From Nesterenkonia sp. E16_10 (GTDB lineage: Bacteria; Actinomycetota; Actinomycetes; Actinomycetales; Micrococcaceae): a stretch of DNA of 64,000 nt. A program made the translations under genes and the position numbers. The stretch lies in contig NZ_JADPSA010000013.1 in assembly GCF_017347085.1 (NCBI RefSeq), positions 1 through 64,000 on the forward strand. Reading direction: 5' to 3'. The notes under the pieces were generated by a model. That model was given only the letters and a program-made list of their open reading frames with translations. It was not told the DNA's origin and searched no databases. Shown here piece by piece: positions 1 through 64,000 of the stretch (its first letter is position 1; the number at the start of each line of letters is the position of its first letter).

Positions 1-61
1 GTCCAAGGTCTTGCGCGGTCCGCCGTGGCTTTCCGCTGTGCGCCCTTGAGCACGAGATAGA

Positions 62-90
62 ACTTTACACACGCCCTGACCAGTCCGCAA
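62..90 (-). promoter_or_regulatory. Strong promoter-like element reading out of the left edge
   Basis: On the minus strand TTGCGG (90-85) is followed after exactly 17 bases by TAAAGT (67-62). The downstream stretch to position 1 has no start codon with an obvious reading frame. tyrS is often followed by an rRNA operon in actinobacteria, so this may be an rRNA promoter and leader. That is inference, because the transcribed product lies outside the window. Confidence 0.45.
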
Positions 91-123
91 ACCAGATCCC
101 GTGCGAGCTGCATCACACCCCGC

Positions 124-171
124 GATCCCCGCAAACTCAGGGATCCCACCCCGGTCCGGGGGCCCTGGACC
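124..171 (-). terminator. Weak hairpins after tyrS
   Basis: Two short inverted repeats follow the tyrS stop on the minus strand: GGTCC/GGACC arms at 153-171 with an inner GGG/CCC, and GATCCC/GGGATC at 124-145. Neither has a T-tract, so termination is only a possibility. The rest of 1-183 shows no gene. Confidence 0.25.
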
Positions 172-183
172 AGCCGGCCCGGA

Positions 184-1509
184 TCAGCCCCGATGGACCA
201 GCGCGAGGTTCTTCTTGCCTCGGCGGACCAGCAGGAACTTCTCGTGCAGCCACATCGCCTCGGTCACCAGGGCGTCGGGGTCGGTGATCTTCTCGTTGTT
301 GACGTAGGCGCCGCCGTCGTTGATCGCACGACGCGCCTCTCCGTTGGACTTCACCAGTCCGGTGTCCACCAGCAGCCGCACGGCGGTGGCTTCCTCCGCC
401 GGGATGCTGGCGTGCGGAAGCTCTGAGGCGACCGCGTGCAGCGTGGGCTCATCGATCAGATCCAGCTCGCCCTTGCCGAAGATCGCACCGGAGGCTTCGA
501 TCACCTTCTTCGTGGCGTCTTCACCGTGGACCAGGGAGGTGACGTCCCAGGCGAGTGCCCGCTGGGCCTCGCGCTTGAAGGGCGCCTCCTGCACCGAGCG
601 CTCCAGCTCGGCGATCTCTTCCCGGGTGCGGAAGGTGAAGACCTTGAGCCGGTCGATCACGTCCGCATCGGACTGGTTGAGCCAGAACTGGTAGAAGGCG
701 TAGGGCGAGCACAGCTCGGCGTCGAGCCAGATGGCGTTGCCCTCGGACTTGCCGAACTTGGTGCCGTCGGAGTTGGTGATCAGCGGTGTCCCCAGCGCAT
801 GCACCGTCGCGCCCTCGGCCCGACGGACCAGCTCGGTGCCGGAGGTCAGGTTGCCCCACTGGTCCGAGCCGCCGAACTGCAGCGTGCAGTTGTACTGCCG
901 GAACAGCTGCAGGTAGTCGAATCCCTGCAGGACCTGGTAGCTGAACTCGGTGTAGGAGATGCCCGTCTCGGAGTTCAGCCGCTTGGCCACGATGTCCTTC
1001 TTGATCATCGTGCCCACCCGGAAGTACTTGCCGATGTCGCGCAGGAACTCGATGGTGCTGATGCCCTGGGTCCAGTCCAGGTTGTTCACCATGGTGGCGG
1101 CGCTGTCTCCGTCGAAGGAGATGTAGTTCTTGATCTGGGACTGCAGCGAGTCCACCCAGCCGGAGACCACCTCGGGGGTGTTCAGCATCCGTTCGCTGGA
1201 GGGACGCGGGTCGCCGATCAATCCGGTGGAGCCGCCCACCAGGGCCAGTGGCTTGTGCCCGGCCAGCTGGATGCGGCGCATGGTCAGCAGCTGGACCAGG
1301 TGACCCAGGTGCAGCGAGGCCGCGGTGGGATCGAATCCGCAGTAGTAGACGATCGGCTCACCGGTGAGCGCGGCTTCAAGCGCGTCGGCGTCGGTGGAGA
1401 CCTGGACCAGTCCCCGCCAGTTCAACTCCTGCCAGAGCGAGTCGAAGCTTGGATCGTTGCGCTGAGCGGCCAGCGCCGGGTTCGTGGATTCGAGGCTCAT
1501 CTGGGTCAC
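184..1509 (-). CDS. tyrS: Tyrosine--tRNA ligase
   Basis: Charges tRNA-Tyr with tyrosine in the cytoplasm. The 441-residue protein has the class I signatures HLGH (about residues 67-70, the HIGH motif) and KFGKS (about residue 250, the KMSKS loop), plus a C-terminal S4-like RNA-binding domain with REGG-type spacing near KSNGEARRAI. Length is normal for the bacterial TyrRS family. I take the GTG at 1509 as the start because TAACGT lies 7 bases upstream, which fits a leaderless mRNA; an ATG at 1500 (MSLES) is the alternative. It is probably a single-gene unit: the next upstream gene (helR, same strand) ends 65 bases before it. Confidence 0.96.
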   Translation of the reverse strand: MTQMSLESTNPALAAQRNDPSFDSLWQELNWRGLVQVSTDADALEAALTGEPIVYYCGFDPTAASLHLGHLVQLLTMRRIQLAGHKPLALVGGSTGLIGDPRPSSERMLNTPEVVSGWVDSLQSQIKNYISFDGDSAATMVNNLDWTQGISTIEFLRDIGKYFRVGTMIKKDIVAKRLNSETGISYTEFSYQVLQGFDYLQLFRQYNCTLQFGGSDQWGNLTSGTELVRRAEGATVHALGTPLITNSDGTKFGKSEGNAIWLDAELCSPYAFYQFWLNQSDADVIDRLKVFTFRTREEIAELERSVQEAPFKREAQRALAWDVTSLVHGEDATKKVIEASGAIFGKGELDLIDEPTLHAVASELPHASIPAEEATAVRLLVDTGLVKSNGEARRAINDGGAYVNNEKITDPDALVTEAMWLHEKFLLVRRGKKNLALVHRG

Positions 1510-1516
1510 ACCAGGT

Positions 1517-1522
1517 ACGTTA
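1517..1522 (-). promoter_or_regulatory. -10 element for leaderless tyrS
   Basis: TAACGT on the minus strand, 7 bases before the GTG start of tyrS. It matches the TANNNT-N6/7-start pattern repeated at many genes in this window. Confidence 0.5.
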
Positions 1523-1574
1523 CCAATCTTCTCGTGCCGAACGGCTGCGAAACGTCGGAATCGTTGGGGTCTGC

Positions 1575-3875
1575 TCAGAATCCTGCCGGAAGCTCGCGGG
1601 CGGCGATCACATGCAGCGCATGGGTGGGCCGAGTGAGGGCCACGTAGAGACTGCCCACCCGCCCGGCGGTCTCCTCCAGGATCTCGGCGGGCTCGATGAG
1701 CACCACGGCGTCGAACTCCAGGCCCTTGGCCTCATCGGCGGAGAGCGCCAGGATGTCCTCGGTCAGCGACCCGGCGCCGCGGCCGACCCGGGCGCCGAAC
1801 TCGGCCACCAGGGCGCGGCGGGTGAGGTTGAGCAGCCGCTGCGGCACGATGGCGGCCACCAGCCCCTCCCCCAGGCGCTCATGCTCGGCGCTCACTGCGG
1901 CGATCGCGGCGCTGACCAGCTGATCAGCCTCGACCTTCTCGATCACCGGCGGGTGATCGCCGTCCCGGACGGTGCGCAGCGAGGTGGTCTCCAGCCCGTT
2001 GGCCTCAGCGACGCGTTCTGCCAGCTCCACGATGGTGCCCGGGGTGCGGTAGTTGACCGTGAGCTCCTCGACCCGCATCCGCTTGCCGACGAAGGGTGCC
2101 ATCGCGTTCTGCCAGCTCGAGGCGGCCGAGGGCGAGGAGCCCTGGGCGATGTCTCCGACGATGGTGAAGGATTTCAGCGGGCAGCGCCGCATCAGCACAT
2201 GCCACTGCATGGCCGAGAGCTCCTGCGCCTCATCGACCACCACGTGGCCGTAGGTCCAGCTGCGGTCGACCTGTGCGCGCTCGGCGGCGGTCAGCCGGGG
2301 GCCGGACTCGGCGTTCATGTCCACCACGGCCTGAGCGTCGAGGAATCCCTCGATGCCCATCTCTTCGAGCTGCGGGGTCGCGTTCTCCACCGCACGCTGG
2401 GCGTTGTCCAGCGAGCGGGCCGCGGCGGCCTTCTGCCGCGCGGCCTCGCGTCCGGCGGATTCGTCCAGCGCGCCCAGCAGCTCCGCCGCCTCGTCGAGCA
2501 GCGGCACATCCGCGCTGGTGAAGGCGCTTCCGGGCTGGCGCTGCAGCAGCTCCCGCTCCTGCGCGGTGAGCTCGGGCGCGACGTCGGTGAGGTACTTGGG
2601 CTTGCTGTAGAGGTCCTCGAGGAGTCCCTGCGGGCTGCGCGGCATCCAGCACAGGTTCAGCAGAACCCGGACATCACGGGCGGTGCGGACGTCTTCGAGC
2701 AGATAGGACCGATCGGCGTCGTTGCCCTCGGAGCGCTTCTCGATGATGCGTTCGAGCTTCTCCGCGATCTCCTTGACCAGGACCTTCACAAAGGTCGGGC
2801 GAGCCTCGTTATAGGGCTTGCCGGTGGCGCGGGCCCGTTCCAGAGCCCGGTTGACCATCTTCGGGGTCACCCCGACCCGGGTGCCGTCCACGGTCACGTC
2901 GCGGACCTCGGGGATGGTGCGCTGCCGGTGGGCGACGGCGTCGCCGATGATCTGCACCCAGTCCAGGCGTCCCTTGATCTCTTCGACCCGTGGGTCCTGC
3001 TCCTCAACACCATGGACCCCCGGGAACAGCTCCGAGAGCGAGGACAGCACCACGCCGGTCTCCCCCAGCGAGGGCAGCACCCGGTCGATATAGGACATGA
3101 AGGTGGAGTTCGGGCCCACGATCAGCACGCCGGCGGACTTCAGCCGGTCCCGGTGGCTGTAGAGCAGGTAGGCCGCACGGTGCAGCGCCACCGCGGTCTT
3201 GCCGGTGCCGGGTCCGCCCTGGACCACCATGACTCCGGGCAGGTCGGCGCGGATGATCCGGTCCTGCTCGGACTGGATGGTCGCGACGATGTCGCCCATC
3301 TGTCCGGTGCGGCGCGCGGTGAGCGCGGCGAGCAGGGCGCCGTCGCCATGGTTGTGGCTGGCTTCCTCCAACATGCTGGCGTCGAGCACGTCGTCCTCCA
3401 CCCCGTGCACCTCGCGGCGCTTGAGCAGCAGGTGCCGACGACGGCGCACGCCTTGGCGCTCGAAGGCCGTCGCCTGGTAGAACACCCCGGCTTCGGGAGC
3501 GCGCCAGTCCAGCATCAGCCGCTGGTGGCTCGCCGAGGTCAGCCCGATCCGCCCGATATAGCGGCACTCCCCGGAGTCGTGATCGAGGCGGCCGAAGACC
3601 AGCCGATCGTCGACCGCGTTGAGCTGCGCCAGACGATCCTCATACATCGCGGCAAAGGCGTCGCGCTCGGAGGCGTTCTGCATGGTGCCGCGGGACCCGA
3701 CCCGGCGGACCTTCGCGAGCTGGACCTCTTTCTCGGCCCGCAGCTCATCGAGCCGGGAGTAGAGCACCCCGACGTACTCGCGCTCCTCCTCCACGCCGGC
3801 CTCGAGGCCGGGCACCGGAACGTCGTGGTCTTCGGGCATCATCTCGGCCGTGGCCGAGGACTGTGAATCACTCAT
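1575..3875 (-). CDS. helR: HelD/HelR-type RNA polymerase recycling helicase-like ATPase
   Basis: UvrD/Rep superfamily 1 ATPase of the actinobacterial HelD/HelR group. Characterised members displace RNA polymerase from DNA and rescue stalled or rifampicin-bound enzyme. The 766-residue product has a charged N-terminal coiled-coil-like arm (about residues 28-90), Walker A GGPGTGKT at 220-227, a Walker B-like VVDEAQELS in the middle, and the C-terminal SF1 motifs YVALTRPTH. I chose the ATG at 3875 (MSDSQ) because upstream codons lack actinobacterial coding character; the ribosome site (GGAGAG) is weak and rather distant. Assignment to HelR rather than another UvrD-like helicase rests on the N-terminal arm and overall length. 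No HelR-type rifampicin-associated element was recognised upstream. Confidence 0.85.
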   Translation of the reverse strand: MSDSQSSATAEMMPEDHDVPVPGLEAGVEEEREYVGVLYSRLDELRAEKEVQLAKVRRVGSRGTMQNASERDAFAAMYEDRLAQLNAVDDRLVFGRLDHDSGECRYIGRIGLTSASHQRLMLDWRAPEAGVFYQATAFERQGVRRRRHLLLKRREVHGVEDDVLDASMLEEASHNHGDGALLAALTARRTGQMGDIVATIQSEQDRIIRADLPGVMVVQGGPGTGKTAVALHRAAYLLYSHRDRLKSAGVLIVGPNSTFMSYIDRVLPSLGETGVVLSSLSELFPGVHGVEEQDPRVEEIKGRLDWVQIIGDAVAHRQRTIPEVRDVTVDGTRVGVTPKMVNRALERARATGKPYNEARPTFVKVLVKEIAEKLERIIEKRSEGNDADRSYLLEDVRTARDVRVLLNLCWMPRSPQGLLEDLYSKPKYLTDVAPELTAQERELLQRQPGSAFTSADVPLLDEAAELLGALDESAGREAARQKAAAARSLDNAQRAVENATPQLEEMGIEGFLDAQAVVDMNAESGPRLTAAERAQVDRSWTYGHVVVDEAQELSAMQWHVLMRRCPLKSFTIVGDIAQGSSPSAASSWQNAMAPFVGKRMRVEELTVNYRTPGTIVELAERVAEANGLETTSLRTVRDGDHPPVIEKVEADQLVSAAIAAVSAEHERLGEGLVAAIVPQRLLNLTRRALVAEFGARVGRGAGSLTEDILALSADEAKGLEFDAVVLIEPAEILEETAGRVGSLYVALTRPTHALHVIAARELPAGF

Positions 3876-3915
3876 CAAGCAGCGCAGCTCTCCGTCGCGA
3901 ATTTGCTGACCACCA

Positions 3916-3942
3916 ATCATACCTCTATTCAGGTGAACCTGA
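3916..3942 (-). promoter_or_regulatory. helR promoter -10 with palindromic operator candidate
   Basis: Minus strand: TATGAT at 3921-3916 is a good -10. Just upstream lies a 14-bp palindrome, TCAGGTGAACCTGA as read on the plus strand (3929-3942), whose arms pair except at the central two bases. It sits where the -35 should be, so a repressor bound there would block transcription. The regulator is unknown. Confidence 0.45.
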
Positions 3943-3963
3943 TGTGGCCAGATCCGGTGCAGG

Positions 3964-4626
3964 TCATGAGCTGAGCTCGGCCGGAACATTGCGCCCGGCC
4001 CGATAGACCGAGACCGTGGGATCGGCGTCGAGCCAGTACCGCCAGGGATAGGCCCGGCTGCCCCCGGCCCCGGAGACCCCGACGCGTGGTCCGCGGCGGA
4101 TCCGATCATCACCCACGGGATCCGCCGGCGGGCGCAGCGTGAACCGGGCGGGGTCATCCTGGCCGGGCGACTGCTCGAAGTTCACCGGCAGCGCGTCCAT
4201 CGGCAGCGTGATGCCCAGACCCTGGCCCAGCCGGCCGGGACCCGAGAGCAGCTTCGCCCCGGTGTCACGCCCGCCGCGGCGCTCGATCGCCAGGTCCCGG
4301 CCGGTGAGCACCTCAGCGGCGCGCAGCAGCACGCCTCCCGCGGTTCCTTCGGACGCGCAGGCGAAGTTCAGGCAGCGGTGGATCCCGTAGTTGAGGTAGA
4401 CGTAGGTGTGCCGGGGCGGCCCGAACAGCGACGCGTTGCGGGCGGTCCTGCCGTTGAAGCTGTGCGCCCCGGGGTCCTCGCCCTGATCCCCGTAGGCCTC
4501 GACCTCGGTCAGCCGGACCCGCACGGATCCGCCGGCGGTCGCGACGGTGAGCTCGCAGCCCAGCAGCGCTGGGGCCAGCTCGGTGGCATGGGCGTCGAAG
4601 AGCGAATGCAGCCGTGCGGAATCCAT
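3964..4626 (-). CDS. mpg: DNA-3-methyladenine glycosylase (AAG/MPG family)
   Basis: Removes alkylated purines such as 3-methyladenine to start base excision repair. The 220-residue protein matches the AAG fold: LTEVEAYGDQGEDPGAHSFNG near residues 40-60 contains the catalytic Glu, followed by the conserved RTARNASLFGPPRHTYVYLNYG region and the KLLSGPGRLGQGLGI segment. Start is the ATG at 4626 (MDSARL); the open frame continues upstream, but that part reads antisense to nothing recognisable and overlaps the MRF-like gene. It lies 88 bases before helR on the same strand and 40 bases downstream of the MRF-like gene, so co-transcription with either is possible but not shown. Confidence 0.92.
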   Translation of the reverse strand: MDSARLHSLFDAHATELAPALLGCELTVATAGGSVRVRLTEVEAYGDQGEDPGAHSFNGRTARNASLFGPPRHTYVYLNYGIHRCLNFACASEGTAGGVLLRAAEVLTGRDLAIERRGGRDTGAKLLSGPGRLGQGLGITLPMDALPVNFEQSPGQDDPARFTLRPPADPVGDDRIRRGPRVGVSGAGGSRAYPWRYWLDADPTVSVYRAGRNVPAELSS

Positions 4627-4666
4627 CTGCCCATGATCGCAGAGACCTTCCCGAGCAGCCGACCGG

Positions 4667-5743
4667 TCAGTCCTCGGTCTCGGTGACCGACGCCCAGAGC
4701 GGAAAGGGGTCGGCGAAGGTGCGCCAGAGCGTTGGTCCGGCCATGAGCTCGGCATCGGTGAGCGTGGCCTCGTCCAGCGCTGCGGCGAGTCCTGCCACCT
4801 CGAGGTCCATCCCGATGAAGGCGATGTCCTGACCGAAGGCCAGCATCTCCTCGGGGTCCTCGATCTGGTGATCAAAGGCCAGCGGAGCCAGCGAGATGAT
4901 CTGCCCGATGTGTTCCCACTGTGCGGTGACGTGCGGGCGGGTGGCCAGGCGGGCGAAGCCTGCCGAGCGGATCACCCGGCCGAACTCCTCGGTCTCGACG
5001 CGCAGATCCAAGAGCTGCTTGAGCCGACCGGGATGGAAGGGACGATGTTGTTCGTAGCGCAAGGCCGAGACCCGATCGTGTCGGCGGCGCGGATGGAAGT
5101 CCCTGTTCAAGAGGCAGGTCCAGCCGGCGCGAGTCTCCTGCCCCGAGTAGCCGGGCACGGTGGAGCGGCGAGTCCGGGCCGCAGGCTCCCCGTCGAACCG
5201 CACCTGGGCCAGCGGGCTCAGGTGCGCCACCAGCGCCGCCAGCATGGCCAGCTCCCCCGGGTCGATCCGCTGCCAGTTCATCATCATCACCGTCGAGGCG
5301 TATTCGATCTGCTTGACGATCACCTCGGCGCGGCAGACATAGGCCAGCTCCCCCGGGTGCGTCCAGCGCTGATCGGCCTCTAACACCACGTAGTCATCGC
5401 GGAAGAGATCATCCAGCAGGTGGGCGGCATCCACCACGCAGATCACCTCGGTCAGCCGGGCCTGCGGCTCAGGTTCACCAGCTGAGCCGGTCAGTGAGCC
5501 GATGACCTCGGTGATCGCGCTGGCCAGCGGGTACTCCACGACCAGCTCGGTGCTGCTGGGCACGAGCTGGAGCAGCCGCAGCGCTGACTCCAGCGCCGTC
5601 TCCTCTGACGCGATGCGGTCCGCCTGCAGCAGCACCGAACCGCGCTGCCGGGCCAGGGCCGCGGCGAAGTCTTTGCGCTCCGGCCCGCAGGCCCCCATCA
5701 CCGCGACCACTCGGACAGCGGATCCCTCACCTGACATCGTCAT
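4667..5743 (-). CDS. mrf: MRF-like CobW/COG0523 protein with degenerate P-loop
   Basis: Resembles the mycobacterial ribosome-remodelling factor MRF, a COG0523/CobW relative that acts on zinc-free ribosomes during zinc starvation. In this 358-residue protein the P-loop position reads GACGPERKD (17-25), lacking the glycine and Ser/Thr of a working Walker A. The CxCC-type metal motif of COG0523 chaperones is also absent. The C-terminal CobW half is kept (EQHRPFHPGRL about residue 230, then ADPFPLWA near the end). It diverges from a zinc-free L36 gene across a 26-bp palindrome, the classic Zur-regulon arrangement. Function as MRF is inferred from context and C-terminal similarity; GTP hydrolysis looks unlikely. 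Confidence 0.75.
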   Translation of the reverse strand: MTMSGEGSAVRVVAVMGACGPERKDFAAALARQRGSVLLQADRIASEETALESALRLLQLVPSSTELVVEYPLASAITEVIGSLTGSAGEPEPQARLTEVICVVDAAHLLDDLFRDDYVVLEADQRWTHPGELAYVCRAEVIVKQIEYASTVMMMNWQRIDPGELAMLAALVAHLSPLAQVRFDGEPAARTRRSTVPGYSGQETRAGWTCLLNRDFHPRRRHDRVSALRYEQHRPFHPGRLKQLLDLRVETEEFGRVIRSAGFARLATRPHVTAQWEHIGQIISLAPLAFDHQIEDPEEMLAFGQDIAFIGMDLEVAGLAAALDEATLTDAELMAGPTLWRTFADPFPLWASVTETED

Positions 5744-5756
5744 CGTCGCCCCCTTC

Positions 5757-5782
5757 GAGTAGTATTAACGCTAATGCTACTC
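5757..5782. promoter_or_regulatory. Zur-box candidate (26-bp palindrome)
   Basis: The arms GAGTAG (5757-5762) and CTACTC (5777-5782) enclose inner pairing ATTA/TAAT; 11 of 13 base pairs are complementary. It lies between the divergent MRF-like and zinc-free L36 genes. In actinobacteria these two gene types are repressed by the zinc sensor Zur, so Zur is the likely ligand (inference). Confidence 0.7.
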
Positions 5783-5802
5783 ATTCTCACTAGGAGGTCA
5801 TA

Positions 5803-5925
5803 ATGAAGGTCCGCAACTCACTGCGTGCATTGAAGAACAAACCGGGATCACAGGTGGTGCGCCGCCGGGGGCGCACCTACGTGATCAATAAGAAGAATCC
5901 GCGGCTGAAGGCGCGTCAGGGCTGA
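5803..5925 (+). CDS. rpmJ: 50S ribosomal protein L36, zinc-independent (C-minus) form
   Basis: A 40-residue L36 paralogue ([12 protein letters not shown] start, ending NPRLKARQG). It has no cysteine, whereas the standard L36 binds zinc through a Cys/His knuckle, so this is the form made when zinc is scarce and which replaces the zinc-binding copy in the ribosome. A textbook ribosome site AGGAGG (5792-5797) sits 5 bases before the ATG. The gene is preceded by the 26-bp palindrome shared with the divergent MRF-like gene. Its last 41 bases overlap the 3' end of the convergent transglycosylase gene. Confidence 0.93.
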
Positions 5926-6670
5926 CGTACTCCTGGGCCCGGGCGGCGACGTCGTTGACGTAGCGCACCGACTGGTTATATGCGACGACGGCGTCCACCC
6001 AGCCGTCGTCGCTGGTCAGGTCCTCCCCGCTCTCGCACAGATACACCGCGGCGGTCAGCGCGGCGTCGTCGAAGTGGTGCGGATCTGAGTCGCCGCTGCG
6101 GGAGCCGTCCTGGGCGTACAGCGCCCAGGTGGCCGGGATGAACTGCATCGGTCCCACCGCGCGGTCCCATTCGGGATCCCCGTCGAGGGTGCCGCCGTCG
6201 GTGTCGGGGATCTCCGCCAGTCCCGGGGACCCGTCCAGCGGGATCCCGATGATCGCCGGGGCGACCTGTCCATCCGGCTCGACCTGCGCCTCGGCGTAGG
6301 TGCCGTGATGGGACTCGACCTGACCGATGCCGGCCAGGGTGTTCCAGCCCAGTCCGCATTCCGGCCGGGTCTGCGCCACCAGCAGGGCCGCCCCGCTGTA
6401 GGCGGCCAGGGCGCGCTGCGGGATGCCGGTGCGCTCGGCCACCGCCTCGAGCCACGCTTCGTCGGCCAGCCCGGCGATCGGTGCCCAGGGCTGACCCGGC
6501 GCCGGGTCCTCGGCGGGCGCGGCGGCCTCGGGAAGTCGCTGATCCGGCGCGCTCGGGTAGTCCAGGGCCGGTGCCTGCCGCGGTTCGGTGCATCCGCTGA
6601 GCGCAAGCAGGAGCGCCCCGGCCAGCACGGCCGGGGCGCTCCTGCGTCGCCTCGAAGGGCCTCGCGTCAT
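5885..6670 (-). CDS. Lipoprotein lytic murein transglycosylase (SLT/MltB-like)
   Basis: Secreted, lipid-anchored peptidoglycan-cleaving enzyme. The 261-residue protein begins with a basic n-region (SRRRRSAP), a hydrophobic core and the lipobox LSGC (Cys about residue 27), then a Pro/Ala-rich linker to about residue 65. The catalytic domain carries [11 protein letters not shown] (Glu about 119), [12 protein letters not shown] and [10 protein letters not shown], which are family hallmarks. Cleavage of the glycan with formation of 1,6-anhydro-MurNAc is the family activity. The last 14 codons overlap the convergent L36 gene. The exact subfamily cannot be fixed by eye. Confidence 0.88.
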
Positions 6671-6696
6671 GCGGTGCTCACTCCATCGTCAGTTTT

Positions 6697-9460
<2,764 letters not shown>

Positions 9461-9505
9461 AACGAATCTCCTTGGGGAACGGAACTTTGGCTCGGACACA
9501 GACTA

Positions 9506-9534
9506 CATAATTATTCGCAGGTCTGCATAAACAG
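9506..9534 (-). promoter_or_regulatory. ARG-box-like ArgR sites upstream of argG
   Basis: An AT-rich patch in otherwise GC-rich DNA holds CATAATTATTCGC (9506-9518) and CTGCATAAACAG (9523-9534). They contain the TGCATAA and TTATTC-type half-sites of bacterial ARG boxes. ArgR is encoded nearby, so arginine-dependent repression of argGH is likely. Confidence 0.6.
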
Positions 9535-9613
9535 TGTCGGTGAGGTTCGGGGTCCCCGTCAGGCTATCGCCTTCGCGGTCCCTGGGGATCCCAGTGCCCG
9601 GGCCGGTCTCCGA

Positions 9614-9619
9614 TAGACT
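9614..9619 (+). promoter_or_regulatory. -10 element of the ankyrin-repeat gene (leaderless)
   Basis: TAGACT ends 7 bases before the ATG at 9627 and there is no Shine-Dalgarno sequence, fitting a leaderless transcript. Confidence 0.55.
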
Positions 9620-9626
9620 TGCGGCC

Positions 9627-10085
9627 ATGTCACAGGACTTCCAGCACGCGGCCGATCACTCAGAGAACCAGCAGCCTCCCGCAGGCGGCGCGCCGGAGCT
9701 GACCGAGGAACAGATGGAGTTCCTGGCCTCGATGTTCGGCCTGGCCCGAGCGGGCAAGACCGAGGAGCTGCTCGACCTCGTGGACCGCGGCGTGCCGGTG
9801 AACCTGAGCAACGAGAAGGGTGACACGCTGCTCATCCTCTCGGTCTACAACGATCACACCGAGCAGGCCAACGGGCTGCTGACCCGCGGCGCCGACGTGG
9901 ACCGGATCAATGATCAGGGCCAGACCGCGCTGGGCTGCGCGGTGTTCCGGCAGAACGAGGTGGCCACGAAGGCGCTGCTCGCCGCCGGCGCCGATCCCCG
10001 CCTGGGCCGGCAGAGCGCCTACGCCGTGGCGGAGATCTTCGGGCTGGACGCGATGCGCGCGATCCTCGACGCCCACTCGGGCTGA
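9627..10085 (+). CDS. Ankyrin-repeat protein
   Basis: A 152-residue cytoplasmic protein built of about four ankyrin repeats after a short acidic, low-complexity N-terminus (ELTEEQMEFL). Repeat signatures visible are KGDTLLILSVYNDH, GADVDRINDQGQTALGCAV and LLAAGADPRLG. Ankyrin repeats mediate protein-protein contact; no enzyme domain is present and the partner is unknown. Single-domain ankyrin proteins of this size are common in Micrococcaceae. It lies alone on the plus strand between argG and argR. An upstream in-frame ATG at 9534 is rejected because the -10 directly before 9627 explains that start. Confidence 0.9.
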   Translation: MSQDFQHAADHSENQQPPAGGAPELTEEQMEFLASMFGLARAGKTEELLDLVDRGVPVNLSNEKGDTLLILSVYNDHTEQANGLLTRGADVDRINDQGQTALGCAVFRQNEVATKALLAAGADPRLGRQSAYAVAEIFGLDAMRAILDAHSG

Positions 10086-10122
10086 ACCGCCCTCCGGGGC
10101 TGAACCAGCCTCCGGGGCCGGC

Positions 10123-10626
10123 TCAGCTGCGGCCCTCGGCGAATCCGGTGAAGCGGCGCGCCACCGCGGCTCCCCCGTCGGGCTCGGTGGTGACCACCAT
10201 GATCGTGTCGTCTCCGGCGATGCAGCCCAGGATCTCCGGGATCCCGGCGTGGTCCACCGCGCTGGCCAGGAACTGGGCGGCTCCGGGCGGAGTGCGCAGG
10301 ATGACCAGGTTCGCGCTGGGCTCGGCAGAGACCAAGAGGTCCTTGCACAGCGCGATCAGCCGCGCCGTCGTCGTCGCGTCGGTCTGATCGGCCTGCAGCT
10401 CACGGTCATGCCCGTCGGAGGGCACCGCGTAGATCAGCGCGCCCGCAGCGCCGCGCACCCGGGCGGCGCCGATCTCCACCAGGTCCCGCGAGAGCGTCCC
10501 CTGGGTCACCGTGACCCCGGCGTCGCCGAGGCGTTCGGCCAGCTCAGCCTGGGACCGGACCTGGGAGCGGGAGATCAGCTCACGGATCTTCGCGTGCCGC
10601 GCGGTCTTGGTGGTCGGTGCCATCAT
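10123..10626 (-). CDS. argR: Arginine repressor ArgR
   Basis: Hexameric arginine-sensing repressor of the arg genes. The 167-residue protein has the N-terminal winged helix (KIRELISRSQVRSQAELAER..TVTQGTLSRDL) and the C-terminal arginine-binding/oligomerisation domain with GCIAGDDTIMVV, where the GDD segment contacts arginine in the family. Its ATG shares one base with the argF stop (TGATG), so it is translated from the argCJBDFR mRNA and would repress its own operon. A second in-frame ATG follows immediately. Confidence 0.96.
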   Translation of the reverse strand: MMAPTTKTARHAKIRELISRSQVRSQAELAERLGDAGVTVTQGTLSRDLVEIGAARVRGAAGALIYAVPSDGHDRELQADQTDATTTARLIALCKDLLVSAEPSANLVILRTPPGAAQFLASAVDHAGIPEILGCIAGDDTIMVVTTEPDGGAAVARRFTGFAEGRS

Positions 10627-11600
10627 CAGCGTTCCCCTGCCCGGACCAGTTCCGCGGTCGCCGCGTCGGCGAGCCCGGAGCGCACCAGCAGCCAGGCCAT
10701 CAGTGCCTTCTGTGCGTGCAGCCGGTTCTCCGCCTCGTCCCAGACCACCGACTGCGGCCCGTCGAGGACCTCGGCGCTGATCTCGACCCCGCGGTAGGCC
10801 GGAAGGCAGTGCAGGACGACGGCGCCCGGGGCAGCGTGGGCCATGGCGGCGGAGTCGACCCGGTAGTCCCCGAAGAGCTCGAGCCGCTGCTGCTTCTCCT
10901 CCTCCTGGCCCATCGAGACCCAGGTGTCGGTGGCCACCGCCTCGGCGCCGGCCAGCGCCTGGACCGGGTCGGTGGTGATCAGCACCTTGGCCCCGGTCTG
11001 CTCGGCGCGGGCCTGGGCGGCGTCGATGATGCGCTGCTCCGGCAGATAGCCGGCGGGGCCGGCGATGCGGACATCCATGCCGGCGTTGACCCCGGCGAGC
11101 AGGTAGGAGTTGGCCATGTTGTTCGCCGCGTCGCCCAGGTAGGCCAGGGAGCGACCCTGCGTGCTGCCGAGATGCTCACGCAGGGTCAGCAGGTCCGCGA
11201 GCAGCTGGCAGGGGTGGTAGTCGTCGGAGAGTGCGTTGATCACCGGGACCGCGCTGTGCGTCGCCATCTCCTCCAGCCCGGACTGGGCGTAGGTGCGCCA
11301 GATGATCAGGCTGACCATCCGGTCGAGCACTCGGGCGGTGTCGGCGATGGTCTCCTTGTGTCCGAGCTGAGACTCCCCGGGGTTGACCACCAGCGGGGTG
11401 CCGCCGAGCGCGGAGATCCCCGCCACGAAGGAGAACCGGGTCCGGGTGGAGGTCTTGTCGAAGAACACCGCGGCGGTCTGGGGCCCGGCCAGGGCCTTGA
11501 TCGCGTATGGGTGGGCCTTCATATGCGCCGCAAGGGTCAGCACCTGGTCCAGCTCGGCAGGGCTGAGGTCCAGGTCGGTGAGGAAGTGGCGGACGGTCAT
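10626..11600 (-). CDS. argF: Ornithine carbamoyltransferase
   Basis: Makes citrulline from ornithine and carbamoyl phosphate. The 324-residue protein carries the carbamoyl-phosphate-binding motif STRTR (in FDKTSTRTRFSF, about residue 50), HPCQLLADL, and the ornithine-binding HCLPAYRG near the C-terminus. Length is normal. It overlaps argD by ATGA and argR by one base, so it is translationally coupled inside the arg operon. Confidence 0.97.
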   Translation of the reverse strand: MTVRHFLTDLDLSPAELDQVLTLAAHMKAHPYAIKALAGPQTAAVFFDKTSTRTRFSFVAGISALGGTPLVVNPGESQLGHKETIADTARVLDRMVSLIIWRTYAQSGLEEMATHSAVPVINALSDDYHPCQLLADLLTLREHLGSTQGRSLAYLGDAANNMANSYLLAGVNAGMDVRIAGPAGYLPEQRIIDAAQARAEQTGAKVLITTDPVQALAGAEAVATDTWVSMGQEEEKQQRLELFGDYRVDSAAMAHAAPGAVVLHCLPAYRGVEISAEVLDGPQSVVWDEAENRLHAQKALMAWLLVRSGLADAATAELVRAGER

Positions 11601-12988
11601 GAGGTGCTCCTGCGGTGGATCTCGGGAAGGGCATCGATGAACTGCTGGATCTGCTCCGTGGTGATGATCAGCGGCGGGGCCAGTCGCAGCGTGGCCGGGC
11701 CGGTGGCGTTGATGATGAAACCCGCCTCCAGGGCCGCGGCGACCATGGCAGGTGCCAGCGCCTGCCCTTCGGCGGCTTCGAGGTCGAAGCCGATCAGCAG
11801 TCCGTGGGCTCGAACCTCGGTGACGAAGTCGAGTTCGGCGAGCCGGACGGCCGCGTAGGCGCTGACCTCCCGGACCTGATCCAGCAGGTCGGTGGATTCG
11901 ATGACGTGCAGCGTGGCCAGCGCGGCGGCGGTGGCGGCGGGGTTGCCGCCGAAGGTGGTGCCGTGCTGGCCGGGGTTCAACAGCGTGCTGGCATGTTCCC
12001 CGAAGGTCAGCATCGCCCCGATCGGGAACCCACCGCCGAGACCCTTGGCCAGGGTCATCGCGTCCGGGAGCACCGGTCCGGAGTCTGACGGGTCTGAATC
12101 TGACGGCGCAGAGTCTGCAGGGTCTGAATCTGACGGCGCAGAGGCGAACCAGGAGCCGGTGCGGCCGATGCCGGTCTGGACCTCATCGAAGATCAGCAGG
12201 GCCCCGGCGGCGCGGGTGATCTCCCGGGCGGCCTTCAGGTACCCGGCCGGGTGACCGTGGACACCGGCCTCGCCCTGGACGGGTTCGATGATCACCGCGG
12301 CTACGGTCTCGTCCACCGCGGCACGCAGCGCCTCGGCGTCCCCGGCGGGCACCCATTCCACGCCGCCGGGCAGCGGTTCGAAGGGTTCCCGGTAGCTGGG
12401 CTTATGCGTCATCGCCAGTGCGCCCATGGTGCGTCCGTGGAATCCGTGCTCCAGGGCGATGATCCGCGGCCGGTCCTCGCCTCCGTGGCGGCGTGCCAGC
12501 TTGAAGGCGGCCTCATTGGCCTCGGTGCCGGAGTTGGTGAAGAACGCCTTGGAGCCGGCCGGGGCCTGGGCCAGGTGCAGCAGCTTCTCGGCGAGTGCGA
12601 TCTGGGTGGGACTGGTGAAGAAGTTCGAGATGTGTCCCAGGGTGCTCAGCTGGGAGGAGACCACGCTGGTGATCAGCGGGTGGGCGTGGCCCAGCGCGTT
12701 GACCGCGATCCCGCCGAGCAGATCCAGGTACTCCCGGCCGTCGGCGTCCCATACCGTGGCGCCGGAGCCTCGGACCAGGACGCGCTGCGGGGTGCCGAAG
12801 ACCCCGAGCAGGGACTCGGTGTAGCGCGCCAGCAGCGTCTCGCCGGGTTCCGCCGTGAGCGTCGCACCGGTGAGCTCCGCACTCGTGAGCGCGGCGCTGG
12901 TGAGCTCCGGGCTGTTGAGCCCGGCGCTGGTGAGATCAGCGTTGTTGAGCTCCGGGGCCTGCGCCTCCGGGGTGTTCTGGTCACTCAT
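11597..12988 (-). CDS. argD: Acetylornithine aminotransferase with unusual N-terminal and internal insertions
   Basis: PLP-dependent transfer of an amino group from glutamate to N-acetylglutamate semialdehyde. The class III core is intact: [18 protein letters not shown] (PLP phosphate site), [13 protein letters not shown], and [10 protein letters not shown] with the Schiff-base lysine. At 463 residues it is longer than the usual 390-410. Residues 14-44 place Leu every fifth position with ADLTS, PELTS and AELTG units, like a pentapeptide repeat. A Ser/Asp/Pro insert ([21 protein letters not shown]) sits just before the catalytic lysine loop and is encoded by a 30-bp-period repeat. It overlaps argB and argF by ATGA. 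Confidence 0.95.
12090..12143. repeat. Tandem repeat (period 30 bp) inside argD
   Basis: A 24-bp sequence beginning GGGTCTGAATCTGAC occurs identically at 12090-12113 and 12120-12143. It encodes the Ser/Asp/Pro-rich insert of ArgD and looks like a slipped-strand duplication that kept the frame. Confidence 0.85.
12851..12961. repeat. Degenerate 15-bp repeats at the 5' end of argD
   Basis: About seven imperfect 15-bp units (GTGAGCTCC-like as read on the plus strand) encode Leu every fifth residue at positions 14, 19, 24, 29, 34, 39 and 44 of ArgD. Confidence 0.75.
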
Positions 12989-13929
12989 GCGGCCTCCCCA
13001 TCGGGAACGATCTGGGTGCCGACGCCCTCGGTGGTGACGATCTCCAACAGCATCGAGTGCGGTGCCCGGCCGTCGACCACGTGGGCGCGCGGAACACCGG
13101 CCTCCACGGCCTTCAGCGCCGCGGTCATCTTCGGGATCATCCCGGATTCCAGGCTGGGCAGCATCGCCCGTAGGTCGCTGGCGCTCAGCGAGGAGATCAG
13201 CGAGGACTTGTCCGGCCAGTTGGCGTAGAGGCCCTCCACATCGGTGAGCATCACCAGTTTGGCCGCGCCCAGGGCCGAGGCGACGGCGGCGGCGGCCAGA
13301 TCGGCGTTGACGTTGAGCACCTCGCCGGTGGGGGTGGCGTCGGCGGCGGTGGAGTCGAACTCCGGAGCGATGGTGGAGATCACCGGGATCCGCCCGGCGG
13401 CGAGCAGGTCGGTGATCGCGTCGGGGTTGACCCCGCTGACCTCGCCGACCAGTCCGAGGTCCACGGTGTCGCCGTCGATCTCCACGGTGGTGCGGGTGGC
13501 GCGCAGCAGGGCGGCGTCTTCCCCGGAGAGGCCCACCGCGTAGGGGCCGTGGCTGTTGATCAGGCCGATCAGCTCGCGGCCGACCTGGCCGGTGAGCACC
13601 ATCCGGACCACATCCATGGCCTCGGGCGTGGTCACCCGCTGCCCGGCGCGGAACTCGGATTCGATGCCCAGGGTCTGGAGCATCGCGTTGATCTGCGGGC
13701 CTCCCCCGTGGACCACCACCGGGTTGACCCCGACGTGGCGCAGGAAGACCACGTCCTCGGCGAAGGCGCGGCGCAGCTCGTCGTTGATCATGGCGTTGCC
13801 GCCGTATTTGATCACGATGGTCTCTCCGGCGAACTTCTGGATCCAGGGCAGCGCCTCGACCAGGACGGAGGCCTTCTCGCCGGCGGAGCCGAGGCTTCCG
13901 GCGTCGCGGGGTTTCATGCTCGAGGTCAT
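12985..13929 (-). CDS. argB: Acetylglutamate kinase
   Basis: Phosphorylates N-acetylglutamate, usually the arginine-feedback-controlled step. The 314-residue protein shows the amino-acid-kinase motifs VIKYGGNAM (about residue 38), [10 protein letters not shown], and the ATP-site [12 protein letters not shown]. An extra N-terminal helix before [12 protein letters not shown] fits the hexameric, arginine-inhibited type. The stop overlaps the argD start by ATGA; 12 bases separate its start from the argJ stop. Confidence 0.97.
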
Positions 13930-13941
13930 CGGGGTCCTTCT

Positions 13942-15141
13942 TCAGCTGGAGTAGGCAGAGTTCTCATGCACATAGTCATGGGTCAGGTCATTGGTGAGGA
14001 TCGTGGCCTCGGCGGCGCCGGCCTTCAGGTCGATGACCACCTTTACGTGGCGCCCGCGCAGGTCCACCAGGTCGCGGTCCTCCCCGATGCCTCCGGCGCG
14101 GCAGATCCACACCCCGTTGACGCTGACGTCGATGGTGGAGGGGTCGAAGTCCACGTCGGTGGTCCCGACGGCGGAGAGGATCCGGCCCCAGTTGGGGTCC
14201 TGGCCGAAGATCGCGGTCTTGAACAGGTTGGAGCGGGCCACGGAGCGGCCTGCGGTCTCGGCCTCCTCCTGGGTGGCGGCGTTGATCGTGGAGATCGCGA
14301 TCTCGTGGTGGGCGCCCTCGGCGTCGGCGATGAGCTGGGTCGCGAGGTCCTGGCACACCTGGTTCAGCGCCGCTTGGAACTCCGCGAGGTCTACTCCGGA
14401 GGGGTCGGCCTGCGGGTGCGCCCCGGAGGCCATGGCGATCACGGTGTCGTTGGTGGACATGCAGCCATCGGAGTCGGCGCGGTTGAAGCTGAGCCGGACC
14501 GCCTCGCGCAGCGCGGCATCGAGGTCGGGCTGGGAGATGACGGCGTCGGTGGTGACCACGGAGAGCATCGTGGCCATCCCGGGGGCGAGCATGCCGGCGC
14601 CCTTGGCCATCCCGCCGATGGTGAACTCCGCACCGGTCGCGGTGGAGACCTTCATGACCGAGTCGGTGGTCATGATCGCCTGCGCCGCCCGCTGCCCGGC
14701 GGCCTCGGCGGGTTCCAGCTGCGCCGCGGCGGCGCTGATCCCCTCCAGCAGTGCGGGCATGTCCAGGCGCACCCCGATGAGTCCGGTGGAGCAGACCAGC
14801 ACGTCCCCGGCGGAGATGTCCGCGCCGGTGGCCTGGAGCTTCTCGGCGACGACCTCGGCGCTCTGGTGGGTGTCGGCGAAGCCCTGGGGCCCGGTGCAGG
14901 CGTTGGCCCCGCCGGAGTTCAGCACCACGGCATCGGCGCGCCCGTCGGCGATCACCTGCTGGGACCAGAGCACCGGTGCCGCGGCGACCCGGTTGGTGGT
15001 GAAGACCGCGGCGGCGTGCTTGTCCGGTCCGTGGTTGAGCACCAGCGCGACGTCGCGCGGCGCGTTGCCCTGCGCATCGGGGGATTTCAGTCCGGCGGCG
15101 ACGCCTGCGGCGCTGAATCCGGTCGCGGCGGTGACGCTCAT
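13942..15141 (-). CDS. argJ: Bifunctional ornithine acetyltransferase / N-acetylglutamate synthase
   Basis: Recycles the acetyl group from N-acetylornithine to glutamate. The 399-residue precursor has the self-cleavage site [11 protein letters not shown] preceded by [10 protein letters not shown] (about residues 175-195); the Thr becomes the N-terminal nucleophile of the beta chain. Whether it also uses acetyl-CoA (bifunctional) cannot be told from sequence alone. ATGA overlap with argC places it second in the operon. Confidence 0.96.
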
Positions 15142-16169
15142 GGGGAGACTCCCAGCAGATTGAGCCCGGTGGTCTCTTCGACACCCAGGGCGATGTTCAT
15201 GGACTGCACGGCTCCGCCGGCGGTGCCCTTGGTCAGATTGTCTGCGGCCGAGACGACGACGGCGCGCCCGGCGTGCTCATCGACCGCGAGCTGAATGGTG
15301 ACGTGGTTGGAACCCACGACCTGCTTGGTGGCGGGCCACTGGCCCTCCGGAAGTAGGTGGACGAAGGCCTCGCCGTCGTAGTGCTCGCGGTAGGCCGCGC
15401 GCAGCGCCGCCTCGGTGGTGCCGGGCGCGAGCTTCGCGGTGGAGGTGGCCAGGATGCCGCGCGGCATCGGAGCCAGCGTGGGGGTGAAGGAGACCTGGAC
15501 CGGAACTCCGGCGGCGTGTCCGAGGCCCTGTTCGATCTCCGGGGTGTGCCGGTGCACCCCGCCGACTCCATAGGGGCTCATGCCGCCGATGACCTCGGCG
15601 CTGAGCAGGTGGGGCTTCAGCGCCTTGCCCGCCCCGGAGGTGCCGGTGGCCGCGACGATGACGATGTCATCGGGCTGGACGAGCCCTGCGGCCAGCGCCG
15701 GGGCCAGGCCGAGCATGATGGTGGTGGGATAGCAGCCGGGCACCGCGATGCGCCGGGCACCGGTGAGCTTCGCCCGCGCCCCGGGCAGCTCGGGCAGCCC
15801 ATAAGGCCAGGTGCCCTGATGGGCGGAACCGTAGAACTTCTCCCAGTCCGCGGCGGATTCCAGCCGATGATCCGCGGCGGCGTCGATCACGATGGTGTCC
15901 TCGCCGAGCTGGGCGGCGATCTCCGCCGAGGACCCGTGGGGCAGGGCCAGGAAGACGACGTCGTGTCCGGCGAGGTTCTCCGCGGTGGTGTCGAGAAGCA
16001 CCCGGTCCGCCAGGGAGAGCAGGTGCGGCTGCACGCTTCCCAGCCGCTCCCCCGCGCTCGAGTGCGCGGTGACGGCGCCGATCTCGACCTCGGGGTGGCC
16101 AGCGAGCAGGCGAAGGACTTCTCCTCCGGCATAGCCTGAGGCTCCGGAGACAGCGATCGAATAGGTCAT
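15138..16169 (-). CDS. argC: N-acetyl-gamma-glutamyl-phosphate reductase
   Basis: NADPH-dependent reduction of N-acetylglutamyl phosphate to the semialdehyde. The 343-residue protein starts with a Rossmann motif [12 protein letters not shown] and has the active-site cysteine in VPGCYPTT (about residue 150) and the [13 protein letters not shown] histidine region. It is the first gene of argC-J-B-D-F-R. The ATG follows a TAGACT -10 by 6 bases with no ribosome site, so the operon mRNA is probably leaderless. Two ARG-box-like sequences cover the promoter. Confidence 0.97.
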
Positions 16170-16175
16170 CCCAGC

Positions 16176-16219
16176 AGTCTAGGCAGATATATGCGCTATC
16201 TCCAATATTTATGCATACT
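16176..16219 (-). promoter_or_regulatory. argC promoter with two ARG-box-like operators
   Basis: Minus-strand -10 TAGACT (16181-16176) lies 6 bases before the argC ATG. Upstream, 16185-16200 (CAGATATATGCGCTAT region) and 16204-16219 (AATATTTATGCATACT) resemble ARG boxes spaced about 19 bp centre to centre, the usual tandem arrangement. They overlap the spacer and -35, so bound ArgR would block RNA polymerase. Confidence 0.6.
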
Positions 16220-16258
16220 GCGGGGCCGCAGACTTCGCCGCTCCGGGCCTGCGTTGGG

Positions 16259-16264
16259 TACGCT
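16259..16264 (+). promoter_or_regulatory. -10 element of the quinone oxidoreductase gene (leaderless)
   Basis: TACGCT ends 7 bases before the ATG at 16272 without a ribosome site. The divergent argC promoter is only about 80 bases away. Confidence 0.5.
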
Positions 16265-16271
16265 TGCCGCC

Positions 16272-17279
16272 ATGAATGAACAGACAGTTTTCCCAGAGGA
16301 TCTGCCCGACAGAGCACGAGTGGTGCATGCCGAGCAGGCAGGGGGCGCCGAGGTGCTCGTCGAGGCTCAGGTGCCGCTGCCCGAGCCTGGACCGAACCAG
16401 GTGCTGGTGGAGACTGCCGCCACCGGGGTCAACTTCATCGAGACCTACCAGCGCAGCGGCGTGTACCCGGTGCAGTATCCCTTCACCCCGGGCACCGAGG
16501 GCGCCGGACGCGTCCTTGCCGCCGGCGAAGGCGTGGAGTCGCTCTCCCTCGGCCAGCGGGTCACCACCCTGGAGGCCTCCACCGGCACCTACGCCTCGCA
16601 CTTCCTGGTCGACGCCAGCAAGGCCGTGCGCGTGCCGGACGAGGTCACCGATGAGCAGGCCGCGGCGCTTCCGCTGCAGGGCATCACCGCGCACTACCTG
16701 GTCAACTCCACCTACCGGGTCTCCCCCGGCGAGACCGTGCTGACCCATGCCGGTGCAGGAGGGGTGGGCCAGATCCTGACCCAGCTGCTCAAGGCCAAGG
16801 GCGCACGCGTGATCACCACCTGCTCCACCGAGGAGAAGGCCCAGATCGCGCAGGCCGCCGGCGCGGACTACGTGCTGGGCTATGAGAACTTCGCCGAGCG
16901 GGTCCTGGAGATCACCAAGGGCGAGGGTGTCGCCGCGGTCTTCGACGGCGTCGGGAAGGACACCTATGCCGGGTCCCTGGAGTCCCTGGCGATCCGCGGG
17001 ATGTTCGTGCTCTACGGCGGCGCCTCGGGCCAGGTGCCCCCGCTGGATCCGCAGGAGCTCAACCGCCGCGGCGGCCTCTACGTGACCCGCCCGGCCACGC
17101 ACTGGTATCTGCGCAACGCCGAGGAGCGATCCTGGCGCTACGCCGAGCTCTTCCGCGCGCTGACCGGCGGGGATCTGAAGCTGAGCATCGGCGCCAGCTA
17201 CCCGCTGGCCGAGGCGGGCCGGGCCCACGACGATCTGGAGAACCGCCGGACCACCGGCAAGCTGCTGCTGGCACCCTGA
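16272..17279 (+). CDS. NADPH:quinone oxidoreductase (zinc-free MDR family)
   Basis: Medium-chain dehydrogenase/reductase of the zeta-crystallin/QorA type, expected to reduce quinones with NADPH. The 335-residue protein has the GroES-like N-terminal half with GVNFIETYQRSGVYP and PGTEGAGRV, and a Rossmann half with LTHAGAGGVGQILTQLLKAKG. The zinc ligands of classical alcohol dehydrogenases are missing, as expected for this subgroup. Start ATG 16272 is fixed by the -10 just upstream. nagA follows 35 bases later on the same strand and might be co-transcribed, although a metabolic link is not evident. Confidence 0.9.
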   Translation: MNEQTVFPEDLPDRARVVHAEQAGGAEVLVEAQVPLPEPGPNQVLVETAATGVNFIETYQRSGVYPVQYPFTPGTEGAGRVLAAGEGVESLSLGQRVTTLEASTGTYASHFLVDASKAVRVPDEVTDEQAAALPLQGITAHYLVNSTYRVSPGETVLTHAGAGGVGQILTQLLKAKGARVITTCSTEEKAQIAQAAGADYVLGYENFAERVLEITKGEGVAAVFDGVGKDTYAGSLESLAIRGMFVLYGGASGQVPPLDPQELNRRGGLYVTRPATHWYLRNAEERSWRYAELFRALTGGDLKLSIGASYPLAEAGRAHDDLENRRTTGKLLLAP

Positions 17280-17314
17280 GAAGCACACCCCATGGCGAGT
17301 CCGGTCCGTCCCCT

Positions 17315-18511
17315 GTGACCCAGCTGATCCTCGCCGAGGCGGCACTGACCCCGGAGGGGGGCCTGGGGCGGTATTGGCTGCGCCTGGCGCAGGGACGCAT
17401 CCTCGACGCCGGGCACGGTCACCCGCCGGAGCCACCGGATCTGCACCTCACCGAGGGGGTGCTGGCACCTGGGTTCGTCGACGTCCACGCCCATGGCGGC
17501 GGCGGCGCGGCCTTCACCGAGGGTGCTGAGGCTGCCCAGACCGTGCTGGCGGCCCACCGTGGTCGCGGCACCACGAGCATGCTCGCGTCGCTGGTCAGCG
17601 CGCCGATCCCGGTGCTGCTGGAGCAGACGCAGCAGCTTCGTCCCCTGGTGGAGACCGGCGAGCTCGCCGGGATCCACCTCGAGGGGCCATGGCTGAGCTG
17701 CGCCCATCGCGGTGCGCATCAGGCCTCGCTGCTCAGCGACCCCACACCGGAGGCCGTCTCTGCGGTGCTCGAACACCCGGCGGCGGAGCTGCTGCGCTAT
17801 GTCACCCTCGCCCCGGAGCTGCCCGGCGCTCTCGAGGCCGTTGCTCGGCTGCGCGCCGCGGGACTGGTCCTGGGAGTCGGGCACACCGGTGCCGATAGTG
17901 CCCAGACCCGGGCTGCTCTAGGCGCCGGGGCCAGCGCGGCCACCCACCTGTTCAATGCGATGAAGGGGCTGCACCACCGCGAACCAGGGCCTGCGCTCGC
18001 GCTGCTGGAGGACCCCGCCGCCTTCCTCGAGCTGATCCATGACGGGGTGCACCTGCACCCGGAGATGATCCGCTACATCTGGCATACCGCCACGCGCCAC
18101 GGCGGTGCGCGGCGGCTGGTGCTGGTCTCCGATGCGATGGCCGGCGCCGCCGCATCGCAGGGGCGATACACCCTGGGCGCTCTGGAGGTGGACGTCGCAG
18201 ACGGCGTCGCTCGGCTCGTCGAGCCCGACGGGACGCGCGGCGCGATCGCGGGCTCGGCGGTGACCCTGGCCGAAGCGGTGCGCCGGAGCATCCTCGACGC
18301 GGGCATCGCCCCGGGCGAGGCACTGATGGCGGCCACCGCCAATCCTGCGGCGATGATCGGGCTCGACGACGTCGGCAGTCTGCTTCCCGGTAGGCGCGCG
18401 GATCTGGTGCTGCTGGACCCGCAGTGGAACGTCGGCAGCGTCATGCACCGCGGTCGCTGGCTGGATGAACAGCACCCAGGTGATGCAAAGACCGATGGCC
18501 CGGCAGACTGA
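17315..18511 (+). CDS. nagA: N-acetylglucosamine-6-phosphate deacetylase
   Basis: Deacetylates GlcNAc-6-phosphate in amino-sugar use and cell-wall recycling. The 398-residue amidohydrolase-fold protein has the metal motif GFVDVHAHGGGG (about 50-61), GIHLEGPWLS with the metal-binding Glu (about 120), GHTGADS, the substrate loop THLFNAMKGLHHREPG, and the catalytic Asp in LVSDAMAG. Start is a GTG at 17315; an ATG at 17292 is out of frame. The last codons and stop lie inside a strong hairpin that probably ends transcription. Confidence 0.95.
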   Translation: MTQLILAEAALTPEGGLGRYWLRLAQGRILDAGHGHPPEPPDLHLTEGVLAPGFVDVHAHGGGGAAFTEGAEAAQTVLAAHRGRGTTSMLASLVSAPIPVLLEQTQQLRPLVETGELAGIHLEGPWLSCAHRGAHQASLLSDPTPEAVSAVLEHPAAELLRYVTLAPELPGALEAVARLRAAGLVLGVGHTGADSAQTRAALGAGASAATHLFNAMKGLHHREPGPALALLEDPAAFLELIHDGVHLHPEMIRYIWHTATRHGGARRLVLVSDAMAGAAASQGRYTLGALEVDVADGVARLVEPDGTRGAIAGSAVTLAEAVRRSILDAGIAPGEALMAATANPAAMIGLDDVGSLLPGRRADLVLLDPQWNVGSVMHRGRWLDEQHPGDAKTDGPAD

Positions 18512-18530
18512 GCGTCTGCCGGACCATCGG
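18492..18530. terminator. Bidirectional hairpin between nagA and pheT
   Basis: Arms CCGATGG and CCGGCAGAC pair with GTCTGCCGG and CCATCGG around a TGAGC loop, giving a long stem of about 16 pairs with one mismatch. It includes the nagA stop codon and serves convergent nagA and pheT. No real T-tract on either side. Confidence 0.75.
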
Positions 18531-18557
18531 CCACGTCGCGAGTGAACCTTCGGCGGA

Positions 18558-21128
18558 CTAGCGCTGCACGGCCCCGTGGCGCTGCTGTGCCAGGGCGACG
18601 GCGCCGGCTCGGGCCGAAGAGGCCTCCTCGGCGGTGAGCGTGCGGTCCTCGGCGCGGAAGCGCAGGGCGAAGGCCAGGGACTTGTGTCCGGCCTCGATGT
18701 GCTCACCGGCGTACACGTCGAAGAGCTCGATGCTCTCCAGCAGCTCCCCCGCTCCTTCGACCAGGGCGGCCTGAAGCTCCGCGGCCGGCAGCTCCTGGGC
18801 CACGATCAGCGAGACGTCCTGGGTGGTCGGCGGGAAGGTCGAGATCGGCTCGGCGATGATCTGCTCGGGGGACCCCTCGATGAGCACGGAGAGATCCAGC
18901 TCCATCACCGAGGTGCGGGCGGGCAGGTCAAGCTCCTCGAGGATCTTCGGGTGCAGCTCACCGGCGTGACCGATCCGTGCTCCTTTGAACCGCAGCTCGG
19001 CGGTGCGTCCGGGGTGGAAGGCCTGGTGCCGGCCCTGGACCACCTCGAGGCGCACGCGCAGCAGGTCGGCGACCTTCTGCGCGGCGTCCACCGCGTCGGC
19101 CCAGTCCCGACGGCGCCCGGGCACACCGGGCAGCTCGGCCGTCTCGGCACCGCTGAGTGCGGCCGCGATGTGCAACGGCTGATCCGGGATGCCGGCGTCG
19201 AGCCCGGCCAGCACCTCTTCCCCGGGGTAGGCCCCCAGGTCTGGGATGCTCGGTGAGCCGAGCTGGGCCTTCGGGTGGAAGACCGAGCCGGCTTCGAAGA
19301 GCGCGACGTCGGTGAATCCACGCGAGACATTGCGGCGCAGCGCCTCGAGCAGACCGGGCACCACGGTGGTGCGCAGCGCCGGGTGCTGGTTGGCGATCGG
19401 GTTGGCCAGCCGCAGCATCGGCATCGGTTTCCCGGTGTCCTCGGCCTGCCCGAAGCGGGTGTTGGCGACCTCGGAGTAGAACGGGTAGCTGAGCACCTCG
19501 GTGAACCCTGCGGCGGCCATCCCGGCGTAGACGCCGCGTCGGCGCTGCTGGGCGGTGGTGAGTCCGCGGCCGGCCGGTGGCACCGGGAGCCGGGAGGGGA
19601 TCTGGTCGTAGCCGACGAGCCGGGCGATCTCCTCCACCAGGGCGGCGGGGATGGTGAGGTCCGGGCGCCAGCTCGGCGGGGTCACCAGCAGGTGCTCCCC
19701 CTCCTGGCGCAGCTCGGCACCGATGGCCTCAAGCGTGGAGCTGATCTGCTCCTGCGTGTAGGCCACTCCGGTGAGCTTCTCCGGCAGCGTGGGCTCCAGC
19801 AGGATCGGCTCGGGCAGCACCGGGGCCCCGGCGTCGGTGACCTCGCGCGAATCCGTGCCTCCGGCGAGCTGGACCAGCAGGTCCACCACCCGCTGCGCGG
19901 CGAGCGGGGGCAGCAGCGGGTCCACGCCGCGTTCGAAGCGCTTGGACGCCTCGGAGGGCAGCTTGTGCCGGCGCTTGCTGCGGCTGACGCTGATCGGGTC
20001 GAAGTGCGCCGCCTCCACGATGACGGTGGAGGTGGTGGCGTCCACCTCGGTGCGCGCCCCGCCCATCACCCCGGCGATCCCGATGGGCCCGGACTGATCT
20101 GCGATCACCAGGTCCTCGAGGTTCAGCGTGCGGACCTTCTCGTCCAGCGTGGTGAGCTGCTCGCCGGCCGCGGCGCGACGGACCTCGATGCCGCCGTCGA
20201 GCTTGGCGTCGTCGTAGCAGTGGTTGGGCTGTCCCAGTTCGAGCATCACGTAGTTCGAGACGTCCACGGCGATGCTGATCGAGCGCATCCCCGCCAGGCG
20301 CAGCCGGGCGGCCATCCACGGCGGGGTGGGCGCCGTCGGGTCGATGCCGGTGACCTTGTGCGTGACGAACCGGCTGCAGCCCTGCACTCCGTAGATGGGG
20401 GTGTGATCGGTGAGCGTGACCTCGTGACCGGGCCGCGCGTCGTCGTGCCGGCCCTGCGCCGTCGCCGTCGGCGCGGTGCTGATCTGGGCCGCAGGGTCAA
20501 TGAACGGGGTCCCGGTGGCGTGGGAGTACTCCCGGGCGATCCCGCGCAGCGAGAAGGCGTAGCCCCGGTCTGGGGTCACGTTGATCTCCGCGGCGGAGTC
20601 GTAGAGGCCCAGCAGCTCCATGGCGTCGGTGCCCGGCTCGGGGTCGAGTCCCAGCCGTGAGAGCACCAGGATGCCGTCATGGTCCTCGCCGATGCCGAGC
20701 TCGCGCACCGAGGCGATCATGCCGGCGGAGACATGGCCGTAGGTCTTGCGCGCGGCGATCCGGAAGTCCCCGGGCAGCACCGCCCCGGGAAGCGTGACCA
20801 CGACCTTGTCACCGACCTCGAAGTTGTGCGCGCCGCAGACCACGCCCTGGATGCCCGAGGGGTCGATCCCCTCGTGGGTCAGGGTCTGGGCGGCGCCCTC
20901 GGGCACCACGCGGACCTGGCACCAGTTGATGGTCTTGCCGTTGGACTGGGGTTCGGGGATCTTCTCCAGCACCTCGCCGACGACGATCGGGCCGCTGAGC
21001 TCATCGGTGGGACGGTGCACGTCCTCCTCTTCGAGGCCGACCTTCACCAGCTCGGCCATCAGGTCCTCCGCGGTGCCTGACTCGGGGAACTGGGTGTATT
21101 CACGTATCCAAGAAAGCGGAATGCGCAT
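18558..21128 (-). CDS. pheT: Phenylalanine--tRNA ligase beta subunit
   Basis: Large subunit of the alpha2beta2 PheRS. The 856 residues include an N-terminal tRNA-binding EMAP-like domain (IVVGEVLEKIPEP and VVCGAHNFEVGD, residues about 45-160), the B3/B4 editing domain and a B5 region in the middle, and a C-terminal anticodon-binding FDX-ACB domain (STFPPTTQDVSLIV to the end). Slightly longer than many bacterial PheT proteins, partly through an insert near THKVTGIDPTAPTPP. Preceded by pheS with a 3-base gap, so both are one operon. Confidence 0.97.
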   Translation of the reverse strand: MRIPLSWIREYTQFPESGTAEDLMAELVKVGLEEEDVHRPTDELSGPIVVGEVLEKIPEPQSNGKTINWCQVRVVPEGAAQTLTHEGIDPSGIQGVVCGAHNFEVGDKVVVTLPGAVLPGDFRIAARKTYGHVSAGMIASVRELGIGEDHDGILVLSRLGLDPEPGTDAMELLGLYDSAAEINVTPDRGYAFSLRGIAREYSHATGTPFIDPAAQISTAPTATAQGRHDDARPGHEVTLTDHTPIYGVQGCSRFVTHKVTGIDPTAPTPPWMAARLRLAGMRSISIAVDVSNYVMLELGQPNHCYDDAKLDGGIEVRRAAAGEQLTTLDEKVRTLNLEDLVIADQSGPIGIAGVMGGARTEVDATTSTVIVEAAHFDPISVSRSKRRHKLPSEASKRFERGVDPLLPPLAAQRVVDLLVQLAGGTDSREVTDAGAPVLPEPILLEPTLPEKLTGVAYTQEQISSTLEAIGAELRQEGEHLLVTPPSWRPDLTIPAALVEEIARLVGYDQIPSRLPVPPAGRGLTTAQQRRRGVYAGMAAAGFTEVLSYPFYSEVANTRFGQAEDTGKPMPMLRLANPIANQHPALRTTVVPGLLEALRRNVSRGFTDVALFEAGSVFHPKAQLGSPSIPDLGAYPGEEVLAGLDAGIPDQPLHIAAALSGAETAELPGVPGRRRDWADAVDAAQKVADLLRVRLEVVQGRHQAFHPGRTAELRFKGARIGHAGELHPKILEELDLPARTSVMELDLSVLIEGSPEQIIAEPISTFPPTTQDVSLIVAQELPAAELQAALVEGAGELLESIELFDVYAGEHIEAGHKSLAFALRFRAEDRTLTAEEASSARAGAVALAQQRHGAVQR

Positions 21129-21131
21129 GTC

Positions 21132-22181
21132 TCAGACCTCCATTCCGAAGTGCTGGCTGAAGCGGATGTCGCCTTCGATCATGTCGCGCATATCGGGGAC
21201 CCCGTTGCGGAACATCAGGGTGCGCTCGATGCCCATCCCGAAGGCGAAGCCGGTGTACTCCTCCGGGTCCACCCCGGCGGCGCGCAGCACGGCGGGGTTC
21301 ATCATGCCGCAGCCGCCCCATTCCACCCAGCGCGGGCCGCCCTTGGCCTGTGCGTGCCAGACGTCGAGCTCCGCGGAGGGCTCGGTGAAGGGGAAGTAGC
21401 TCGGGCGCAGCCGGATGGCGGCGTCGGGGCCGAACATCTGCCGGGCGAAGTGCTCCAGGGTGCCCTTCAGATCGGCCATGGTGAGGCCCTTGTCCACGGC
21501 GAGGCCCTCGAACTGGTGGAACACCGGGGTGTGGGTGGCGTCGAGCTCATCGGTGCGGAAGGTCTTTCCGGGGCAGAGCACGTAGACCGGCAGCTCGCGG
21601 GTGAGCAGCGAGCGGATCTGCACCGGGGAGGTGTGGGTGCGCAGCACCAGGTGCGCCTCCGGGGGCTCCACGAAGAAGGTGTCCTGCATCTCCCGGGAGG
21701 GATGGTCCGGCGCGATGTTCAATGCATCGAAGTTGAACCACTCGGACTCCACCTCGGGGCCTTCGGCGATCTCCCAGCCCATGGCGATGAAGACGTCGGA
21801 GACCCGTTCCTGCAGCACCGAGAGTGGGTGCCGGGCACCGAGCGGACGACGACGCTGGGCTGCGGTCACGTCGACGGTCTCCTCCACCAAGATCCGCTCC
21901 GCGTGTTCGACCTCGAGCACCGCGGTGCGCGCGGCCAGGGCCTTCTGCATCTTTCCGCGAGCGCCGCCGAGCAGCTTGCCCGCGGCGGCCTTCTCGGTCT
22001 TGTCCAACGACCCGATCGCACGGTTGGCCAGCACCAGCGGCGCCTTGTCTCCGGTGTGCGCGAGCCGTGCGGCCTTGAGCTGCTCGAGGTCGCCGGCTGC
22101 GGCGAAGGCGTCAACGGCCTGCTGCACGGCATGGTCGATCGCGGTTTCATCCAGCGGATGCGGTGTTTCGGGCGTGGACAT
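21132..22181 (-). CDS. pheS: Phenylalanine--tRNA ligase alpha subunit
   Basis: Catalytic subunit of PheRS. The 349-residue class II synthetase has an N-terminal coiled-coil arm (about 1-90), then the motif 2 region LVLRTHTSPVQIRSLL, FHQFEGLAVDKG, the phenylalanine-site SYFPFTEPSAE, and motif 3 GFAFGMGIERTLM. The ATG at 22181 is preceded by GGGAG at a good distance. No T-box or attenuator was recognised upstream. Confidence 0.97.
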   Translation of the reverse strand: MSTPETPHPLDETAIDHAVQQAVDAFAAAGDLEQLKAARLAHTGDKAPLVLANRAIGSLDKTEKAAAGKLLGGARGKMQKALAARTAVLEVEHAERILVEETVDVTAAQRRRPLGARHPLSVLQERVSDVFIAMGWEIAEGPEVESEWFNFDALNIAPDHPSREMQDTFFVEPPEAHLVLRTHTSPVQIRSLLTRELPVYVLCPGKTFRTDELDATHTPVFHQFEGLAVDKGLTMADLKGTLEHFARQMFGPDAAIRLRPSYFPFTEPSAELDVWHAQAKGGPRWVEWGGCGMMNPAVLRAAGVDPEEYTGFAFGMGIERTLMFRNGVPDMRDMIEGDIRFSQHFGMEV

Positions 22182-22231
22182 TCTGCTCCCGGGTCAGGTG
22201 GGTGGAAACAATCCCGGTCAGTTTATGCGGG

Positions 22232-23335
22232 TCACTGGTAGGACACGAACCACGGTGTGGGCTCGACCTGGAAGGTCTGCTCCGAGGTGAAGGTCGGCGA
22301 GTCCTCGTCGTAGAAGTTCTTCCAGCCGAGCCAGATGTCCTCGCTGAGGTCCTGCTGCAGGGTCTCGTAGGTCTCGGTCTTCATCGCCGGTGTTCCGTGG
22401 CCGTCGGCATGCAGCAGGATGGCCAGCTCCTCATGGGAGGTGTCGATGTCCTCACGGTCCGAGATCATGGAGTGTTTGAACTGGTGCAGCACCAGCATCT
22501 TCTGCGGAAGCTCGTGCTCTTGGGTGAGGTCCGCCAGCCAGTCGGAGACCTGGTTGATCTCCTCGGCGCTGACCGAACCGATCTGTTCCATGTGTCTCTG
22601 CCCCTCGCTGAGCCGCCACTCCGGGTCCAGCGCCAGACCGACGTGGGGCTGGGCCAGGAACTCCTCGTATTGCTGGGCCTGGTCCAGGAAGCTGGCGTGG
22701 CCCGGCTGCAGGTCGAGCACCACGTAGATGCCCTCCTCCGCGGCCAGGTCCACCCAGGGCTCGATGACCTCCGGGTCCAGGGCATTGGAATAGTTCCCGC
22801 CCACACCGGGCTCGGTGATCGCAATCGAGGTGATGATCTCGAAGGCCGGCTGGACCGGCTCCTCCGAGTGCTCCTGGTACTGCTCGGCGTAGAACTTCAC
22901 CCGCTCGGCGGCGTCCTGGGGTGTGCCCTCGCCGAGGACTCCGAGGGCGGGGATGCCGGGGGCGCCGTAGGCGGCCAGGAAGCGCCGGTCGGGGAAGAGC
23001 GTGTCGCCACCGCCCGGGAGCTCGGCAGGCGCGGCCTCGGGTTCCTCCCCGTCGGCTGAGTCTTGCCCGTCAGGTGAGCCCTCTTCGTCGACTGAGCCTT
23101 CGGCGTCAGCTGAGTCTTCGGCCTCGGCCGAGTCCTCCCCGGAAGCTGAGTCTTCGGCGTCGCCTGAGCCTTCGGCGTCGCCATCGCCTTCCGGGGCCGC
23201 GCCGGGCTGCTCCGCGCCGGCGTCCTCCGGAGCCTCCGCGCTTGTGCCGCAGGCCGAGAGGGTCACGGCGAGGAACATGGCGCTGAGCAGGAGTCCCGGG
23301 CGCAGGGTCTGGGCGGTCGGGGCGGTGCTGTCCAT
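22232..23335 (-). CDS. Secreted lipoprotein of unknown function with acidic linker
   Basis: A 367-residue protein with a signal peptide ending in the lipobox LSAC (about residues 27-30), followed by an 80-residue Asp/Glu/Ser/Ala/Gly low-complexity linker and a C-terminal domain of about 250 residues. That domain (RFLAAYGAPGIPALGVLGEG..., YVVLDLQPGHASFLDQA, VGLALDPEW, MLVLHQFKHSMI) has alternating strands and helices like a TIM barrel, with several Asp/Glu at strand ends, so a glycosidase-like or sugar-binding role is possible. I do not recognise the family with certainty. Start ATG 23335 follows TAGCGT by 7 bases (leaderless). Anchored outside the membrane. Confidence 0.8.
   Translation of the reverse strand: MDSTAPTAQTLRPGLLLSAMFLAVTLSACGTSAEAPEDAGAEQPGAAPEGDGDAEGSGDAEDSASGEDSAEAEDSADAEGSVDEEGSPDGQDSADGEEPEAAPAELPGGGDTLFPDRRFLAAYGAPGIPALGVLGEGTPQDAAERVKFYAEQYQEHSEEPVQPAFEIITSIAITEPGVGGNYSNALDPEVIEPWVDLAAEEGIYVVLDLQPGHASFLDQAQQYEEFLAQPHVGLALDPEWRLSEGQRHMEQIGSVSAEEINQVSDWLADLTQEHELPQKMLVLHQFKHSMISDREDIDTSHEELAILLHADGHGTPAMKTETYETLQQDLSEDIWLGWKNFYDEDSPTFTSEQTFQVEPTPWFVSYQ
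23043..23195. repeat. Degenerate repeats coding the acidic lipoprotein linker
   Basis: Imperfect units of 15-18 bp around GCTGAGTCTTCGGCGTC (plus strand) encode repeated EDSA/AEGS residues of the lipoprotein linker. Confidence 0.6.
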
Positions 23336-23342
23336 GGCTTTC

Positions 23343-23348
23343 ACGCTA
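23343..23348 (-). promoter_or_regulatory. -10 element of the lipoprotein gene (leaderless)
   Basis: Minus-strand TAGCGT ends 7 bases before the ATG at 23335; no ribosome site is seen. Confidence 0.5.
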
Positions 23349-23489
23349 CCGGTGAACCACAGCGACCCTGGAATCGGGCTGCGGTCGGGACTGTCCGGGC
23401 CCGGCGCGTTCGTCCCCGGCAATCCAGCCAGGGCAGGGACGGAGCGTCCGGAGGGCCGGGGCGAGTCAGCCGCGGCCCTCCGGGACGAA

Positions 23490-25196
23490 TCAGTGCTCGC
23501 GCAGCCAGACCGTGGTCTCCCCCGGCAGCACCTCCGCGTTCAGCGGCTGCGAGCTGACCAGCACCTCTCCGGCGGGCAGCGGGACAGCCTGTTCGCCGAA
23601 GTTGGTCACGCAGATCCATCCCCCGGGACGGCGGAAGGCCAGCACCTCGGCGGTGGAGTCTTCTGCACCGGGCAGCTCGATCCACTCCAGGGTGTCCTCG
23701 CCCTGGAGCTCACGACGCAGCTGCAGCGCACGCCGGTAGAGGTTCAGCGTCGAGTCCGGTGCCGCCTCCTGGGCGTCCACGCTGTAGCGCGAGAACCACT
23801 CGGGCTGGGGCAGGTGGGCCTCGGCCTCGCCGAACCCGAAGCTCTCCCCGGCGCTGGACCAGGGAAGCGGGACCCGGCAGCCGTCACGGCCGACGCTGAG
23901 CCCGGGGCTGCGGAAGAACGTCGGGTCCTGCCGGTCGGCGTCGGGGATCTCGGCGACCTCGTGCAGGCCCAGCTCCTCCCCCTGGTAGAGGTAGGCGCTG
24001 CCGGGCAGGGCGAGCTCAAAGAGCGAGGCGGCTCGGGCCTTGCGCAGCCCGGCCTCGGCCTGCAGCTCCGGGGTGGCGCCGGCGGTGAGCAGCCAGTTGG
24101 TCCCGGCCTTCTCCTCCCCCGGGGCCTTGTCCGGAAGCCCGTAGCGGGTGGCATGGCGGACCACGTCGTGGTTCGAGAGCACCCAGGTGCTGGAGGACCC
24201 GGACTTCGCGGCCAGCTCCAGGTTGAAGGTCACCGTCTCGCGGAACGCGGCGGCGTCGAAGCCGGCTTCGAGCAGGTCGAAGTTGAACGCCTGGCCCAGG
24301 CCCTCGGCGGAGGCGTACTTCGGCCGCCGGGCGGAATCCACCCAGGCCTCGGCCACGCCGATCCTCGGCGGGTCGTATTCGTTGAAGACCCCGCGCCATT
24401 CGCGGTAGATCTCATGGACCTCGTCGCGGTCCCAGATGGGGTGGGCCCCGTCCTTCGGCGTCGCGTCCAGCTCGGCCTGGCTCGGCAGGTTCGCCGGCAG
24501 GTCCTTGGAGAGGCCATGGGCGACGTCGACCCGGAACCCGTCCACGCCCCGGTCGGACCAGAACCGCAGGGTCTGCAGGAAGTCCTCGTGGACCTCGCGG
24601 TTGTGCCAGTTCAGGTCGGGCTGCTCCTTGGCGAAGCTGTGCAGGAACCATTGGCCCGGTGTCCCATCGGGCTCGGTGATCCGGGTCCAGGCGGGCCCGC
24701 CGAAGATCGAGGTCCAGTCCGAGGGCGGCAGCTCGCCCGCCTCACCGGCGCCGTCGCGGAAGATGTAGCGATCCCGGGCAGCGGAGCCCTTGGGTGAGCG
24801 CAGCGCCTCGAGGAACCATTCGTGGCGGTCCGAGGTGTGGTTGGGCACGATGTCCACGATCAGCCGGATCCCAGCGCCGTGCAGCGCGGCGATCATGGCG
24901 TCGAAGTCTTCAAGCGTGCCGATCTTGGGGTCCACGTCGCGGTAGTCGTCCACGTCGTAGCCGCCGTCGGCCAGCGCCGAGGGGTAGAAGGGGCTGAGCC
25001 AGACGGCGTCGACCCCGAGGTCCTGGAGGTAGCCCACCCGCTCGGTGATGCCGCGCAGATCACCGATGCCGTTGCCATCGGCGTCGGCGAAGGAGCGCGG
25101 GTAGATCTGGTAGACCGCGGCCTGGCGCCACCAGTGGGGGTCGGTGCCGAGCCCAGAGGCCGTGGTCGGGGCTGCTGCGGTGGAGGTGAATGACAA
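23490..25196 (-). CDS. GH13 alpha-glucosidase (oligo-1,6/alpha-glucosidase type)
   Basis: Cytoplasmic hydrolase of alpha-glucosides, presumably those imported by the ABC system upstream. The protein shows all four GH13 regions: DIVPNHTSD, GFRVDVAHG (nucleophile Asp), the acid/base Glu in GVAEAWVDS, and SNHDVV. The N-terminal WWRQAAVYQIYPRSFADADGNGIGDL is typical of the oligo-1,6-glucosidase/trehalose-6-P hydrolase subfamily. I prefer the TTG at 25196 (568 residues) because GAAAGGA stands 10 bases before it; an ATG at 25277 overlapping the permease stop by ATGA is the alternative and would add 27 residues of non-family sequence. Last gene of the importer operon. Confidence 0.9.
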   Translation of the reverse strand: MSFTSTAAAPTTASGLGTDPHWWRQAAVYQIYPRSFADADGNGIGDLRGITERVGYLQDLGVDAVWLSPFYPSALADGGYDVDDYRDVDPKIGTLEDFDAMIAALHGAGIRLIVDIVPNHTSDRHEWFLEALRSPKGSAARDRYIFRDGAGEAGELPPSDWTSIFGGPAWTRITEPDGTPGQWFLHSFAKEQPDLNWHNREVHEDFLQTLRFWSDRGVDGFRVDVAHGLSKDLPANLPSQAELDATPKDGAHPIWDRDEVHEIYREWRGVFNEYDPPRIGVAEAWVDSARRPKYASAEGLGQAFNFDLLEAGFDAAAFRETVTFNLELAAKSGSSSTWVLSNHDVVRHATRYGLPDKAPGEEKAGTNWLLTAGATPELQAEAGLRKARAASLFELALPGSAYLYQGEELGLHEVAEIPDADRQDPTFFRSPGLSVGRDGCRVPLPWSSAGESFGFGEAEAHLPQPEWFSRYSVDAQEAAPDSTLNLYRRALQLRRELQGEDTLEWIELPGAEDSTAEVLAFRRPGGWICVTNFGEQAVPLPAGEVLVSSQPLNAEVLPGETTVWLREH

Positions 25197-25273
25197 GGGA
25201 TTCTCGTCCTTTCGCTGTTGCGGGTGGGTCGTGGGGTCGTGCTTCTCGGAGCCTGCTTCCAGGCCCGAGCAGG

Positions 25274-26194
25274 TCATTTGACGGCGCCCTGGGTGAGTCC
25301 GGAGAGCACCCAGCGCTGAGAGATCACATAGGCGATGATCGCCGGTGCCATCGCCATCAGGTAGGAGGCGAAGGAGACGTGGTAGTTGTTGCTGAACTGG
25401 GTCTGGAAGATCTCCTGGATCACCGGCAGCGTCTGCAGCGTGGGGTCCGCGATGATCAGTGAGGGCATCATGAAGTCGTTCCAGGATTTCAGGAACGCGA
25501 AGATCCCGACCGTGGCGCTCATCGGGGCCATCAGCGGGAACACGATCCGCCAGAAGGCCCCTGCGGTGGAGGCGCCGTCCATCCGAGCGGACTCCTCCAG
25601 CTCCGCAGGCAGCGAGCGCAGGAACGCGGTGAAGAGCAGCGTGCTGAACGAGATCTGGAACATGATGTGCAGCAGCGCCACTCCCAGCGGGTTCGCCAGC
25701 TCCACCATGCCGGTGAGCTTGACCTGGCTGAGCGCGAGCACCGGGAAGGGAAGGAACATCGCCGCGAGCAGGTAGTAGAACGCCCAGCGGTAGGCCTTCT
25801 TCTCCCAGTTCCGGGAGATCGCATAGGAGGCCATCGCGCTGAGCAGGATCGTGCCGATCACCGTGGCCAGGGTGATCAGGATCGAGATCGTGAAGGCGCG
25901 GGGGAAGTCGGTCAGCGCCCAGGCGGTGGAGAAGCCCTCCACGCTGAACGGGGCCGGCAGCGCGAAGGCCTCGCCTTCCACGGCCTGCTCCCCGGTCTTG
26001 AACGCCATCGAGATGGTGACGTAGAAGGGCAGGATGACGGTGAGCGCACCGAGCATCAGCAGCACCGTGGTGCCCCAGCGGTGCCGGTCGGAGCGTCGCG
26101 AGGTCGGCAGCGCGGCGCGCCGAGAGTCCTCCGAGGAGCGGCGCGGGGTGGTGCTGGCGGCGCCGCCGGGAATGGTGGTGGTGGGCAGGGTCAT
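25274..26194 (-). CDS. Sugar ABC transporter permease (MalG/CUT1 type)
   Basis: Second inner-membrane permease of a carbohydrate importer. The 306-residue protein has a Ser/Arg-rich cytoplasmic N-terminus and six predicted membrane segments. The EAA loop ELEESARMDGASTAGAFWRIVFP contacts the ATPase. Its ATG shares one base with the upstream permease stop (TGATG). No ATPase gene is in this operon; CUT1 systems of actinobacteria often share a general MsiK-type ATPase encoded elsewhere. Confidence 0.93.
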   Translation of the reverse strand: MTLPTTTIPGGAASTTPRRSSEDSRRAALPTSRRSDRHRWGTTVLLMLGALTVILPFYVTISMAFKTGEQAVEGEAFALPAPFSVEGFSTAWALTDFPRAFTISILITLATVIGTILLSAMASYAISRNWEKKAYRWAFYYLLAAMFLPFPVLALSQVKLTGMVELANPLGVALLHIMFQISFSTLLFTAFLRSLPAELEESARMDGASTAGAFWRIVFPLMAPMSATVGIFAFLKSWNDFMMPSLIIADPTLQTLPVIQEIFQTQFSNNYHVSFASYLMAMAPAIIAYVISQRWVLSGLTQGAVK

Positions 26195-27132
26195 CAGATT
26201 CTCGCGTTTCCTCGGGTCAGGCGCAGCTGGATGAGTGCGATGGTCAGCGTGATCAGGAAGAAGATCGTGGAGTTCGCCATCTGGTAGGCGTAGTCGCCGT
26301 TGTCGAAGCCGGAGAAGATCGTCATCGCCACCGAGCGGGTGGAGGTGCCCGGGCCGCCGTCGGTCAGGCCCACGATGATCTCGTAGGTGCCCAGGAAGTC
26401 TTTGAACCCGATGATCACGTTGATCAGCACGAATCCGGAGATCAGCGGCAGGGTGATGCTGCGCAGCTGCTTCCATGCGGAGGCCCCGTCGATGGCGGAG
26501 GCCTCGTAGACATCCCGCGGCACGGTCATGAGCCCGGCGATGTAGATCAGCATCGCCTGCGGGACCGCCTGCCAGGCGGTCACCAGCACGATTGAGATCC
26601 AGGCCAGGTCCGGGTCCGCGAGGATCGACTCCTCCAGCACCCCGAGCTGCAGCGCCTGGGCGGCGGCGGGGACGGTGTTGGCGAAGATGAACTGGAAGAC
26701 GAAGGCGATGATGATCCCGGAGACCACCATCGGCATCACGAAGATCGTGCGCAGCGCGGTCTTCGCCCGGATCTTCGAGGTGAGCCCGATGGCCAGGGTC
26801 AGGGCGACCACGTTGACCAGTATCACCGTGCACAGCGCCACTCCGATGGTGAACCCATAGGAGGACAGGATCGCCGGGTCGCTGAACATCACCAGGTAGT
26901 TGTTGAGTCCGACGAAGTTGAACTCCCCGAAGCCCACCGAGTCGGTGAAGCTGTAGAAGATTCCCATCACGGCCGGCATGGTGATGCTCAGCGTGAACAG
27001 CACCAGGGTGGGCAGCAGGAACCAGAGGTAGACGCGATCCGCGCGGGGCCGACGTCGAGGGGCGGGTCGGGACCTGGGGCTGACCCCGGTGGGGGCGTCG
27101 GCGGTCCGCGGTGAGGTGGTGGCAGTGGTCAT
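26194..27132 (-). CDS. Sugar ABC transporter permease (MalF/CUT1 type)
   Basis: First permease of the importer, 312 residues: a basic N-terminal tail (RPAPRRRPRADR), then about six membrane segments starting VYLWFLLPTLVLFTLSI. The EAA loop reads VPRDVYEASAIDGASAWKQL. Start ATG 27132 lies 1 base after the binding-protein stop; an upstream ATG at 27183 would overlap the binding-protein gene by about 50 bases and is less likely. Confidence 0.92.
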   Translation of the reverse strand: MTTATTSPRTADAPTGVSPRSRPAPRRRPRADRVYLWFLLPTLVLFTLSITMPAVMGIFYSFTDSVGFGEFNFVGLNNYLVMFSDPAILSSYGFTIGVALCTVILVNVVALTLAIGLTSKIRAKTALRTIFVMPMVVSGIIIAFVFQFIFANTVPAAAQALQLGVLEESILADPDLAWISIVLVTAWQAVPQAMLIYIAGLMTVPRDVYEASAIDGASAWKQLRSITLPLISGFVLINVIIGFKDFLGTYEIIVGLTDGGPGTSTRSVAMTIFSGFDNGDYAYQMANSTIFFLITLTIALIQLRLTRGNARI

Positions 27133-27133
27133 G

Positions 27134-28411
27134 TCAGGCCTCGGTCTCTGAGCGTCGAGCCAGTCGGGCCCAGTCCTCGTCAAGAGTCCGCAGCGTTGCT
27201 TCCAGACTCTGACCGGTGACTATTCCCTGGGCGTAGTTCTCGAACGGGATGGTGCGCGGGATGGCCTGGGACACTCCCTGGTAGAAGGCGGCGCGGTCCA
27301 CGAAGCCCTGCAGGTCCTGCAGCCGGGCATCCTGCACCGCGGGGGCATCCTCGCGGACCCCGAAGGCGAGGTTGTCCTGGTTATATGCGTCGGCGATCTC
27401 GGGGGTGATCAGGTAGCGCAGCAGCTCCCGCGCAGGTTCCTGGGCGTTGGAGGCCTCGGGCACCCAGAGGGCGAGGTCGAGGTTGACCCGGACCTTCAGG
27501 TCCTCGGGGTCCTCGGTCATCGGCAGCGGGAAGATCCCGATCTGCGCATCGGGGTTGATCGTGGCGATCTCGCCCAGCGCCCAGGGGCCTTGGAGGTACA
27601 TCGCGGCCTCGCCGCGGGCGAAGGCGACGTTGCCGTCTCCGTAGCCTCGGCTCGCGGCCCCGGCTTGGGAGAACGCCGCGATCTCGAGCATCTTCTCCAG
27701 AGGCTCGCGCAGGGTGCGGGAGAACGAGACCGGCGCTTCGGGGCCGGCGTCGGGACCCTGGGCGCGCAGCTGCTCGAAGAACTCGGCGACGTCGAGCCTG
27801 CCTCCCACGCTGTAGTCGACCAGGCCCTGCGCCACGGTCCAGGGGTCGGCGTAGGTGGAGTAGACCGGGGTCACCCCGGCCTCCTCGAGGGCGCCGCAGA
27901 CCTCGAGGAACTCCGAATAGGTGGTGGGGACCTGCAGGTCGTGCTCGGCGAAGATCTCTTCGTTGTAGAGCACCGCAGCGGCCATCATCGAGTACGGGAT
28001 CACGCTGGTGCGCCCGGGATAGGTCGGGTACTGATCGATCAGGTCCTGGATGCTCGGAGCGATCCGAGCCTCTCCGGCGAGATCAGCAAGGTCGGAGAAG
28101 GCGCCTTGTTCCTGGAAGCGGACGATCTCGTAGTTGTAGTTCAGACAGCCCAGGTCTGGCGGGTTGCCGCGGGCGAACCCCGCAGAAAGCCCTGACGAGG
28201 TGTCATGGACCGCCCGCACGCCCGAGGCCTGCTGGTTGAAGTCCTGCACCAGACCTCCGAAATACGGGATCGCTTCAGGCTTCGACTGATGGAACGAGAC
28301 CTCTTGGGCGCCGCGGCCGGTGGCGCAGCCGCTGAGTCCAGCGGCGAGAGCCACCCCGGCCAGGCCGCCGAGGAAGGCCCGCCGCGAGGGTGTGGGTGCA
28401 ACGTGGCTCAC
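27134..28411 (-). CDS. Extracellular sugar-binding lipoprotein of the ABC importer
   Basis: Captures the sugar outside the membrane. The 425-residue protein has a twin-arginine-like leader (PSRRAFLGGLAG) ending in the lipobox LSGC (Cys about residue 29), then a class I solute-binding fold (FHQSKPEAIPYFGGLVQDFNQ, VIPYSMMAAAVLYNEEIF, GEAAMYLQGPWALGEI). The latter motifs are standard for CUT1 binding proteins. Start GTG at 28411 is preceded by AGAAGGGGG. It heads the operon with two permeases and a GH13 glucosidase, and is divergent from the ROK regulator. Confidence 0.93.
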   Translation of the reverse strand: MSHVAPTPSRRAFLGGLAGVALAAGLSGCATGRGAQEVSFHQSKPEAIPYFGGLVQDFNQQASGVRAVHDTSSGLSAGFARGNPPDLGCLNYNYEIVRFQEQGAFSDLADLAGEARIAPSIQDLIDQYPTYPGRTSVIPYSMMAAAVLYNEEIFAEHDLQVPTTYSEFLEVCGALEEAGVTPVYSTYADPWTVAQGLVDYSVGGRLDVAEFFEQLRAQGPDAGPEAPVSFSRTLREPLEKMLEIAAFSQAGAASRGYGDGNVAFARGEAAMYLQGPWALGEIATINPDAQIGIFPLPMTEDPEDLKVRVNLDLALWVPEASNAQEPARELLRYLITPEIADAYNQDNLAFGVREDAPAVQDARLQDLQGFVDRAAFYQGVSQAIPRTIPFENYAQGIVTGQSLEATLRTLDEDWARLARRSETEA

Positions 28412-28456
28412 CGGATCCCCCTTCTGTGAGCTGGAACACTAAAACTTCATGTCCGG

Positions 28457-28489
28457 ATTAAATATAGAGTCTTAATATAAGCAATGCAA
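28457..28489 (-). promoter_or_regulatory. Promoter and operator candidate for the alpha-glucoside operon
   Basis: Minus strand: TTGCAT (28489-28484), 17-base spacer, TATATT (28466-28461), a near-ideal housekeeping promoter in an AT-rich island. An inverted repeat ATTAA (28457-28461)-N10-TTAAT (28472-28476) overlaps the -10 and could be the ROK regulator's operator. The rest of 28412-28540 shows nothing else. Confidence 0.6.
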
Positions 28490-28540
28490 TAATGACTGGA
28501 GATTTTCTTCGCGGCATCTCAGATCGGAAGCAGGCCACCC

Positions 28541-29773
28541 ATGAGTCAGACGCCTTCCCCTGGCCCGGCCGGCTCCTCCCAGCTGATCCGACAGCTCAAC
28601 GCGCAGCGCGTGCTGCACTGCATGTGGGGCCGCGAGCCCAGCACCGCCACGGAGCTGATGCACGCCACCGGACTCACCCGCGCCACGATCCTGACCCTGT
28701 GCCGGGATCTCACCGAACAGGGCTGGCTGCAGGTCTCGGAGAACTCCCGGCAGGCCGGCCAATACACCAAGGGCCGTCCCGCGCTGCGGTATGCCTTCCG
28801 CGAGGACGCCTGCCACGTGATCGGTGTGGACGCCGGCCTGCACCAGGTCACCGCGGCCGTGGCGAATCTGCGCGGCGTCGAGATCGGCTGCGCCACCCGG
28901 CCCTCGAATCCGCAGGGATCCGATGCCCCGCTGCAGCCGGCCCCCGAACGACGGCGCACGATCCTGGACACGATCGACGCCGCCCTGGCGCAGGCCGGGC
29001 TCACGCACGCCGATGTCGCATGCCTGGTCATCGCGGTGCCGGCGCCGGTGGACTGTTCGGGACACTCCCCCAAGGGACTCAACGAGTTCTGGAGCCTGAT
29101 GAACCCCGAGCTGATCACCCTGGGAGCCGAGCACGGCTGGGACTGCGCGGTGGACAACGACGCCAATCTCGCCGCGCTCGCGGAGTTGGACCTGGCATCC
29201 GGTGCCGCGGAGGACTCCTTCGCCGTGATCCTCTCCGGGGAGCGCCTGGGCGCCGGGATCGTGATGGATGGCTCCCTGCTGCACCAGTCCCGCGGCGGGA
29301 TCGGCGAGCTCGGCATGTTGGACCTGGTCCAGGGCGTCGAGTCATCCAACGGCCTGGGCTGGTGGGCGCGGCACCTCGCCCGGGAGGCCCTGAAACAGGC
29401 TCCGGGGCATTCCGGCCCGCTCGGTGCAGCGACCCCTGAGGAGGTCACCAGTGAACACGTCTTTGCGGCGGCCGAACAGGGAGATCGACTGGCCCTTGAG
29501 ATCATGGACCAGCTCGCGGACCGGCTGGCGCGGATCTGCGTGGTGCTCGCCGGCCTGCTGGACCTGGATCGCATCCTGGTCTCCGGGGCGATCGCTCCGG
29601 CACTGACCGATGTCGCCGCCCGCGCCAAGCATAAGCTCACCCAGTACCTCTATGCTCCGTGGCTGCGGATCGAGGCCTCAGCGCTCGGGGCCGACGCCGT
29701 CAGGCGTGGAGCGATCCGCCTGGCGGTGGATCGGATCAAGGACCAGGCGCTGCCCGGCGGCCCCGCGGCCTGA
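28541..29773 (+). CDS. ROK-family transcriptional regulator
   Basis: Probable sugar-responsive repressor of the divergent importer operon. The 410-residue protein has an N-terminal winged helix (STATELMHATGLTRATILTLCRDLTEQGWL, about 35-70) and a ROK sugar-binding/actin-like domain (VIGVDAGLHQVTAAV, DNDANLAALAE, GERLGAGIV). The usual ROK zinc motif CxCGxxGC after GEIGH is absent: the sequence runs GGIGELGMLDLVQGVESSNGLG with no cysteines. So it is a repressor-type ROK protein of unusual ligand pocket rather than a sugar kinase. Transcribed away from the operon it likely controls. Confidence 0.88.
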   Translation: MSQTPSPGPAGSSQLIRQLNAQRVLHCMWGREPSTATELMHATGLTRATILTLCRDLTEQGWLQVSENSRQAGQYTKGRPALRYAFREDACHVIGVDAGLHQVTAAVANLRGVEIGCATRPSNPQGSDAPLQPAPERRRTILDTIDAALAQAGLTHADVACLVIAVPAPVDCSGHSPKGLNEFWSLMNPELITLGAEHGWDCAVDNDANLAALAELDLASGAAEDSFAVILSGERLGAGIVMDGSLLHQSRGGIGELGMLDLVQGVESSNGLGWWARHLAREALKQAPGHSGPLGAATPEEVTSEHVFAAAEQGDRLALEIMDQLADRLARICVVLAGLLDLDRILVSGAIAPALTDVAARAKHKLTQYLYAPWLRIEASALGADAVRRGAIRLAVDRIKDQALPGGPAA

Positions 29774-29807
29774 GCCCTGCGGCTCTGCGGGTGAGGCGAA
29801 TCCCGGC

Positions 29808-29813
29808 TAGATT
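29808..29813 (+). promoter_or_regulatory. -10 element of the CDP-alcohol phosphatidyltransferase operon
   Basis: TAGATT ends 7 bases before the ATG at 29821 with no ribosome site, so the four-gene operon probably begins with a leaderless mRNA. Confidence 0.55.
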
Positions 29814-29820
29814 ATCTGCC

Positions 29821-30651
29821 ATGGACACGACAGGGCGCGACCCCGATCAGCACCGGGACGCGACCCCCGAGCAGGGCCCTTCGGCGGCCGAAGCACCAGA
29901 GGGTGGAGCTCCCCCCGGCGCGCGGGTGGGCGGAACCAGCCGCGGCCGGACAGCCCGGGACGCCGTCGTCCTGATCCTGGCCCCCGGGCTCGCGGCCCTG
30001 GTCCTGGCGCTCACTCTGGCTCCCGATGCGGGAAGCGGCCTGCTCATGGTCACTGCCGCACTCATCGCCCCGATCGTGGCCGCCGTCTCGCTGCTGCGTC
30101 GCCGTCCCCGTGCGGTGACCATTGCTGACCGAGTGACCCTGTTCCGCGTGGGACTGATCGGGGTGCTTGCAAGCGCCGCGGTGCTGATCCTCGTCGAGGC
30201 GATCCCCGCGCGCAGCTGGGCCCTGGCGATCCTCGCCGGGGTCGCGCTGCTGCTCGACGCCGTGGATGGCTGGGTGGCCCGGCGCACGCATAGTTCCACC
30301 CCCTCGGGCGCCCGGCTGGACATGGAGGCCGATGCCGCTGCGCTGCTCGTGGTCTCACTCATCGCCGCGACCACCGTGGGCTGGTGGGCGGTGGGGATCG
30401 GCGCGATGCGCTACCTCTTCGTGGCCGCCGCCCGAATCCGCCCGGCGCTGCGCGGAGAGCTGCGCTACAGCCTGTTCCGACGCACGGTGGCCGCGATCCA
30501 GGCCTCGGTGCTGTGGGTCGCGCTGCTGCCGATCACCCCCGTCGCGTTCGCCGTGGCCGTCACCGGGGTCGCGCTGACCCTGCTGGTCATCTCCTTCACC
30601 CGTGATGCGATCGCGCTGGAACGTTCGGCACAGACCGAGACGCGGCGCTGA
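29821..30651 (+). CDS. CDP-alcohol phosphatidyltransferase family membrane enzyme
   Basis: Integral membrane enzyme that transfers a phosphatidyl or similar phospho-group from a CDP-alcohol to an acceptor alcohol. The 276-residue protein has a 45-residue hydrophilic N-terminus and about six membrane segments. The signature D-G-x2-A-R-x8-G-x3-D-x3-D is complete (DGWVARRT to LDMEAD, about residues 151-173), so it should be active. The stop shares a base with the next gene (TGATG). The acceptor is unknown. The neighbours (glycosyltransferase, methyltransferase, flippase-like protein) suggest it supplies the lipid part of a glycolipid. Confidence 0.88.
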   Translation: MDTTGRDPDQHRDATPEQGPSAAEAPEGGAPPGARVGGTSRGRTARDAVVLILAPGLAALVLALTLAPDAGSGLLMVTAALIAPIVAAVSLLRRRPRAVTIADRVTLFRVGLIGVLASAAVLILVEAIPARSWALAILAGVALLLDAVDGWVARRTHSSTPSGARLDMEADAAALLVVSLIAATTVGWWAVGIGAMRYLFVAAARIRPALRGELRYSLFRRTVAAIQASVLWVALLPITPVAFAVAVTGVALTLLVISFTRDAIALERSAQTETRR

Positions 30652-31739
30652 TGGCGCAGCTCGCCTTCATCGTGCCCGCCGATCTGCCCGGACCCAGCGG
30701 CGGGCTGACCTATAACCACCGGGTGCTCGCGCAGTGGCGGGCCATGGGTCTCGAGGTCGAGGAGATCCCGGTCCCGGGCGCCTGGCCGAACCCCTCCCCC
30801 GCGGATCGCCAGGTGCTCATCCAGCACCTGGCCCAGCACCGGCGGGTGCTGCTCGACGGGATCATCGGTTCCGCCGCCCCTCAGGAGCTCCGCACCGCCG
30901 CCGCCTCGGAGGCGCAGATCTCGGTGCTGGTCCACCTGCCGCTGCCCGCAGAGTCGGGGCTGAGCCCCGAGGAGGCGCAGCGACTCACGCTCAGCGAGCG
31001 TGCCGCGCTGGGCGCCGCACACTCCATCGTGTGCACCAGCGCCTGGGCGCGCGAGGACCTTCGGGCGCGCTACGGACACGACCGGGTCGCGGTCGCGGAG
31101 CCCGGCGTGGACCGTGCTGCGCTGGCCCCCGGCAGCTCCGCTCCACGGCTGCTCTTCCTCGGCGCGGTGACGCCCCGGAAGAATCCCCTGGGCCTGCTGG
31201 GTGCCCTCGCGCAGCTCTCGGAGCCGATGGGGCATCTCGAGCCGACAAAGTCTCCCGAGCCGCAGTGGAGCGCGGTGATCGCCGGACCCGAGGGTCAGGA
31301 CCCCGCCTATGCCGCGCAGGTCCGATCCGCCGCGGCCGAGCAGCCCCATGGGCGCGTCTCGGTGATCGGGGCCGTCGACGGAGCACAGCTGGAGACCCTG
31401 TGGGCGGAGACGGATCTCCTGGTGCTGCCCTCCCTGGCCGAGACCTACGGGATGGTGGTCACCGAGGCGCTGGCCCATGGGATACCCGCGCTGGTCGGCG
31501 CCGGCACCGGAGCCCAGGACGCGCTGCGGGGCGACCCGGCCGGATCCCGCGCCGAACTGCCCACGCCCGGGGCGGCACTGGATCCGCAGGACCTCCGCGC
31601 CTGGTCGACGCTGCTGCGAGACTGGCTCAGCGATGCGTCGCTGCGGCAGCAATGGCGCGACGCCGCGCAAGCCCACCGGGCTAGACTTCGGACATGGTCA
31701 CACGCAGCGCAGGATCTCAGGACAGCGATCGAATGGTGA
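30651..31739 (+). CDS. Glycosyltransferase family 4 protein
   Basis: Retaining GT-B transferase expected to add a sugar from a nucleotide-sugar donor. The 362-residue protein has an N-terminal acceptor domain starting FIVPADLPGPSGGLTYNHRVL, the linker strand RLLFLGAVTPRKNP, and the donor-site E-x7-E motif SLAETYGMVVTEALAHG (about residue 270). It has no membrane segment, so it works on the cytoplasmic face. Translationally coupled on both sides within a four-gene operon. Confidence 0.9.
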   Translation: MAQLAFIVPADLPGPSGGLTYNHRVLAQWRAMGLEVEEIPVPGAWPNPSPADRQVLIQHLAQHRRVLLDGIIGSAAPQELRTAAASEAQISVLVHLPLPAESGLSPEEAQRLTLSERAALGAAHSIVCTSAWAREDLRARYGHDRVAVAEPGVDRAALAPGSSAPRLLFLGAVTPRKNPLGLLGALAQLSEPMGHLEPTKSPEPQWSAVIAGPEGQDPAYAAQVRSAAAEQPHGRVSVIGAVDGAQLETLWAETDLLVLPSLAETYGMVVTEALAHGIPALVGAGTGAQDALRGDPAGSRAELPTPGAALDPQDLRAWSTLLRDWLSDASLRQQWRDAAQAHRARLRTWSHAAQDLRTAIEW

Positions 31740-32572
31740 CCCGACCGGTCCCCGCCGACTGGCTGGGTCAGCGCCGTCGCGCCGATCATCAGGCCCGCGA
31801 GAAGGCGACCCCGCTGATCGAGACCCTGCTCACCCGACTCCACGAGCTGCTTCCGGCCAGCGCGGAGAAGACCGACGCGGTGCACGTCATCGACGTCGGA
31901 GCCGGCACCGGCTCCAACCAGGCCTGGCTGGCCCCGCGCCTGTCGGTGGCGCAGCGCTGGACGCTGCTGGACCATGACGCGGATCTGCTCGAGGTCGCCG
32001 CGGAGGACCCCTCAGCCGCCGGTCCAGGCGAGACCACTCGGGTGCTGGGCACCATCGAGGATCTCCCGAGCCTGACCCACGGCGCGCAGATCCAGCTGGT
32101 GACCTGCTCGGCGCTGCTGGACCTGCTCAGCCCCCGCGAGGCCGAGGTGCTCGCCGACGCGATCGCCGGGCCTGACGCCGGTCATGTCACGGCGCTGCTC
32201 AGCCTCACGGTGACCGGGCAGGTTCAGATCATGCCGGAACACCCCGGCGACGCCGTGATCACCGAGGCCTTCGACGCCCACCAGCGCCGCGACGGCCTGC
32301 TCGGGCCCGACGCCGCGCACGCCGTGGCGCAGCTGCTGCGCGATCGTGGCGCCGAGGTGACGCTGAGCGCGACCGACTGGGCGCTGGACTCCACCGAAGC
32401 GGCACTGATCCAGCGGTATCTCCGGGACCGCGCGGCGGTGGCCGTGGAGCATGATCCCTCGCTGGCGGGCCTGGCACAGGAATGGATCTCCGCGCGCGAG
32501 GCTCAGCTCTCCGCGGGCGAGCTGCAGGTCCACGTGGGGCACCTCGACCTTCTGAGCCTGCCAGGCACCTGA
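31733..32572 (+). CDS. SAM-dependent methyltransferase
   Basis: Class I methyltransferase fold: motif I HVIDVGAGTGSNQAWL near residue 50, an acidic end of strand 2 (WTLLDHDADLLEVA), and strand 4 LVTCSALLDLLS. The substrate is not evident; the context suggests the glycolipid made by the preceding genes. I chose the ATG at 31733 (MVTRPVPADWL, 279 residues), which overlaps the glycosyltransferase by 7 bases and has AGGA upstream. An ATG at 31694 preceded by TAGACT is the alternative and would add 13 residues that look non-coding. Confidence 0.85.
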   Translation: MVTRPVPADWLGQRRRADHQAREKATPLIETLLTRLHELLPASAEKTDAVHVIDVGAGTGSNQAWLAPRLSVAQRWTLLDHDADLLEVAAEDPSAAGPGETTRVLGTIEDLPSLTHGAQIQLVTCSALLDLLSPREAEVLADAIAGPDAGHVTALLSLTVTGQVQIMPEHPGDAVITEAFDAHQRRDGLLGPDAAHAVAQLLRDRGAEVTLSATDWALDSTEAALIQRYLRDRAAVAVEHDPSLAGLAQEWISAREAQLSAGELQVHVGHLDLLSLPGT

Positions 32573-32585
32573 ACCCGGTGACCCG

Positions 32586-33557
32586 ATGAGCCTCGACCAG
32601 CGCAGCCAGACCACCCGCCGCGGACACACCGCGGTGTTCGCCGTCCTCCAGGTCGCGATCACGGTGGGGATCTTCAGCTTCCTCGTCGCGCAATGGGGCA
32701 TGAACCCGTTCATGGACGCATTCCGGCTGCTTCCGCTGTGGATCTTTCCCGCCGCGATGCTGCTCGGAGGCGTCGGTGTGCTCACCCAGGCACTGCGCTG
32801 GCGCGTGATCGCCCGGCATCATCAGATCAGCGTCGGCGTAGGCCCCGCGGTGGCCCGCTGCTGGCAGGCGGCGTTCCTCAACGGGGTGCTCCCCGGAGGT
32901 CTGGCCGGTGACGCGCTGCGCGCGGCCGATGACAGCAGCGACGCCGAGGTCCAGGCCGGTGGCAGCGCCTTGCGCCGGGCCTTCGCCGCCATGGCCGCGG
33001 AACGCCTGATGGGCACGGCGGTGGCGTTCATCGCCGCAGGCCTGGCCCTGCTGGCGCTCGCCCCACTCGTCGGGCTCGCCGCGCTGGGCGTCGCGACCGC
33101 AGCCGTCGTCGTGGCCTGGCGGTGGCTCAAGCCGCTCTCCCGCAGGGACCTCCTCCAGGTGGTCCTGCTCTCCGCCACCGGGTGGGCGGCCTTCGCCACG
33201 CTGTTCGCTCTTACGATCCTCGCCGTGACCCCCAGCATCCCGCTGGCCTGGGCGCCGGGGCTGGCCGCGGTCGCCATCGCCGGAATGTCCGTGCCGCTGG
33301 GATTCGGCGGCTGGGGACCTCGCGAGGCGGCAGCGGCCTGGGTGTTCTCACTCTCCGGAGTCGCCCCGCATCTGGGCGTGACCGCCTCGATCAGCTATGG
33401 CCTGCTCGCCCTGGCCTCCACGCTTCCCGGGGCGATCATCCTGGCGCTGCGGGTGCTGCCGCGACTGGAGCGCGCCCGAAGGGTCAGGCAGCAGCGCGAC
33501 GGCGGGGACCCTGGTACGGACCCCAGACGGCGCGACCCCATCGAACCTGCGTTCTGA
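32586..33557 (+). CDS. UPF0104/AglD-like flippase-type membrane protein
   Basis: Polytopic membrane protein of the lysylphosphatidylglycerol-synthase transmembrane (UPF0104, YbhN/AglD2) family, suspected to move lipid-linked molecules across the membrane. The 323-residue protein has about eight membrane segments and the family motifs FLNGVLPGGLAGDALRA (about 97-113) and PLGFGGWGPREAAAAW (about 237-252). The arginine-rich C-terminal tail is cytoplasmic. Fourth gene of the unit, 13 bases after the methyltransferase. Confidence 0.9.
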   Translation: MSLDQRSQTTRRGHTAVFAVLQVAITVGIFSFLVAQWGMNPFMDAFRLLPLWIFPAAMLLGGVGVLTQALRWRVIARHHQISVGVGPAVARCWQAAFLNGVLPGGLAGDALRAADDSSDAEVQAGGSALRRAFAAMAAERLMGTAVAFIAAGLALLALAPLVGLAALGVATAAVVVAWRWLKPLSRRDLLQVVLLSATGWAAFATLFALTILAVTPSIPLAWAPGLAAVAIAGMSVPLGFGGWGPREAAAAWVFSLSGVAPHLGVTASISYGLLALASTLPGAIILALRVLPRLERARRVRQQRDGGDPGTDPRRRDPIEPAF

Positions 33558-33625
33558 CAGATTCCTCACAGGAAGCGCCATTAGGATCTATCTTCGAACG
33601 CCGAACCTGGACGCTTGCCGGGTCG

Positions 33626-33641
33626 TAGAATAGGTGTTCTA
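33626..33641. promoter_or_regulatory. SOS-box-like palindrome in an otherwise empty intergenic region
   Basis: TAGAATAGGTGTTCTA resembles the actinobacterial LexA box (GAAC-N4-GTTC core) with one change, GAAT for GAAC. No clear gene follows: only a 38-codon frame from 33655 that runs through the hairpin. The region 33558-33758 contains nothing else recognised. Confidence 0.3.
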
Positions 33642-33665
33642 ATAGCCTTGCGCGATGGGAAGCGC

Positions 33666-33705
33666 GATGCGCGCAGAAGCCCTCCTCACTGCTTCTGCGC
33701 GCATC
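33666..33705. terminator. Strong hairpin, likely bidirectional terminator
   Basis: A perfect 15-bp stem, GATGCGCGCAGAAGC (33666-33680) and its complement (33691-33705), with a 10-base loop. It lies between the UPF0104 operon and the convergent Nudix gene, so it can terminate both. No T-tract. Confidence 0.7.
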
Positions 33706-33758
33706 TCCCCCCGGCGAGGACTATGCCGCTGCAGCAGGCCCGGCTCAGGGTTCGCCGT

Positions 33759-34259
33759 CTACGCCTCATGATCCCGCAGCAGCTGTTCCACGATCGGGCG
33801 ATCCGCCGGGATCCACGGGTAGTCCAGCAGCCGCGAGGTCACCGGCACCCAGTCCACCCGGTCGTGGTCCTGGAGCGGGAACGGCTCGCCTGCGAGGACC
33901 TCTCCGCGGAAGAGCCGCATCGCGGTCGTCTCCTTCAGCCACCAGCCGGCCTCGGCCACGTAGCTTCCATGACCGCGCCCGATCACCTCGGCCTGCAGGG
34001 CCACCTCGACGCCGAGCTCCTCCTTGAGCTCCCGGTGCAGGCCCTGGTGCAGCGTCTCCCCGGGCTCGAGCTTCCCGCCCGGAAACTCCCACATGCCAGC
34101 GACGGATTCCGGAGAGGTTCTGCGGGCGATGAAGAGCTCGACCTCGTGTCCGGGGCGCCGGCGCAACAGCGCGGCGGCGACCACGGTCTTGGTGAACTGC
34201 GCGGCGGCGGGGACCTGGCTGAGGTCTTGGTTGAACTCCGTGGCGGTCTGACTCTCCAT
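33759..34259 (-). CDS. Nudix hydrolase (MutT-like)
   Basis: Hydrolyses nucleoside diphosphate-linked compounds; MutT-type members clean 8-oxo-dGTP from the pool. The 166-residue protein has a complete Nudix box: GGKLEPGETLHQG then LHRELKEELGV (about residues 63-86), preceded by MWEFPGGKLE, which is typical of the (deoxy)nucleoside triphosphate pyrophosphohydrolases. Start ATG 34259 follows TAAGCT by 8 bases; that -10 includes the stop codon of the SRPBCC gene upstream. An in-frame TTG at 34268 is less likely. Confidence 0.9.
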   Translation of the reverse strand: MESQTATEFNQDLSQVPAAAQFTKTVVAAALLRRRPGHEVELFIARRTSPESVAGMWEFPGGKLEPGETLHQGLHRELKEELGVEVALQAEVIGRGHGSYVAEAGWWLKETTAMRLFRGEVLAGEPFPLQDHDRVDWVPVTSRLLDYPWIPADRPIVEQLLRDHEA

Positions 34260-34270
34260 GGAGCCCAAGC

Positions 34271-34792
34271 TTAGGCGGAGGTCTCCACCACGGTCTTCAG
34301 GCGCGCAATGGAGCGGGCCAGCATGGCGGAGCTGGTGGACTTCGCACGGGCCAGGCGCGACTCGTCGTGGAGCTGGGACCAGTCATAGGTGTGCGTGACC
34401 TCGGTGCCGCCGTCCTCGGTGGCCGCCAGGGACCAGCGCCACAGGTGACCGGCCGGCGGCTCTCCGATGGTGGAGGGCTTCCAGGCGATGAGCTGGCCCT
34501 CGGAGAACTCCACCACATGGTTCTCGCGCACCTTGCCGTTGGTGAGCTCCATCCGGAAGACGTCGCCGACGCCGTGCACCCGCTGACCGGCCTCGGCCTG
34601 GGCGAGGTTGTCGTTTCCGTCGAACTCGACCTGCAGGGCCGGGTCGGCGAGGAACTCGAAGACCACCACGGGCAGCGCCGCGATGACCCCGCGCGCGCAG
34701 ACCACCCGCCCGCAGAACTCAGGGTCATAGGAGAGATCCTCTGCGCCGTTCTCGCCGTACTGCGCCGCATGGGCAGGTGTCACAGGATCCAT
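34271..34792 (-). CDS. SRPBCC-fold protein
   Basis: A 173-residue START/Bet v 1-like protein, a helix-grip fold that binds hydrophobic ligands or lipids. Visible landmarks are VVVFEFLADPALQVEFDG (first helix), GDVFRMELTNGKVRENHVVEF, and the long C-terminal helix ending SIARLKTVVE. Ligand and role are unknown. The ATG at 34792 has GAGGA 7 bases upstream. It ends 11 bases before the Nudix gene. Confidence 0.8.
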   Translation of the reverse strand: MDPVTPAHAAQYGENGAEDLSYDPEFCGRVVCARGVIAALPVVVFEFLADPALQVEFDGNDNLAQAEAGQRVHGVGDVFRMELTNGKVRENHVVEFSEGQLIAWKPSTIGEPPAGHLWRWSLAATEDGGTEVTHTYDWSQLHDESRLARAKSTSSAMLARSIARLKTVVETSA

Positions 34793-34962
34793 GGTGGTGT
34801 CCTCGATTCGCCGTTGAAGTCTGGAATCCTCAGCTTACGCCGCCGCGGCTGGGCGGCGTCTACCGATGAATCCGACCCGATGCCCCTGAGTCGACGTGAG
34901 GGTGCTCACTTCCCGCGCTCCTGCGTGCAGGACCGCGTGGGAGCGGCTATAGGCTGACGCTC

Positions 34963-35595
34963 ATGTCCGGATCCCAGAACATTCCTCCCTGGCCAGAGGA
35001 CCGCACCATCCCGCATTCCCCGGCCGAGGATGTCTTCGGGGTGCTGATCGGGACCTTCCTCGCCTCGCTGGGCCTCTACGTGCTCCAGCAGTCCGAGGCC
35101 GTGACCGGAGGCACCGCCGGATTGGCGCTGCTGCTGACCTACGCCACGACGTTGAACTTCTCCTGGCTGTTCCTGCTGGTGAACGTCCCCTTCTTCGCAC
35201 TGGCCATCTGGAAGAAGGGGTGGAGCTTCACGCTGAAGACCGTTGCCGCGGTCGCGATCGTCTCCGGCTATGCGCTGCTGCATGAACCGATGCTGGGCCT
35301 GGCCGAGCTCAACCCGCTCTACGGGGTGCCGGCGGGCAACATCTTGATCGGCATGGGCCTGCTCGCGATCTTCCGCCATGGCGCGAGCCTGGGTGGGTTC
35401 AACATCGTGGCGATCATCGCGCAGGAGAGGATGGGGCTGCGCGCCGGGTATGTCCAGATGAGCCTGGACGTGGTGGTGATCCTGCTGGCGCTCACCGTGG
35501 TCTCCCCGCTCAACGTGCTCTACTCCGCGCTCGGCGCGGTGCTGCTGAACCTGGTGCTGGCGCTGAACCACCGCCCCGGACGCTACCGCGCCTGA
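34963..35595 (+). CDS. YitT-family membrane protein
   Basis: A 210-residue integral membrane protein with about five or six hydrophobic segments. It shows the repeated glycine-rich signature of the YitT family: SEAVTGGTAGLALLL and later GASLGGFNIVAIIAQ. Members are of unknown transport function. Start ATG 34963 lies 7 bases after TAGGCT (34950-34955), so the mRNA is probably leaderless. The region 34793-34962 holds only divergent promoter sequence. Confidence 0.88.
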   Translation: MSGSQNIPPWPEDRTIPHSPAEDVFGVLIGTFLASLGLYVLQQSEAVTGGTAGLALLLTYATTLNFSWLFLLVNVPFFALAIWKKGWSFTLKTVAAVAIVSGYALLHEPMLGLAELNPLYGVPAGNILIGMGLLAIFRHGASLGGFNIVAIIAQERMGLRAGYVQMSLDVVVILLALTVVSPLNVLYSALGAVLLNLVLALNHRPGRYRA

Positions 35596-35597
35596 GC

Positions 35598-36527
35598 TCA
35601 GGGAAGTCGGTGCCCGGCGGCGACCAGCAGCTCGTACCACTCACGCCGCGAGAGCCTGACCTTGGAGCCCGCCGCGGCCTCCTCCACCCGGGCGCCCTGG
35701 GTGGTGCCCAGCACCACCTGGATATCGGCGGGGTGCCGGGTCAGCCAGGCGGTGGCGATACCGGTGGGGGTGACCCCGTGGCGCTGCGCCAACCGGTCCA
35801 ACACCGCATTGAGCTCGGGGTAGTCCGGGTTCTGCAGGAAGACGCCGCTGGGTGACTGATACGGCGACCAGGCCTGCAGCGTGATTGCGTGCCGGCGGCA
35901 GTATTCGACGATGTCGGCCCCAGCGGGAGTGACCGCCCCGGCGCCGTCGAGGGTATTGGCCTGCGCGCCCTCGGTGAGGATCGGCGCATGGACCAGGGAG
36001 AGCTGCATCTGGTTGACCACCAGCGGCTGGGTCACCGCCGTGCGCAGCAGCTCGATCTGGCCCACGGTGTGGTTGGAGACCCCGAAGTGGCGGACCTTCC
36101 CGGCGGCCTGGAGCGCATCGAAGGCGCGGGCGACCTCGGCGGGCTCCACCAGCGGGTCGGGCCGGTGCAGGAGCAGGATGTCGAGGTACTCGGTCTGCAG
36201 CGCCCGCAGCGATTCCTCCACCTCGGTGACGATGTGCTCATAGGAGAAGTCGTAGAACGGCCCGTCCGTCACGATGCCGACCTTGGACTGGATCAGCACC
36301 TCCTCGCGCTCGGCGCCGGTGAGCTTCACGGCCTCGGCGAAGCGCCGTTCACAGGTGTGTGGGGCGCCGCCGTAGATGTCGGCGTGGTCGAGGAAGTCCA
36401 CCCCGGCCGTGCGGGCACGGTCGTAGAGCTCCCGGATCTGCTGGTCGGTCTTGTCTGCGATCCGCATCAGTCCCAGCACCAGCTGAGAGGCGGAGAGTTC
36501 GGCGGCGGGCAGGTCGATGGTCCTCAT
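35598..36527 (-). CDS. Aldo/keto reductase of the betaine-catabolic cluster
   Basis: A 309-residue NADPH-dependent (beta/alpha)8 reductase. Family signatures are GVDFLDHADIYGG (catalytic Asp and Tyr), VLIQSKVGI with the catalytic Lys, and KVRHFGVSNHTVGQIELL. It resembles the YdhF-type oxidoreductases. The ATG overlaps the sarcosine oxidase stop by ATGA, so it is translated with the demethylation genes. Its substrate there is unclear; aldehyde removal after demethylation is only a guess. Confidence 0.88.
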   Translation of the reverse strand: MRTIDLPAAELSASQLVLGLMRIADKTDQQIRELYDRARTAGVDFLDHADIYGGAPHTCERRFAEAVKLTGAEREEVLIQSKVGIVTDGPFYDFSYEHIVTEVEESLRALQTEYLDILLLHRPDPLVEPAEVARAFDALQAAGKVRHFGVSNHTVGQIELLRTAVTQPLVVNQMQLSLVHAPILTEGAQANTLDGAGAVTPAGADIVEYCRRHAITLQAWSPYQSPSGVFLQNPDYPELNAVLDRLAQRHGVTPTGIATAWLTRHPADIQVVLGTTQGARVEEAAAGSKVRLSRREWYELLVAAGHRLP

Positions 36528-37693
36528 CCCTGCAGACTACTGCGCTGCGGGTCGAAGAGCTCGATGGGGTGCGCGGTGTCCCCGTTGAGCGCCAGATCGG
36601 CCAGGATCTCCCCGACCACCGGCACGAACTTGAAGCCGTGGCCGGAGAAGCCGCAGGCCACCGAGACCTGTGGGTGCTCCGGGTGCAGCCCGATGACGAA
36701 GTGTTCATCCGGGGTCACCGTGTACAGGCAGGTCTTGGCCTGGACCAGGTCCCCGCTGAGGTGTGGGAAGAGCTCCCGCGCGCGGGTCTGCATGCGCGCA
36801 TTCTCCGCCGGCTGGATGCTGCGATCGATGGTGTTCGCGGTGGTGGGGATGCCTTCGCGAAAGAAGCCGAGCTTGAAGCCTCCGTGCGGTCCGTCGGTCA
36901 TCGGGAACCCATAGATCTGCAGGTTCCCATAGGTCTGCTCCACGTAGATCGGGTGCTGCTCCTGGCTCCAGGCCGGGTAGGGAACCGCGTCGAAGTCCGG
37001 GGCGAACCAGTGGAACACCATCCGTTCCACGCTGAGCGGAAGCCGCATCCCCGCGAGCAGCTCCGGCGCCCAGGCGCCCGGGGTGATCACCAGTCGGGCT
37101 GCCCGGTAGTTCCCCGCGTCGGTGCGCACGGTGACCCCGTCGCCCTCGGCGGACCACCAGCGCACCGACTCCTCGAAGTGCAGCTCGGCGCCCTTGCGCG
37201 CGGCGACCTCGGCGTTGGCGCGCACGGTCTCCTCCGGACGCACATAGCCGGCGTTGGCCTCATAGAGGCCCATGGCCCCATCCTGCGGGTCCATGGTGGG
37301 GAAGCGCTGCCGGATCTGCGCGGCGGTGAGCACCTCGTGCTCGAGTCCGTGCTCCAGGGCCGCCGCATGGGAGCCGGCAAAGGTCTTGGACTCGGGGTGC
37401 CCGATGTAGATGCCGCCGCAGAGCCGCATCAGGTCACGGCCGGACTCCTCCTCGAGCTTGCGGAATCCCGCGTAGGAGTTGAAGAGCAGCGGCACATAGG
37501 CGGAGTCCTCGAAATAGGACTGCCGGATGATCCTGCTCCCGCCGTGGGCGGACCCCTGGTCATGCCCCGGTCGATAGGTCTCCAGTCCCAGCACTCGGGC
37601 TCCGCGTTCGGCGAGCGCGTTCGCCGCGGCTCCGCCCATGGATCCGAGTCCGATCACGATCACGTCATAGGAGTTCGATTCCGGCATGCTCAT
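36524..37693 (-). CDS. solA: Monomeric sarcosine oxidase / N-methyl-L-tryptophan oxidase
   Basis: Flavoenzyme oxidising N-methyl amino acids such as sarcosine to glycine, formaldehyde and H2O2. The 389-residue protein has the FAD motif DVIVIGLGSMGGAAANALAERG (about 9-30), GGSRIIRQSYFED, the covalent-flavin cysteine in KTCLYTVTPDEHFVIG (Cys about 320), and the C-terminal SGHGFKFVPVVGE. It is fused by ATGA overlaps to the dimethylglycine oxidase gene upstream and the aldo/keto reductase downstream. Context favours sarcosine as substrate. Confidence 0.92.
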   Translation of the reverse strand: MSMPESNSYDVIVIGLGSMGGAAANALAERGARVLGLETYRPGHDQGSAHGGSRIIRQSYFEDSAYVPLLFNSYAGFRKLEEESGRDLMRLCGGIYIGHPESKTFAGSHAAALEHGLEHEVLTAAQIRQRFPTMDPQDGAMGLYEANAGYVRPEETVRANAEVAARKGAELHFEESVRWWSAEGDGVTVRTDAGNYRAARLVITPGAWAPELLAGMRLPLSVERMVFHWFAPDFDAVPYPAWSQEQHPIYVEQTYGNLQIYGFPMTDGPHGGFKLGFFREGIPTTANTIDRSIQPAENARMQTRARELFPHLSGDLVQAKTCLYTVTPDEHFVIGLHPEHPQVSVACGFSGHGFKFVPVVGEILADLALNGDTAHPIELFDPQRSSLQG

Positions 37694-40281
37694 CCCCTCA
37701 TTCTGCTGCCGCGCGGGTCGAAGCGCGGTTCCGCGGCGAGGACGGCGGCGAGACGTTCACCGAAGTACTCGATCTCCACCGGATCCCCGATGCTGTGTCC
37801 CGCGCCCTCCAACCAGGCGTAGGCGATGGACTCCCCCACCGTATATCCCTGGTCCGCGCTGGTGACGTAGCCCAGCGGGTCAGTCCCGCCGGGGGCGAAG
37901 ACCGGCTCGTGCCCGAGGACCACGCGTGCCGGATCCTGCAGCACCAGGCACTGCAGACGACGCCGCGGCACCGCCGTGCCGGAGGCGGGTGCCCCCGCGA
38001 CGGCGAAGTCCACCCCGGCCTCCACCGGCGTGTGCTCCCGGGTCATGTCGGTGCCGAAGAGCCGGAAGCCCTTCTCCACCCGCAGACTCTCGAAGGCTCG
38101 GCGTCCGATCGGTCGGATCTGCTGGGGCTGACCAGCCTGATTCAGCGCGTCCCAGAGGAATCCGCCGAACTCCGCCGGGGCGTAGAGCTCCCAGCCGAGC
38201 TCCCCGACGTAGCTCAGCCGCAGCGCGAGCACCGGGACCCCGGCCACTCGCAGCGCCCGGGCGCGGTAGAACCTGAAGTGTTCATCGGCGAGGTCCTCCT
38301 CGACGAGATTCTGCAGCACGGTGCGCGCCTGCGGTCCCCACAGGCCCAGCCCGCAGGCACCGGTGGTCGCGTCGCTCAGCTGCACGCCCTCTTCGGTGGC
38401 CGAGTGGTGTTCGGCGATCCGGGCGTGCAGCCAGGCCGTGTCCACCGGACCGTTGATGCCCAGGTGGTAGCTCTGCGGCCCGGTGCGCGCCAGGGTGATG
38501 TCCGAGAGCACCCCGCCGCGCTCGTCGAGCAGCAGCGCGTAGACGATGCCGCCGACGGCCTTGCTCGGTCTCCGGCTGAGCAGCCCGCGGGCATGCAGGT
38601 CCAGCAGGAAGCCAGTGGCGCCGTGCGCTGAGGGTGCCGCCGCGGAGTGAGCTGCGGCGTCGTCGTCGGCATGGGGCGCTGGGCTGTGCAGCTGCAGCCG
38701 CGGCAGCGAGGACATGTCCACCAGCCCGACGTGCTCGCGCAGGTGCCGCGCCTCACGGGCGACGATCGGGCTCCAGTGCCTCGCGCTCCAGGCATCCCGG
38801 TCGGGCAGCGGCTGGTCACCCAGGTGCGCCTCGCCCAGGGAGCGGTTGGACTCAAACCAGAGCGGCCGCTCCCAGCCTGCGGCGGACTCGAAGACCGCGC
38901 CGAGCTCCTGCTGCCGGGCGTGGAACGCCGAGCTGCGCAGCCCGCGCATACGCAGCGTGGTGGACTTGGGGTGGATGATGTCGTAGACCTCGTCGTAGGA
39001 CTCCTCGCCCTGTTCGCGGGCCCACCTGGACGAGACCACCGCGGGATCGAAGCGGCTCAGGTCCAGAGAGTGAGTGTCGATGCCGGGGTCTCCGGTGGTC
39101 ATCCAGTCCGCCATCACCTGGCCGACTCCGGCCGACTGGGTGACCCAGACCGATTGGGCCATCCACAGTCCTGCAGTGCCCGGCACCGGCCCCAGCAGCG
39201 GACCGCCGTCGGGGGTGAAGGAAAAGATCCCGTTGAAGCTGCGCGCGGTGTCCAGCCCCGCCAGGCCCTGGCCCTCCCGGGCCAGCTGCGGGAGCAGGCG
39301 CTGCGCCTCGGCCCAGGTGGGGGCGAAGTCCTCGGCGGTGAAGGGGTGCACGGCCGGGTGGATCCCGGTGCGCGCGAAGTCCTCCGCGCCGGCGATCTGC
39401 TCCGGGGCCACCGGCAGCGGGCGATGCTCATAGGCGCCCACGGCGATCCGATCCCCCCACTCGCGCAGGTACATCGCATGGTCCTGGTGCCGCAGCATCG
39501 GCTTGACCACCTCGGTGGCCGCATCGACCCCGGTGGAGGTCGGTTGGCTGAACCCGAATCCGTGCTCCACGGGCAGCATCGGCAGCGCGATGCCGAGCTG
39601 GTCGCGCGCCATCCCCGGTCCCCAGAGCCCGGTGCAGAGTAGGACGATGTCCGCGGGGAGGGTCTGGGTCGCGGCCGGTCCGGTGCCCGTCGGCTCGACG
39701 GGGGTGATCTCGACGCCGGTCACCCTTGACCCGGTCGTGTGCACCGCGCTCACCCGAGTCCAGGGCAGCAGCCTGGCTCCCCCGGCCTGGGCTCTGCGGG
39801 CTTGGAACTCCACCGCCCGCACGCCCTTGACCACCGCATCGGTCGGGGTGTGCAGCCCGCCGAGCAGACCGCTGGTGTTCAGCCCGGGCCACAGCGCAGC
39901 GATCTGCTCCGGGGAGATCAGCTCGGCCGGCACGCCCCAGGCCTGGGCGAGGCCCAGTCGACGGCGCAGCTCGTGCAGCCGCGTCTCGGTGCTGGCCAGC
40001 TCGATCCCGCCGACCCGCTTGGAGACCCACTCCCCGTTCACGTCCAGGCCGTCGAGCTTGTCCAGGGTGCGCTGCGCCAGCTGCGTCATCGCCCGGTTCG
40101 GGGAGGTCTGGAAGACGAATCCCGGCGCGTGCGAGCTGGAGCCGCCGGTCTCGAACAGCGGGCCCTGTTCCACGACGCTGACATCGGTCCATCCGCGCAG
40201 CACCAGCTCATCGGCCACCGCGGCCCCGACCACCCCGAGGCCCACGATCACCACCCGCGGACCCTTGGAGTGCTGCGCCAT
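37690..40281 (-). CDS. Dimethylglycine oxidase-like FAD/folate fusion enzyme
   Basis: Oxidises dimethylglycine to sarcosine and passes the methylene group to folate. The 863-residue protein combines an N-terminal DAO flavin domain (VVIVGLGVVGAAVADEL, about 9-25; SSSHAPGFVFQTSPN, the segment holding the flavin-linking His in the Arthrobacter enzyme) with a C-terminal GcvT-like tetrahydrofolate domain (LVDMSSLPRLQL, SYVGELGWELYAPAEFG, GRRAFESLRVEKGFRLFG). Slightly longer than the 830-residue Arthrobacter enzyme. ATG 40281 is preceded by GAGGGAG. First gene of the solA/aldo-keto operon; sarcosine dehydrogenase is the main alternative. Confidence 0.88.
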   Translation of the reverse strand: MAQHSKGPRVVIVGLGVVGAAVADELVLRGWTDVSVVEQGPLFETGGSSSHAPGFVFQTSPNRAMTQLAQRTLDKLDGLDVNGEWVSKRVGGIELASTETRLHELRRRLGLAQAWGVPAELISPEQIAALWPGLNTSGLLGGLHTPTDAVVKGVRAVEFQARRAQAGGARLLPWTRVSAVHTTGSRVTGVEITPVEPTGTGPAATQTLPADIVLLCTGLWGPGMARDQLGIALPMLPVEHGFGFSQPTSTGVDAATEVVKPMLRHQDHAMYLREWGDRIAVGAYEHRPLPVAPEQIAGAEDFARTGIHPAVHPFTAEDFAPTWAEAQRLLPQLAREGQGLAGLDTARSFNGIFSFTPDGGPLLGPVPGTAGLWMAQSVWVTQSAGVGQVMADWMTTGDPGIDTHSLDLSRFDPAVVSSRWAREQGEESYDEVYDIIHPKSTTLRMRGLRSSAFHARQQELGAVFESAAGWERPLWFESNRSLGEAHLGDQPLPDRDAWSARHWSPIVAREARHLREHVGLVDMSSLPRLQLHSPAPHADDDAAAHSAAAPSAHGATGFLLDLHARGLLSRRPSKAVGGIVYALLLDERGGVLSDITLARTGPQSYHLGINGPVDTAWLHARIAEHHSATEEGVQLSDATTGACGLGLWGPQARTVLQNLVEEDLADEHFRFYRARALRVAGVPVLALRLSYVGELGWELYAPAEFGGFLWDALNQAGQPQQIRPIGRRAFESLRVEKGFRLFGTDMTREHTPVEAGVDFAVAGAPASGTAVPRRRLQCLVLQDPARVVLGHEPVFAPGGTDPLGYVTSADQGYTVGESIAYAWLEGAGHSIGDPVEIEYFGERLAAVLAAEPRFDPRGSRMRG

Positions 40282-40334
40282 CCTGTGCTCCCTCGTCCGC
40301 CCCACGGTTCTGCTGACATCCGGCAAGTGTTGCT

Positions 40335-40359
40335 TAATACGCACTACCACTGTGTATTA
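40335..40359. promoter_or_regulatory. Operator candidate upstream of the dimethylglycine oxidase operon
   Basis: A 25-bp imperfect palindrome with outer arms TAATAC (40335-40340) and GTATTA (40354-40359) and inner CA/TG pairs; it also holds a minus-strand TATTAA that could serve as -10. It lies about 55 bases before the start of the oxidase gene. IclR, encoded just upstream, is the likely ligand. Confidence 0.5.
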
Positions 40360-40442
40360 CGCACCAGCCTAGATTCAGTTGGGGAGCGGGACAAGAGCCC
40401 GGTCAAAATTGACCCGCTGGAGACAAGTCCCCGTGAACCCGG

Positions 40443-41219
40443 TCAGCCGCCAGACGCTCGCACTCCGGGCAGATATCCCAGCCGGGACTCCAGCTGTCCG
40501 GCGGCCTCGCGCAGCATCTCCACATGCTCGGCGAAGGTGGATTCCGGGAGTCGAAAGGCCGGCGCCGTGGTGGAGAAGGCCGCCACCACGGCACCCTGGG
40601 GTCCGCGCACCGGCACCGCCAGGGCATTGATGCCTTCCTCCCACTCGGCCACCGCGGAGGCCCAGCCGCGCTCACGCACCGCCGCGAGCTCGGCGGTGAG
40701 CACCTCGGGCGAGGTGATGGTGGAGGCGGTGAAAGCCTCCAGGGGTGCGGCCAGCACCCGATCCTGCTCGGCCGCGGGAGAGCAGGCGAGCAGCACCTTG
40801 CCGGTGGAGGTGGCATGCAGCGGAGCGCGCTGACCGACGTATTGCCGGGCGACGCCGATCATCCGCTGGCCCACCGTCTGCGTGATGGTCACCGCGTATC
40901 CGGCGTCCAGGATCGCGACGTTGACGGTCTCGTTCAGCGAGGCTGCGGCCGCGTCGCAGCAGGCCTGGGCATCACGGGAGAGATCCACCCGAGCGGTCAC
41001 CGCACTGGCCAGACGCAGCAGCCCGAACCCGAGCCGATACGCGCCCCGCTGACCCTCCTGTTCGACCAGGTCGTGAGCCTCCAGGGTGGCCATCAGCCTT
41101 GAGGCCGTGGAGCGGTGGACCTGCAGTCGGCGTGAGATCTCACTGACGCTCAGCGGCGACTCTGCGCTGAGCAGCTGCAGGATTTGCGCGGCGCGATCCA
41201 CCGATTGGACTTCGCTCAT
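40443..41219 (-). CDS. IclR-family transcriptional regulator
   Basis: Likely controls the betaine demethylation genes on both sides. The 258-residue protein has an N-terminal winged helix (PLSVSEISRRLQVHRSTASRLMATLEAHDLV, about 23-54) and a C-terminal effector domain (VGQRAPLHATSTGKVLLA, AVPVRGPQGAVVAAFS). The last residues of the effector domain are complete. It is divergent from the ferredoxin gene and upstream of the dimethylglycine oxidase gene on the same strand. The inducer is unknown; a methylated amine is the natural candidate. Confidence 0.93.
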   Translation of the reverse strand: MSEVQSVDRAAQILQLLSAESPLSVSEISRRLQVHRSTASRLMATLEAHDLVEQEGQRGAYRLGFGLLRLASAVTARVDLSRDAQACCDAAAASLNETVNVAILDAGYAVTITQTVGQRMIGVARQYVGQRAPLHATSTGKVLLACSPAAEQDRVLAAPLEAFTASTITSPEVLTAELAAVRERGWASAVAEWEEGINALAVPVRGPQGAVVAAFSTTAPAFRLPESTFAEHVEMLREAAGQLESRLGYLPGVRASGG

Positions 41220-41310
41220 GCCAGAACCCCCGGTTCGTTTCGTGCGGATGAATTCGTCTTCAATTTCGGCAAACCCCTTGACGCCCCCTCGGGGACCTCT
41301 TGCATACTTT

Positions 41311-41349
41311 TGTTGTGCAACACGAACGCTGTTGCACTATATGCAACAG
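41311..41349. promoter_or_regulatory. Two palindromic IclR operator candidates and the oxygenase promoter
   Basis: TGTTGTGCAACA (41311-41322) is a 12-bp palindrome. CTGTTGCA-N5-TGCAACAG (41329-41349) is a 21-bp near-perfect palindrome sharing the same TGTTG/CAACA arms. A plus-strand promoter fits within them: TTGTGC (41314-41319), 18 bases, TATATG. Binding would block transcription of the ferredoxin-reductase-oxygenase genes. Confidence 0.65.
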
Positions 41350-41374
41350 TATCCCTGAGTGGCGGTGAAGGCAA

Positions 41375-41722
41375 TTGAGTTTCCGAGCCTGTTCCATCAA
41401 TGACCTGGTTCCCGGCGAAGGACTGCGGGTCACCAGCGTCAGTCCGCCGATCGCCGTGTTCCTCACCGAGGAGGGCACCGTCCACGCCCTGGATGACACC
41501 TGCACCCATCAGGACGCCTCCCTCGCCGCGGGCTGGGTGGAGAACTGCCGGGTGGAATGCCCGCTGCATGAGAGCACCTTCTCGCTGCGGACCGGGGAGG
41601 TGGATCAGCCTCCAGCCAAACGGGGCGTGCGGGCGCATCAGGTCACCGTCCAGGACGGAGAGGTCCTGGTGGAGCTCTCCACGGCGGCCCCGCAGCTGCC
41701 TCCGGGGGTGGAGGTCGCATGA
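41375..41722 (+). CDS. Rieske [2Fe-2S] ferredoxin of the oxygenase system
   Basis: Small electron carrier, 115 residues, with the Rieske ligands C-x-H (DTCTHQDASL, about residue 43) and C-x2-H (VECPLHESTF, about residue 62), and the usual FSLRTGEV that follows. It passes electrons from the reductase encoded next to the oxygenase two genes on. The start is an unusual TTG at 41375: the frame is closed by a stop three codons earlier and no better start precedes the conserved ACSINDL. GAAGG lies just upstream. The stop overlaps the reductase start by ATGA. Confidence 0.92.
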   Translation: MSFRACSINDLVPGEGLRVTSVSPPIAVFLTEEGTVHALDDTCTHQDASLAAGWVENCRVECPLHESTFSLRTGEVDQPPAKRGVRAHQVTVQDGEVLVELSTAAPQLPPGVEVA

Positions 41723-42927
41723 GTCTCGCACTGGACGCTCACCTGCTCATCATCGGCGCCGGCCTCGCCGGCTACTACACCGCGCGCCAGATGCGGACCC
41801 AGGGTCACACCGGCCCGATCACGATCCTCGGTGCCGAGGCGCATCCCGCCTATGACCGCCCGGCCCTGAGCAAGGCCTATCTGTGCGGCACCACGGATCT
41901 CTGCGACCTCTACCTCGATGACCCCGCCGACCCGCTGGATGTCCGCTGGGTCAGATCCGATGCGGTGATCGGGCTCTCCACCGAGCCGCTGGGGGTCTGG
42001 ACCACCTCGGGCACCTTCTACCTCGGCGATGCGGTGGTCATCGCCACCGGAGCCGAGGCCCGACGCCTGGGCGGTCATGCGATCCGCTGCGTGGAGGATG
42101 CCGCCGCGCTGCGAGCCGCCCCGCTGGCGGGCGCCCGGGTAGCGGTGATCGGGGGCGGCTTCCTCGCCCTGGAGACCGCCGCGACCTGCACCACCCGCGG
42201 GGCGGGCAGCGTCACGGTCATCGCCGGGGAGGAGCTGCCGGGCCTGCGGCGGCTGGGCCAGCCCGTGGCGCAGGCGCTGCACCGGCTGCATGCCCAGCAC
42301 GGCGTGCGCTTCCTCGGTGCCGCCCGCGCGCTGAGCGTGACCCCGGCCGGGCACGCCGGGCTCGCGGGGCCACAGGAGCACGCAGGGCCACAGGGGCACG
42401 TCATCACGCTCAGCGACGGCCGTCGGATCGAAGCTGACGTCGTGATCAGCGCCGTGGGCGCAGTCCCCGCCACGGGATGGCTGACCCGCAGCGCGCTCGC
42501 TCTGGACCCCGAGACTCAGGCGGTGCTCACCGATGACACCGGCTTCACCGGGGTCCCCGGGATCTGGGCGGCAGGAGACTGCGCGCTGTGGGCGGCTCAG
42601 CAGACCGGGCTGCGCCCGGTGGGGCACTGGCAGGAGACCGTGGACCAGGCCCAGGCTCTGGCCTCGACGCTGCTCGGTGGCGTCCCCTCCCCCATGCAGG
42701 AGCCCTATCTGTGGTCGGACCAGCATCATGTGACCATCCAGGCGGCCGGGATGCTCGCCCTCGCCGATGAGGTCCAGGTGCTGGCCGGAAGCATCGAGTC
42801 CGGAGATCTGCTGGTGAGCTACCTGCGCGAAGGCACCGAGATCGGCATCCTGGGCATGAATCGACTCCGCGAGGTGGTGCGCTGGCGTCGGGCACGCCGA
42901 ATCCGCCCCGCCGCGCTGGCCGCCTGA
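41719..42927 (+). CDS. FAD-dependent ferredoxin reductase
   Basis: NAD(P)H-dependent reductase of the HcaD/BphA4 type feeding the Rieske ferredoxin. The 402-residue protein has two dinucleotide folds, LLIIGAGLAGYYTARQMR (about 9-26) and VAVIGGGFLALETAA (about 140-154), plus AYDRPALSKAYL and the FAD-site GIWAAGDCALW near residue 275. A short repetitive AGPQEHAGPQGH insert lies between the two halves. A 24-bp duplication at the very end repeats the last codons and the stop. Confidence 0.92.
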   Translation: MSLALDAHLLIIGAGLAGYYTARQMRTQGHTGPITILGAEAHPAYDRPALSKAYLCGTTDLCDLYLDDPADPLDVRWVRSDAVIGLSTEPLGVWTTSGTFYLGDAVVIATGAEARRLGGHAIRCVEDAAALRAAPLAGARVAVIGGGFLALETAATCTTRGAGSVTVIAGEELPGLRRLGQPVAQALHRLHAQHGVRFLGAARALSVTPAGHAGLAGPQEHAGPQGHVITLSDGRRIEADVVISAVGAVPATGWLTRSALALDPETQAVLTDDTGFTGVPGIWAAGDCALWAAQQTGLRPVGHWQETVDQAQALASTLLGGVPSPMQEPYLWSDQHHVTIQAAGMLALADEVQVLAGSIESGDLLVSYLREGTEIGILGMNRLREVVRWRRARRIRPAALAA

Positions 42928-42960
42928 CCCTGCACAGCGCTGGCCGCCTGACCCTGCACA
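42913..42960. repeat. 24-bp tandem duplication spanning the reductase stop codon
   Basis: The unit GCGCTGGCCGCCTGACCC plus TGCACA occurs twice in a row (42913-42936, 42937-42960). The first copy contains the stop codon, so the second lies in the gap before the oxygenase gene and changes the spacing but not the protein. Confidence 0.9.
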
Positions 42961-42989
42961 GACCCGAGCCCCGGAAGAAGGACGACCCG

Positions 42990-44219
42990 ATGATCATCGA
43001 CCAGCTCGACACCCCGCTGACCGGCAGCTCGCTGAAACCGACCCCTGCCGGGGCGGCCTATACCGACGCAGAGATCTTCGGCCGCGAACAGGCCGAGATC
43101 TTCGAAAAGATGTGGAACGCGGTGCTGCGCGCCGAGAGCCTGGCGAGCCCGGGACAGTGGCGCACCGTCACCGTGGGCCGCGAGGAGATCATCGTGGTGC
43201 GCACGCGCAAGGCCGGGATCAAGGCGTATCTCAACGTCTGCCGACACCGCGGCATGCGGGTCTGCACCACCGCCGAGGGCAGGTCCAAGACCCTGCAGTG
43301 CGGGTATCACGCCTGGACCTACGCGCTGGAGGGCGAGCTGGTCGCCGCACCGAACCTGACCTCGATGCCGGATGTGGATCGTGGAGAATACGGGCTCAAG
43401 ACCGTGCATGTGCGCGAATGGCTGGGCTACATCTGGGTCTGCGTCACCCCCACCTTCAGCGGCTCTTCACCAGGCGTCGGCAGCTCTGCGCCAGGTGCCG
43501 CGGCCACGGAGCCCCCCGCCCCGCCGTCGTTCGAGGAGACCGTGATGGCCGAGGTCTCCACCCGATTCGGAGAGATCCAGAGCCTTCAGAACTACGGCAT
43601 CGAGAGTCTGCGGGTCGGTGAGACCCGGCGCTACGAGGTGGCGGCGAACTGGAAGCTGATCATCGAGAACTTCATGGAGTGCTACCACTGCGCGACCATC
43701 CACCCCGAGCTCACCGAGGTGATCCCGGAGTTCGCCGAAGGGTGGGCCTCCCAGGCCAAGGACGAGATCCACGGCGCCTCCTTCGGCGCGCAGGTGCAGG
43801 GCTTCACCGTGGACGGTTCGGCCGGCGTCGCGGCGCTGCCGGCCATCGCGCCGGAGCAGGACCGCAAGTACTACGCCATCACGGTGCGCCCGCAGGTGTT
43901 CATCAACACCGTGCCGGATCATGTGATCTTCCACCGGATGTACCCGGTCTCGGCGTCGAAGACGATCGTGGAATGCGATTGGCTGTTTCTGCCGGAGGTG
44001 GTGGAGCAGAACATGGACGTCTCACGGTCGGTGGAGCTCTTCCACCGGGTCAACCTGCAGGACTTCGAGGCCTGCGAGCAGACCCAGCCCTCGATGTCCT
44101 CTCGGGCCTACGACGACGGCGGGGCCCTGGTCCCCAGCGAGCATCACATCGCGGAGTTCCATCAGTGGTGGGCGGACCGGGTCGGTGCACAGCTCGGCCC
44201 CTCCGCGAAGCCTCGGTGA
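42990..44219 (+). CDS. Rieske oxygenase alpha subunit, probable glycine betaine monooxygenase type
   Basis: Terminal oxygenase that would demethylate a quaternary amine such as glycine betaine. The 409-residue protein has the Rieske centre CRHRGM and CGYHAWTY (about residues 84-106) and the mononuclear iron site ENFMECYHCATIHPEL (about 226-241), which is the pattern of GbcA-like N-demethylases. A Ser/Pro/Ala-rich insert (about 155-178) separates the two domains. Substrate assignment rests on the neighbouring dimethylglycine and sarcosine oxidases; carnitine or stachydrine are alternatives. No GbcB-type reductase is present; separate ferredoxin and reductase genes take that role. Confidence 0.88.
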   Translation: MIIDQLDTPLTGSSLKPTPAGAAYTDAEIFGREQAEIFEKMWNAVLRAESLASPGQWRTVTVGREEIIVVRTRKAGIKAYLNVCRHRGMRVCTTAEGRSKTLQCGYHAWTYALEGELVAAPNLTSMPDVDRGEYGLKTVHVREWLGYIWVCVTPTFSGSSPGVGSSAPGAAATEPPAPPSFEETVMAEVSTRFGEIQSLQNYGIESLRVGETRRYEVAANWKLIIENFMECYHCATIHPELTEVIPEFAEGWASQAKDEIHGASFGAQVQGFTVDGSAGVAALPAIAPEQDRKYYAITVRPQVFINTVPDHVIFHRMYPVSASKTIVECDWLFLPEVVEQNMDVSRSVELFHRVNLQDFEACEQTQPSMSSRAYDDGGALVPSEHHIAEFHQWWADRVGAQLGPSAKPR

Positions 44220-44238
44220 GGTCTCGCGAAGGGGCCGA
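44194..44238. terminator. Hairpin between the oxygenase and catalase genes
   Basis: TCGGCCCCTCCGCGA (44194-44208) pairs with TCGCGAAGGGGCCGA (44224-44238) at 14 of 15 positions. The loop includes the oxygenase stop codon. It separates two convergent genes and could terminate both. Confidence 0.75.
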
Positions 44239-44254
44239 ATGAATGCTGCTGGGA

Positions 44255-46462
44255 TCAGGCGAAGCGCTCCCAGGCGCGGTGGGCGCCCATGAGCGTGAAC
44301 AGCTCATCCGTGAGCTTCTCCGGGGCGCCGACCAGGACGCCGGGCGCCGTGGTGGAGACGCCGCTGGCGCTCAGCAGCGGTGCTCCCCCGGGGAACACCA
44401 CCGATTTGCCGTGCCGGTAGGCCTCGGCGGCCATCAGCGTCAGCCGCGGATCGACCTTCGGGTCTCCGGTGGGGTCACCGAGCTTATGATCGGTGTCCGG
44501 GCTGGCCCCGGCCGCCCCGGTGGCGGTCGCGGTGAGGAAGATGATCGCGTCGAACTCGATGGATCGTGCGGTCAGGTAGGTCCGCTGGGCCGGGGTGCCA
44601 TCCGAGAGCGGCGCACCGGTGGGCGCGACCACCAGCGGCACCATGTCCTGGGCGTCGATGGCCTTGCGGATCTTCTGGATCGCGTCGATGTCGCTGGTCT
44701 CATCGACCACGACGCCGACCAGCCGGCCCTCGATCGGCCAGGTCCCGCCGATCTGGGACAGCGTGGGGCTGAGCACCTCGGGCTCCACCGGGGCCTGCAG
44801 CGGCTCCGGCACCGGAAGACCGAGGCCCTCGGCGACGCCGGCCGCGAGGTCCGCGTCGATGTGAGTCAGCTGCTGCAGCTGGCGCTGTTTGATCACCGGC
44901 TCGTAGCACTTGGCCAGCTCGAAGGTGTAGGCCTGGATCACGTGGAGCTGCTCGGTCCGAGTCAGGCTGCGGTAGAACATCGTGACCTGGGTGTAGTGGT
45001 CATCGAAGCTCTGCGGGCTCTGACGGATCTTCACGCTCTCGGACACCGGCTCCGGGAAGTCGATCAGCGCGCTGGGGGCACTCGCGGACTCCTCGATGTC
45101 CTTGACCGGGAAGGGGTTTCCGCCGTCGAAGGAGTTCGGGTGGTACGGAGCCACTCCGGCGTGATCGGCGGTCTGGTGGTAGCCGTCGCGGAGCATGTCG
45201 TTGACCGGTGCGTGCGGCCGGTTGATCGGGATCTGCGCGAAGTTCGGGCCGCCCAGGCGGGTGATCTGGGTGTCCAGGTAGGAGAAGAGCCGACCCTGGA
45301 GCAGCGGATCATTGGTGACCTCGATGCCGGGGACCAGGTGACCGGGGTGGAACGCCACCTGCTCGGTCTCCGCGAAGTAGTTCTGCGGGTTCGCGTTGAG
45401 GGTCATCTTGCCCAGCAGCTGGACCTCGGCGAGCTCCTCGGGGATGAACTTGGTGGGATCCAGCAGGTCGATGCCGTGGAACATCTGGTCTTCGCTGTCC
45501 GGGAAGACCTGCACACCGAGCTCCCACTCGGGAAATGCTCCGGCCTCGATGGCGTCGGCGAGGTCCCGGCGGTGGAAGTCGGGGTCCACGCCGTTGGTCA
45601 TCAGCGCCTCTTCCCAGGTGATCGAGTGCACGCCGAGCTTGGGCTTCCAGTGGAACTTCACCAGCGAGGATTCACCCTCGGCGTTGACCAGCCGGAAGGT
45701 GTGCACCCCGAAGCCTTCCATCATGCGCAGCGAGCGCGGAATCCCGCGGTCGGACATGTTCCAGATGGTGTGGTGCTGCGCTTCGGTGTGCAGCGAGACG
45801 AAGTCCCAGAAGGTGTCGTGGGCGCTCTGGGCCTGCGGGATCTCCCGGTCCGGGTGTGGCTTGCCCGCGTGGATGATGTCCGGGAACTTGATCGCGTCCT
45901 GGATGAAGAACACCGGGATGTTGTTGCCCACGAGGTCGTAGTTGCCCTCTTCGGTGTAGAACTTCGTCGAGAAGCCTCGAGTGTCGCGCACCGTGTCTGC
46001 CGAGCCCCGGCTGCCCAGGACCGTGGAGAACCGGGTGAACACCGGGGTCGTGGTCTTCTCGGCCAGGAACTTGGCCTGCGTCAGGTGACCGGCGGTGCCA
46101 TAGGACTCGAAGACCCCGTGCGCGGCGGCGCCCCGGGCGTGGACCACACGCTCCGGGATGCGCTCGTGGTCGAAGTGCATGATCTTCTCGCGCAGGTGGT
46201 GATCCTGCAGCAGGACCGGCCCTCGGCTGCCGGCCTTCAGCGAGTGATCGGTGTCGCGGACACGGGCGCCCTGCGCGGTGGTCAGGTACTGGCCCTGCTG
46301 CGCCCGCCCGGTGTCACTGCCGGGCACCTCGGCGCCGGTCGGGCTCACCGGCGCTGCGGCGCGCTGGTCGGCCTTCGGTGGGAGTGGCTTGCGCGGCTGC
46401 ACCGGCTGGCCGTCCGTCGGGGGCTCGGCCTGCGGTGCGCCTGGGATGTGGATGTCGTTCAT
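44255..46462 (-). CDS. katE: Large-subunit (clade 2) catalase
   Basis: Haem catalase breaking down H2O2. The 735-residue protein is of the HPII size class. Visible features are HFDHERIPERVVHARG with the active-site His (about residue 103), the NNIPVFFIQD region with the distal Asn, GKMTLNANPQNYFAETEQ, and the proximal Tyr in SYLDTQITRLG. A C-terminal class I glutamine-amidotransferase-like domain (RLVGVVVDETSDIDAI onwards) marks the long form. The neighbouring oxidases make H2O2, so co-localisation is sensible, although a hairpin separates it from the oxygenase gene. Confidence 0.96.
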   Translation of the reverse strand: MNDIHIPGAPQAEPPTDGQPVQPRKPLPPKADQRAAAPVSPTGAEVPGSDTGRAQQGQYLTTAQGARVRDTDHSLKAGSRGPVLLQDHHLREKIMHFDHERIPERVVHARGAAAHGVFESYGTAGHLTQAKFLAEKTTTPVFTRFSTVLGSRGSADTVRDTRGFSTKFYTEEGNYDLVGNNIPVFFIQDAIKFPDIIHAGKPHPDREIPQAQSAHDTFWDFVSLHTEAQHHTIWNMSDRGIPRSLRMMEGFGVHTFRLVNAEGESSLVKFHWKPKLGVHSITWEEALMTNGVDPDFHRRDLADAIEAGAFPEWELGVQVFPDSEDQMFHGIDLLDPTKFIPEELAEVQLLGKMTLNANPQNYFAETEQVAFHPGHLVPGIEVTNDPLLQGRLFSYLDTQITRLGGPNFAQIPINRPHAPVNDMLRDGYHQTADHAGVAPYHPNSFDGGNPFPVKDIEESASAPSALIDFPEPVSESVKIRQSPQSFDDHYTQVTMFYRSLTRTEQLHVIQAYTFELAKCYEPVIKQRQLQQLTHIDADLAAGVAEGLGLPVPEPLQAPVEPEVLSPTLSQIGGTWPIEGRLVGVVVDETSDIDAIQKIRKAIDAQDMVPLVVAPTGAPLSDGTPAQRTYLTARSIEFDAIIFLTATATGAAGASPDTDHKLGDPTGDPKVDPRLTLMAAEAYRHGKSVVFPGGAPLLSASGVSTTAPGVLVGAPEKLTDELFTLMGAHRAWERFA

Positions 46463-46574
46463 CGCAACTCTTCTCTGTGGTGTTCGACCAGAGTCGGTGT
46501 CACAGAAGAACCTTGTGGTCCTCTCCCCCTGAGATGAGACCGCACGTGATCAGGTTAGTCCCGCTGGCGGGTGA

Positions 46575-46605
46575 TCGACAGCCCGCGCCGAACGCGGGCT
46601 GTCGA
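46575..46605. terminator. Perfect hairpin between katE and an oxidoreductase gene
   Basis: TCGACAGCCCGCG (46575-46587), loop CCGAA, and its exact complement (46593-46605): 13 base pairs. It lies just downstream of the minus-strand oxidoreductase stop, so it is that gene's terminator. The remainder of 46463-46615 holds the katE promoter region without a recognised motif. Confidence 0.8.
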
Positions 46606-46615
46606 GGATCCGCGC

Positions 46616-47542
46616 TCAGCGGGTGGTATCGATGAGGATCTTGCCGTTGGACCCTGACTGGTTGGCCTCCATGGCGGCGGCCGACTCTGCCAGTGGGAAG
46701 ACCCGGTCCACGGCCACGCGCAGGGTGTCTGCGGCGACCTTCTCCAGCAGCGTTGCCAGCCGCTCTCCGTCGGGGCGGACCCAGATCCAGTGCCCGCCGT
46801 GGTCTTCGACGGAGGGATCCGCCACGGAGACGTGCCGGCCGCCCTCGGTGAGCACTGCCAACGTGTCCTTAAGCACCTCGCCGACGAAGTCCGCCACGGC
46901 GGTCACGCCCTGGGGCGCGGCCTCGCGGACCCGATCGGCCAGGCCTTCGCCGTAGGTCAGCGGGGTCACGCCGATCTCGCGCAGCTTCGCGTGGTTGCGC
47001 TCGGAGGCGGTGCCCAGCACGGTCGCCCCGCGCTCCACGGCGAGCTGCGCGGCCAGGTGGCCCACCCCGCCGGAGGCGGCGTGGATCAGCAGCGTGTCCT
47101 CGGCGGTGAGCTCCAGGGTCTCCAGCGAGCGCAGCGCGGTCAGTCCGGCCAGGGGCAGCCCGGCGGCGGAGTCGAAGTCGACGCCCTCCGGGATGCGGGC
47201 CACGGAGGTTGCAGGCACCGAGACATACTCGGCGTAGGTGCCGCCGTGGGTGAAGTCCTTGCGGGCGTAGGCGGCGACACGGTCACCGGCGGAGAACTCC
47301 GGCACATCGGGGCCGGTGGTCTCGATGACTCCGGAGACGTCCCAGCCCGGGATCACCGGGAAGACGACGTCGATGAGCGCGTCGAGTCCGCCGGACATGA
47401 GCTTCCAGTCCACCGGGTTCACCGAGGCACGTTCAATCTTGATCAGGACAGCTCCGGGGGCCACCTTCGGCAGCGGGAGATCGGTCAGTTCGAGGGTCTG
47501 GGGGTCGCCGTATTCTGAATAGCTCATTGCACGCATGATCAT
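46616..47542 (-). CDS. NADP-dependent zinc-free alcohol dehydrogenase-like oxidoreductase
   Basis: A 308-residue MDR-family oxidoreductase of the quinone-reductase type. It starts MRAMSYSEYGDPQTLEL, has PGWDVSGVIETTGPDV in the GroES-like half, and the NADPH-binding LLIHAASGGVGHLAAQLAVERGA. Zinc ligands are absent. Substrate unknown. Start ATG 47542 has AGGCGG 5 bases upstream; an ATG at 47536 is equally compatible. It stands alone between katE and a divergent aldo/keto reductase gene. Confidence 0.88.
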   Translation of the reverse strand: MIMRAMSYSEYGDPQTLELTDLPLPKVAPGAVLIKIERASVNPVDWKLMSGGLDALIDVVFPVIPGWDVSGVIETTGPDVPEFSAGDRVAAYARKDFTHGGTYAEYVSVPATSVARIPEGVDFDSAAGLPLAGLTALRSLETLELTAEDTLLIHAASGGVGHLAAQLAVERGATVLGTASERNHAKLREIGVTPLTYGEGLADRVREAAPQGVTAVADFVGEVLKDTLAVLTEGGRHVSVADPSVEDHGGHWIWVRPDGERLATLLEKVAADTLRVAVDRVFPLAESAAAMEANQSGSNGKILIDTTR

Positions 47543-47648
47543 GGCAACCGCCTGGTGAACGGATTCTATTCCTCGCCGGTCCGGTCAGGAACCGATCAGG
47601 GTCCGGGCGATCACGGCGTTGGAGGTGAGTCAGCCTCGCTGGCACGCG

Positions 47649-47654
47649 TAGGAT
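47649..47654 (+). promoter_or_regulatory. -10 element of the aldo/keto reductase gene (leaderless)
   Basis: TAGGAT ends 6 bases before the ATG at 47661; no ribosome site is seen. Confidence 0.5.
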
Positions 47655-47660
47655 CTGCGC

Positions 47661-48470
47661 ATGATCACGCTCAACTCAGGAATCCAGATGCCGGAGATCG
47701 GTTTCGGCACCGGCAAGGCCACCCCGGAAGCGATGGTGGCGGCGCTGCATGCCGGGTACCGGCTGCTCGACACCGCGCAGATGTACGGCAACGAGGCCGA
47801 GGTCGGCGAGGCCGTCAGGCGTTCCGGAGTCGAGCGCGCGGAGGTCTTCGCCACCACGAAGCTCAACAACGGCAACCATGATCCCGACGCCGTCCGCGAG
47901 ACCTTCGCCGAGTCACTGAAGACCCTGGGCTTCGACTATGTGGACCTGTTCCTGATGCACTGGCCGATGCCGATGCTGGACATCGACTATGTGGACACCT
48001 GGTCGGCCATGGTGAAGCTTTGTGAGGACGGACGGGCCCGCGCCGTCGGTGTCTCGAACTTCCAGCCGGCGCAGCTGGAGCGTCTGATCGAGGCCACCGG
48101 GGTCACACCCGCGGTGAACCAGATCGAGATGCACCCCTACTTCCCCAACGAGGAGGTCCGCGCCTTCTGCCAGGAGCGCGGGATCGTGGTGCAGGCCTGG
48201 AGCCCGCTGGCCCGCACGGATCAGTTCGCCGATCCGGTGCTCACCGAGATCGCGCAGCGTCTCGGGGTCACTCCGGCGCAGGTGATGCTGCGCTGGCACC
48301 TGCAGCGCGGCGTGGTCGCGATCCCGAAGAGCAGCAGCCCGGAGCGGATCGCGTCGAACCGGGACCTCTACAGCTTCGTCCTCAGCGAGCAGGACATGGC
48401 GGCCATCGCCACGTTGGACCAGGGCGAGGACGGCCGCCGCGGCGGTCACCCGGACACCTTCACCGGCTGA
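47661..48470 (+). CDS. Aldo/keto reductase (2,5-diketo-D-gluconate reductase-like)
   Basis: A 269-residue NADPH-dependent reductase. The family motifs are YRLLDTAQMYGNEAEVG (catalytic Asp, Tyr), ATTKLNN (catalytic Lys), LFLMHWPMP (catalytic His), and the cofactor loop AIPKSSSPERIASN. It most resembles the Dkg/morphine-dehydrogenase-like group with broad carbonyl substrates. It ends 14 bases from the convergent amidase gene; no terminator hairpin fits in that gap. Confidence 0.92.
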   Translation: MITLNSGIQMPEIGFGTGKATPEAMVAALHAGYRLLDTAQMYGNEAEVGEAVRRSGVERAEVFATTKLNNGNHDPDAVRETFAESLKTLGFDYVDLFLMHWPMPMLDIDYVDTWSAMVKLCEDGRARAVGVSNFQPAQLERLIEATGVTPAVNQIEMHPYFPNEEVRAFCQERGIVVQAWSPLARTDQFADPVLTEIAQRLGVTPAQVMLRWHLQRGVVAIPKSSSPERIASNRDLYSFVLSEQDMAAIATLDQGEDGRRGGHPDTFTG

Positions 48471-48484
48471 GCGCCCGGCGTCGG

Positions 48485-48934
48485 TCACATCTGGGCGGCG
48501 GTGCGGTCCCGGATGTACTCCCAGTCCACGGTGCCCGGGCACGCAGTGGGGACCACTGACTCGTGCGGGACGATGGCGGTGAGCGGGTTCAGGTTGAACT
48601 GGCGGCACAGCGTCACGCAGCGGGCGATGGACATGTTCAGGGTCTGCTGCGTCGGCGGGCGCTCGGGGGTCGCGGAGTGCTCGATGCCGATGCTGCGCTG
48701 ATTGAAGCCGAAGTTCCCGGAGTGCCAGGCGGTGTTGTGCACGCTCACATACTGATGGATCCGCCCTTCACCGATCCCGTAATGTGCGCTGACCTGCGAG
48801 TCTGGGTTCAGGAAGGTCGCGTCGCAGGCTGCCAGGTTGCCCACGATGTAGTGGATGACGATGCGGTCCACCGCCACGCCGCCCCGGCCCACGGTGCGGT
48901 TCGGGGAGGTCTTCCAGATCACGTTCTGCGTCAC
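48485..48934 (-). CDS. N-acetylmuramoyl-L-alanine amidase (Amidase_2/PGRP type)
   Basis: Zinc amidase cutting the lactyl-peptide bond of peptidoglycan. The compact 149-residue domain has the ligands and catalytic residues in IVIHYIVGN (His about 27), GIEHSATPE (His about 84) and the final PTACPGTVDW (Cys/His position). It has no signal peptide or membrane segment, like phage endolysins, so how it reaches the wall is unclear; a host lysis or recycling role is possible. It lies 3 bases after an aldo/keto reductase gene. A short protein with a Tat-type leader is encoded upstream in the same direction. Confidence 0.88.
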   Translation of the reverse strand: MTQNVIWKTSPNRTVGRGGVAVDRIVIHYIVGNLAACDATFLNPDSQVSAHYGIGEGRIHQYVSVHNTAWHSGNFGFNQRSIGIEHSATPERPPTQQTLNMSIARCVTLCRQFNLNPLTAIVPHESVVPTACPGTVDWEYIRDRTAAQM

Positions 48935-48937
48935 GGG

Positions 48938-49897
48938 TCAGTTCTCCATATCGTGTGAAACGGCGGTGAGCGCGTCCGCGTCCTGCGCGGACAGTTCAAG
49001 CTGAGCCCCGGCGAGCAGAGCCGGCAGCTGGCCCGGGGTGCGGGCACTTGCGATCGGGGCCAAGACCTGTGGGCGGGTCCGCAGCCAGGCCAGCGCCACG
49101 GTGGACATCTCGACCTCGAGTCGCTGGGCGATCTCATCCAGGGTCTCCAGGACACGCACACCGGACTCCGAGAGGTACTTCCCGGCCATTCCGGCTCGGG
49201 CCGCCCCGTCGAGATCCTCCCGGCGGCGGTACTTCCCCGCCAGGAAGCCTGAGGCCAGGGCGAAGTACGGCATCACGCCAAGGCCCTCCTGCTGCGCGAC
49301 GGCGCGCCTGCCGGCCTCGAAGTCACGGCGATGCACGAGGTTATAGTGCGGCTGCAGCGCCACCGGCAGTCTCGCCCCGGTGCGCCGCGCGATCTCGAAC
49401 CAGGCACGGATCCGCTCGGGCGTGTAGTTCGAGAGCCCCACGGCTCGGATCTTGCCGGCGGCGCGCAGCTCCTCGAAGGCGCCGACGGTCTCCTCCAGCG
49501 GCGTCTGCTCATCGTCGAAGTGCGCGTAGTACAGGTCGATGCGGTCGGTCCCGAGACGTCGCAGCGAGGCCTCGGCGGCGGCGGCTACGGTCTTCGGGGC
49601 CAGCCCCTTGAACTCCGGGTGCTGGCTGACCTTGGTCGCGAGGACGACGTCGTCCCGGCGGCCGCGGGACGCGAGCCATTCACCGAGGATCGTCTCAGAT
49701 TCGCCGCCGTGATTGCCCTCCACCCAGGCGGAGTAGCTGTCCGCGGTGTCGAGGAAGTTGCCGCCGCCTGCGAGGTAGCCGTCGAGCACCGCGAACGAGG
49801 TCTCCCGATCGCTGGTCCAGCCGAAGGTGTTGGTGCCCAGGCACAGGCCCGAGACGGCGAGCTCGGAGTCGCCCAGGGTGTTCCGGGGCCCGATCAT
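48938..49897 (-). CDS. Aldo/keto reductase
   Basis: A 319-residue reductase of the AKR11/YajO-like group: GGGNFLDTADSYSA, VLATKVSQHPE with the catalytic Lys, IDLYYAHFDDEQTPLEETV, KIRAVGLSNYTPERI, and the C-terminal cofactor site PIASARTPGQL. Two Tyr/His catalytic positions are present. Substrate unknown. It is positioned between the Tat-leader protein (14 bases upstream) and the amidase (3 bases downstream), probably in one transcript. Confidence 0.9.
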   Translation of the reverse strand: MIGPRNTLGDSELAVSGLCLGTNTFGWTSDRETSFAVLDGYLAGGGNFLDTADSYSAWVEGNHGGESETILGEWLASRGRRDDVVLATKVSQHPEFKGLAPKTVAAAAEASLRRLGTDRIDLYYAHFDDEQTPLEETVGAFEELRAAGKIRAVGLSNYTPERIRAWFEIARRTGARLPVALQPHYNLVHRRDFEAGRRAVAQQEGLGVMPYFALASGFLAGKYRRREDLDGAARAGMAGKYLSESGVRVLETLDEIAQRLEVEMSTVALAWLRTRPQVLAPIASARTPGQLPALLAGAQLELSAQDADALTAVSHDMEN

Positions 49898-49911
49898 CGG
49901 GGGGACGGCGA

Positions 49912-50130
49912 TCAGAATCCCCTCCCCAGCGGGCAGCCGAGGTCGTTCACGGGGTTCTGCTGCTTGCGCGTCCTGTCGTACTCGGTGGGCCGACGCCGCA
50001 TGCGCGGTCTCGGTCGGGTGCGGAACCGACGCGGAGACGCCGAGGCGGGCAGCGCGGAGACGACGGTGACGCCCGCAGCCGCGGCACCGGTGGCGACGGC
50101 GGTGATCATAGTGCGACGGGAAAGATGCAT
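49912..50130 (-). CDS. Short Tat-signal protein, possibly a severed secretion leader
   Basis: A 72-residue product: HLSRRTMITAVATG (twin-arginine motif and hydrophobic core, residues 2-15), an ASA-S signal peptidase site at about 30-32, then only 40 residues rich in Arg and Pro. No folded domain is evident, so it may be the surviving leader of a longer exported protein or a small secreted basic peptide. The ATG at 50130 is preceded by TAGGTT at 6 bases, so it is transcribed and leaderless. Not recognised as a known family. Confidence 0.6.
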   Translation of the reverse strand: MHLSRRTMITAVATGAAAAGVTVVSALPASASPRRFRTRPRPRMRRRPTEYDRTRKQQNPVNDLGCPLGRGF

Positions 50131-50136
50131 TCTCGC

Positions 50137-50142
50137 AACCTA
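50137..50142 (-). promoter_or_regulatory. -10 element of the Tat-signal protein gene
   Basis: Minus-strand TAGGTT ends 6 bases before the ATG at 50130. Confidence 0.45.
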
Positions 50143-50210
50143 CCGGGAGCCCAGATCGTCGACAAACGCAACCTTCCAGGGCCTGTTCAGCCCGACAGAC
50201 TCACCCCAGG

Positions 50211-50996
50211 TCAGAGCAGCAGGTTCACGGCTCCGAGGGCGGTGAGCCCCAGAACCAGACGCTCGAACACGGTCTGCGAGATCCGTCCCGCGATCCAACG
50301 GCCGAGGAACGCCGCGACCACGACCAGGGGCACCAGCACCAGGACCACGCCGAGGATCTCGGTGTTCAGCAGCCCGAGCCCGATCTGGAACGGGACCTTC
50401 ACCAGGTTCACCGCGAAGAAGAAGAAGGCGGCGGTGCCCAGGAAGGTCTTGACGTCCAGCCGCTTCGCCAGAAGATACATGCTCATCACCGGTCCCCCGG
50501 CGTTGGCCACCATGGTGGTGAATCCGCCCAGCCACCCGTAGCCGAAGCCCGCCGCGCGGGACCCGGCGCTGTGGCTCCTCACCTGTTCCCGCTGCCCCTG
50601 CCGCCCCAGGCGCCCGCCCTGCCTCCGCTGGTCCCGGCGCCGTCGGAGCAACGTGAAGACCAGCAGTCCCAGCAGGATCGCGCCGATCACGCGACGCACC
50701 GCGGCGTCGGAGGCGAGGCCGAGGAACACCGTGCCCACGGCCACGCCGAGCAGCACCGGCCAGATGAGCCTGCGCAGGAGCACCCAGTCCACGGTCCTGC
50801 GGTACATCGAGATCGCGAAGAGGTCTCCGACGATCAGCAGCACCAGCAGCGCCGCGGTGGACTCGCGCGCCGGCAGGGCCATGGCGAACAGGACGACGGC
50901 GAGCGTGCCACCGCCGGGCAGCGCCGTCTTGGACAGGCCCACCACCAGCGCACCAGCCCCGAGCAGCACCCAGCTCAGCGCGTCCAATTCGACCAT
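50211..50996 (-). CDS. TSUP-family membrane transporter (TauE/SafE-like)
   Basis: A 261-residue membrane protein with about seven or eight segments, of the family exporting sulfite, sulfonates or organic anions. The two family repeats start GLSKTALPGGGTLAVVLFA (about 20-38) and GGFTTMVANAGGPVMSMYLLAKRL (about 157-180). The loop between them is unusually Arg/Gln-rich (RRRRDQRRQGGRLGRQ). Substrate unknown. The ATG at 50996 follows TAGGCT by 6 bases and starts back to back with the divergent mycothiol-family gene. Confidence 0.9.
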   Translation of the reverse strand: MVELDALSWVLLGAGALVVGLSKTALPGGGTLAVVLFAMALPARESTAALLVLLIVGDLFAISMYRRTVDWVLLRRLIWPVLLGVAVGTVFLGLASDAAVRRVIGAILLGLLVFTLLRRRRDQRRQGGRLGRQGQREQVRSHSAGSRAAGFGYGWLGGFTTMVANAGGPVMSMYLLAKRLDVKTFLGTAAFFFFAVNLVKVPFQIGLGLLNTEILGVVLVLVPLVVVAAFLGRWIAGRISQTVFERLVLGLTALGAVNLLL

Positions 50997-51020
50997 CGGG
51001 CCAGCCTATAGACTCCCGGC
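50997..51020. promoter_or_regulatory. 24-bp divergent promoter with abutting -10 elements
   Basis: Minus-strand TAGGCT (51008-51003) and plus-strand TAGACT (51009-51014) adjoin; each is followed by 6 bases and an ATG. Both mRNAs would be leaderless and each -35 region must lie inside the other gene. Confidence 0.65.
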
Positions 51021-51758
51021 ATGGTCGACGACGAGCCCACCGCCTCACGGGAGATGCCATTGACGCAGCTTGCCGAGCTGCAGCGCGCCTTCGAGTCTGC
51101 GCTGGCGGAGGCTGACCCGGAGGCGCCGGTGCCCGGCTGCGGCGGATGGTCCGTCCGGGAGCTCGCGGAGCACCTGGGGTCGGTGCACGTCTGGGCTGCT
51201 GGCAAGGTGCTCGGTGAACGTCTGGAACGTCCTGGTTCTGCGGCTGAGCGCGGCGGTGCTCCGGAAGCCCGCTCGCTGGCCATCCGCTACCGGGCAGACG
51301 CTGAGCTGCTGCGCACGACGCTGTCCTCGGTGCCCACCGATCAGCCATGTCAGACGTTCACAGGCGTGGGTCCGGCGTCGTTCTGGCAGCGACGACAGAC
51401 TCACGAGACCCTGATCCACCTCTGGGACCTGTCTCAGGCGCTGGGATCTGCGATGCCCGATGTCCAGCCCGCAGTCTGGGCGGACTGTGTGGCGGAGGTG
51501 GTGGAGGTGCTGCATCCCCGGCAGCTCCGGCTGGGCCGCGCCAAGGATCCCCAGGAATGTCTGCTTCTGGTCTCGGAGAGGTCCGACCGGCAGTGGCAGG
51601 TCCCCGCCGAGTCTCTCGCTGACCCGGCGGCAGTGATCAGGGCCTCCGACCTCGAGCTCGCCCTGCTGCTCTGGGGTCGTCTGGACGAAGCCGGGCTGGC
51701 CGTCAGCGGTGATGCGCGGGCAGCCGCAGCCGTCCTCGCCGGCCCGCTGACGCCGTAG
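51021..51758 (+). CDS. Maleylpyruvate isomerase-family (mycothiol-dependent) protein
   Basis: A 245-residue protein of the actinobacterial DinB-like/MDMPI family. The N-terminal four-helix bundle has the metal-site pattern GGWSVRELAEHLGSVHVWA (His about 53 and 57) and RRQTHETLIHLWDL (His about 124), which bind a metal and mycothiol in characterised members. The C-terminal domain (QWQVPAESLADPA to the end) is the usual SCP2-like partner. Substrate unknown. Start ATG 51021 is fixed by the -10 six bases before it. Confidence 0.88.
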   Translation: MVDDEPTASREMPLTQLAELQRAFESALAEADPEAPVPGCGGWSVRELAEHLGSVHVWAAGKVLGERLERPGSAAERGGAPEARSLAIRYRADAELLRTTLSSVPTDQPCQTFTGVGPASFWQRRQTHETLIHLWDLSQALGSAMPDVQPAVWADCVAEVVEVLHPRQLRLGRAKDPQECLLLVSERSDRQWQVPAESLADPAAVIRASDLELALLLWGRLDEAGLAVSGDARAAAAVLAGPLTP

Positions 51759-51792
51759 AGGCGAGGCTCGAGGACCAAGACTTCGACGACTG

Positions 51793-51837
51793 ATGACCAA
51801 TGACGTCATGACCAACGACCTCATGACCAATGACCGA
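51793..51837 (+). repeat. Three 15-bp tandem repeats, translatable as MTND units
   Basis: ATGACCAAYGAC plus three variable bases repeats at 51793, 51808 and 51823. Read from the first ATG this gives MTNDV MTNDL MTNDR then 16 more residues to a stop at 51886-51888, a 31-codon frame overlapping the start of the next gene in another frame. Whether it is translated is unknown. Confidence 0.8.
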
Positions 51838-51856
51838 GAACCGATGAAAGTGAAGC

Positions 51857-52519
51857 GTGAAGCCCATGGCCGCACCCTCGGTGAGTGACAGCGCGATCAC
51901 CGCCAGCCTGCTCTTCGCGATCGGGCTCGGGCGGACCCCCACGCCCGAGTCCCGCGCGCTTGCTGAAGAACTCCGCGACACCGTCACCCAGATGCTTCAG
52001 GACCAGGGCGCATCCGGGAGCATCTCCCAGGCCCTCGACGCCGTGCGTGCTGGTCGCGATGCGGTGACCAGCGACCCCTCGCTGAGCCTCTCCGCGGCGA
52101 GGTACCAGACGCTGCGCAGCGAGTTCCTCGCCGCACAGCCTGCTGCGCCTGGCCGGGGCCGAAACGTCTGGCCCGTAGGTGCCAGCACGATCCTCAAACG
52201 CGCCTCCGGCTCCTGGAGCGCGGCCCTGCAGAACGTGGGTCTGTCCGCCTCGAGCCGTGCCAGGCCCTCCGGCTTCGGGAGCGCACGGTTCACCGAGGAG
52301 CAGTTTCGGGCGGCGCTGCGCGACTTCACCGCCAACGGCGGGCAGGCCGGTTTCACCACCAGCTACCAGAGCTACGTGGACTGGCGGAAGCTCCAGCAGC
52401 AGCAAGGACGCAGCGATCTGCCCTCGGGCCCGAGCATCCGCAACACCTATGGCAGCTGGAGCGTCGCCCTGGAGCGGGATGGCGTGCAACCCGGCGGGGC
52501 CGAAGCACCGGAGAGCTGA
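51857..52519 (+). CDS. Protein with HNH-associated (homing-endonuclease-type) repeats
   Basis: A 220-residue protein without a recognised catalytic domain. Two copies of a short DNA-binding-like repeat are visible: GASTILKRASGSWSAALQNVGL (about 105-126) and GPSIRNTYGSWSVALERDGV (about 188-207), matching the GSWxxAL pattern of repeats that accompany HNH and homing endonucleases. Helices such as FTEEQFRAALRDFTANGG precede the second copy. No HNH or GIY-YIG nuclease motif is present. A DNA-binding role is therefore likely but unproven. Start GTG 51857 or ATG 51866. Confidence 0.75.
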   Translation: MKPMAAPSVSDSAITASLLFAIGLGRTPTPESRALAEELRDTVTQMLQDQGASGSISQALDAVRAGRDAVTSDPSLSLSAARYQTLRSEFLAAQPAAPGRGRNVWPVGASTILKRASGSWSAALQNVGLSASSRARPSGFGSARFTEEQFRAALRDFTANGGQAGFTTSYQSYVDWRKLQQQQGRSDLPSGPSIRNTYGSWSVALERDGVQPGGAEAPES

Positions 52520-52526
52520 CCCGGAG

Positions 52527-54131
52527 TCATCTCGCAGTCACCAGCAGCCGGCTCTCCGGCCCCGGCTCCAGCAGTCGCTGCGCCCGATCGTGATGGGCCT
52601 GCCGCTTCTCCTGGTCCATCTTCTCCAGCAGCGAGACCACCATCTTCGCGCGCGGGTTGGCCTCGAAGACCTCGCGATGATCCCGGATGAAGGTCCAGTA
52701 GAGCCCGTCCCACGCATCGGCCCAGTCGCCCGGCGGGAGATCGGACATCTTGCGCAGGTAGTTGCTGCCCGAGACGTAGGGCTTGGTGGTGATCGCCTCC
52801 CCGGCTGCGAACTGGCTCATCGCGTAGACGTTGGGGACCATCACCCAGTCGTAGGCGTCGATGAAGAGCTCCATGAACCACTCGTAGACCGCGTCGGGGT
52901 GGATCCGCAGCAGCGACATCGCGTTGCCCAGCACCATCAGGCGTTCAATGTGATGGGCATACCCGGTGGCCAGCACGCGGGAGATCACCAGGTCCACCGG
53001 GGCCAGGCCGGTGGACGCGTCCCACCAGCCCTCCCCCAGCGTGTTGCGGTGCTCGAGCCGATTGGCGCTGCGCAGCTGCCGGCCCCGGGTGCGGTAGGTC
53101 GCGCGCATGTACTCTCGCCAGCCGATGACCTGTCGGATGAATCCCTCCACCGAGGCCAGCGGCGTGGACTCCTCGGCAGCCTCCAGCACCGCATCCACCA
53201 CCTCACGGGGATCCAGCAATCCGATGTTCAGCGCCGGAGTCAGCAGCCCGTGGGCGATGAACGGGTGCTCGGCGGAGATCGCATCCTCGTAGGGGCCGAA
53301 GTCGTTCAGCCGCTGACTCACGAACTCGCGCAGATGTTCCCGGGCCTCCTGCGCGCTGGTGGGCCAGGCGAACAGTCCCGGATCTCCCGGGGCGTCCGGA
53401 AACTCCTCGCGCACCCAGGCGATGGCGCGCTCGACGTCGCCTCCGTCCTCCTCGACCGGGCTGTCCTGGGGTGCACCGTCCTCACCGGTGACCGCGTCCA
53501 GATCGAACATCGACTCACGCTGCAGGATCGGGTGCTGCGCGAAGCGCTCCACGCGGGGTGGGGTGTAGCCGCGCGGGAGCTTCTTGCGGTTCTCCGCGTC
53601 GAAGGACCACTTCCCGCCCACCGGTTCTCCCTCGGCGTCGAGCAGCAGCTTGAACCGGCGGCGCTGCCAGACGTAGAAGTCATGCATCCGGGCCGGGTGT
53701 GCGGCGAACCAGTCATCGACCTGCGCGCGACTGGTCAGGAAGTTCGGGGTCTCCAGCACGTCCTGGCTGCGCAGCCAGCAGCCGCCCTCCTCCAGGGCGG
53801 CGCGCAGATCCTGCTCCAGCCAGTCGTCGACCACGTCATAGACGCTCACCTGTTCCGGGGCCAGCTCCTGGATCAGTTCCACCAGCTGCGCGTGGGAGCT
53901 GCGCTCGGCATGGCTGCGCAGCACCTTCACCTGGTGACCACGGGCGCGCAGACGCCGCGCGAACCGGTCCATCGAGGCGCGGTGCAGCACCAGCTTCTGC
54001 GCGTGGAAACAGTACTGCCGGAACATCAGGTCATGTTCTATCAGCACGAACACCGTGTCAGGGTCGGCCTCGAGGTGTTCCTCGAAGAGCTGATGCGGCA
54101 GCACCAGTCGCAGGGCCGGGGAGCTCGTCAT
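52527..54131 (-). CDS. Cryptochrome/photolyase of the FeS-BCP type lacking cluster cysteines
   Basis: A 534-residue flavoprotein of the prokaryotic (6-4) photolyase/CryPro family. The N-terminal antenna domain (LRLVLPHQLFEEH, VFVLIEHDLMFRQY) and the C-terminal FAD domain (GFIRQVIGWREYMRATYR, TGYAHHIERLMVLGNAMSLLRI, FIDAYDWVMVPNVYAMSQFAAG, KPYVSGSNYLRKMSD) are all typical. However, known members bind a 4Fe-4S cluster with four cysteines in the C-terminal half, and here that half has no cysteine: the region after KMSD is shortened to LPPGDWADAWDGLYW. It therefore probably lacks the cluster. It ends the minus-strand cluster downstream of the amine-oxidase gene. Confidence 0.92.
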   Translation of the reverse strand: MTSSPALRLVLPHQLFEEHLEADPDTVFVLIEHDLMFRQYCFHAQKLVLHRASMDRFARRLRARGHQVKVLRSHAERSSHAQLVELIQELAPEQVSVYDVVDDWLEQDLRAALEEGGCWLRSQDVLETPNFLTSRAQVDDWFAAHPARMHDFYVWQRRRFKLLLDAEGEPVGGKWSFDAENRKKLPRGYTPPRVERFAQHPILQRESMFDLDAVTGEDGAPQDSPVEEDGGDVERAIAWVREEFPDAPGDPGLFAWPTSAQEAREHLREFVSQRLNDFGPYEDAISAEHPFIAHGLLTPALNIGLLDPREVVDAVLEAAEESTPLASVEGFIRQVIGWREYMRATYRTRGRQLRSANRLEHRNTLGEGWWDASTGLAPVDLVISRVLATGYAHHIERLMVLGNAMSLLRIHPDAVYEWFMELFIDAYDWVMVPNVYAMSQFAAGEAITTKPYVSGSNYLRKMSDLPPGDWADAWDGLYWTFIRDHREVFEANPRAKMVVSLLEKMDQEKRQAHHDRAQRLLEPGPESRLLVTAR

Positions 54132-54135
54132 GGGC

Positions 54136-55392
54136 TCAGCCGGCGAGCAGGCGGGTCACCGACTGCCCGGCCTGGTCCCCGGAGGTCAGCGCGCCCTGGA
54201 TCGAGCCGTGGTCACGGTGGTCCCCGGCGATGAGCACCCGCTCGCCCACGCGCTGCGGGCTGGCCTCGTGAAGCGGCGGGTGTTGCACCGGGAGCGTGTG
54301 CTCCACGATGTGATGGGTCAGCAGCTCCCAGTCTGCGGTGGAGCTCTGATAGAGCCGTTCCAGTTCCCGGCGCACGGCGGCCTCCTCGGCGAGCCCGTCG
54401 GGCCGGTCGAGCAGGGTCGTGGCCTGGATCAGGTGCTGACCCTCCGGCGCGTAGGAGGGGGCGGCCTGGGAGATCACCGCGGTGTTCCAGATCGGACCGG
54501 CGGGGCCTCCGCCGCGCCGGGTGGCGTCGAGCATCAGGAACGGTCCGGCCTGGGGAAGCTCCGGGGCGCGGAACCACCAGGTGGTCAGGCCGTGGGTGGG
54601 CAGGGCCGGCTGATCGGTGAGCTCGGGAAGGTCCTGGGGGCCCACGGCCAGGACGGCGGCGCGTGCTCGCAGCGTCCCGGTATCGGTGCTGACCTGGACG
54701 CCGTCGGCGGTGTGCCGCAGGTCCCGGGCCGGCATGTTCAGCTGCACCGGCTCCAGCAGCCAGCTGGCCAGCTGTTCCGGAAGCGCCTGCATGCCCTCGC
54801 GCGGCAGGCCGGGGGCGCCGAGGGCGAACCAGCGGACCAGCAGCCGGACGTAGTTCGCCGAGCTCTGCCCGGTGCTGTCGGCCAGGACCCCGGCCAGAAA
54901 CGTGTCGAGCACGTCCCGGCGCAGCCGTCCGGTGAGCCCGGCGGCCTCAAAGGACTCGTGCAGCGTCGCGTCCTGCGCCGGACGCGGACCGGTGGCAGGC
55001 TGTCGCAGGGTCGGGGCGAGCCAGCGGGCGAAGGCGAGCAGATCCGAGACCGGGGTGTGGCTGCTGCCCAGGGTGGCCAGGGCGTGCTGCGGGTGCCGCA
55101 GCGGATGCGCCAGCGTGGTGGTCTTCGTGGCGGTCCGGATCACCGCCCCCACACCGAACTGCTGCAGGCCGAGCGCGTCGACGTCGATCCAGTCCCGCAC
55201 CGCCGGATAGGCCGGGTTCAGCACCTGGAATCCTCGGTCGCAGCGGAAGCCGTCGATCAGGTCGGTGCGCACCCGTCCGCCCACGGCGTCTGAGGCTTCG
55301 AGCACGGTCACTCGGTGTCCGTTGCGCTGCAGCCGCCGGGCGCACTGCAGTCCGGCGAGTCCTGCGCCGATGACTATGACGTCGGTGTCCAT
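54136..55392 (-). CDS. FAD-dependent amine oxidase/desaturase-like protein
   Basis: A 418-residue flavoprotein: the FAD-binding VIVIGAGLAGLQCARRLQRNG (about 5-25) and VTVLEASDAVGGRVRTD (about 28-44), and the C-terminal AGDHRDHGSIQGALTSGDQAG that closes the FAD site. This is the protoporphyrinogen-oxidase/phytoene-desaturase superfamily; the actual substrate is unknown. It starts only 4 bases upstream of the photolyase gene in transcription order, suggesting a shared role, perhaps in light-related pigment chemistry. It overlaps the membrane-protein gene upstream by 19 bases. Confidence 0.85.
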   Translation of the reverse strand: MDTDVIVIGAGLAGLQCARRLQRNGHRVTVLEASDAVGGRVRTDLIDGFRCDRGFQVLNPAYPAVRDWIDVDALGLQQFGVGAVIRTATKTTTLAHPLRHPQHALATLGSSHTPVSDLLAFARWLAPTLRQPATGPRPAQDATLHESFEAAGLTGRLRRDVLDTFLAGVLADSTGQSSANYVRLLVRWFALGAPGLPREGMQALPEQLASWLLEPVQLNMPARDLRHTADGVQVSTDTGTLRARAAVLAVGPQDLPELTDQPALPTHGLTTWWFRAPELPQAGPFLMLDATRRGGGPAGPIWNTAVISQAAPSYAPEGQHLIQATTLLDRPDGLAEEAAVRRELERLYQSSTADWELLTHHIVEHTLPVQHPPLHEASPQRVGERVLIAGDHRDHGSIQGALTSGDQAGQSVTRLLAG

Positions 55393-56033
55393 GAGTCTCC
55401 ATCCTGTGGCCTGGAGGTCAGTCTAGGCGGAGCGTCTGACACGGACCGGCCGCGGCGGGCAGCCCGATCGGAGCGCAGGTGCAGCACCACGACGACGCCG
55501 ACCGCCACCGATCCGATCCCACCGGCGGCCATATCCCCGATGGTGTCGGTGTAGGTCACGGAGATGTCCGGGGTGATGAAGATGAAGCCGAGCCACTCCA
55601 CCATCTCCCACACCGCACTCAGCGCCAGGCCGAGCGTGGCGGTGAGCAGGACACCGACCGTGGCGGCGAGCGGGCTGGCCCGCGGGTCCGCCACCACCTG
55701 AGAGCGCAGCAACACGACGTAGAGCCCGGCGGCCAGCACCGCGGTGCAGAAGAAGTGCACCAGCAGGTCCCAGTTCGGGATGCGCGTGTAGAGGTCGAAG
55801 ACGTTGCTCCAGGCCGCGATCAGAAGGATCACCGAGACGGCGAGGTCTGCCGCCGCCGGGAAGCCCAGGAAGCGTGGCGCGAAGAGTCCCGGCAGAGCGA
55901 AGGCGAGGATCCCGGCGTCGGTCGGCTCGAAGAACACCGCGGCCAGCACCACGCCCAGGACGCCGAGGCCGCGCAGAATATCGGCGGCGTACTCGGCGGG
56001 GCTCCGCGGAGCACGCAGGAAGTTCTCGATCAT
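55374..56033 (-). CDS. Six-helix membrane protein of unknown function (DUF2238-like)
   Basis: A 219-residue integral membrane protein with about six hydrophobic segments beginning ILRGLGVLGVVLAAVFFEP. The segment IPNWDLLVHFFCTAVLAAGLY (a conserved polar DLLVHF inside the membrane) and WEMVEWLGFIFITPDIS resemble DUF2238/YjdF-type proteins. No function is known. The ATG at 56033 overlaps the upstream nuclease stop by ATGA, which fixes the start despite a long open frame upstream. Confidence 0.78.
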   Translation of the reverse strand: MIENFLRAPRSPAEYAADILRGLGVLGVVLAAVFFEPTDAGILAFALPGLFAPRFLGFPAAADLAVSVILLIAAWSNVFDLYTRIPNWDLLVHFFCTAVLAAGLYVVLLRSQVVADPRASPLAATVGVLLTATLGLALSAVWEMVEWLGFIFITPDISVTYTDTIGDMAAGGIGSVAVGVVVVLHLRSDRAARRGRSVSDAPPRLTSRPQDGDSWTPTS

Positions 56034-56941
56034 CCGGCGTCGCCCTCCTGCGGAAGGTGCAGCACGGCGTGGACCGGCAGGTGATCCGAGGGCCATCCGC
56101 CGTGGTGCCGCGCGGGGTTGATCGCCGCGCGGGCCACGTCCACCTCGGGTGAGGCCATGATCCAGTCGATCCGGGGCCGGCCCACGCGCGGGGTCCGGTA
56201 GTCGGCGAAGGTCCCCCATTCCTGGCTGTCCCTCTGCGCGGCGGCCGCCCAGGTGTCGGCGAGGCCACCGTCCTGCAGCAGCCTCTTCACCGGCGCGCTG
56301 CCCGGGCGAGCGTTGAGATCGGCCAGGAACACCGCCGGCAGCGGGCTGTCGGTCACCAGGTCCCGGATGCTCTGGGCGGCACGCAGACGGGAGCGGTGCG
56401 AGAGGTGGTCCAGGTGGGTGTTCAGGGCGCGGAAGGTCCTGGAGGTCATCCGGTCGTGGAAGGTCGCTGCGACCAGGCTTCGCGGGATGAGGTTGCCCCA
56501 GGAGCGGGAGCCGGGGTGGTGTGGGGTGTCCGAGAGTGCGCGCTGTTCCCAGTCGATGAGCTCGAGGCGGTCTGCGTCGTAGTAGATCGGCGAGGCCTCA
56601 CCCGTGGCGCGCCGACCTCGTCCGTGCCCGACATGCGCATAGGCGCCGCCCAGTGCCTCGGCGACGAATCTGGCCTGATCCGGCAGGGCTTCCTGGACGC
56701 CGAGCAACGTCGGGCGTTCGGCCTGCAGCAGGCTGCGCAGCCCGGGGGCGCGACGCTGCCAGCGGTCGGCCCGGCGCGGAGTCAGCGCGAAGGTCCGACG
56801 CCGGATGTTCCAGCTCATCACGTGGAGCCCGGGGGCCGGGACGGGGCCGATCAGCGCGGCACCCGCAGCGGCGGAGCGTTCGCCGGTGGAGGACTCGGGC
56901 CCCACGGAGCGGGTCTCCGCGGGCCGGTCTGGGGTCATCAT
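56030..56941 (-). CDS. Endonuclease/exonuclease/phosphatase family hydrolase
   Basis: A 303-residue metal-dependent hydrolase of the EEP fold. The motifs are HVMSWNIRRR (first Asn about residue 45), LLGVQEALPDQ (metal-binding Glu), ALNTHLDHLS (catalytic His), VFLADLNARPGS (Asp-x-Asn) and the C-terminal WPSDHLPVHAVLHL (Asp-His). Substrates in this family range from DNA to phosphoinositides and cannot be fixed. It overlaps the GT2 gene upstream and the membrane-protein gene downstream by ATGA. Confidence 0.9.
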   Translation of the reverse strand: MMTPDRPAETRSVGPESSTGERSAAAGAALIGPVPAPGLHVMSWNIRRRTFALTPRRADRWQRRAPGLRSLLQAERPTLLGVQEALPDQARFVAEALGGAYAHVGHGRGRRATGEASPIYYDADRLELIDWEQRALSDTPHHPGSRSWGNLIPRSLVAATFHDRMTSRTFRALNTHLDHLSHRSRLRAAQSIRDLVTDSPLPAVFLADLNARPGSAPVKRLLQDGGLADTWAAAAQRDSQEWGTFADYRTPRVGRPRIDWIMASPEVDVARAAINPARHHGGWPSDHLPVHAVLHLPQEGDAG

Positions 56942-57738
56942 GGGCGCTCACCTCCCGGTGCTGTGAACTGACCGCGGCGGCGCAGCGAGGCTCGACGCCA
57001 CCGGAAGGGTGGGAACTCCTGGGGCCAGTGCACCGTCACGGACCGGAATCCGCGCTTGATCCGGCGTCGAAAGGCTCTGGCGTCCTTGAACGGGCGCATC
57101 GAGATGCCCATCGGTTCGCCGCCCATCTGACCGAGCCGGTGACGCTCCCCGAGGTGGAAGGACAGGTCCAGATCGTCGTGGATCTCGGGGTCGTCGCGGT
57201 GCACCTGGAGGCGCACCTGTTCCCAGGCTTCGCGGCGCATGGCCAGGTTGGACCCGAAGAGCGGGCGGTGCCCCAGCGCAGGGATGGAGAAGTTCATATA
57301 GGCGAAGAGGTAGGCGCGCACCAGGGGACGTCGCAGCGGCACCGGTCCGTCGATGAACACGGCCGGTCCGGTCAGCGCCGCAACATCGGGATGCTCCTCG
57401 AAGGCGGTGATCACGTCCTGGATCCATCGAGGTCCTGGAACGCAGTCCGCGTCCAGCCGCAGGATCAGGTCCCCGGTGGCGGCGTCGTAGCCGGTGGCGC
57501 TCGCCGCAGGGATGCCGGGCTGCAGGCAGCTCACCACGATGGCGCCGGCGGCTCTCCCGGCAGCGGCAGAGTCATCGGCGGAGGCGTTGTCGACCACGAT
57601 GATCTCCTCGGCGGTCCGGGTCTGCGCCGCCAGTGCCGCGAGGCAGACGGTGAGCTCCGCGCTGTCGTCCTTGACCGGGATGACCACCGAGACGGTCACC
57701 GGCCCGTCATGTTCTGCAGCCATCGCCACCTGTCTCAT
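56938..57738 (-). CDS. Glycosyltransferase family 2
   Basis: Cytoplasmic GT-A transferase, 266 residues. Features are VSVVIPVKDDSAELTVCL (about 14-31), the first metal/nucleotide region VVDNASADDS, the DXD-like LILRLDADCVPGPRW (Asp about 103), and MNFSIPALGHRPLFGSNLAMRREAW, typical of chain-extending GT2 proteins. No membrane segments, so it may add sugars to a lipid or carotenoid-like acceptor. Start ATG 57738 is preferred over 57723; upstream in-frame sequence lacks coding character. It heads the minus-strand unit that ends in the photolyase gene. Confidence 0.85.
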   Translation of the reverse strand: MRQVAMAAEHDGPVTVSVVIPVKDDSAELTVCLAALAAQTRTAEEIIVVDNASADDSAAAGRAAGAIVVSCLQPGIPAASATGYDAATGDLILRLDADCVPGPRWIQDVITAFEEHPDVAALTGPAVFIDGPVPLRRPLVRAYLFAYMNFSIPALGHRPLFGSNLAMRREAWEQVRLQVHRDDPEIHDDLDLSFHLGERHRLGQMGGEPMGISMRPFKDARAFRRRIKRGFRSVTVHWPQEFPPFRWRRASLRRRGQFTAPGGERP

Positions 57739-57896
57739 GAAGTCGGTCCATTGCACGCTTGCGCTGATGACCAAATCTACGCCGTCAGAGTTCAGGGTGC
57801 GCGACGCCGGGGGCGATCTGCGCTGGATAGGATGCTCTTGAACCGCCGCTGCTCCCCGGAGCATCGACCTCCCTGCGCTGATGACGAGGTTCCCTG

Positions 57897-58670
57897 ATGG
57901 CTTTCAACGCACTCTCCCCCGAGGCCCCGCCGTTGGGCGGCGCCGCCATCCTGCGGCAGCGCTGGAGTGAGGTGTCCTTCGTGCACTGGCGGGTCGACCC
58001 CGGCGTCGTCGAGCCCTATATGCCCCCGGGCTGTTCCCCGGACGTGTTGGATGGCAGCTCCTGGGTGGGGCTGATCGGTTTCCAGATGTCCAAGAGCTCC
58101 TTCCTGGGCGGGCCCGCCATTCCCTGGCTCGGGGACTTTCCGGAGGTCAACGTCCGGCTCTACTCCATCGACGAGCATGGTCGCCGCGGCGTGGTCTTCC
58201 GCAGCCTGGAGGCCTCCCATCTGATCCCGGTGCTGGTCGCGCGGGCCGCGTTCGGGCTGCGGTATCAGTGGGCGTCGATGAAGATTCGACAGCACGAGGG
58301 CGAGGTGGAGTACAGCACTCGCCGGCACGGCCAGCGCGCGGCCGCCTCCACCCTGCGTGTGCGCCCAGGGCACCGGTCCGGAGCCGACCCGGACCTGGCG
58401 CAGGACCCGGTGGCCAGCTTCCTGACCTCCCGCTGGGGCTTCCACGAACGGCACCTGGGGCGCACCCTCTACTGCCGCAACAGCCACGAACCCTGGCCGC
58501 TGCAGCCCGCCGAGCTGACCCACCTCGAGGACGGGCTGCTGGCCGCCGCGGGTTTCGACGGCCTCAGCGAGCGCGCTCCGGATTCGGTGCTCTACGCCCC
58601 CGAGGTCACCACGGTCTTCGCCGCCCCGCAGCGGGCACCCCGGCCGGCCCCGCCCGAGCGGCGGAGCTGA
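57897..58670 (+). CDS. DUF2071/YqjF-family protein
   Basis: A 257-residue protein of the YqjF/DUF2071 family, a beta-rich acetoacetate-decarboxylase-like fold of unknown function. Landmarks are LRQRWSEVSFVHWRVDPGVVEPYMPPG (about 19-45), SWVGLIGFQMSKS, FPEVNVRLYSIDEHGRRGVVFRSLEA, and FLTSRWGFHERHLGRTLYC. No catalytic residues can be named. It is divergent from the GT2 gene and 49 bases upstream of the GT1-like gene, so co-transcription with the latter is likely. Confidence 0.85.
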   Translation: MAFNALSPEAPPLGGAAILRQRWSEVSFVHWRVDPGVVEPYMPPGCSPDVLDGSSWVGLIGFQMSKSSFLGGPAIPWLGDFPEVNVRLYSIDEHGRRGVVFRSLEASHLIPVLVARAAFGLRYQWASMKIRQHEGEVEYSTRRHGQRAAASTLRVRPGHRSGADPDLAQDPVASFLTSRWGFHERHLGRTLYCRNSHEPWPLQPAELTHLEDGLLAAAGFDGLSERAPDSVLYAPEVTTVFAAPQRAPRPAPPERRS

Positions 58671-58719
58671 ACCGTGAGCCCGGTGTGGATGAGGATGCCG
58701 ATGAAAGCAGGTGAGTGAG

Positions 58720-59907
58720 ATGCGGATGCTGCTCGCGACGGCCGGATCACGGGGCGACGTGGAACCGTTCGCCGCCCTGGCCAGGCGCGCGATGCGTGCC
58801 GGGCATCAGGTGCGCCTGGTGGTTCCCGACCGTTCGGGGGCGGATCTCTCCGGGCTGGACGTGGTCAGCATGGGCGTGGACTACACCGCGCTGATCGAGC
58901 AGCAGGGGGTCTCGGTCACCGCCGCGATCCGCTCCTACCGCTCCACGGTGCAGCCGCTGATGCGGGCGGTGATCCTCGAATCCGCGCGGGCGGCATGGGA
59001 CTTCGAGCCCGAGGTGCTGGTGGCTCATCCGAAGATCCTCTCCGCCGGGCTGGTGGCCGACGCCCTCGGGATTCCTCACGCGCTGGTCGAGATCGTGCCG
59101 TCGATGACCCCGACGACCGCGTTTCCCGCCGCCGGCACCAGCAGCCGGGACCTGGGTCGGTTCAATCGGCACACCTACCGCGCCGCCAGCGCCGGTCGCG
59201 CGATGTTCCGTCGCGATCTGCGCGATGTCTCCCAGCTTCTCGGGCGCACTCCAGGTCCGGCGGCTCCGCCCGCGGCCACGCTGCTGCCGATCAGCGCGGC
59301 GCTCCTGGAGCGACCCAGCGACTGGCCCGAGACCGTGCATCTCACCGGCTCCTGGACCCTGGACCGGACAGATGCGCTTGCTGCCGAGACGGCCGACTTC
59401 ATCGCCGGCGGCGATTTCGTCTATGCCGGTTTCGGATCGATGTCCTCCGGGGACCCCGCGGCGCGGGCCCGGGAAGTCCTCGGCGGGATTCGCGAGGCCG
59501 GTCTCCGCGCGCTGCTGGTGACCGGGCTCGGTGGGCTCGCGGTGCCGACTGCGCTGCGCGGAGCCGACGTCCACGTGACCAGCTCCGTGGCTCACGACCC
59601 GGTGTTCGCGGCGGCCACGGCAGCGGTGCACCACGGCGGAATCGGCACCGTCCACGCGGCGACGGCGGCCGGGACGGTGTCGGTGCTGGCTCCCTTCATC
59701 GCCGATCAGCCGTTCTGGGGTGCCCGGCTGCGTGAGAAGGGCCTTGCTCCGGAACCGATCCCGCAGCGACGGCTGACCGCGGAACGGCTGAGTGCCGCGC
59801 TCTCCGGGGTCGAGCGCTTCCGCCCGGCGGTCCGCGCGGCCGCCCAGAGGATGGCGGAGGAAGACGGGACCGGCAGCGCGCTGCGGGTGCTCGAAGGGCT
59901 GCGCTGA
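58720..59907 (+). CDS. GT1-like glycosyltransferase
   Basis: A GT-B fold transferase similar to the sterol/macrolide glycosyltransferases. The N-terminus MRMLLATAGSRGDVEPFAALARRA is the classic G-S-R-G-D-V start of this subgroup; the C-terminal donor half has YAGFGSMSSGDPAA and HHGGIGTVHAATAAGTVSVLAPFIADQPFWG (nucleotide-sugar site). The acceptor is unknown; a lipid is likely. I chose the ATG at 58720 (395 residues) with AGGTGAG upstream; a GTG at 58711 gives three more residues. Confidence 0.9.
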   Translation: MRMLLATAGSRGDVEPFAALARRAMRAGHQVRLVVPDRSGADLSGLDVVSMGVDYTALIEQQGVSVTAAIRSYRSTVQPLMRAVILESARAAWDFEPEVLVAHPKILSAGLVADALGIPHALVEIVPSMTPTTAFPAAGTSSRDLGRFNRHTYRAASAGRAMFRRDLRDVSQLLGRTPGPAAPPAATLLPISAALLERPSDWPETVHLTGSWTLDRTDALAAETADFIAGGDFVYAGFGSMSSGDPAARAREVLGGIREAGLRALLVTGLGGLAVPTALRGADVHVTSSVAHDPVFAAATAAVHHGGIGTVHAATAAGTVSVLAPFIADQPFWGARLREKGLAPEPIPQRRLTAERLSAALSGVERFRPAVRAAAQRMAEEDGTGSALRVLEGLR

Positions 59908-59965
59908 GCGGAGCAGGGCCGGGCGGCGCACATGCCGCGCCGCCGCGTGCGGCAGACTGGAAGGC

Positions 59966-60406
59966 GTGGAAAACCTGCGCGTACCCCCGGGACCCGGGGC
60001 ACCCCATGGCCTGATCATCCCGGCCGGTGAGCTGCAGGAGCAGTTCTCGCATGCCTCGGGGCCCGGCGGCCAGGGCGTCAACACCACCGACTCCCGGGTC
60101 CAGCTCAGCCTGGACCTGGGGACGACGACGGCGCTCACCGAGGTCCAGCGCCGGCTGGCGCTGGAGCGGCTCGGCACCCGGGTGTCCGGCACGGTGCTCA
60201 CGATCAGCGCGGCCGAGCACCGCTCGCAGCGCAGGAATCGTACCGCGGCCCGTGAGCGGCTCTGCGAGCTGCTGCGCGAGGCCATCGCTCCCCCGGTCAT
60301 CCGGCGTCCCACGCGGCGGACCCGGGGTTCGCATCGACGGCGGCTCGCGGGCAAGCGGGAACGCTCGGAGATCAAGGCGAATCGGCGGCGACCTGGTCGC
60401 GACTGA
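59966..60406 (+). CDS. arfB: ArfB-like peptidyl-tRNA hydrolase for stalled ribosomes
   Basis: Rescues ribosomes stalled without a stop codon. The 146-residue protein has the GGQ release-factor motif in SGPGGQGVNTTDSRVQL (about residues 31-46) and a long basic C-terminal tail (RRTRGSHRRRLAGKRERSE) that in ArfB/YaeJ enters the empty mRNA channel. It has no codon-recognition domain, as expected. Start GTG 59966 is preceded by CAGACT at 7 bases, consistent with a leaderless transcript. Single gene. Confidence 0.92.
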   Translation: MENLRVPPGPGAPHGLIIPAGELQEQFSHASGPGGQGVNTTDSRVQLSLDLGTTTALTEVQRRLALERLGTRVSGTVLTISAAEHRSQRRNRTAARERLCELLREAIAPPVIRRPTRRTRGSHRRRLAGKRERSEIKANRRRPGRD

Positions 60407-60491
60407 GGTCAGCAACTCGTGATCGGCCGTGGAGGATCGGCGTACAGTCGGGACAGGAGCCGCCCCTGGCTCCCTCACGACGGGATTATCG

Positions 60492-61700
60492 ATGTCCAGC
60501 ACCACTTCCGCTTCCGCCGCCTCTGCCGAGACTCCGGAGACCCCATCTTCGAGCAACGGCCTGCTGACTCTCGGGGTGCTTGCGAACTCTTCGATGGAGA
60601 ACGAGCGCCGCTTGCCGATCCACCCGCATCACCTGGACCAGATCGACCCCGACCTGCGCGCCCGGATGGTGGTCGAGCGCGGCTACGGCTCGGACTTCCA
60701 ACTGGCACCGGACTACGTCGAATCCCGCGTGGGCCGGGTCGCTGAACGCGCCGAGGTCATGGAATCCGCCGACGTGCTGCTCCTGCCCAAGCCGCAGGCG
60801 GCGGATGTGACGGCGCTTCCTGCGGGCGGCATCCTCTGGGGCTGGCCGCACTGCGTCCAGGACGCCGGGCTGACGCAGACCGCGATCGAGAATCGGCTGA
60901 CGCTGATCGCCTTCGAGGCGATGAACCACTGGACCCCACGGGGTGACTTCAACCTGCATGTGTTCCACAAGAACAACGAGCTGGCCGGCTACTGCTCCGT
61001 GCTGCACGCGCTGAGCCTGATCGGCTCGACCGGGGACTACGGGCCCCGGCGCAGCGCGGTGGTGATCGGCTTCGGCGCCACCGCTCGAGGGGCGGTGACC
61101 GCGCTCAAGGCACAGGGGATCCATGACATCCAGGTCCTGACCCAGCGCGGCGCGACGGCGGTCGGCTCCCCGATCCATACCGCTCACATCACCCAGCTCA
61201 AGACCGAATCCGGCGCCTCACCCGAGAGCGAGGTCCTCACCTCGGCCGGGGACGTCCCGCTGCCGGAGTTCCTCGCATCCCACAACATCGTCGTGAACTG
61301 CACGCTCCAAGACGTCACCTCGCCGCTGACCTACCTGCGGACCAAGGATCTGGAGCGCTTCTCCGGGGGCAGCCTGATCATCGACGTCTCCTGCGATCCG
61401 GGGATGGGCTTCGAATGGGCGCAGACCACCACGTTCGACGACCCGATGTTCACCGTGGGCGAGGGAATCAACTACTACGCCGTGGACCACAGCCCGTCAT
61501 ACCTCTGGAACTCCGCGACCTGGGAGGTCAGCGCCGCGCTCCTGCCGTTCCTGCGCACCGTGATGGAGGGCCCCGCCACCTGGGCGAAGAGTCCGATCAT
61601 CTCCCGCGCCATCGAGATCAGCCAGGGCGAGATCCAGAACCCGAACATCCTGAGCTTCCAGCACCGGGAGCCGGCATACCCGCACCCCCGGACCGCGTAG
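60492..61700 (+). CDS. Alanine dehydrogenase/PNT-like NAD(P)-dependent dehydrogenase
   Basis: A 402-residue dehydrogenase with an alanine-dehydrogenase/transhydrogenase N-terminal domain (SMENERRLPIHPHHLDQI, about 38-55; VERGYGSDFQLAPDYV) and a central Rossmann domain (SAVVIGFGATARGAVTALKAQG). The GVxxExxxxExRxxxxP-like start of the family is present in altered form. The closest known activity may be N5-(carboxyethyl)ornithine synthase rather than alanine dehydrogenase; I cannot decide. Start ATG 60492 gives a Ser/Ala-rich 30-residue lead. A TACAGT element (60443-60448) and a GGAGCC/GGCTCC hairpin lie upstream. No clear operon partner. Confidence 0.75.
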   Translation: MSSTTSASAASAETPETPSSSNGLLTLGVLANSSMENERRLPIHPHHLDQIDPDLRARMVVERGYGSDFQLAPDYVESRVGRVAERAEVMESADVLLLPKPQAADVTALPAGGILWGWPHCVQDAGLTQTAIENRLTLIAFEAMNHWTPRGDFNLHVFHKNNELAGYCSVLHALSLIGSTGDYGPRRSAVVIGFGATARGAVTALKAQGIHDIQVLTQRGATAVGSPIHTAHITQLKTESGASPESEVLTSAGDVPLPEFLASHNIVVNCTLQDVTSPLTYLRTKDLERFSGGSLIIDVSCDPGMGFEWAQTTTFDDPMFTVGEGINYYAVDHSPSYLWNSATWEVSAALLPFLRTVMEGPATWAKSPIISRAIEISQGEIQNPNILSFQHREPAYPHPRTA

Positions 61701-61731
61701 GGCCGGACCGTCTGGAGAAGGTGACCCACCG

Positions 61732-62235
61732 ATGAGCACAGCACCAGCAGCCACCGGGACGCTCGGCGTCGGACCTCACGGAAGGGAGCTGAGGCTGCTG
61801 CGCCGTTTCGCGACTCCGCTGGAGACCGTCTGGGCGGCGATGACGGACCCCGCCCAGCTGGTGAAGTGGATCGGGCGCTGGGAGGGAGACCCCGCCAGTG
61901 GGAAGGTCACCTTCTTGATGACTGCGGAGGGCCGGGACGCTCCGCCGGAGGACTGCGAGATCCTTCAGTGCAGCCCGCCCCACCGCCTCACGGTGCAGAC
62001 CAGCGTCGGCCCGGCGCTCTGGCACCTGCGCTGCGAACTGGGTCACGAGGCCGGCACCACTACCCTGCTCTTCGCCCAGCGGGTCGACGACGACCCGCTG
62101 GGCAGCATCGGGCCCGGCTGGGAGTACTATCTTGATCGGCTCAGCGCCGTGCTCGCGGGAGAGGATCCGGCGCACGTGGACTGGGACGACTACTATCCCG
62201 CGCTGTCGGAGCACTACGAGCAGCTGGGTGACTGA
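61732..62235 (+). CDS. SRPBCC/AHSA1-like protein
   Basis: A 167-residue protein of the activator-of-Hsp90 (AHSA1)/CalC-like SRPBCC group. The pattern LRLLRRFATPLETVWAAMTDPAQLVKWIGRWEGDP is the first strand and helix of the family, and the C-terminal helix WEYYLDRLSAVLAGEDP completes the fold. Ligand unknown; similar genes often accompany ArsR or MerR regulators. GAGAAGG lies upstream of the ATG at 61732. It is convergent with the MerR gene. Confidence 0.85.
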   Translation: MSTAPAATGTLGVGPHGRELRLLRRFATPLETVWAAMTDPAQLVKWIGRWEGDPASGKVTFLMTAEGRDAPPEDCEILQCSPPHRLTVQTSVGPALWHLRCELGHEAGTTTLLFAQRVDDDPLGSIGPGWEYYLDRLSAVLAGEDPAHVDWDDYYPALSEHYEQLGD

Positions 62236-62292
62236 GCCGCGGTCGGCAGGGGCGCCGTCGCGCCATCCGCGGCACATCTGTGGGTGCGTCGC

Positions 62293-63108
62293 TCAGCTCC
62301 TCTCGGACTGCCGGACCGGCTGCTGCAGCTCGACGACGAACTCATCCGTCCGACCGGATTCGTCCGCTCGGAGATAGAGCTCCCGGCAGGGACCGGTCGG
62401 CTCGTAGCCGCGGGCAATGATCTCCTCGTGGAGCGCCTGCCAGCTGGCACGAATACCGTGGATCTCACCGAGATGCACGGTGGCGAAGGCCTGTCCCGCG
62501 GCGGGAAGGCTCACCAGTTCGATGCCTTCCCGCGGATCTCCGCCGTAGACGTAGCCGATGGTGGCCTCGATCCGGTCCTGCTCGGCGGCGTAGACCGCGA
62601 TCGGGGTTTCCAGGGCGCCGCTGACTCCCCCGATGATCTCTGCGACGGCGTCAAAGCTGGGCCCGACGAGGCCGGCGAGTTCTGGCTGCTCCTCCACGCT
62701 CACTTTGATCGCAGCGAGCCGGACTGCCGGCAGGGGTTTCTGGACGATCTCGACCGTGGACACGGTGTTCTTCCCTTCGATGAGCTGGAGCCTCCGCTCG
62801 ACGTCGGCGAGCCGGGCGGCTGCGATCCGTCGTTCCTCCTCCACCTCGGCGCGACGTCGCCGCAGCATGTCCTTCAGCTGCTGCGCGTCGATGCCGTCGT
62901 CCAGCAGCGAGGAGGTCTCCTCAATGCTGAAACCCAGCTGCCGCAGGGCCACGATCCGATGCAGGCGTTCGAGCTGCTCTGGATCATAGGACCTGTAGCC
63001 GTTGAAGGGGTCGGTGTGTGCTGGCACCAGAAGACCGGTCCGGTCCCAGTGCCGCAGCATGCGGTGGGTCACCTGGCCGATCTGCGCGAAGCCTCCAATG
63101 GATAGCAC
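62293..63108 (-). CDS. MerR-family regulator with GyrI-like effector domain
   Basis: A 271-residue regulator: the N-terminal MerR winged helix (MLSIGGFAQIGQVTHRMLRHWDRTGLLVPAHTDPFNGYRSY), a coiled-coil dimer helix (QLKDMLRRRRAEVEEERRIAAARLADVERRLQLIEG, about 75-112), and a C-terminal GyrI/BmrR-like effector domain. Such regulators sense small hydrophobic compounds and twist their own promoter. The protein ends with a basic tail. The adjacent -35 with a 15-bp palindrome upstream fits autoregulation. The target gene other than itself is not evident. Confidence 0.92.
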   Translation of the reverse strand: MLSIGGFAQIGQVTHRMLRHWDRTGLLVPAHTDPFNGYRSYDPEQLERLHRIVALRQLGFSIEETSSLLDDGIDAQQLKDMLRRRRAEVEEERRIAAARLADVERRLQLIEGKNTVSTVEIVQKPLPAVRLAAIKVSVEEQPELAGLVGPSFDAVAEIIGGVSGALETPIAVYAAEQDRIEATIGYVYGGDPREGIELVSLPAAGQAFATVHLGEIHGIRASWQALHEEIIARGYEPTGPCRELYLRADESGRTDEFVVELQQPVRQSERS

Positions 63109-63124
63109 GTCTCCACCTCACGGT

Positions 63125-63145
63125 CTGACACTGTGTCAGGGTCAA
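63125..63145 (-). promoter_or_regulatory. MerR-type operator and -35
   Basis: Minus strand: TTGACC (63145-63140) is followed directly by the perfect palindrome CTGACAC-A-GTGTCAG (63139-63125), the arrangement of MerR-controlled promoters, in which the dyad occupies a long 19-base spacer. The -10 is weak (TGAGGT), as expected for promoters that need the activator. Confidence 0.65.
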
Positions 63146-63217
63146 GACTGCCACGGAGTTCCAGTGAGTCTTCGCAGGGATCGGTGGGCGAACTGGGACT
63201 GACCACAGTGTCGTGGA

Positions 63218-63760
63218 TCAAACACGTTCAAGGGCGCGATGAGGTTCAGCCGGAAACTCCACGCGGATTCCATCACCGACGCTCACCTCGCCGCCTGCGC
63301 ATACGATGCCCATGACTCCTGCTTTTCGGACGACGTTTCCTTCACTGTCCCGGGGCAACACCGCTTTCAAGAGTCCCGACTGGAAGCGATCAATTTGAAA
63401 GCAAGGGGTACGTAGACCGGTCACCTGTACGACAGCAGTTTCTCCAATGTGCAGAACGGTCCCTTCAGGGAGGCTCAACAAATCGACCCCTCGGGTGGTG
63501 ATGTTTTCTCCGAGATCACCAGGTCGGACCGAAAAGCCCTCCGCACCGAGCTCATCGAACAGTTCGGCGTGGATTAGATGGACCTGGCGCAGGTTGGGCT
63601 GTGTCGGATCTGCCTGAACTCTCGAGAGATGTTGCACGGTCTCACCAGCATGCGCGTCACCTTGCACCCCCAGTCCTTCGACAAGAACACAAGACCGAAG
63701 TGGTTTCTTACTGAAGCTATGCTCCGCACTCTGACTGACTGAAACTACATGGTTACCCAT
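63218..63760 (-). CDS. MOSC-domain protein
   Basis: A 180-residue stand-alone MOSC (molybdenum cofactor sulfurase C-terminal) domain, related to YiiM/YuaD and acting on molybdenum-cofactor or sulfur chemistry. Visible are LVEGLGVQGDAHAGE (about 35-49), RQVHLIHAELFDELGAEGF, PGDLGENITTRGVDL, and VTGLRTPCFQIDRF with the conserved cysteine (about 136). The ATG at 63760 has GGAAGGAAAG upstream. This gene and its surroundings look less GC-rich than the rest of the window, which may mark recent transfer. Confidence 0.88.
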   Translation of the reverse strand: MGNHVVSVSQSAEHSFSKKPLRSCVLVEGLGVQGDAHAGETVQHLSRVQADPTQPNLRQVHLIHAELFDELGAEGFSVRPGDLGENITTRGVDLLSLPEGTVLHIGETAVVQVTGLRTPCFQIDRFQSGLLKAVLPRDSEGNVVRKAGVMGIVCAGGEVSVGDGIRVEFPAEPHRALERV

Positions 63761-63830
63761 TCTTTCCTTCCACATGCCAGAAATATCAGTTCCCACTCGG
63801 AGCTGTCCAAGCCCACTTCCAACAGCTGAG

Positions 63831-64000
63831 GTGCACTTGGCTAGAACGACTGGTCGAGACATTCGCACTCTACCGGCGTGGCTCAGGGGCGTGGCAGGAT
63901 CGCCGGACGGGCGGCTTGAATACCCCAAGGTCCACGTCGACGAAGACGTCTTGTACGTAGAGGACGGCAACATCATCACCAGTGCTGGGACAGCCGCAAG
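63831..64000 (+). pseudogene. Fragment of a DJ-1/PfpI-AraC (FtrA-like) regulator, cut by the window edge
   Basis: From 63915 to the end a plus-strand frame encodes LEYPKVHVDEDVLYVEDG followed by NIITSAGTAA. This is the conserved end of the DJ-1-like domain of GlxA/FtrA regulators. The frame has no plausible start that would provide the missing N-terminal hundred residues, because the MOSC promoter region lies directly upstream. It is therefore probably a 5'-truncated remnant, but the right edge prevents certainty. Confidence 0.45.

Follow-up and report, generated by a model that had tools for sequence, protein, structure and literature searches.

Adjoining an amine-oxidase-like gene in Nesterenkonia sp. 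E16_10 is a gene whose product is probably an active DNA photolyase. The protein belongs to the prokaryotic (6-4) photolyase family, within a branch that is free of the [4Fe-4S] cluster. Sequence comparison and a predicted structure support this reading through a fold of the PhrB type, the disappearance of all four cluster ligands and the preservation of the residues that line the lesion site. The most likely substrate, to judge from these residues, is the (6-4) lesion, with the CPD lesion ranked second. The protein represents a real but already described type, and its branch, as far as its sequence features indicate, matches the one named subgroup M, to which 20 of 110 sequences were assigned (PMC9178010). 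The point of moderate interest, and one that can be tested, is the means by which the branch dispenses with the cluster; otherwise the gene is an ordinary member of its branch.

A photolyase gene with missing cluster ligands

The open reading frame at 52527..54131 on the minus strand of the window (the whole stretch of 64,000 nucleotides that was analyzed, with a GC content of 69%, from a host genome of 3.3 Mb) was assigned as a cluster-free PhrB-type photolyase gene on the basis of its frame, Pfam matches, alignment, structural model and fold match. It begins with ATG, finishes with a stop codon, has no internal stops and encodes 534 amino acids. Its product comprises an N-terminal DPRP domain at residues ~8-204 (PF04244; 171.3 bits, 3.6e-50, above the cut-off) and an FAD-binding domain at residues ~240-520 (FAD_binding_7, PF03441; 31.2-33.1 bits, above the cut-off). 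Between them is a variable acidic linker formed by residues 206-228 (53448..53516, minus strand). Both motifs that the first-pass annotation of this DNA had reported for the FAD domain, YAHHIERLMV and VMVPNVYAMSQFAAG, are found in the translated protein. Comparison with five copies from the same genus yields dN/dS values of 0.14-0.26, and thus the gene is under purifying selection. The photolyase has no match in PADLOC, where its neighbor weakly matches a desaturase model, and none by tblastn among the INPHARED phages. A scan of the locus for promoters and terminators returned none above shuffled sequences, the scan covering some of the promoter types of this high-GC host.

The same annotation had proposed that the C-terminal half contains no cysteine, that the CxxC-containing insert is shortened relative to PhrB, and that the protein therefore appears cluster-free, and each of these points is upheld by our analysis. 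The only cysteines in the protein are residues 41 and 118, leaving none after residue 118. Alignment with PhrB, as the annotation had suggested (PhrB numbering is counted off the alignment to chain 5kcm_A, the PhrB mutant I51W), reveals that all four PhrB ligands are absent. The place of ligand C350 is taken by P378 (codon at 52998..53000, minus strand), a position that is proline in 137 of 137 cluster-free rows of our alignment and cysteine in 39 of 39 rows of the FeS type. The stretch C438-x-x-C441 is deleted, and C454 corresponds to D472 when residues are counted back from a common L-Y-W. The ligand loop that remains (residues 462-479; 52695..52748, minus strand) contains neither Cys nor His and spans 18 residues from M462 to W479, compared to 28 in PhrB, and its W470, W474 and D475 are invariant in the cluster-free rows. 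This span is 18 residues long in 133 of the 137 cluster-free rows and 20-24 in the other four, versus 28 residues in 38 of the 39 FeS rows and 29 in the last. The four cysteines for a [4Fe-4S] cluster, by which an FeS-BCP is recognized, are represented in the window protein by none of four, and the lack of all four is the hallmark of subgroup M. The window protein is thus very probably cluster-free.

Structure prediction, also proposed in the first-pass annotation, produced a PhrB-type model (AlphaFold; mean pLDDT 89, pTM 0.91) from an input of 43 rows, consisting of the window protein and 42 of 80 homologous loci from named species genomes. In this model, P378 is located near the start of a helix formed by residues 377-389, and W470 and W474 lie together on a confidently predicted helix formed by residues 469-484, where the blocks average 91 and 97. 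Confidence is low for residues 171-180 (mean pLDDT 59), residues 441-450 (53) and the linker at 206-228 (below 50), and the first two of these stretches contain or border D178 and the side that faces the lesion. The ten best fold matches reported by VIA are all of the PhrB type, with Z scores of 39.4-41.7, before the score drops to 26.4, and the order given by Foldseek agrees; no family was excluded on the basis of VIA alignment rows that rank lower than these ten. Sequence searches of solved structures recovered eight distinct relatives, all of the PhrB type, and a profile search recovered the same eight plus three distant photolyases. No cluster-free member is evident among these sequence-found structures, of which four chains show the cysteines and the others were judged by their titles or names.

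Extent and origin of the cluster-free branch

The loss of the cluster, which had at first been treated as a peculiarity of one protein, is instead the fixed state of a large and published branch (subgroup M; PMC9178010). Matches were found in 36 of the 245 genomes searched from the same family, comprising 28 PhrB-like loci and eight weak matches (E 1e-5 to 6e-4) that we have taken as canonical photolyases. The 28 PhrB-like loci are the window itself, 25 readable homologs (L002-L026) and two that are broken or partial. These last two (L027 in genome G014 and L028 in genome G189) are broken gene copies, in which the match is incomplete or is split into fragments that lie in different frames. All four ligands are absent from 25 of 25 readable family homologs. 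In a wider sample of the phylum, 54 of 396 genomes, including that of the window, carry a match; among the 29 best of the other phylum matches, 28 retain the ligands, the exception being L031, a locus from a different family in the same class, which likewise lacks all four. Sampled actinobacterial members outside the lineage of the window are therefore mainly of the FeS type.

Both kinds are present among Cyanobacteria, where 159 of 194 genomes searched have a match: the best 30 loci gave 29 full-length rows, all cluster-free, and six weaker loci are of the FeS type. Several of the cluster-free cyanobacterial loci (L163, L164, L166-L170 and L172) come from genomes of 1.6-1.9 Mb with ~28% GC at the locus, which fits a resemblance to Prochlorococcus, the source of the subgroup M protein PromaPL. 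We also scanned named species genomes with an alignment of cluster-free proteins and the patterns YDWVMVP and RQ[VL]IGWRE, and confirmed the best 80 of 589 loci. All 80 are cluster-free, but the patterns were derived from cluster-free proteins, and hence these counts are no measure of how frequent the branch is. According to record titles, many of which denote metagenome bins, the best 80 of 589 span at least eight phyla and include Actinomycetota, Planctomycetota, Verrucomicrobiota, Bacteroidota, Balneolota, Ignavibacteriota, Acidobacteriota, Pseudomonadota, Cyanobacteria and others. An uncultivated viral contig of 83 kb (IMGVR_UViG_3300016474_001053) also carries a cluster-free relative with 37% identity (L196:2827-4410), in which P378, D380, W470 and W474 are retained, whereas position 475 is N and the equivalent of W418 is I.

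When 176 rows are aligned, 137 lack the ligands, 39 possess all of them, and there are no intermediates. Of the 39 FeS rows, 26 are actinobacterial and eight cyanobacterial, with four from Pseudomonadota and one archaeal, and the absence of intermediates therefore holds only among the 176 rows compared. The 137 cluster-free rows represent ~134 distinct genes, since three pairs were fetched twice: L122/L142 (a genome with one matching gene), and L019/L073 and L022/L078, each with 100% DNA identity (L019 shares its DNA sequence with the record of Tersicoccus sp. Bi-70, a member of Micrococcaceae, and L022 with that of Arthrobacter sp. B1805). The row counts omit the window protein (L001), the broken or partial loci L027, L028 and L050, the products shorter than 400 amino acids (L162 and L052) and L143, the other part of L142.

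A tree of 98 rows, built with the trait columns removed, separates the cluster-free from the FeS sequences by one branch with an SH-aLRT support of 100. The window protein groups with all 59 cluster-free rows of this tree, four of which derive from cyanobacterial genomes of 1.6-1.9 Mb with ~28% GC at the locus, and it resides in a subclade in which 25 of the 26 rows are actinobacterial and the remaining one bears the label Vibrio cholerae. In a rooted tree of 220 columns, the cluster-free rows form one clade and the FeS rows a stem group, although the outgroup (L029 and L030, taken as canonical photolyases from their weak match and motifs) is distant and one of its two members is a long branch. 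A cluster-free clade inside an FeS stem group suggests that the cluster was likely lost once, anciently, and that the loss is derived. An independent, recent loss within the genus can be ruled out, as the readable family sample and all 80 named loci share the state, which requires one change in the tree.

Two records deserve comment for their labels. The locus labelled Vibrio cholerae strain 35D (L077; WNZI01000022.1) sits among Arthrobacter-type sequences in the tree, so that mislabelling or contamination of the record or contig is probable. A contig labelled as a Microbacteriaceae MAG (L108; CAKZKU010000207.1) has ligand-site stretches like those of the verrucomicrobial loci L099 and L104, and may be misbinned.

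Repair residues, a proposed cluster replacement and the likely function

Residues needed for repair or for lesion binding in PhrB, namely His366, Tyr424 and Tyr430 (PMC4619345), correspond to H394, Y452 and Y458, and the PhrB residues Trp342 and Trp390 correspond to W370 and W418. All are present in the window protein, which retains both electron-carrying tryptophans. The codons for H393 and H394 lie at 52950..52955 on the minus strand and align with PhrB H365 and H366, the second of which is essential for (6-4) repair. A putative magnesium site is formed by D178 (codon at 53598..53600, minus strand), the equivalent of PhrB D179, and by D283 (codon at 53283..53285, minus strand), the equivalent of PhrB D254. 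We take D179 and D254 to be the two magnesium-site aspartates of PhrB, with D178 and D253 of the Caulobacter enzyme in support. These two residues of the Caulobacter enzyme are predicted to bind Mg2+ (PMC12082625). The equivalents of D178 and D283 are invariant in all 176 rows, and H393, H394, R397, L398, D178, D283, W418, M431, Y452 and Y458 show no variation across the 137 cluster-free rows. The place of W370 is more permissive, with W in 76 of these rows, Y in 59 and other residues in two.

At the site of the former cluster, P378, D380, W470, W474 and D475 are new and are found in all 137 cluster-free rows; the FeS rows have, at the same places, C, mixed residues, mixed residues, F/Y/L and T/N, respectively. 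From sequence and model we infer that W470 and W474, together with the helix caps, may take over the structural role of the cluster. We tentatively propose, as a serious possibility that could well prove mistaken, that a single ancient event exchanged the cluster for an organic lock composed of the ten-residue loop deletion, the Pro-x-Asp element and the Trp-(3)-Trp-Asp element. If this reading is true, then the branch constitutes a natural experiment, in which the cluster proves to be structural and not needed for repair. What the [4Fe-4S] cluster does in prokaryotic (6-4) photolyases was still called elusive in 2025 (PMC12082625), and PhrB variants with mutated cluster cysteines are insoluble or not expressed (PMC4619345), which indicates that loss of the cluster is not trivially tolerated. 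An entire cluster-free branch with an invariant replacement motif offers a direct route to asking what the cluster is for. We found no description of the Pro-Asp/Trp-Trp-Asp replacement in the parts of the literature that we covered, and we claim no priority.

We envision a mechanism in which the photolyase would bind FAD, blue light would excite FADH-, and an electron would pass from the excited cofactor to the UV lesion, for which a (6-4) photoproduct is the likeliest candidate; H394 would serve as the proton donor, and Mg2+ would be bound near D178 and D283. The roof that is tied by the [4Fe-4S] cluster in PhrB would be held instead by the shortened loop, the helix start at Pro378-x-Asp380 and the paired W470 and W474, such that the cluster would become dispensable. 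CPD lesions would be covered by a class III-like enzyme of the same host, as by PhrA beside PhrB in Agrobacterium.

This second enzyme (L060; G000:C29:135432-135896) is the one other FAD_binding_7 protein in the host genome, and it scores 229.6 bits with PF03441 compared to 33.1 for the window protein. Among solved structures this second enzyme is closest to 4u63 (421.6 bits), by title the class III photolyase of Agrobacterium, with class I chains next (279.6), and thus it appears nearer to class III than to class I, an assignment made in the genome of the window alone. Within the family sample, a strong second FAD_binding_7 match is present in 28 of 28 carriers of the PhrB-like gene versus 140 of 217 non-carriers (Fisher 1.6e-5, uncorrected for kinship), and within the genus in seven of seven carriers versus four of nine non-carriers. 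The presence of a canonical photolyase beside the cluster-free one in every carrier of this sample indicates that the cluster-free enzyme is an addition, which fits a role in (6-4) repair; the idea that it replaces the usual photolyase is unsupported. In the antenna pocket, which in prokaryotic (6-4) photolyases accommodates DMRL or 8-HDF, P12 and H13 (codons at 54093..54098, minus strand) stand in place of the conserved Gly9-Asp10 of PhrB, and four of the six sites that PMC9178010 calls most conserved are retained (L11, E32, K46 and M54). The host genome, which is 98.75% complete, contains lumazine synthase RibH, and a search of it for the FO synthase subunit CofH gave no match. Production of an 8-HDF antenna by the host itself is for that reason unlikely, which leaves room for uptake.

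Between 57864 and 52527, five minus-strand genes follow one another head to tail, either overlapping or with a gap of 4 bases, and form an apparent operon of which the photolyase gene is the last. The run begins with a family 2 glycosyltransferase (56938..57864) and continues in the same direction with an endonuclease/exonuclease/phosphatase family protein (56030..56941) and a predicted membrane protein of the DUF2238 type (55374..56033). The gene for the latter overlaps that of a flavin-containing amine-oxidase-like protein (PF01593; 54136..55392), which ends 4 bases upstream of the photolyase gene. The order of the five genes is kept in four of five loci from the same genus (L188-L191), and the fifth (L192) retains the oxidase pair only; none of the neighbors was found in three loci from other genera (L193-L195). 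On the plus strand, a gene convergent to that of the photolyase (51857..52519) has a weak match, below the cut-off, to the homing-endonuclease-associated HNH_repeat, and it is retained beside the photolyase in L002-L005 and L013.

A related oxidase is encoded close to the photolyase gene in three of the best 80 of 589 named loci (those of Pseudoclavibacter, Phycicoccus and a planctomycete), and the flanks contain a flavin reductase in 11 and a short-chain dehydrogenase in 11. A short photolyase-like gene that encodes the FAD-binding domain only occurs in the flanks of 15, mostly from Bacteroidota (for example L090:9457-10623, and others in L092, L096, L100 and L103). These flanks extend at most 6 kb and are often cut by contig ends, and one example of each neighbor type was checked by Pfam. 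The neighbors fit photoreactivation and flavin chemistry better than signalling, although most named loci are without them.

The first-pass annotation had questioned whether the protein still repairs (6-4) photoproducts or works as a light sensor. Its doubt about repair is weakened by the invariance of the equivalents of His366, Tyr424 and Tyr430, and the sensor role is not supported. The light-dependent protection conferred by Synechococcus phr2 (PMC9426592) is further evidence that a PhrB-like protein ascribed to the cluster-free type can be active. The histidine is informative since His366 is listed as a feature that FeS-BCPs share only with eukaryotic (6-4) enzymes and animal cryptochromes (PMC4619345). 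Published views on the substrate of the cluster-free branch are split, with PromaPL counted as a (6-4) photolyase without cluster in PMC9178010, which cites a 2019 FEBS J paper, and the cluster-free Phr2 of marine Synechococcus RS9916 predicted to be a CPD photolyase because the cluster is missing (PMC9426592). In the latter report, loss of phr2 cuts survival of UV-B ~1,000-fold, and phr2 protects a phr-deleted lexA3 strain of E. coli after UV-B nearly tenfold in a light-dependent manner, a strong phenotype and rescue that would agree with repair of CPD, alone or besides (6-4) lesions, following a change of substrate when the cluster was lost. We consider such a change unlikely, since the published prediction rests mainly on the missing cluster, the equivalent of His366 is retained in 137 of 137 cluster-free rows, and all 28 family carriers already possess another canonical photolyase, which is class III-like in the genome of the window. 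The window protein falls far below curated cut-offs for class I CPD photolyases (TIGR03556, 23.3 of 884.6 bits; PRK10674, 17.2 of 506), which are strict enough that the canonical photolyase of the same genome is also below them (339.8 and 308.7). A light-sensing cryptochrome that has lost DNA repair finds a parallel in CryB of Rhodobacter, a PhrB-type relative that regulates gene expression (PMC9178010), but CryB itself has the cluster. Given that the residues for lesion binding and repair do not vary among the cluster-free rows, that a scan of seven neighbors of the window photolyase turned up no regulator family, that the model has no long C-terminal extension, and that a short photolyase-like gene lies within 6 kb in 15 of the best 80 of 589 named loci, we regard a sensor as very unlikely.

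Other explanations concern the cluster itself. Many relatives keep a single cysteine adjoining W470, which might hint at a cluster retained with the help of other ligands or a partner protein. This is scarcely credible for the window protein, which differs from those relatives in having no cysteine past residue 118 and neither Cys nor His in its loop at 462-479, and a single cysteine is insufficient to hold a cluster alone. The annotation had also named a frameshift or misread in the assembly, whose correction would restore the cysteines, as a circumstance that would undo its claim. None was detected: the same state recurs in 25 of 25 readable family homologs from separate genomes, the frame is intact and dN/dS is low, and on this evidence an artefact that hides the cysteines is ruled out for practical purposes. 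A functional photolyase of the cluster-free branch, acting most likely on (6-4) lesions, thus remains the reading that we prefer.

Relation to known photolyases

The window protein shares with PromaPL of Prochlorococcus marinus, the representative of subgroup M, the absence of the cluster ligands (PMC9178010). It likewise has Met at the place of PhrB E403, and the electron-chain residues Tyr391 and Tyr395 of PhrB are replaced by Phe in 137 of 137 and 120 of 137 cluster-free rows, respectively. One branch unites it with sequences from small, low-GC cyanobacterial genomes that resemble those of Prochlorococcus; it differs from subgroup M as described in that it comes from Micrococcaceae. As early as 2015, 7% of 464 family members were noted to be without the cluster cysteines, and these members were described as lacking the tyrosine equivalent to PhrB Y460 (PMC4619345). 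The window protein, by contrast, has this residue (Tyr478), and the corresponding place is Y in 79 and F in 58 of the 137 cluster-free rows. The passage of PMC9498864 that was consulted for such enzymes of Hymenobacter or Arthrobacter makes no mention of cluster-free forms.

With the FeS-BCPs, which include PhrB of Agrobacterium, CryB of Rhodobacter, SePhrB, VcFeS-BCP and the Caulobacter (6-4) photolyase, the window protein has in common its fold, domain order and lesion-site residues. In contrast to it, these proteins have four cluster ligands and ten additional loop residues, in place of which we find P378, D380, W470, W474 and D475.

Synechococcus RS9916 presumably belongs to Synechococcus subcluster 5.1. 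A PhrB-like type without the four cysteines is reported from this subcluster, and Phr2 of RS9916, which is PhrB-like and confers light-dependent protection, is likened here to the window protein by its description rather than by alignment (PMC9426592). Its authors predict CPD repair, whereas we read the window protein as a (6-4) enzyme in the first place.

The second photolyase of the host belongs to the same FAD_binding_7 superfamily as the window protein, but it is canonical and class III-like. In Agrobacterium, we take PhrA to be the class III enzyme and PhrB that of the other type. The host of the window likewise seems to pair a class III photolyase with one of the PhrB type, a combination comparable to PhrA plus PhrB in Agrobacterium (PMC3204975).
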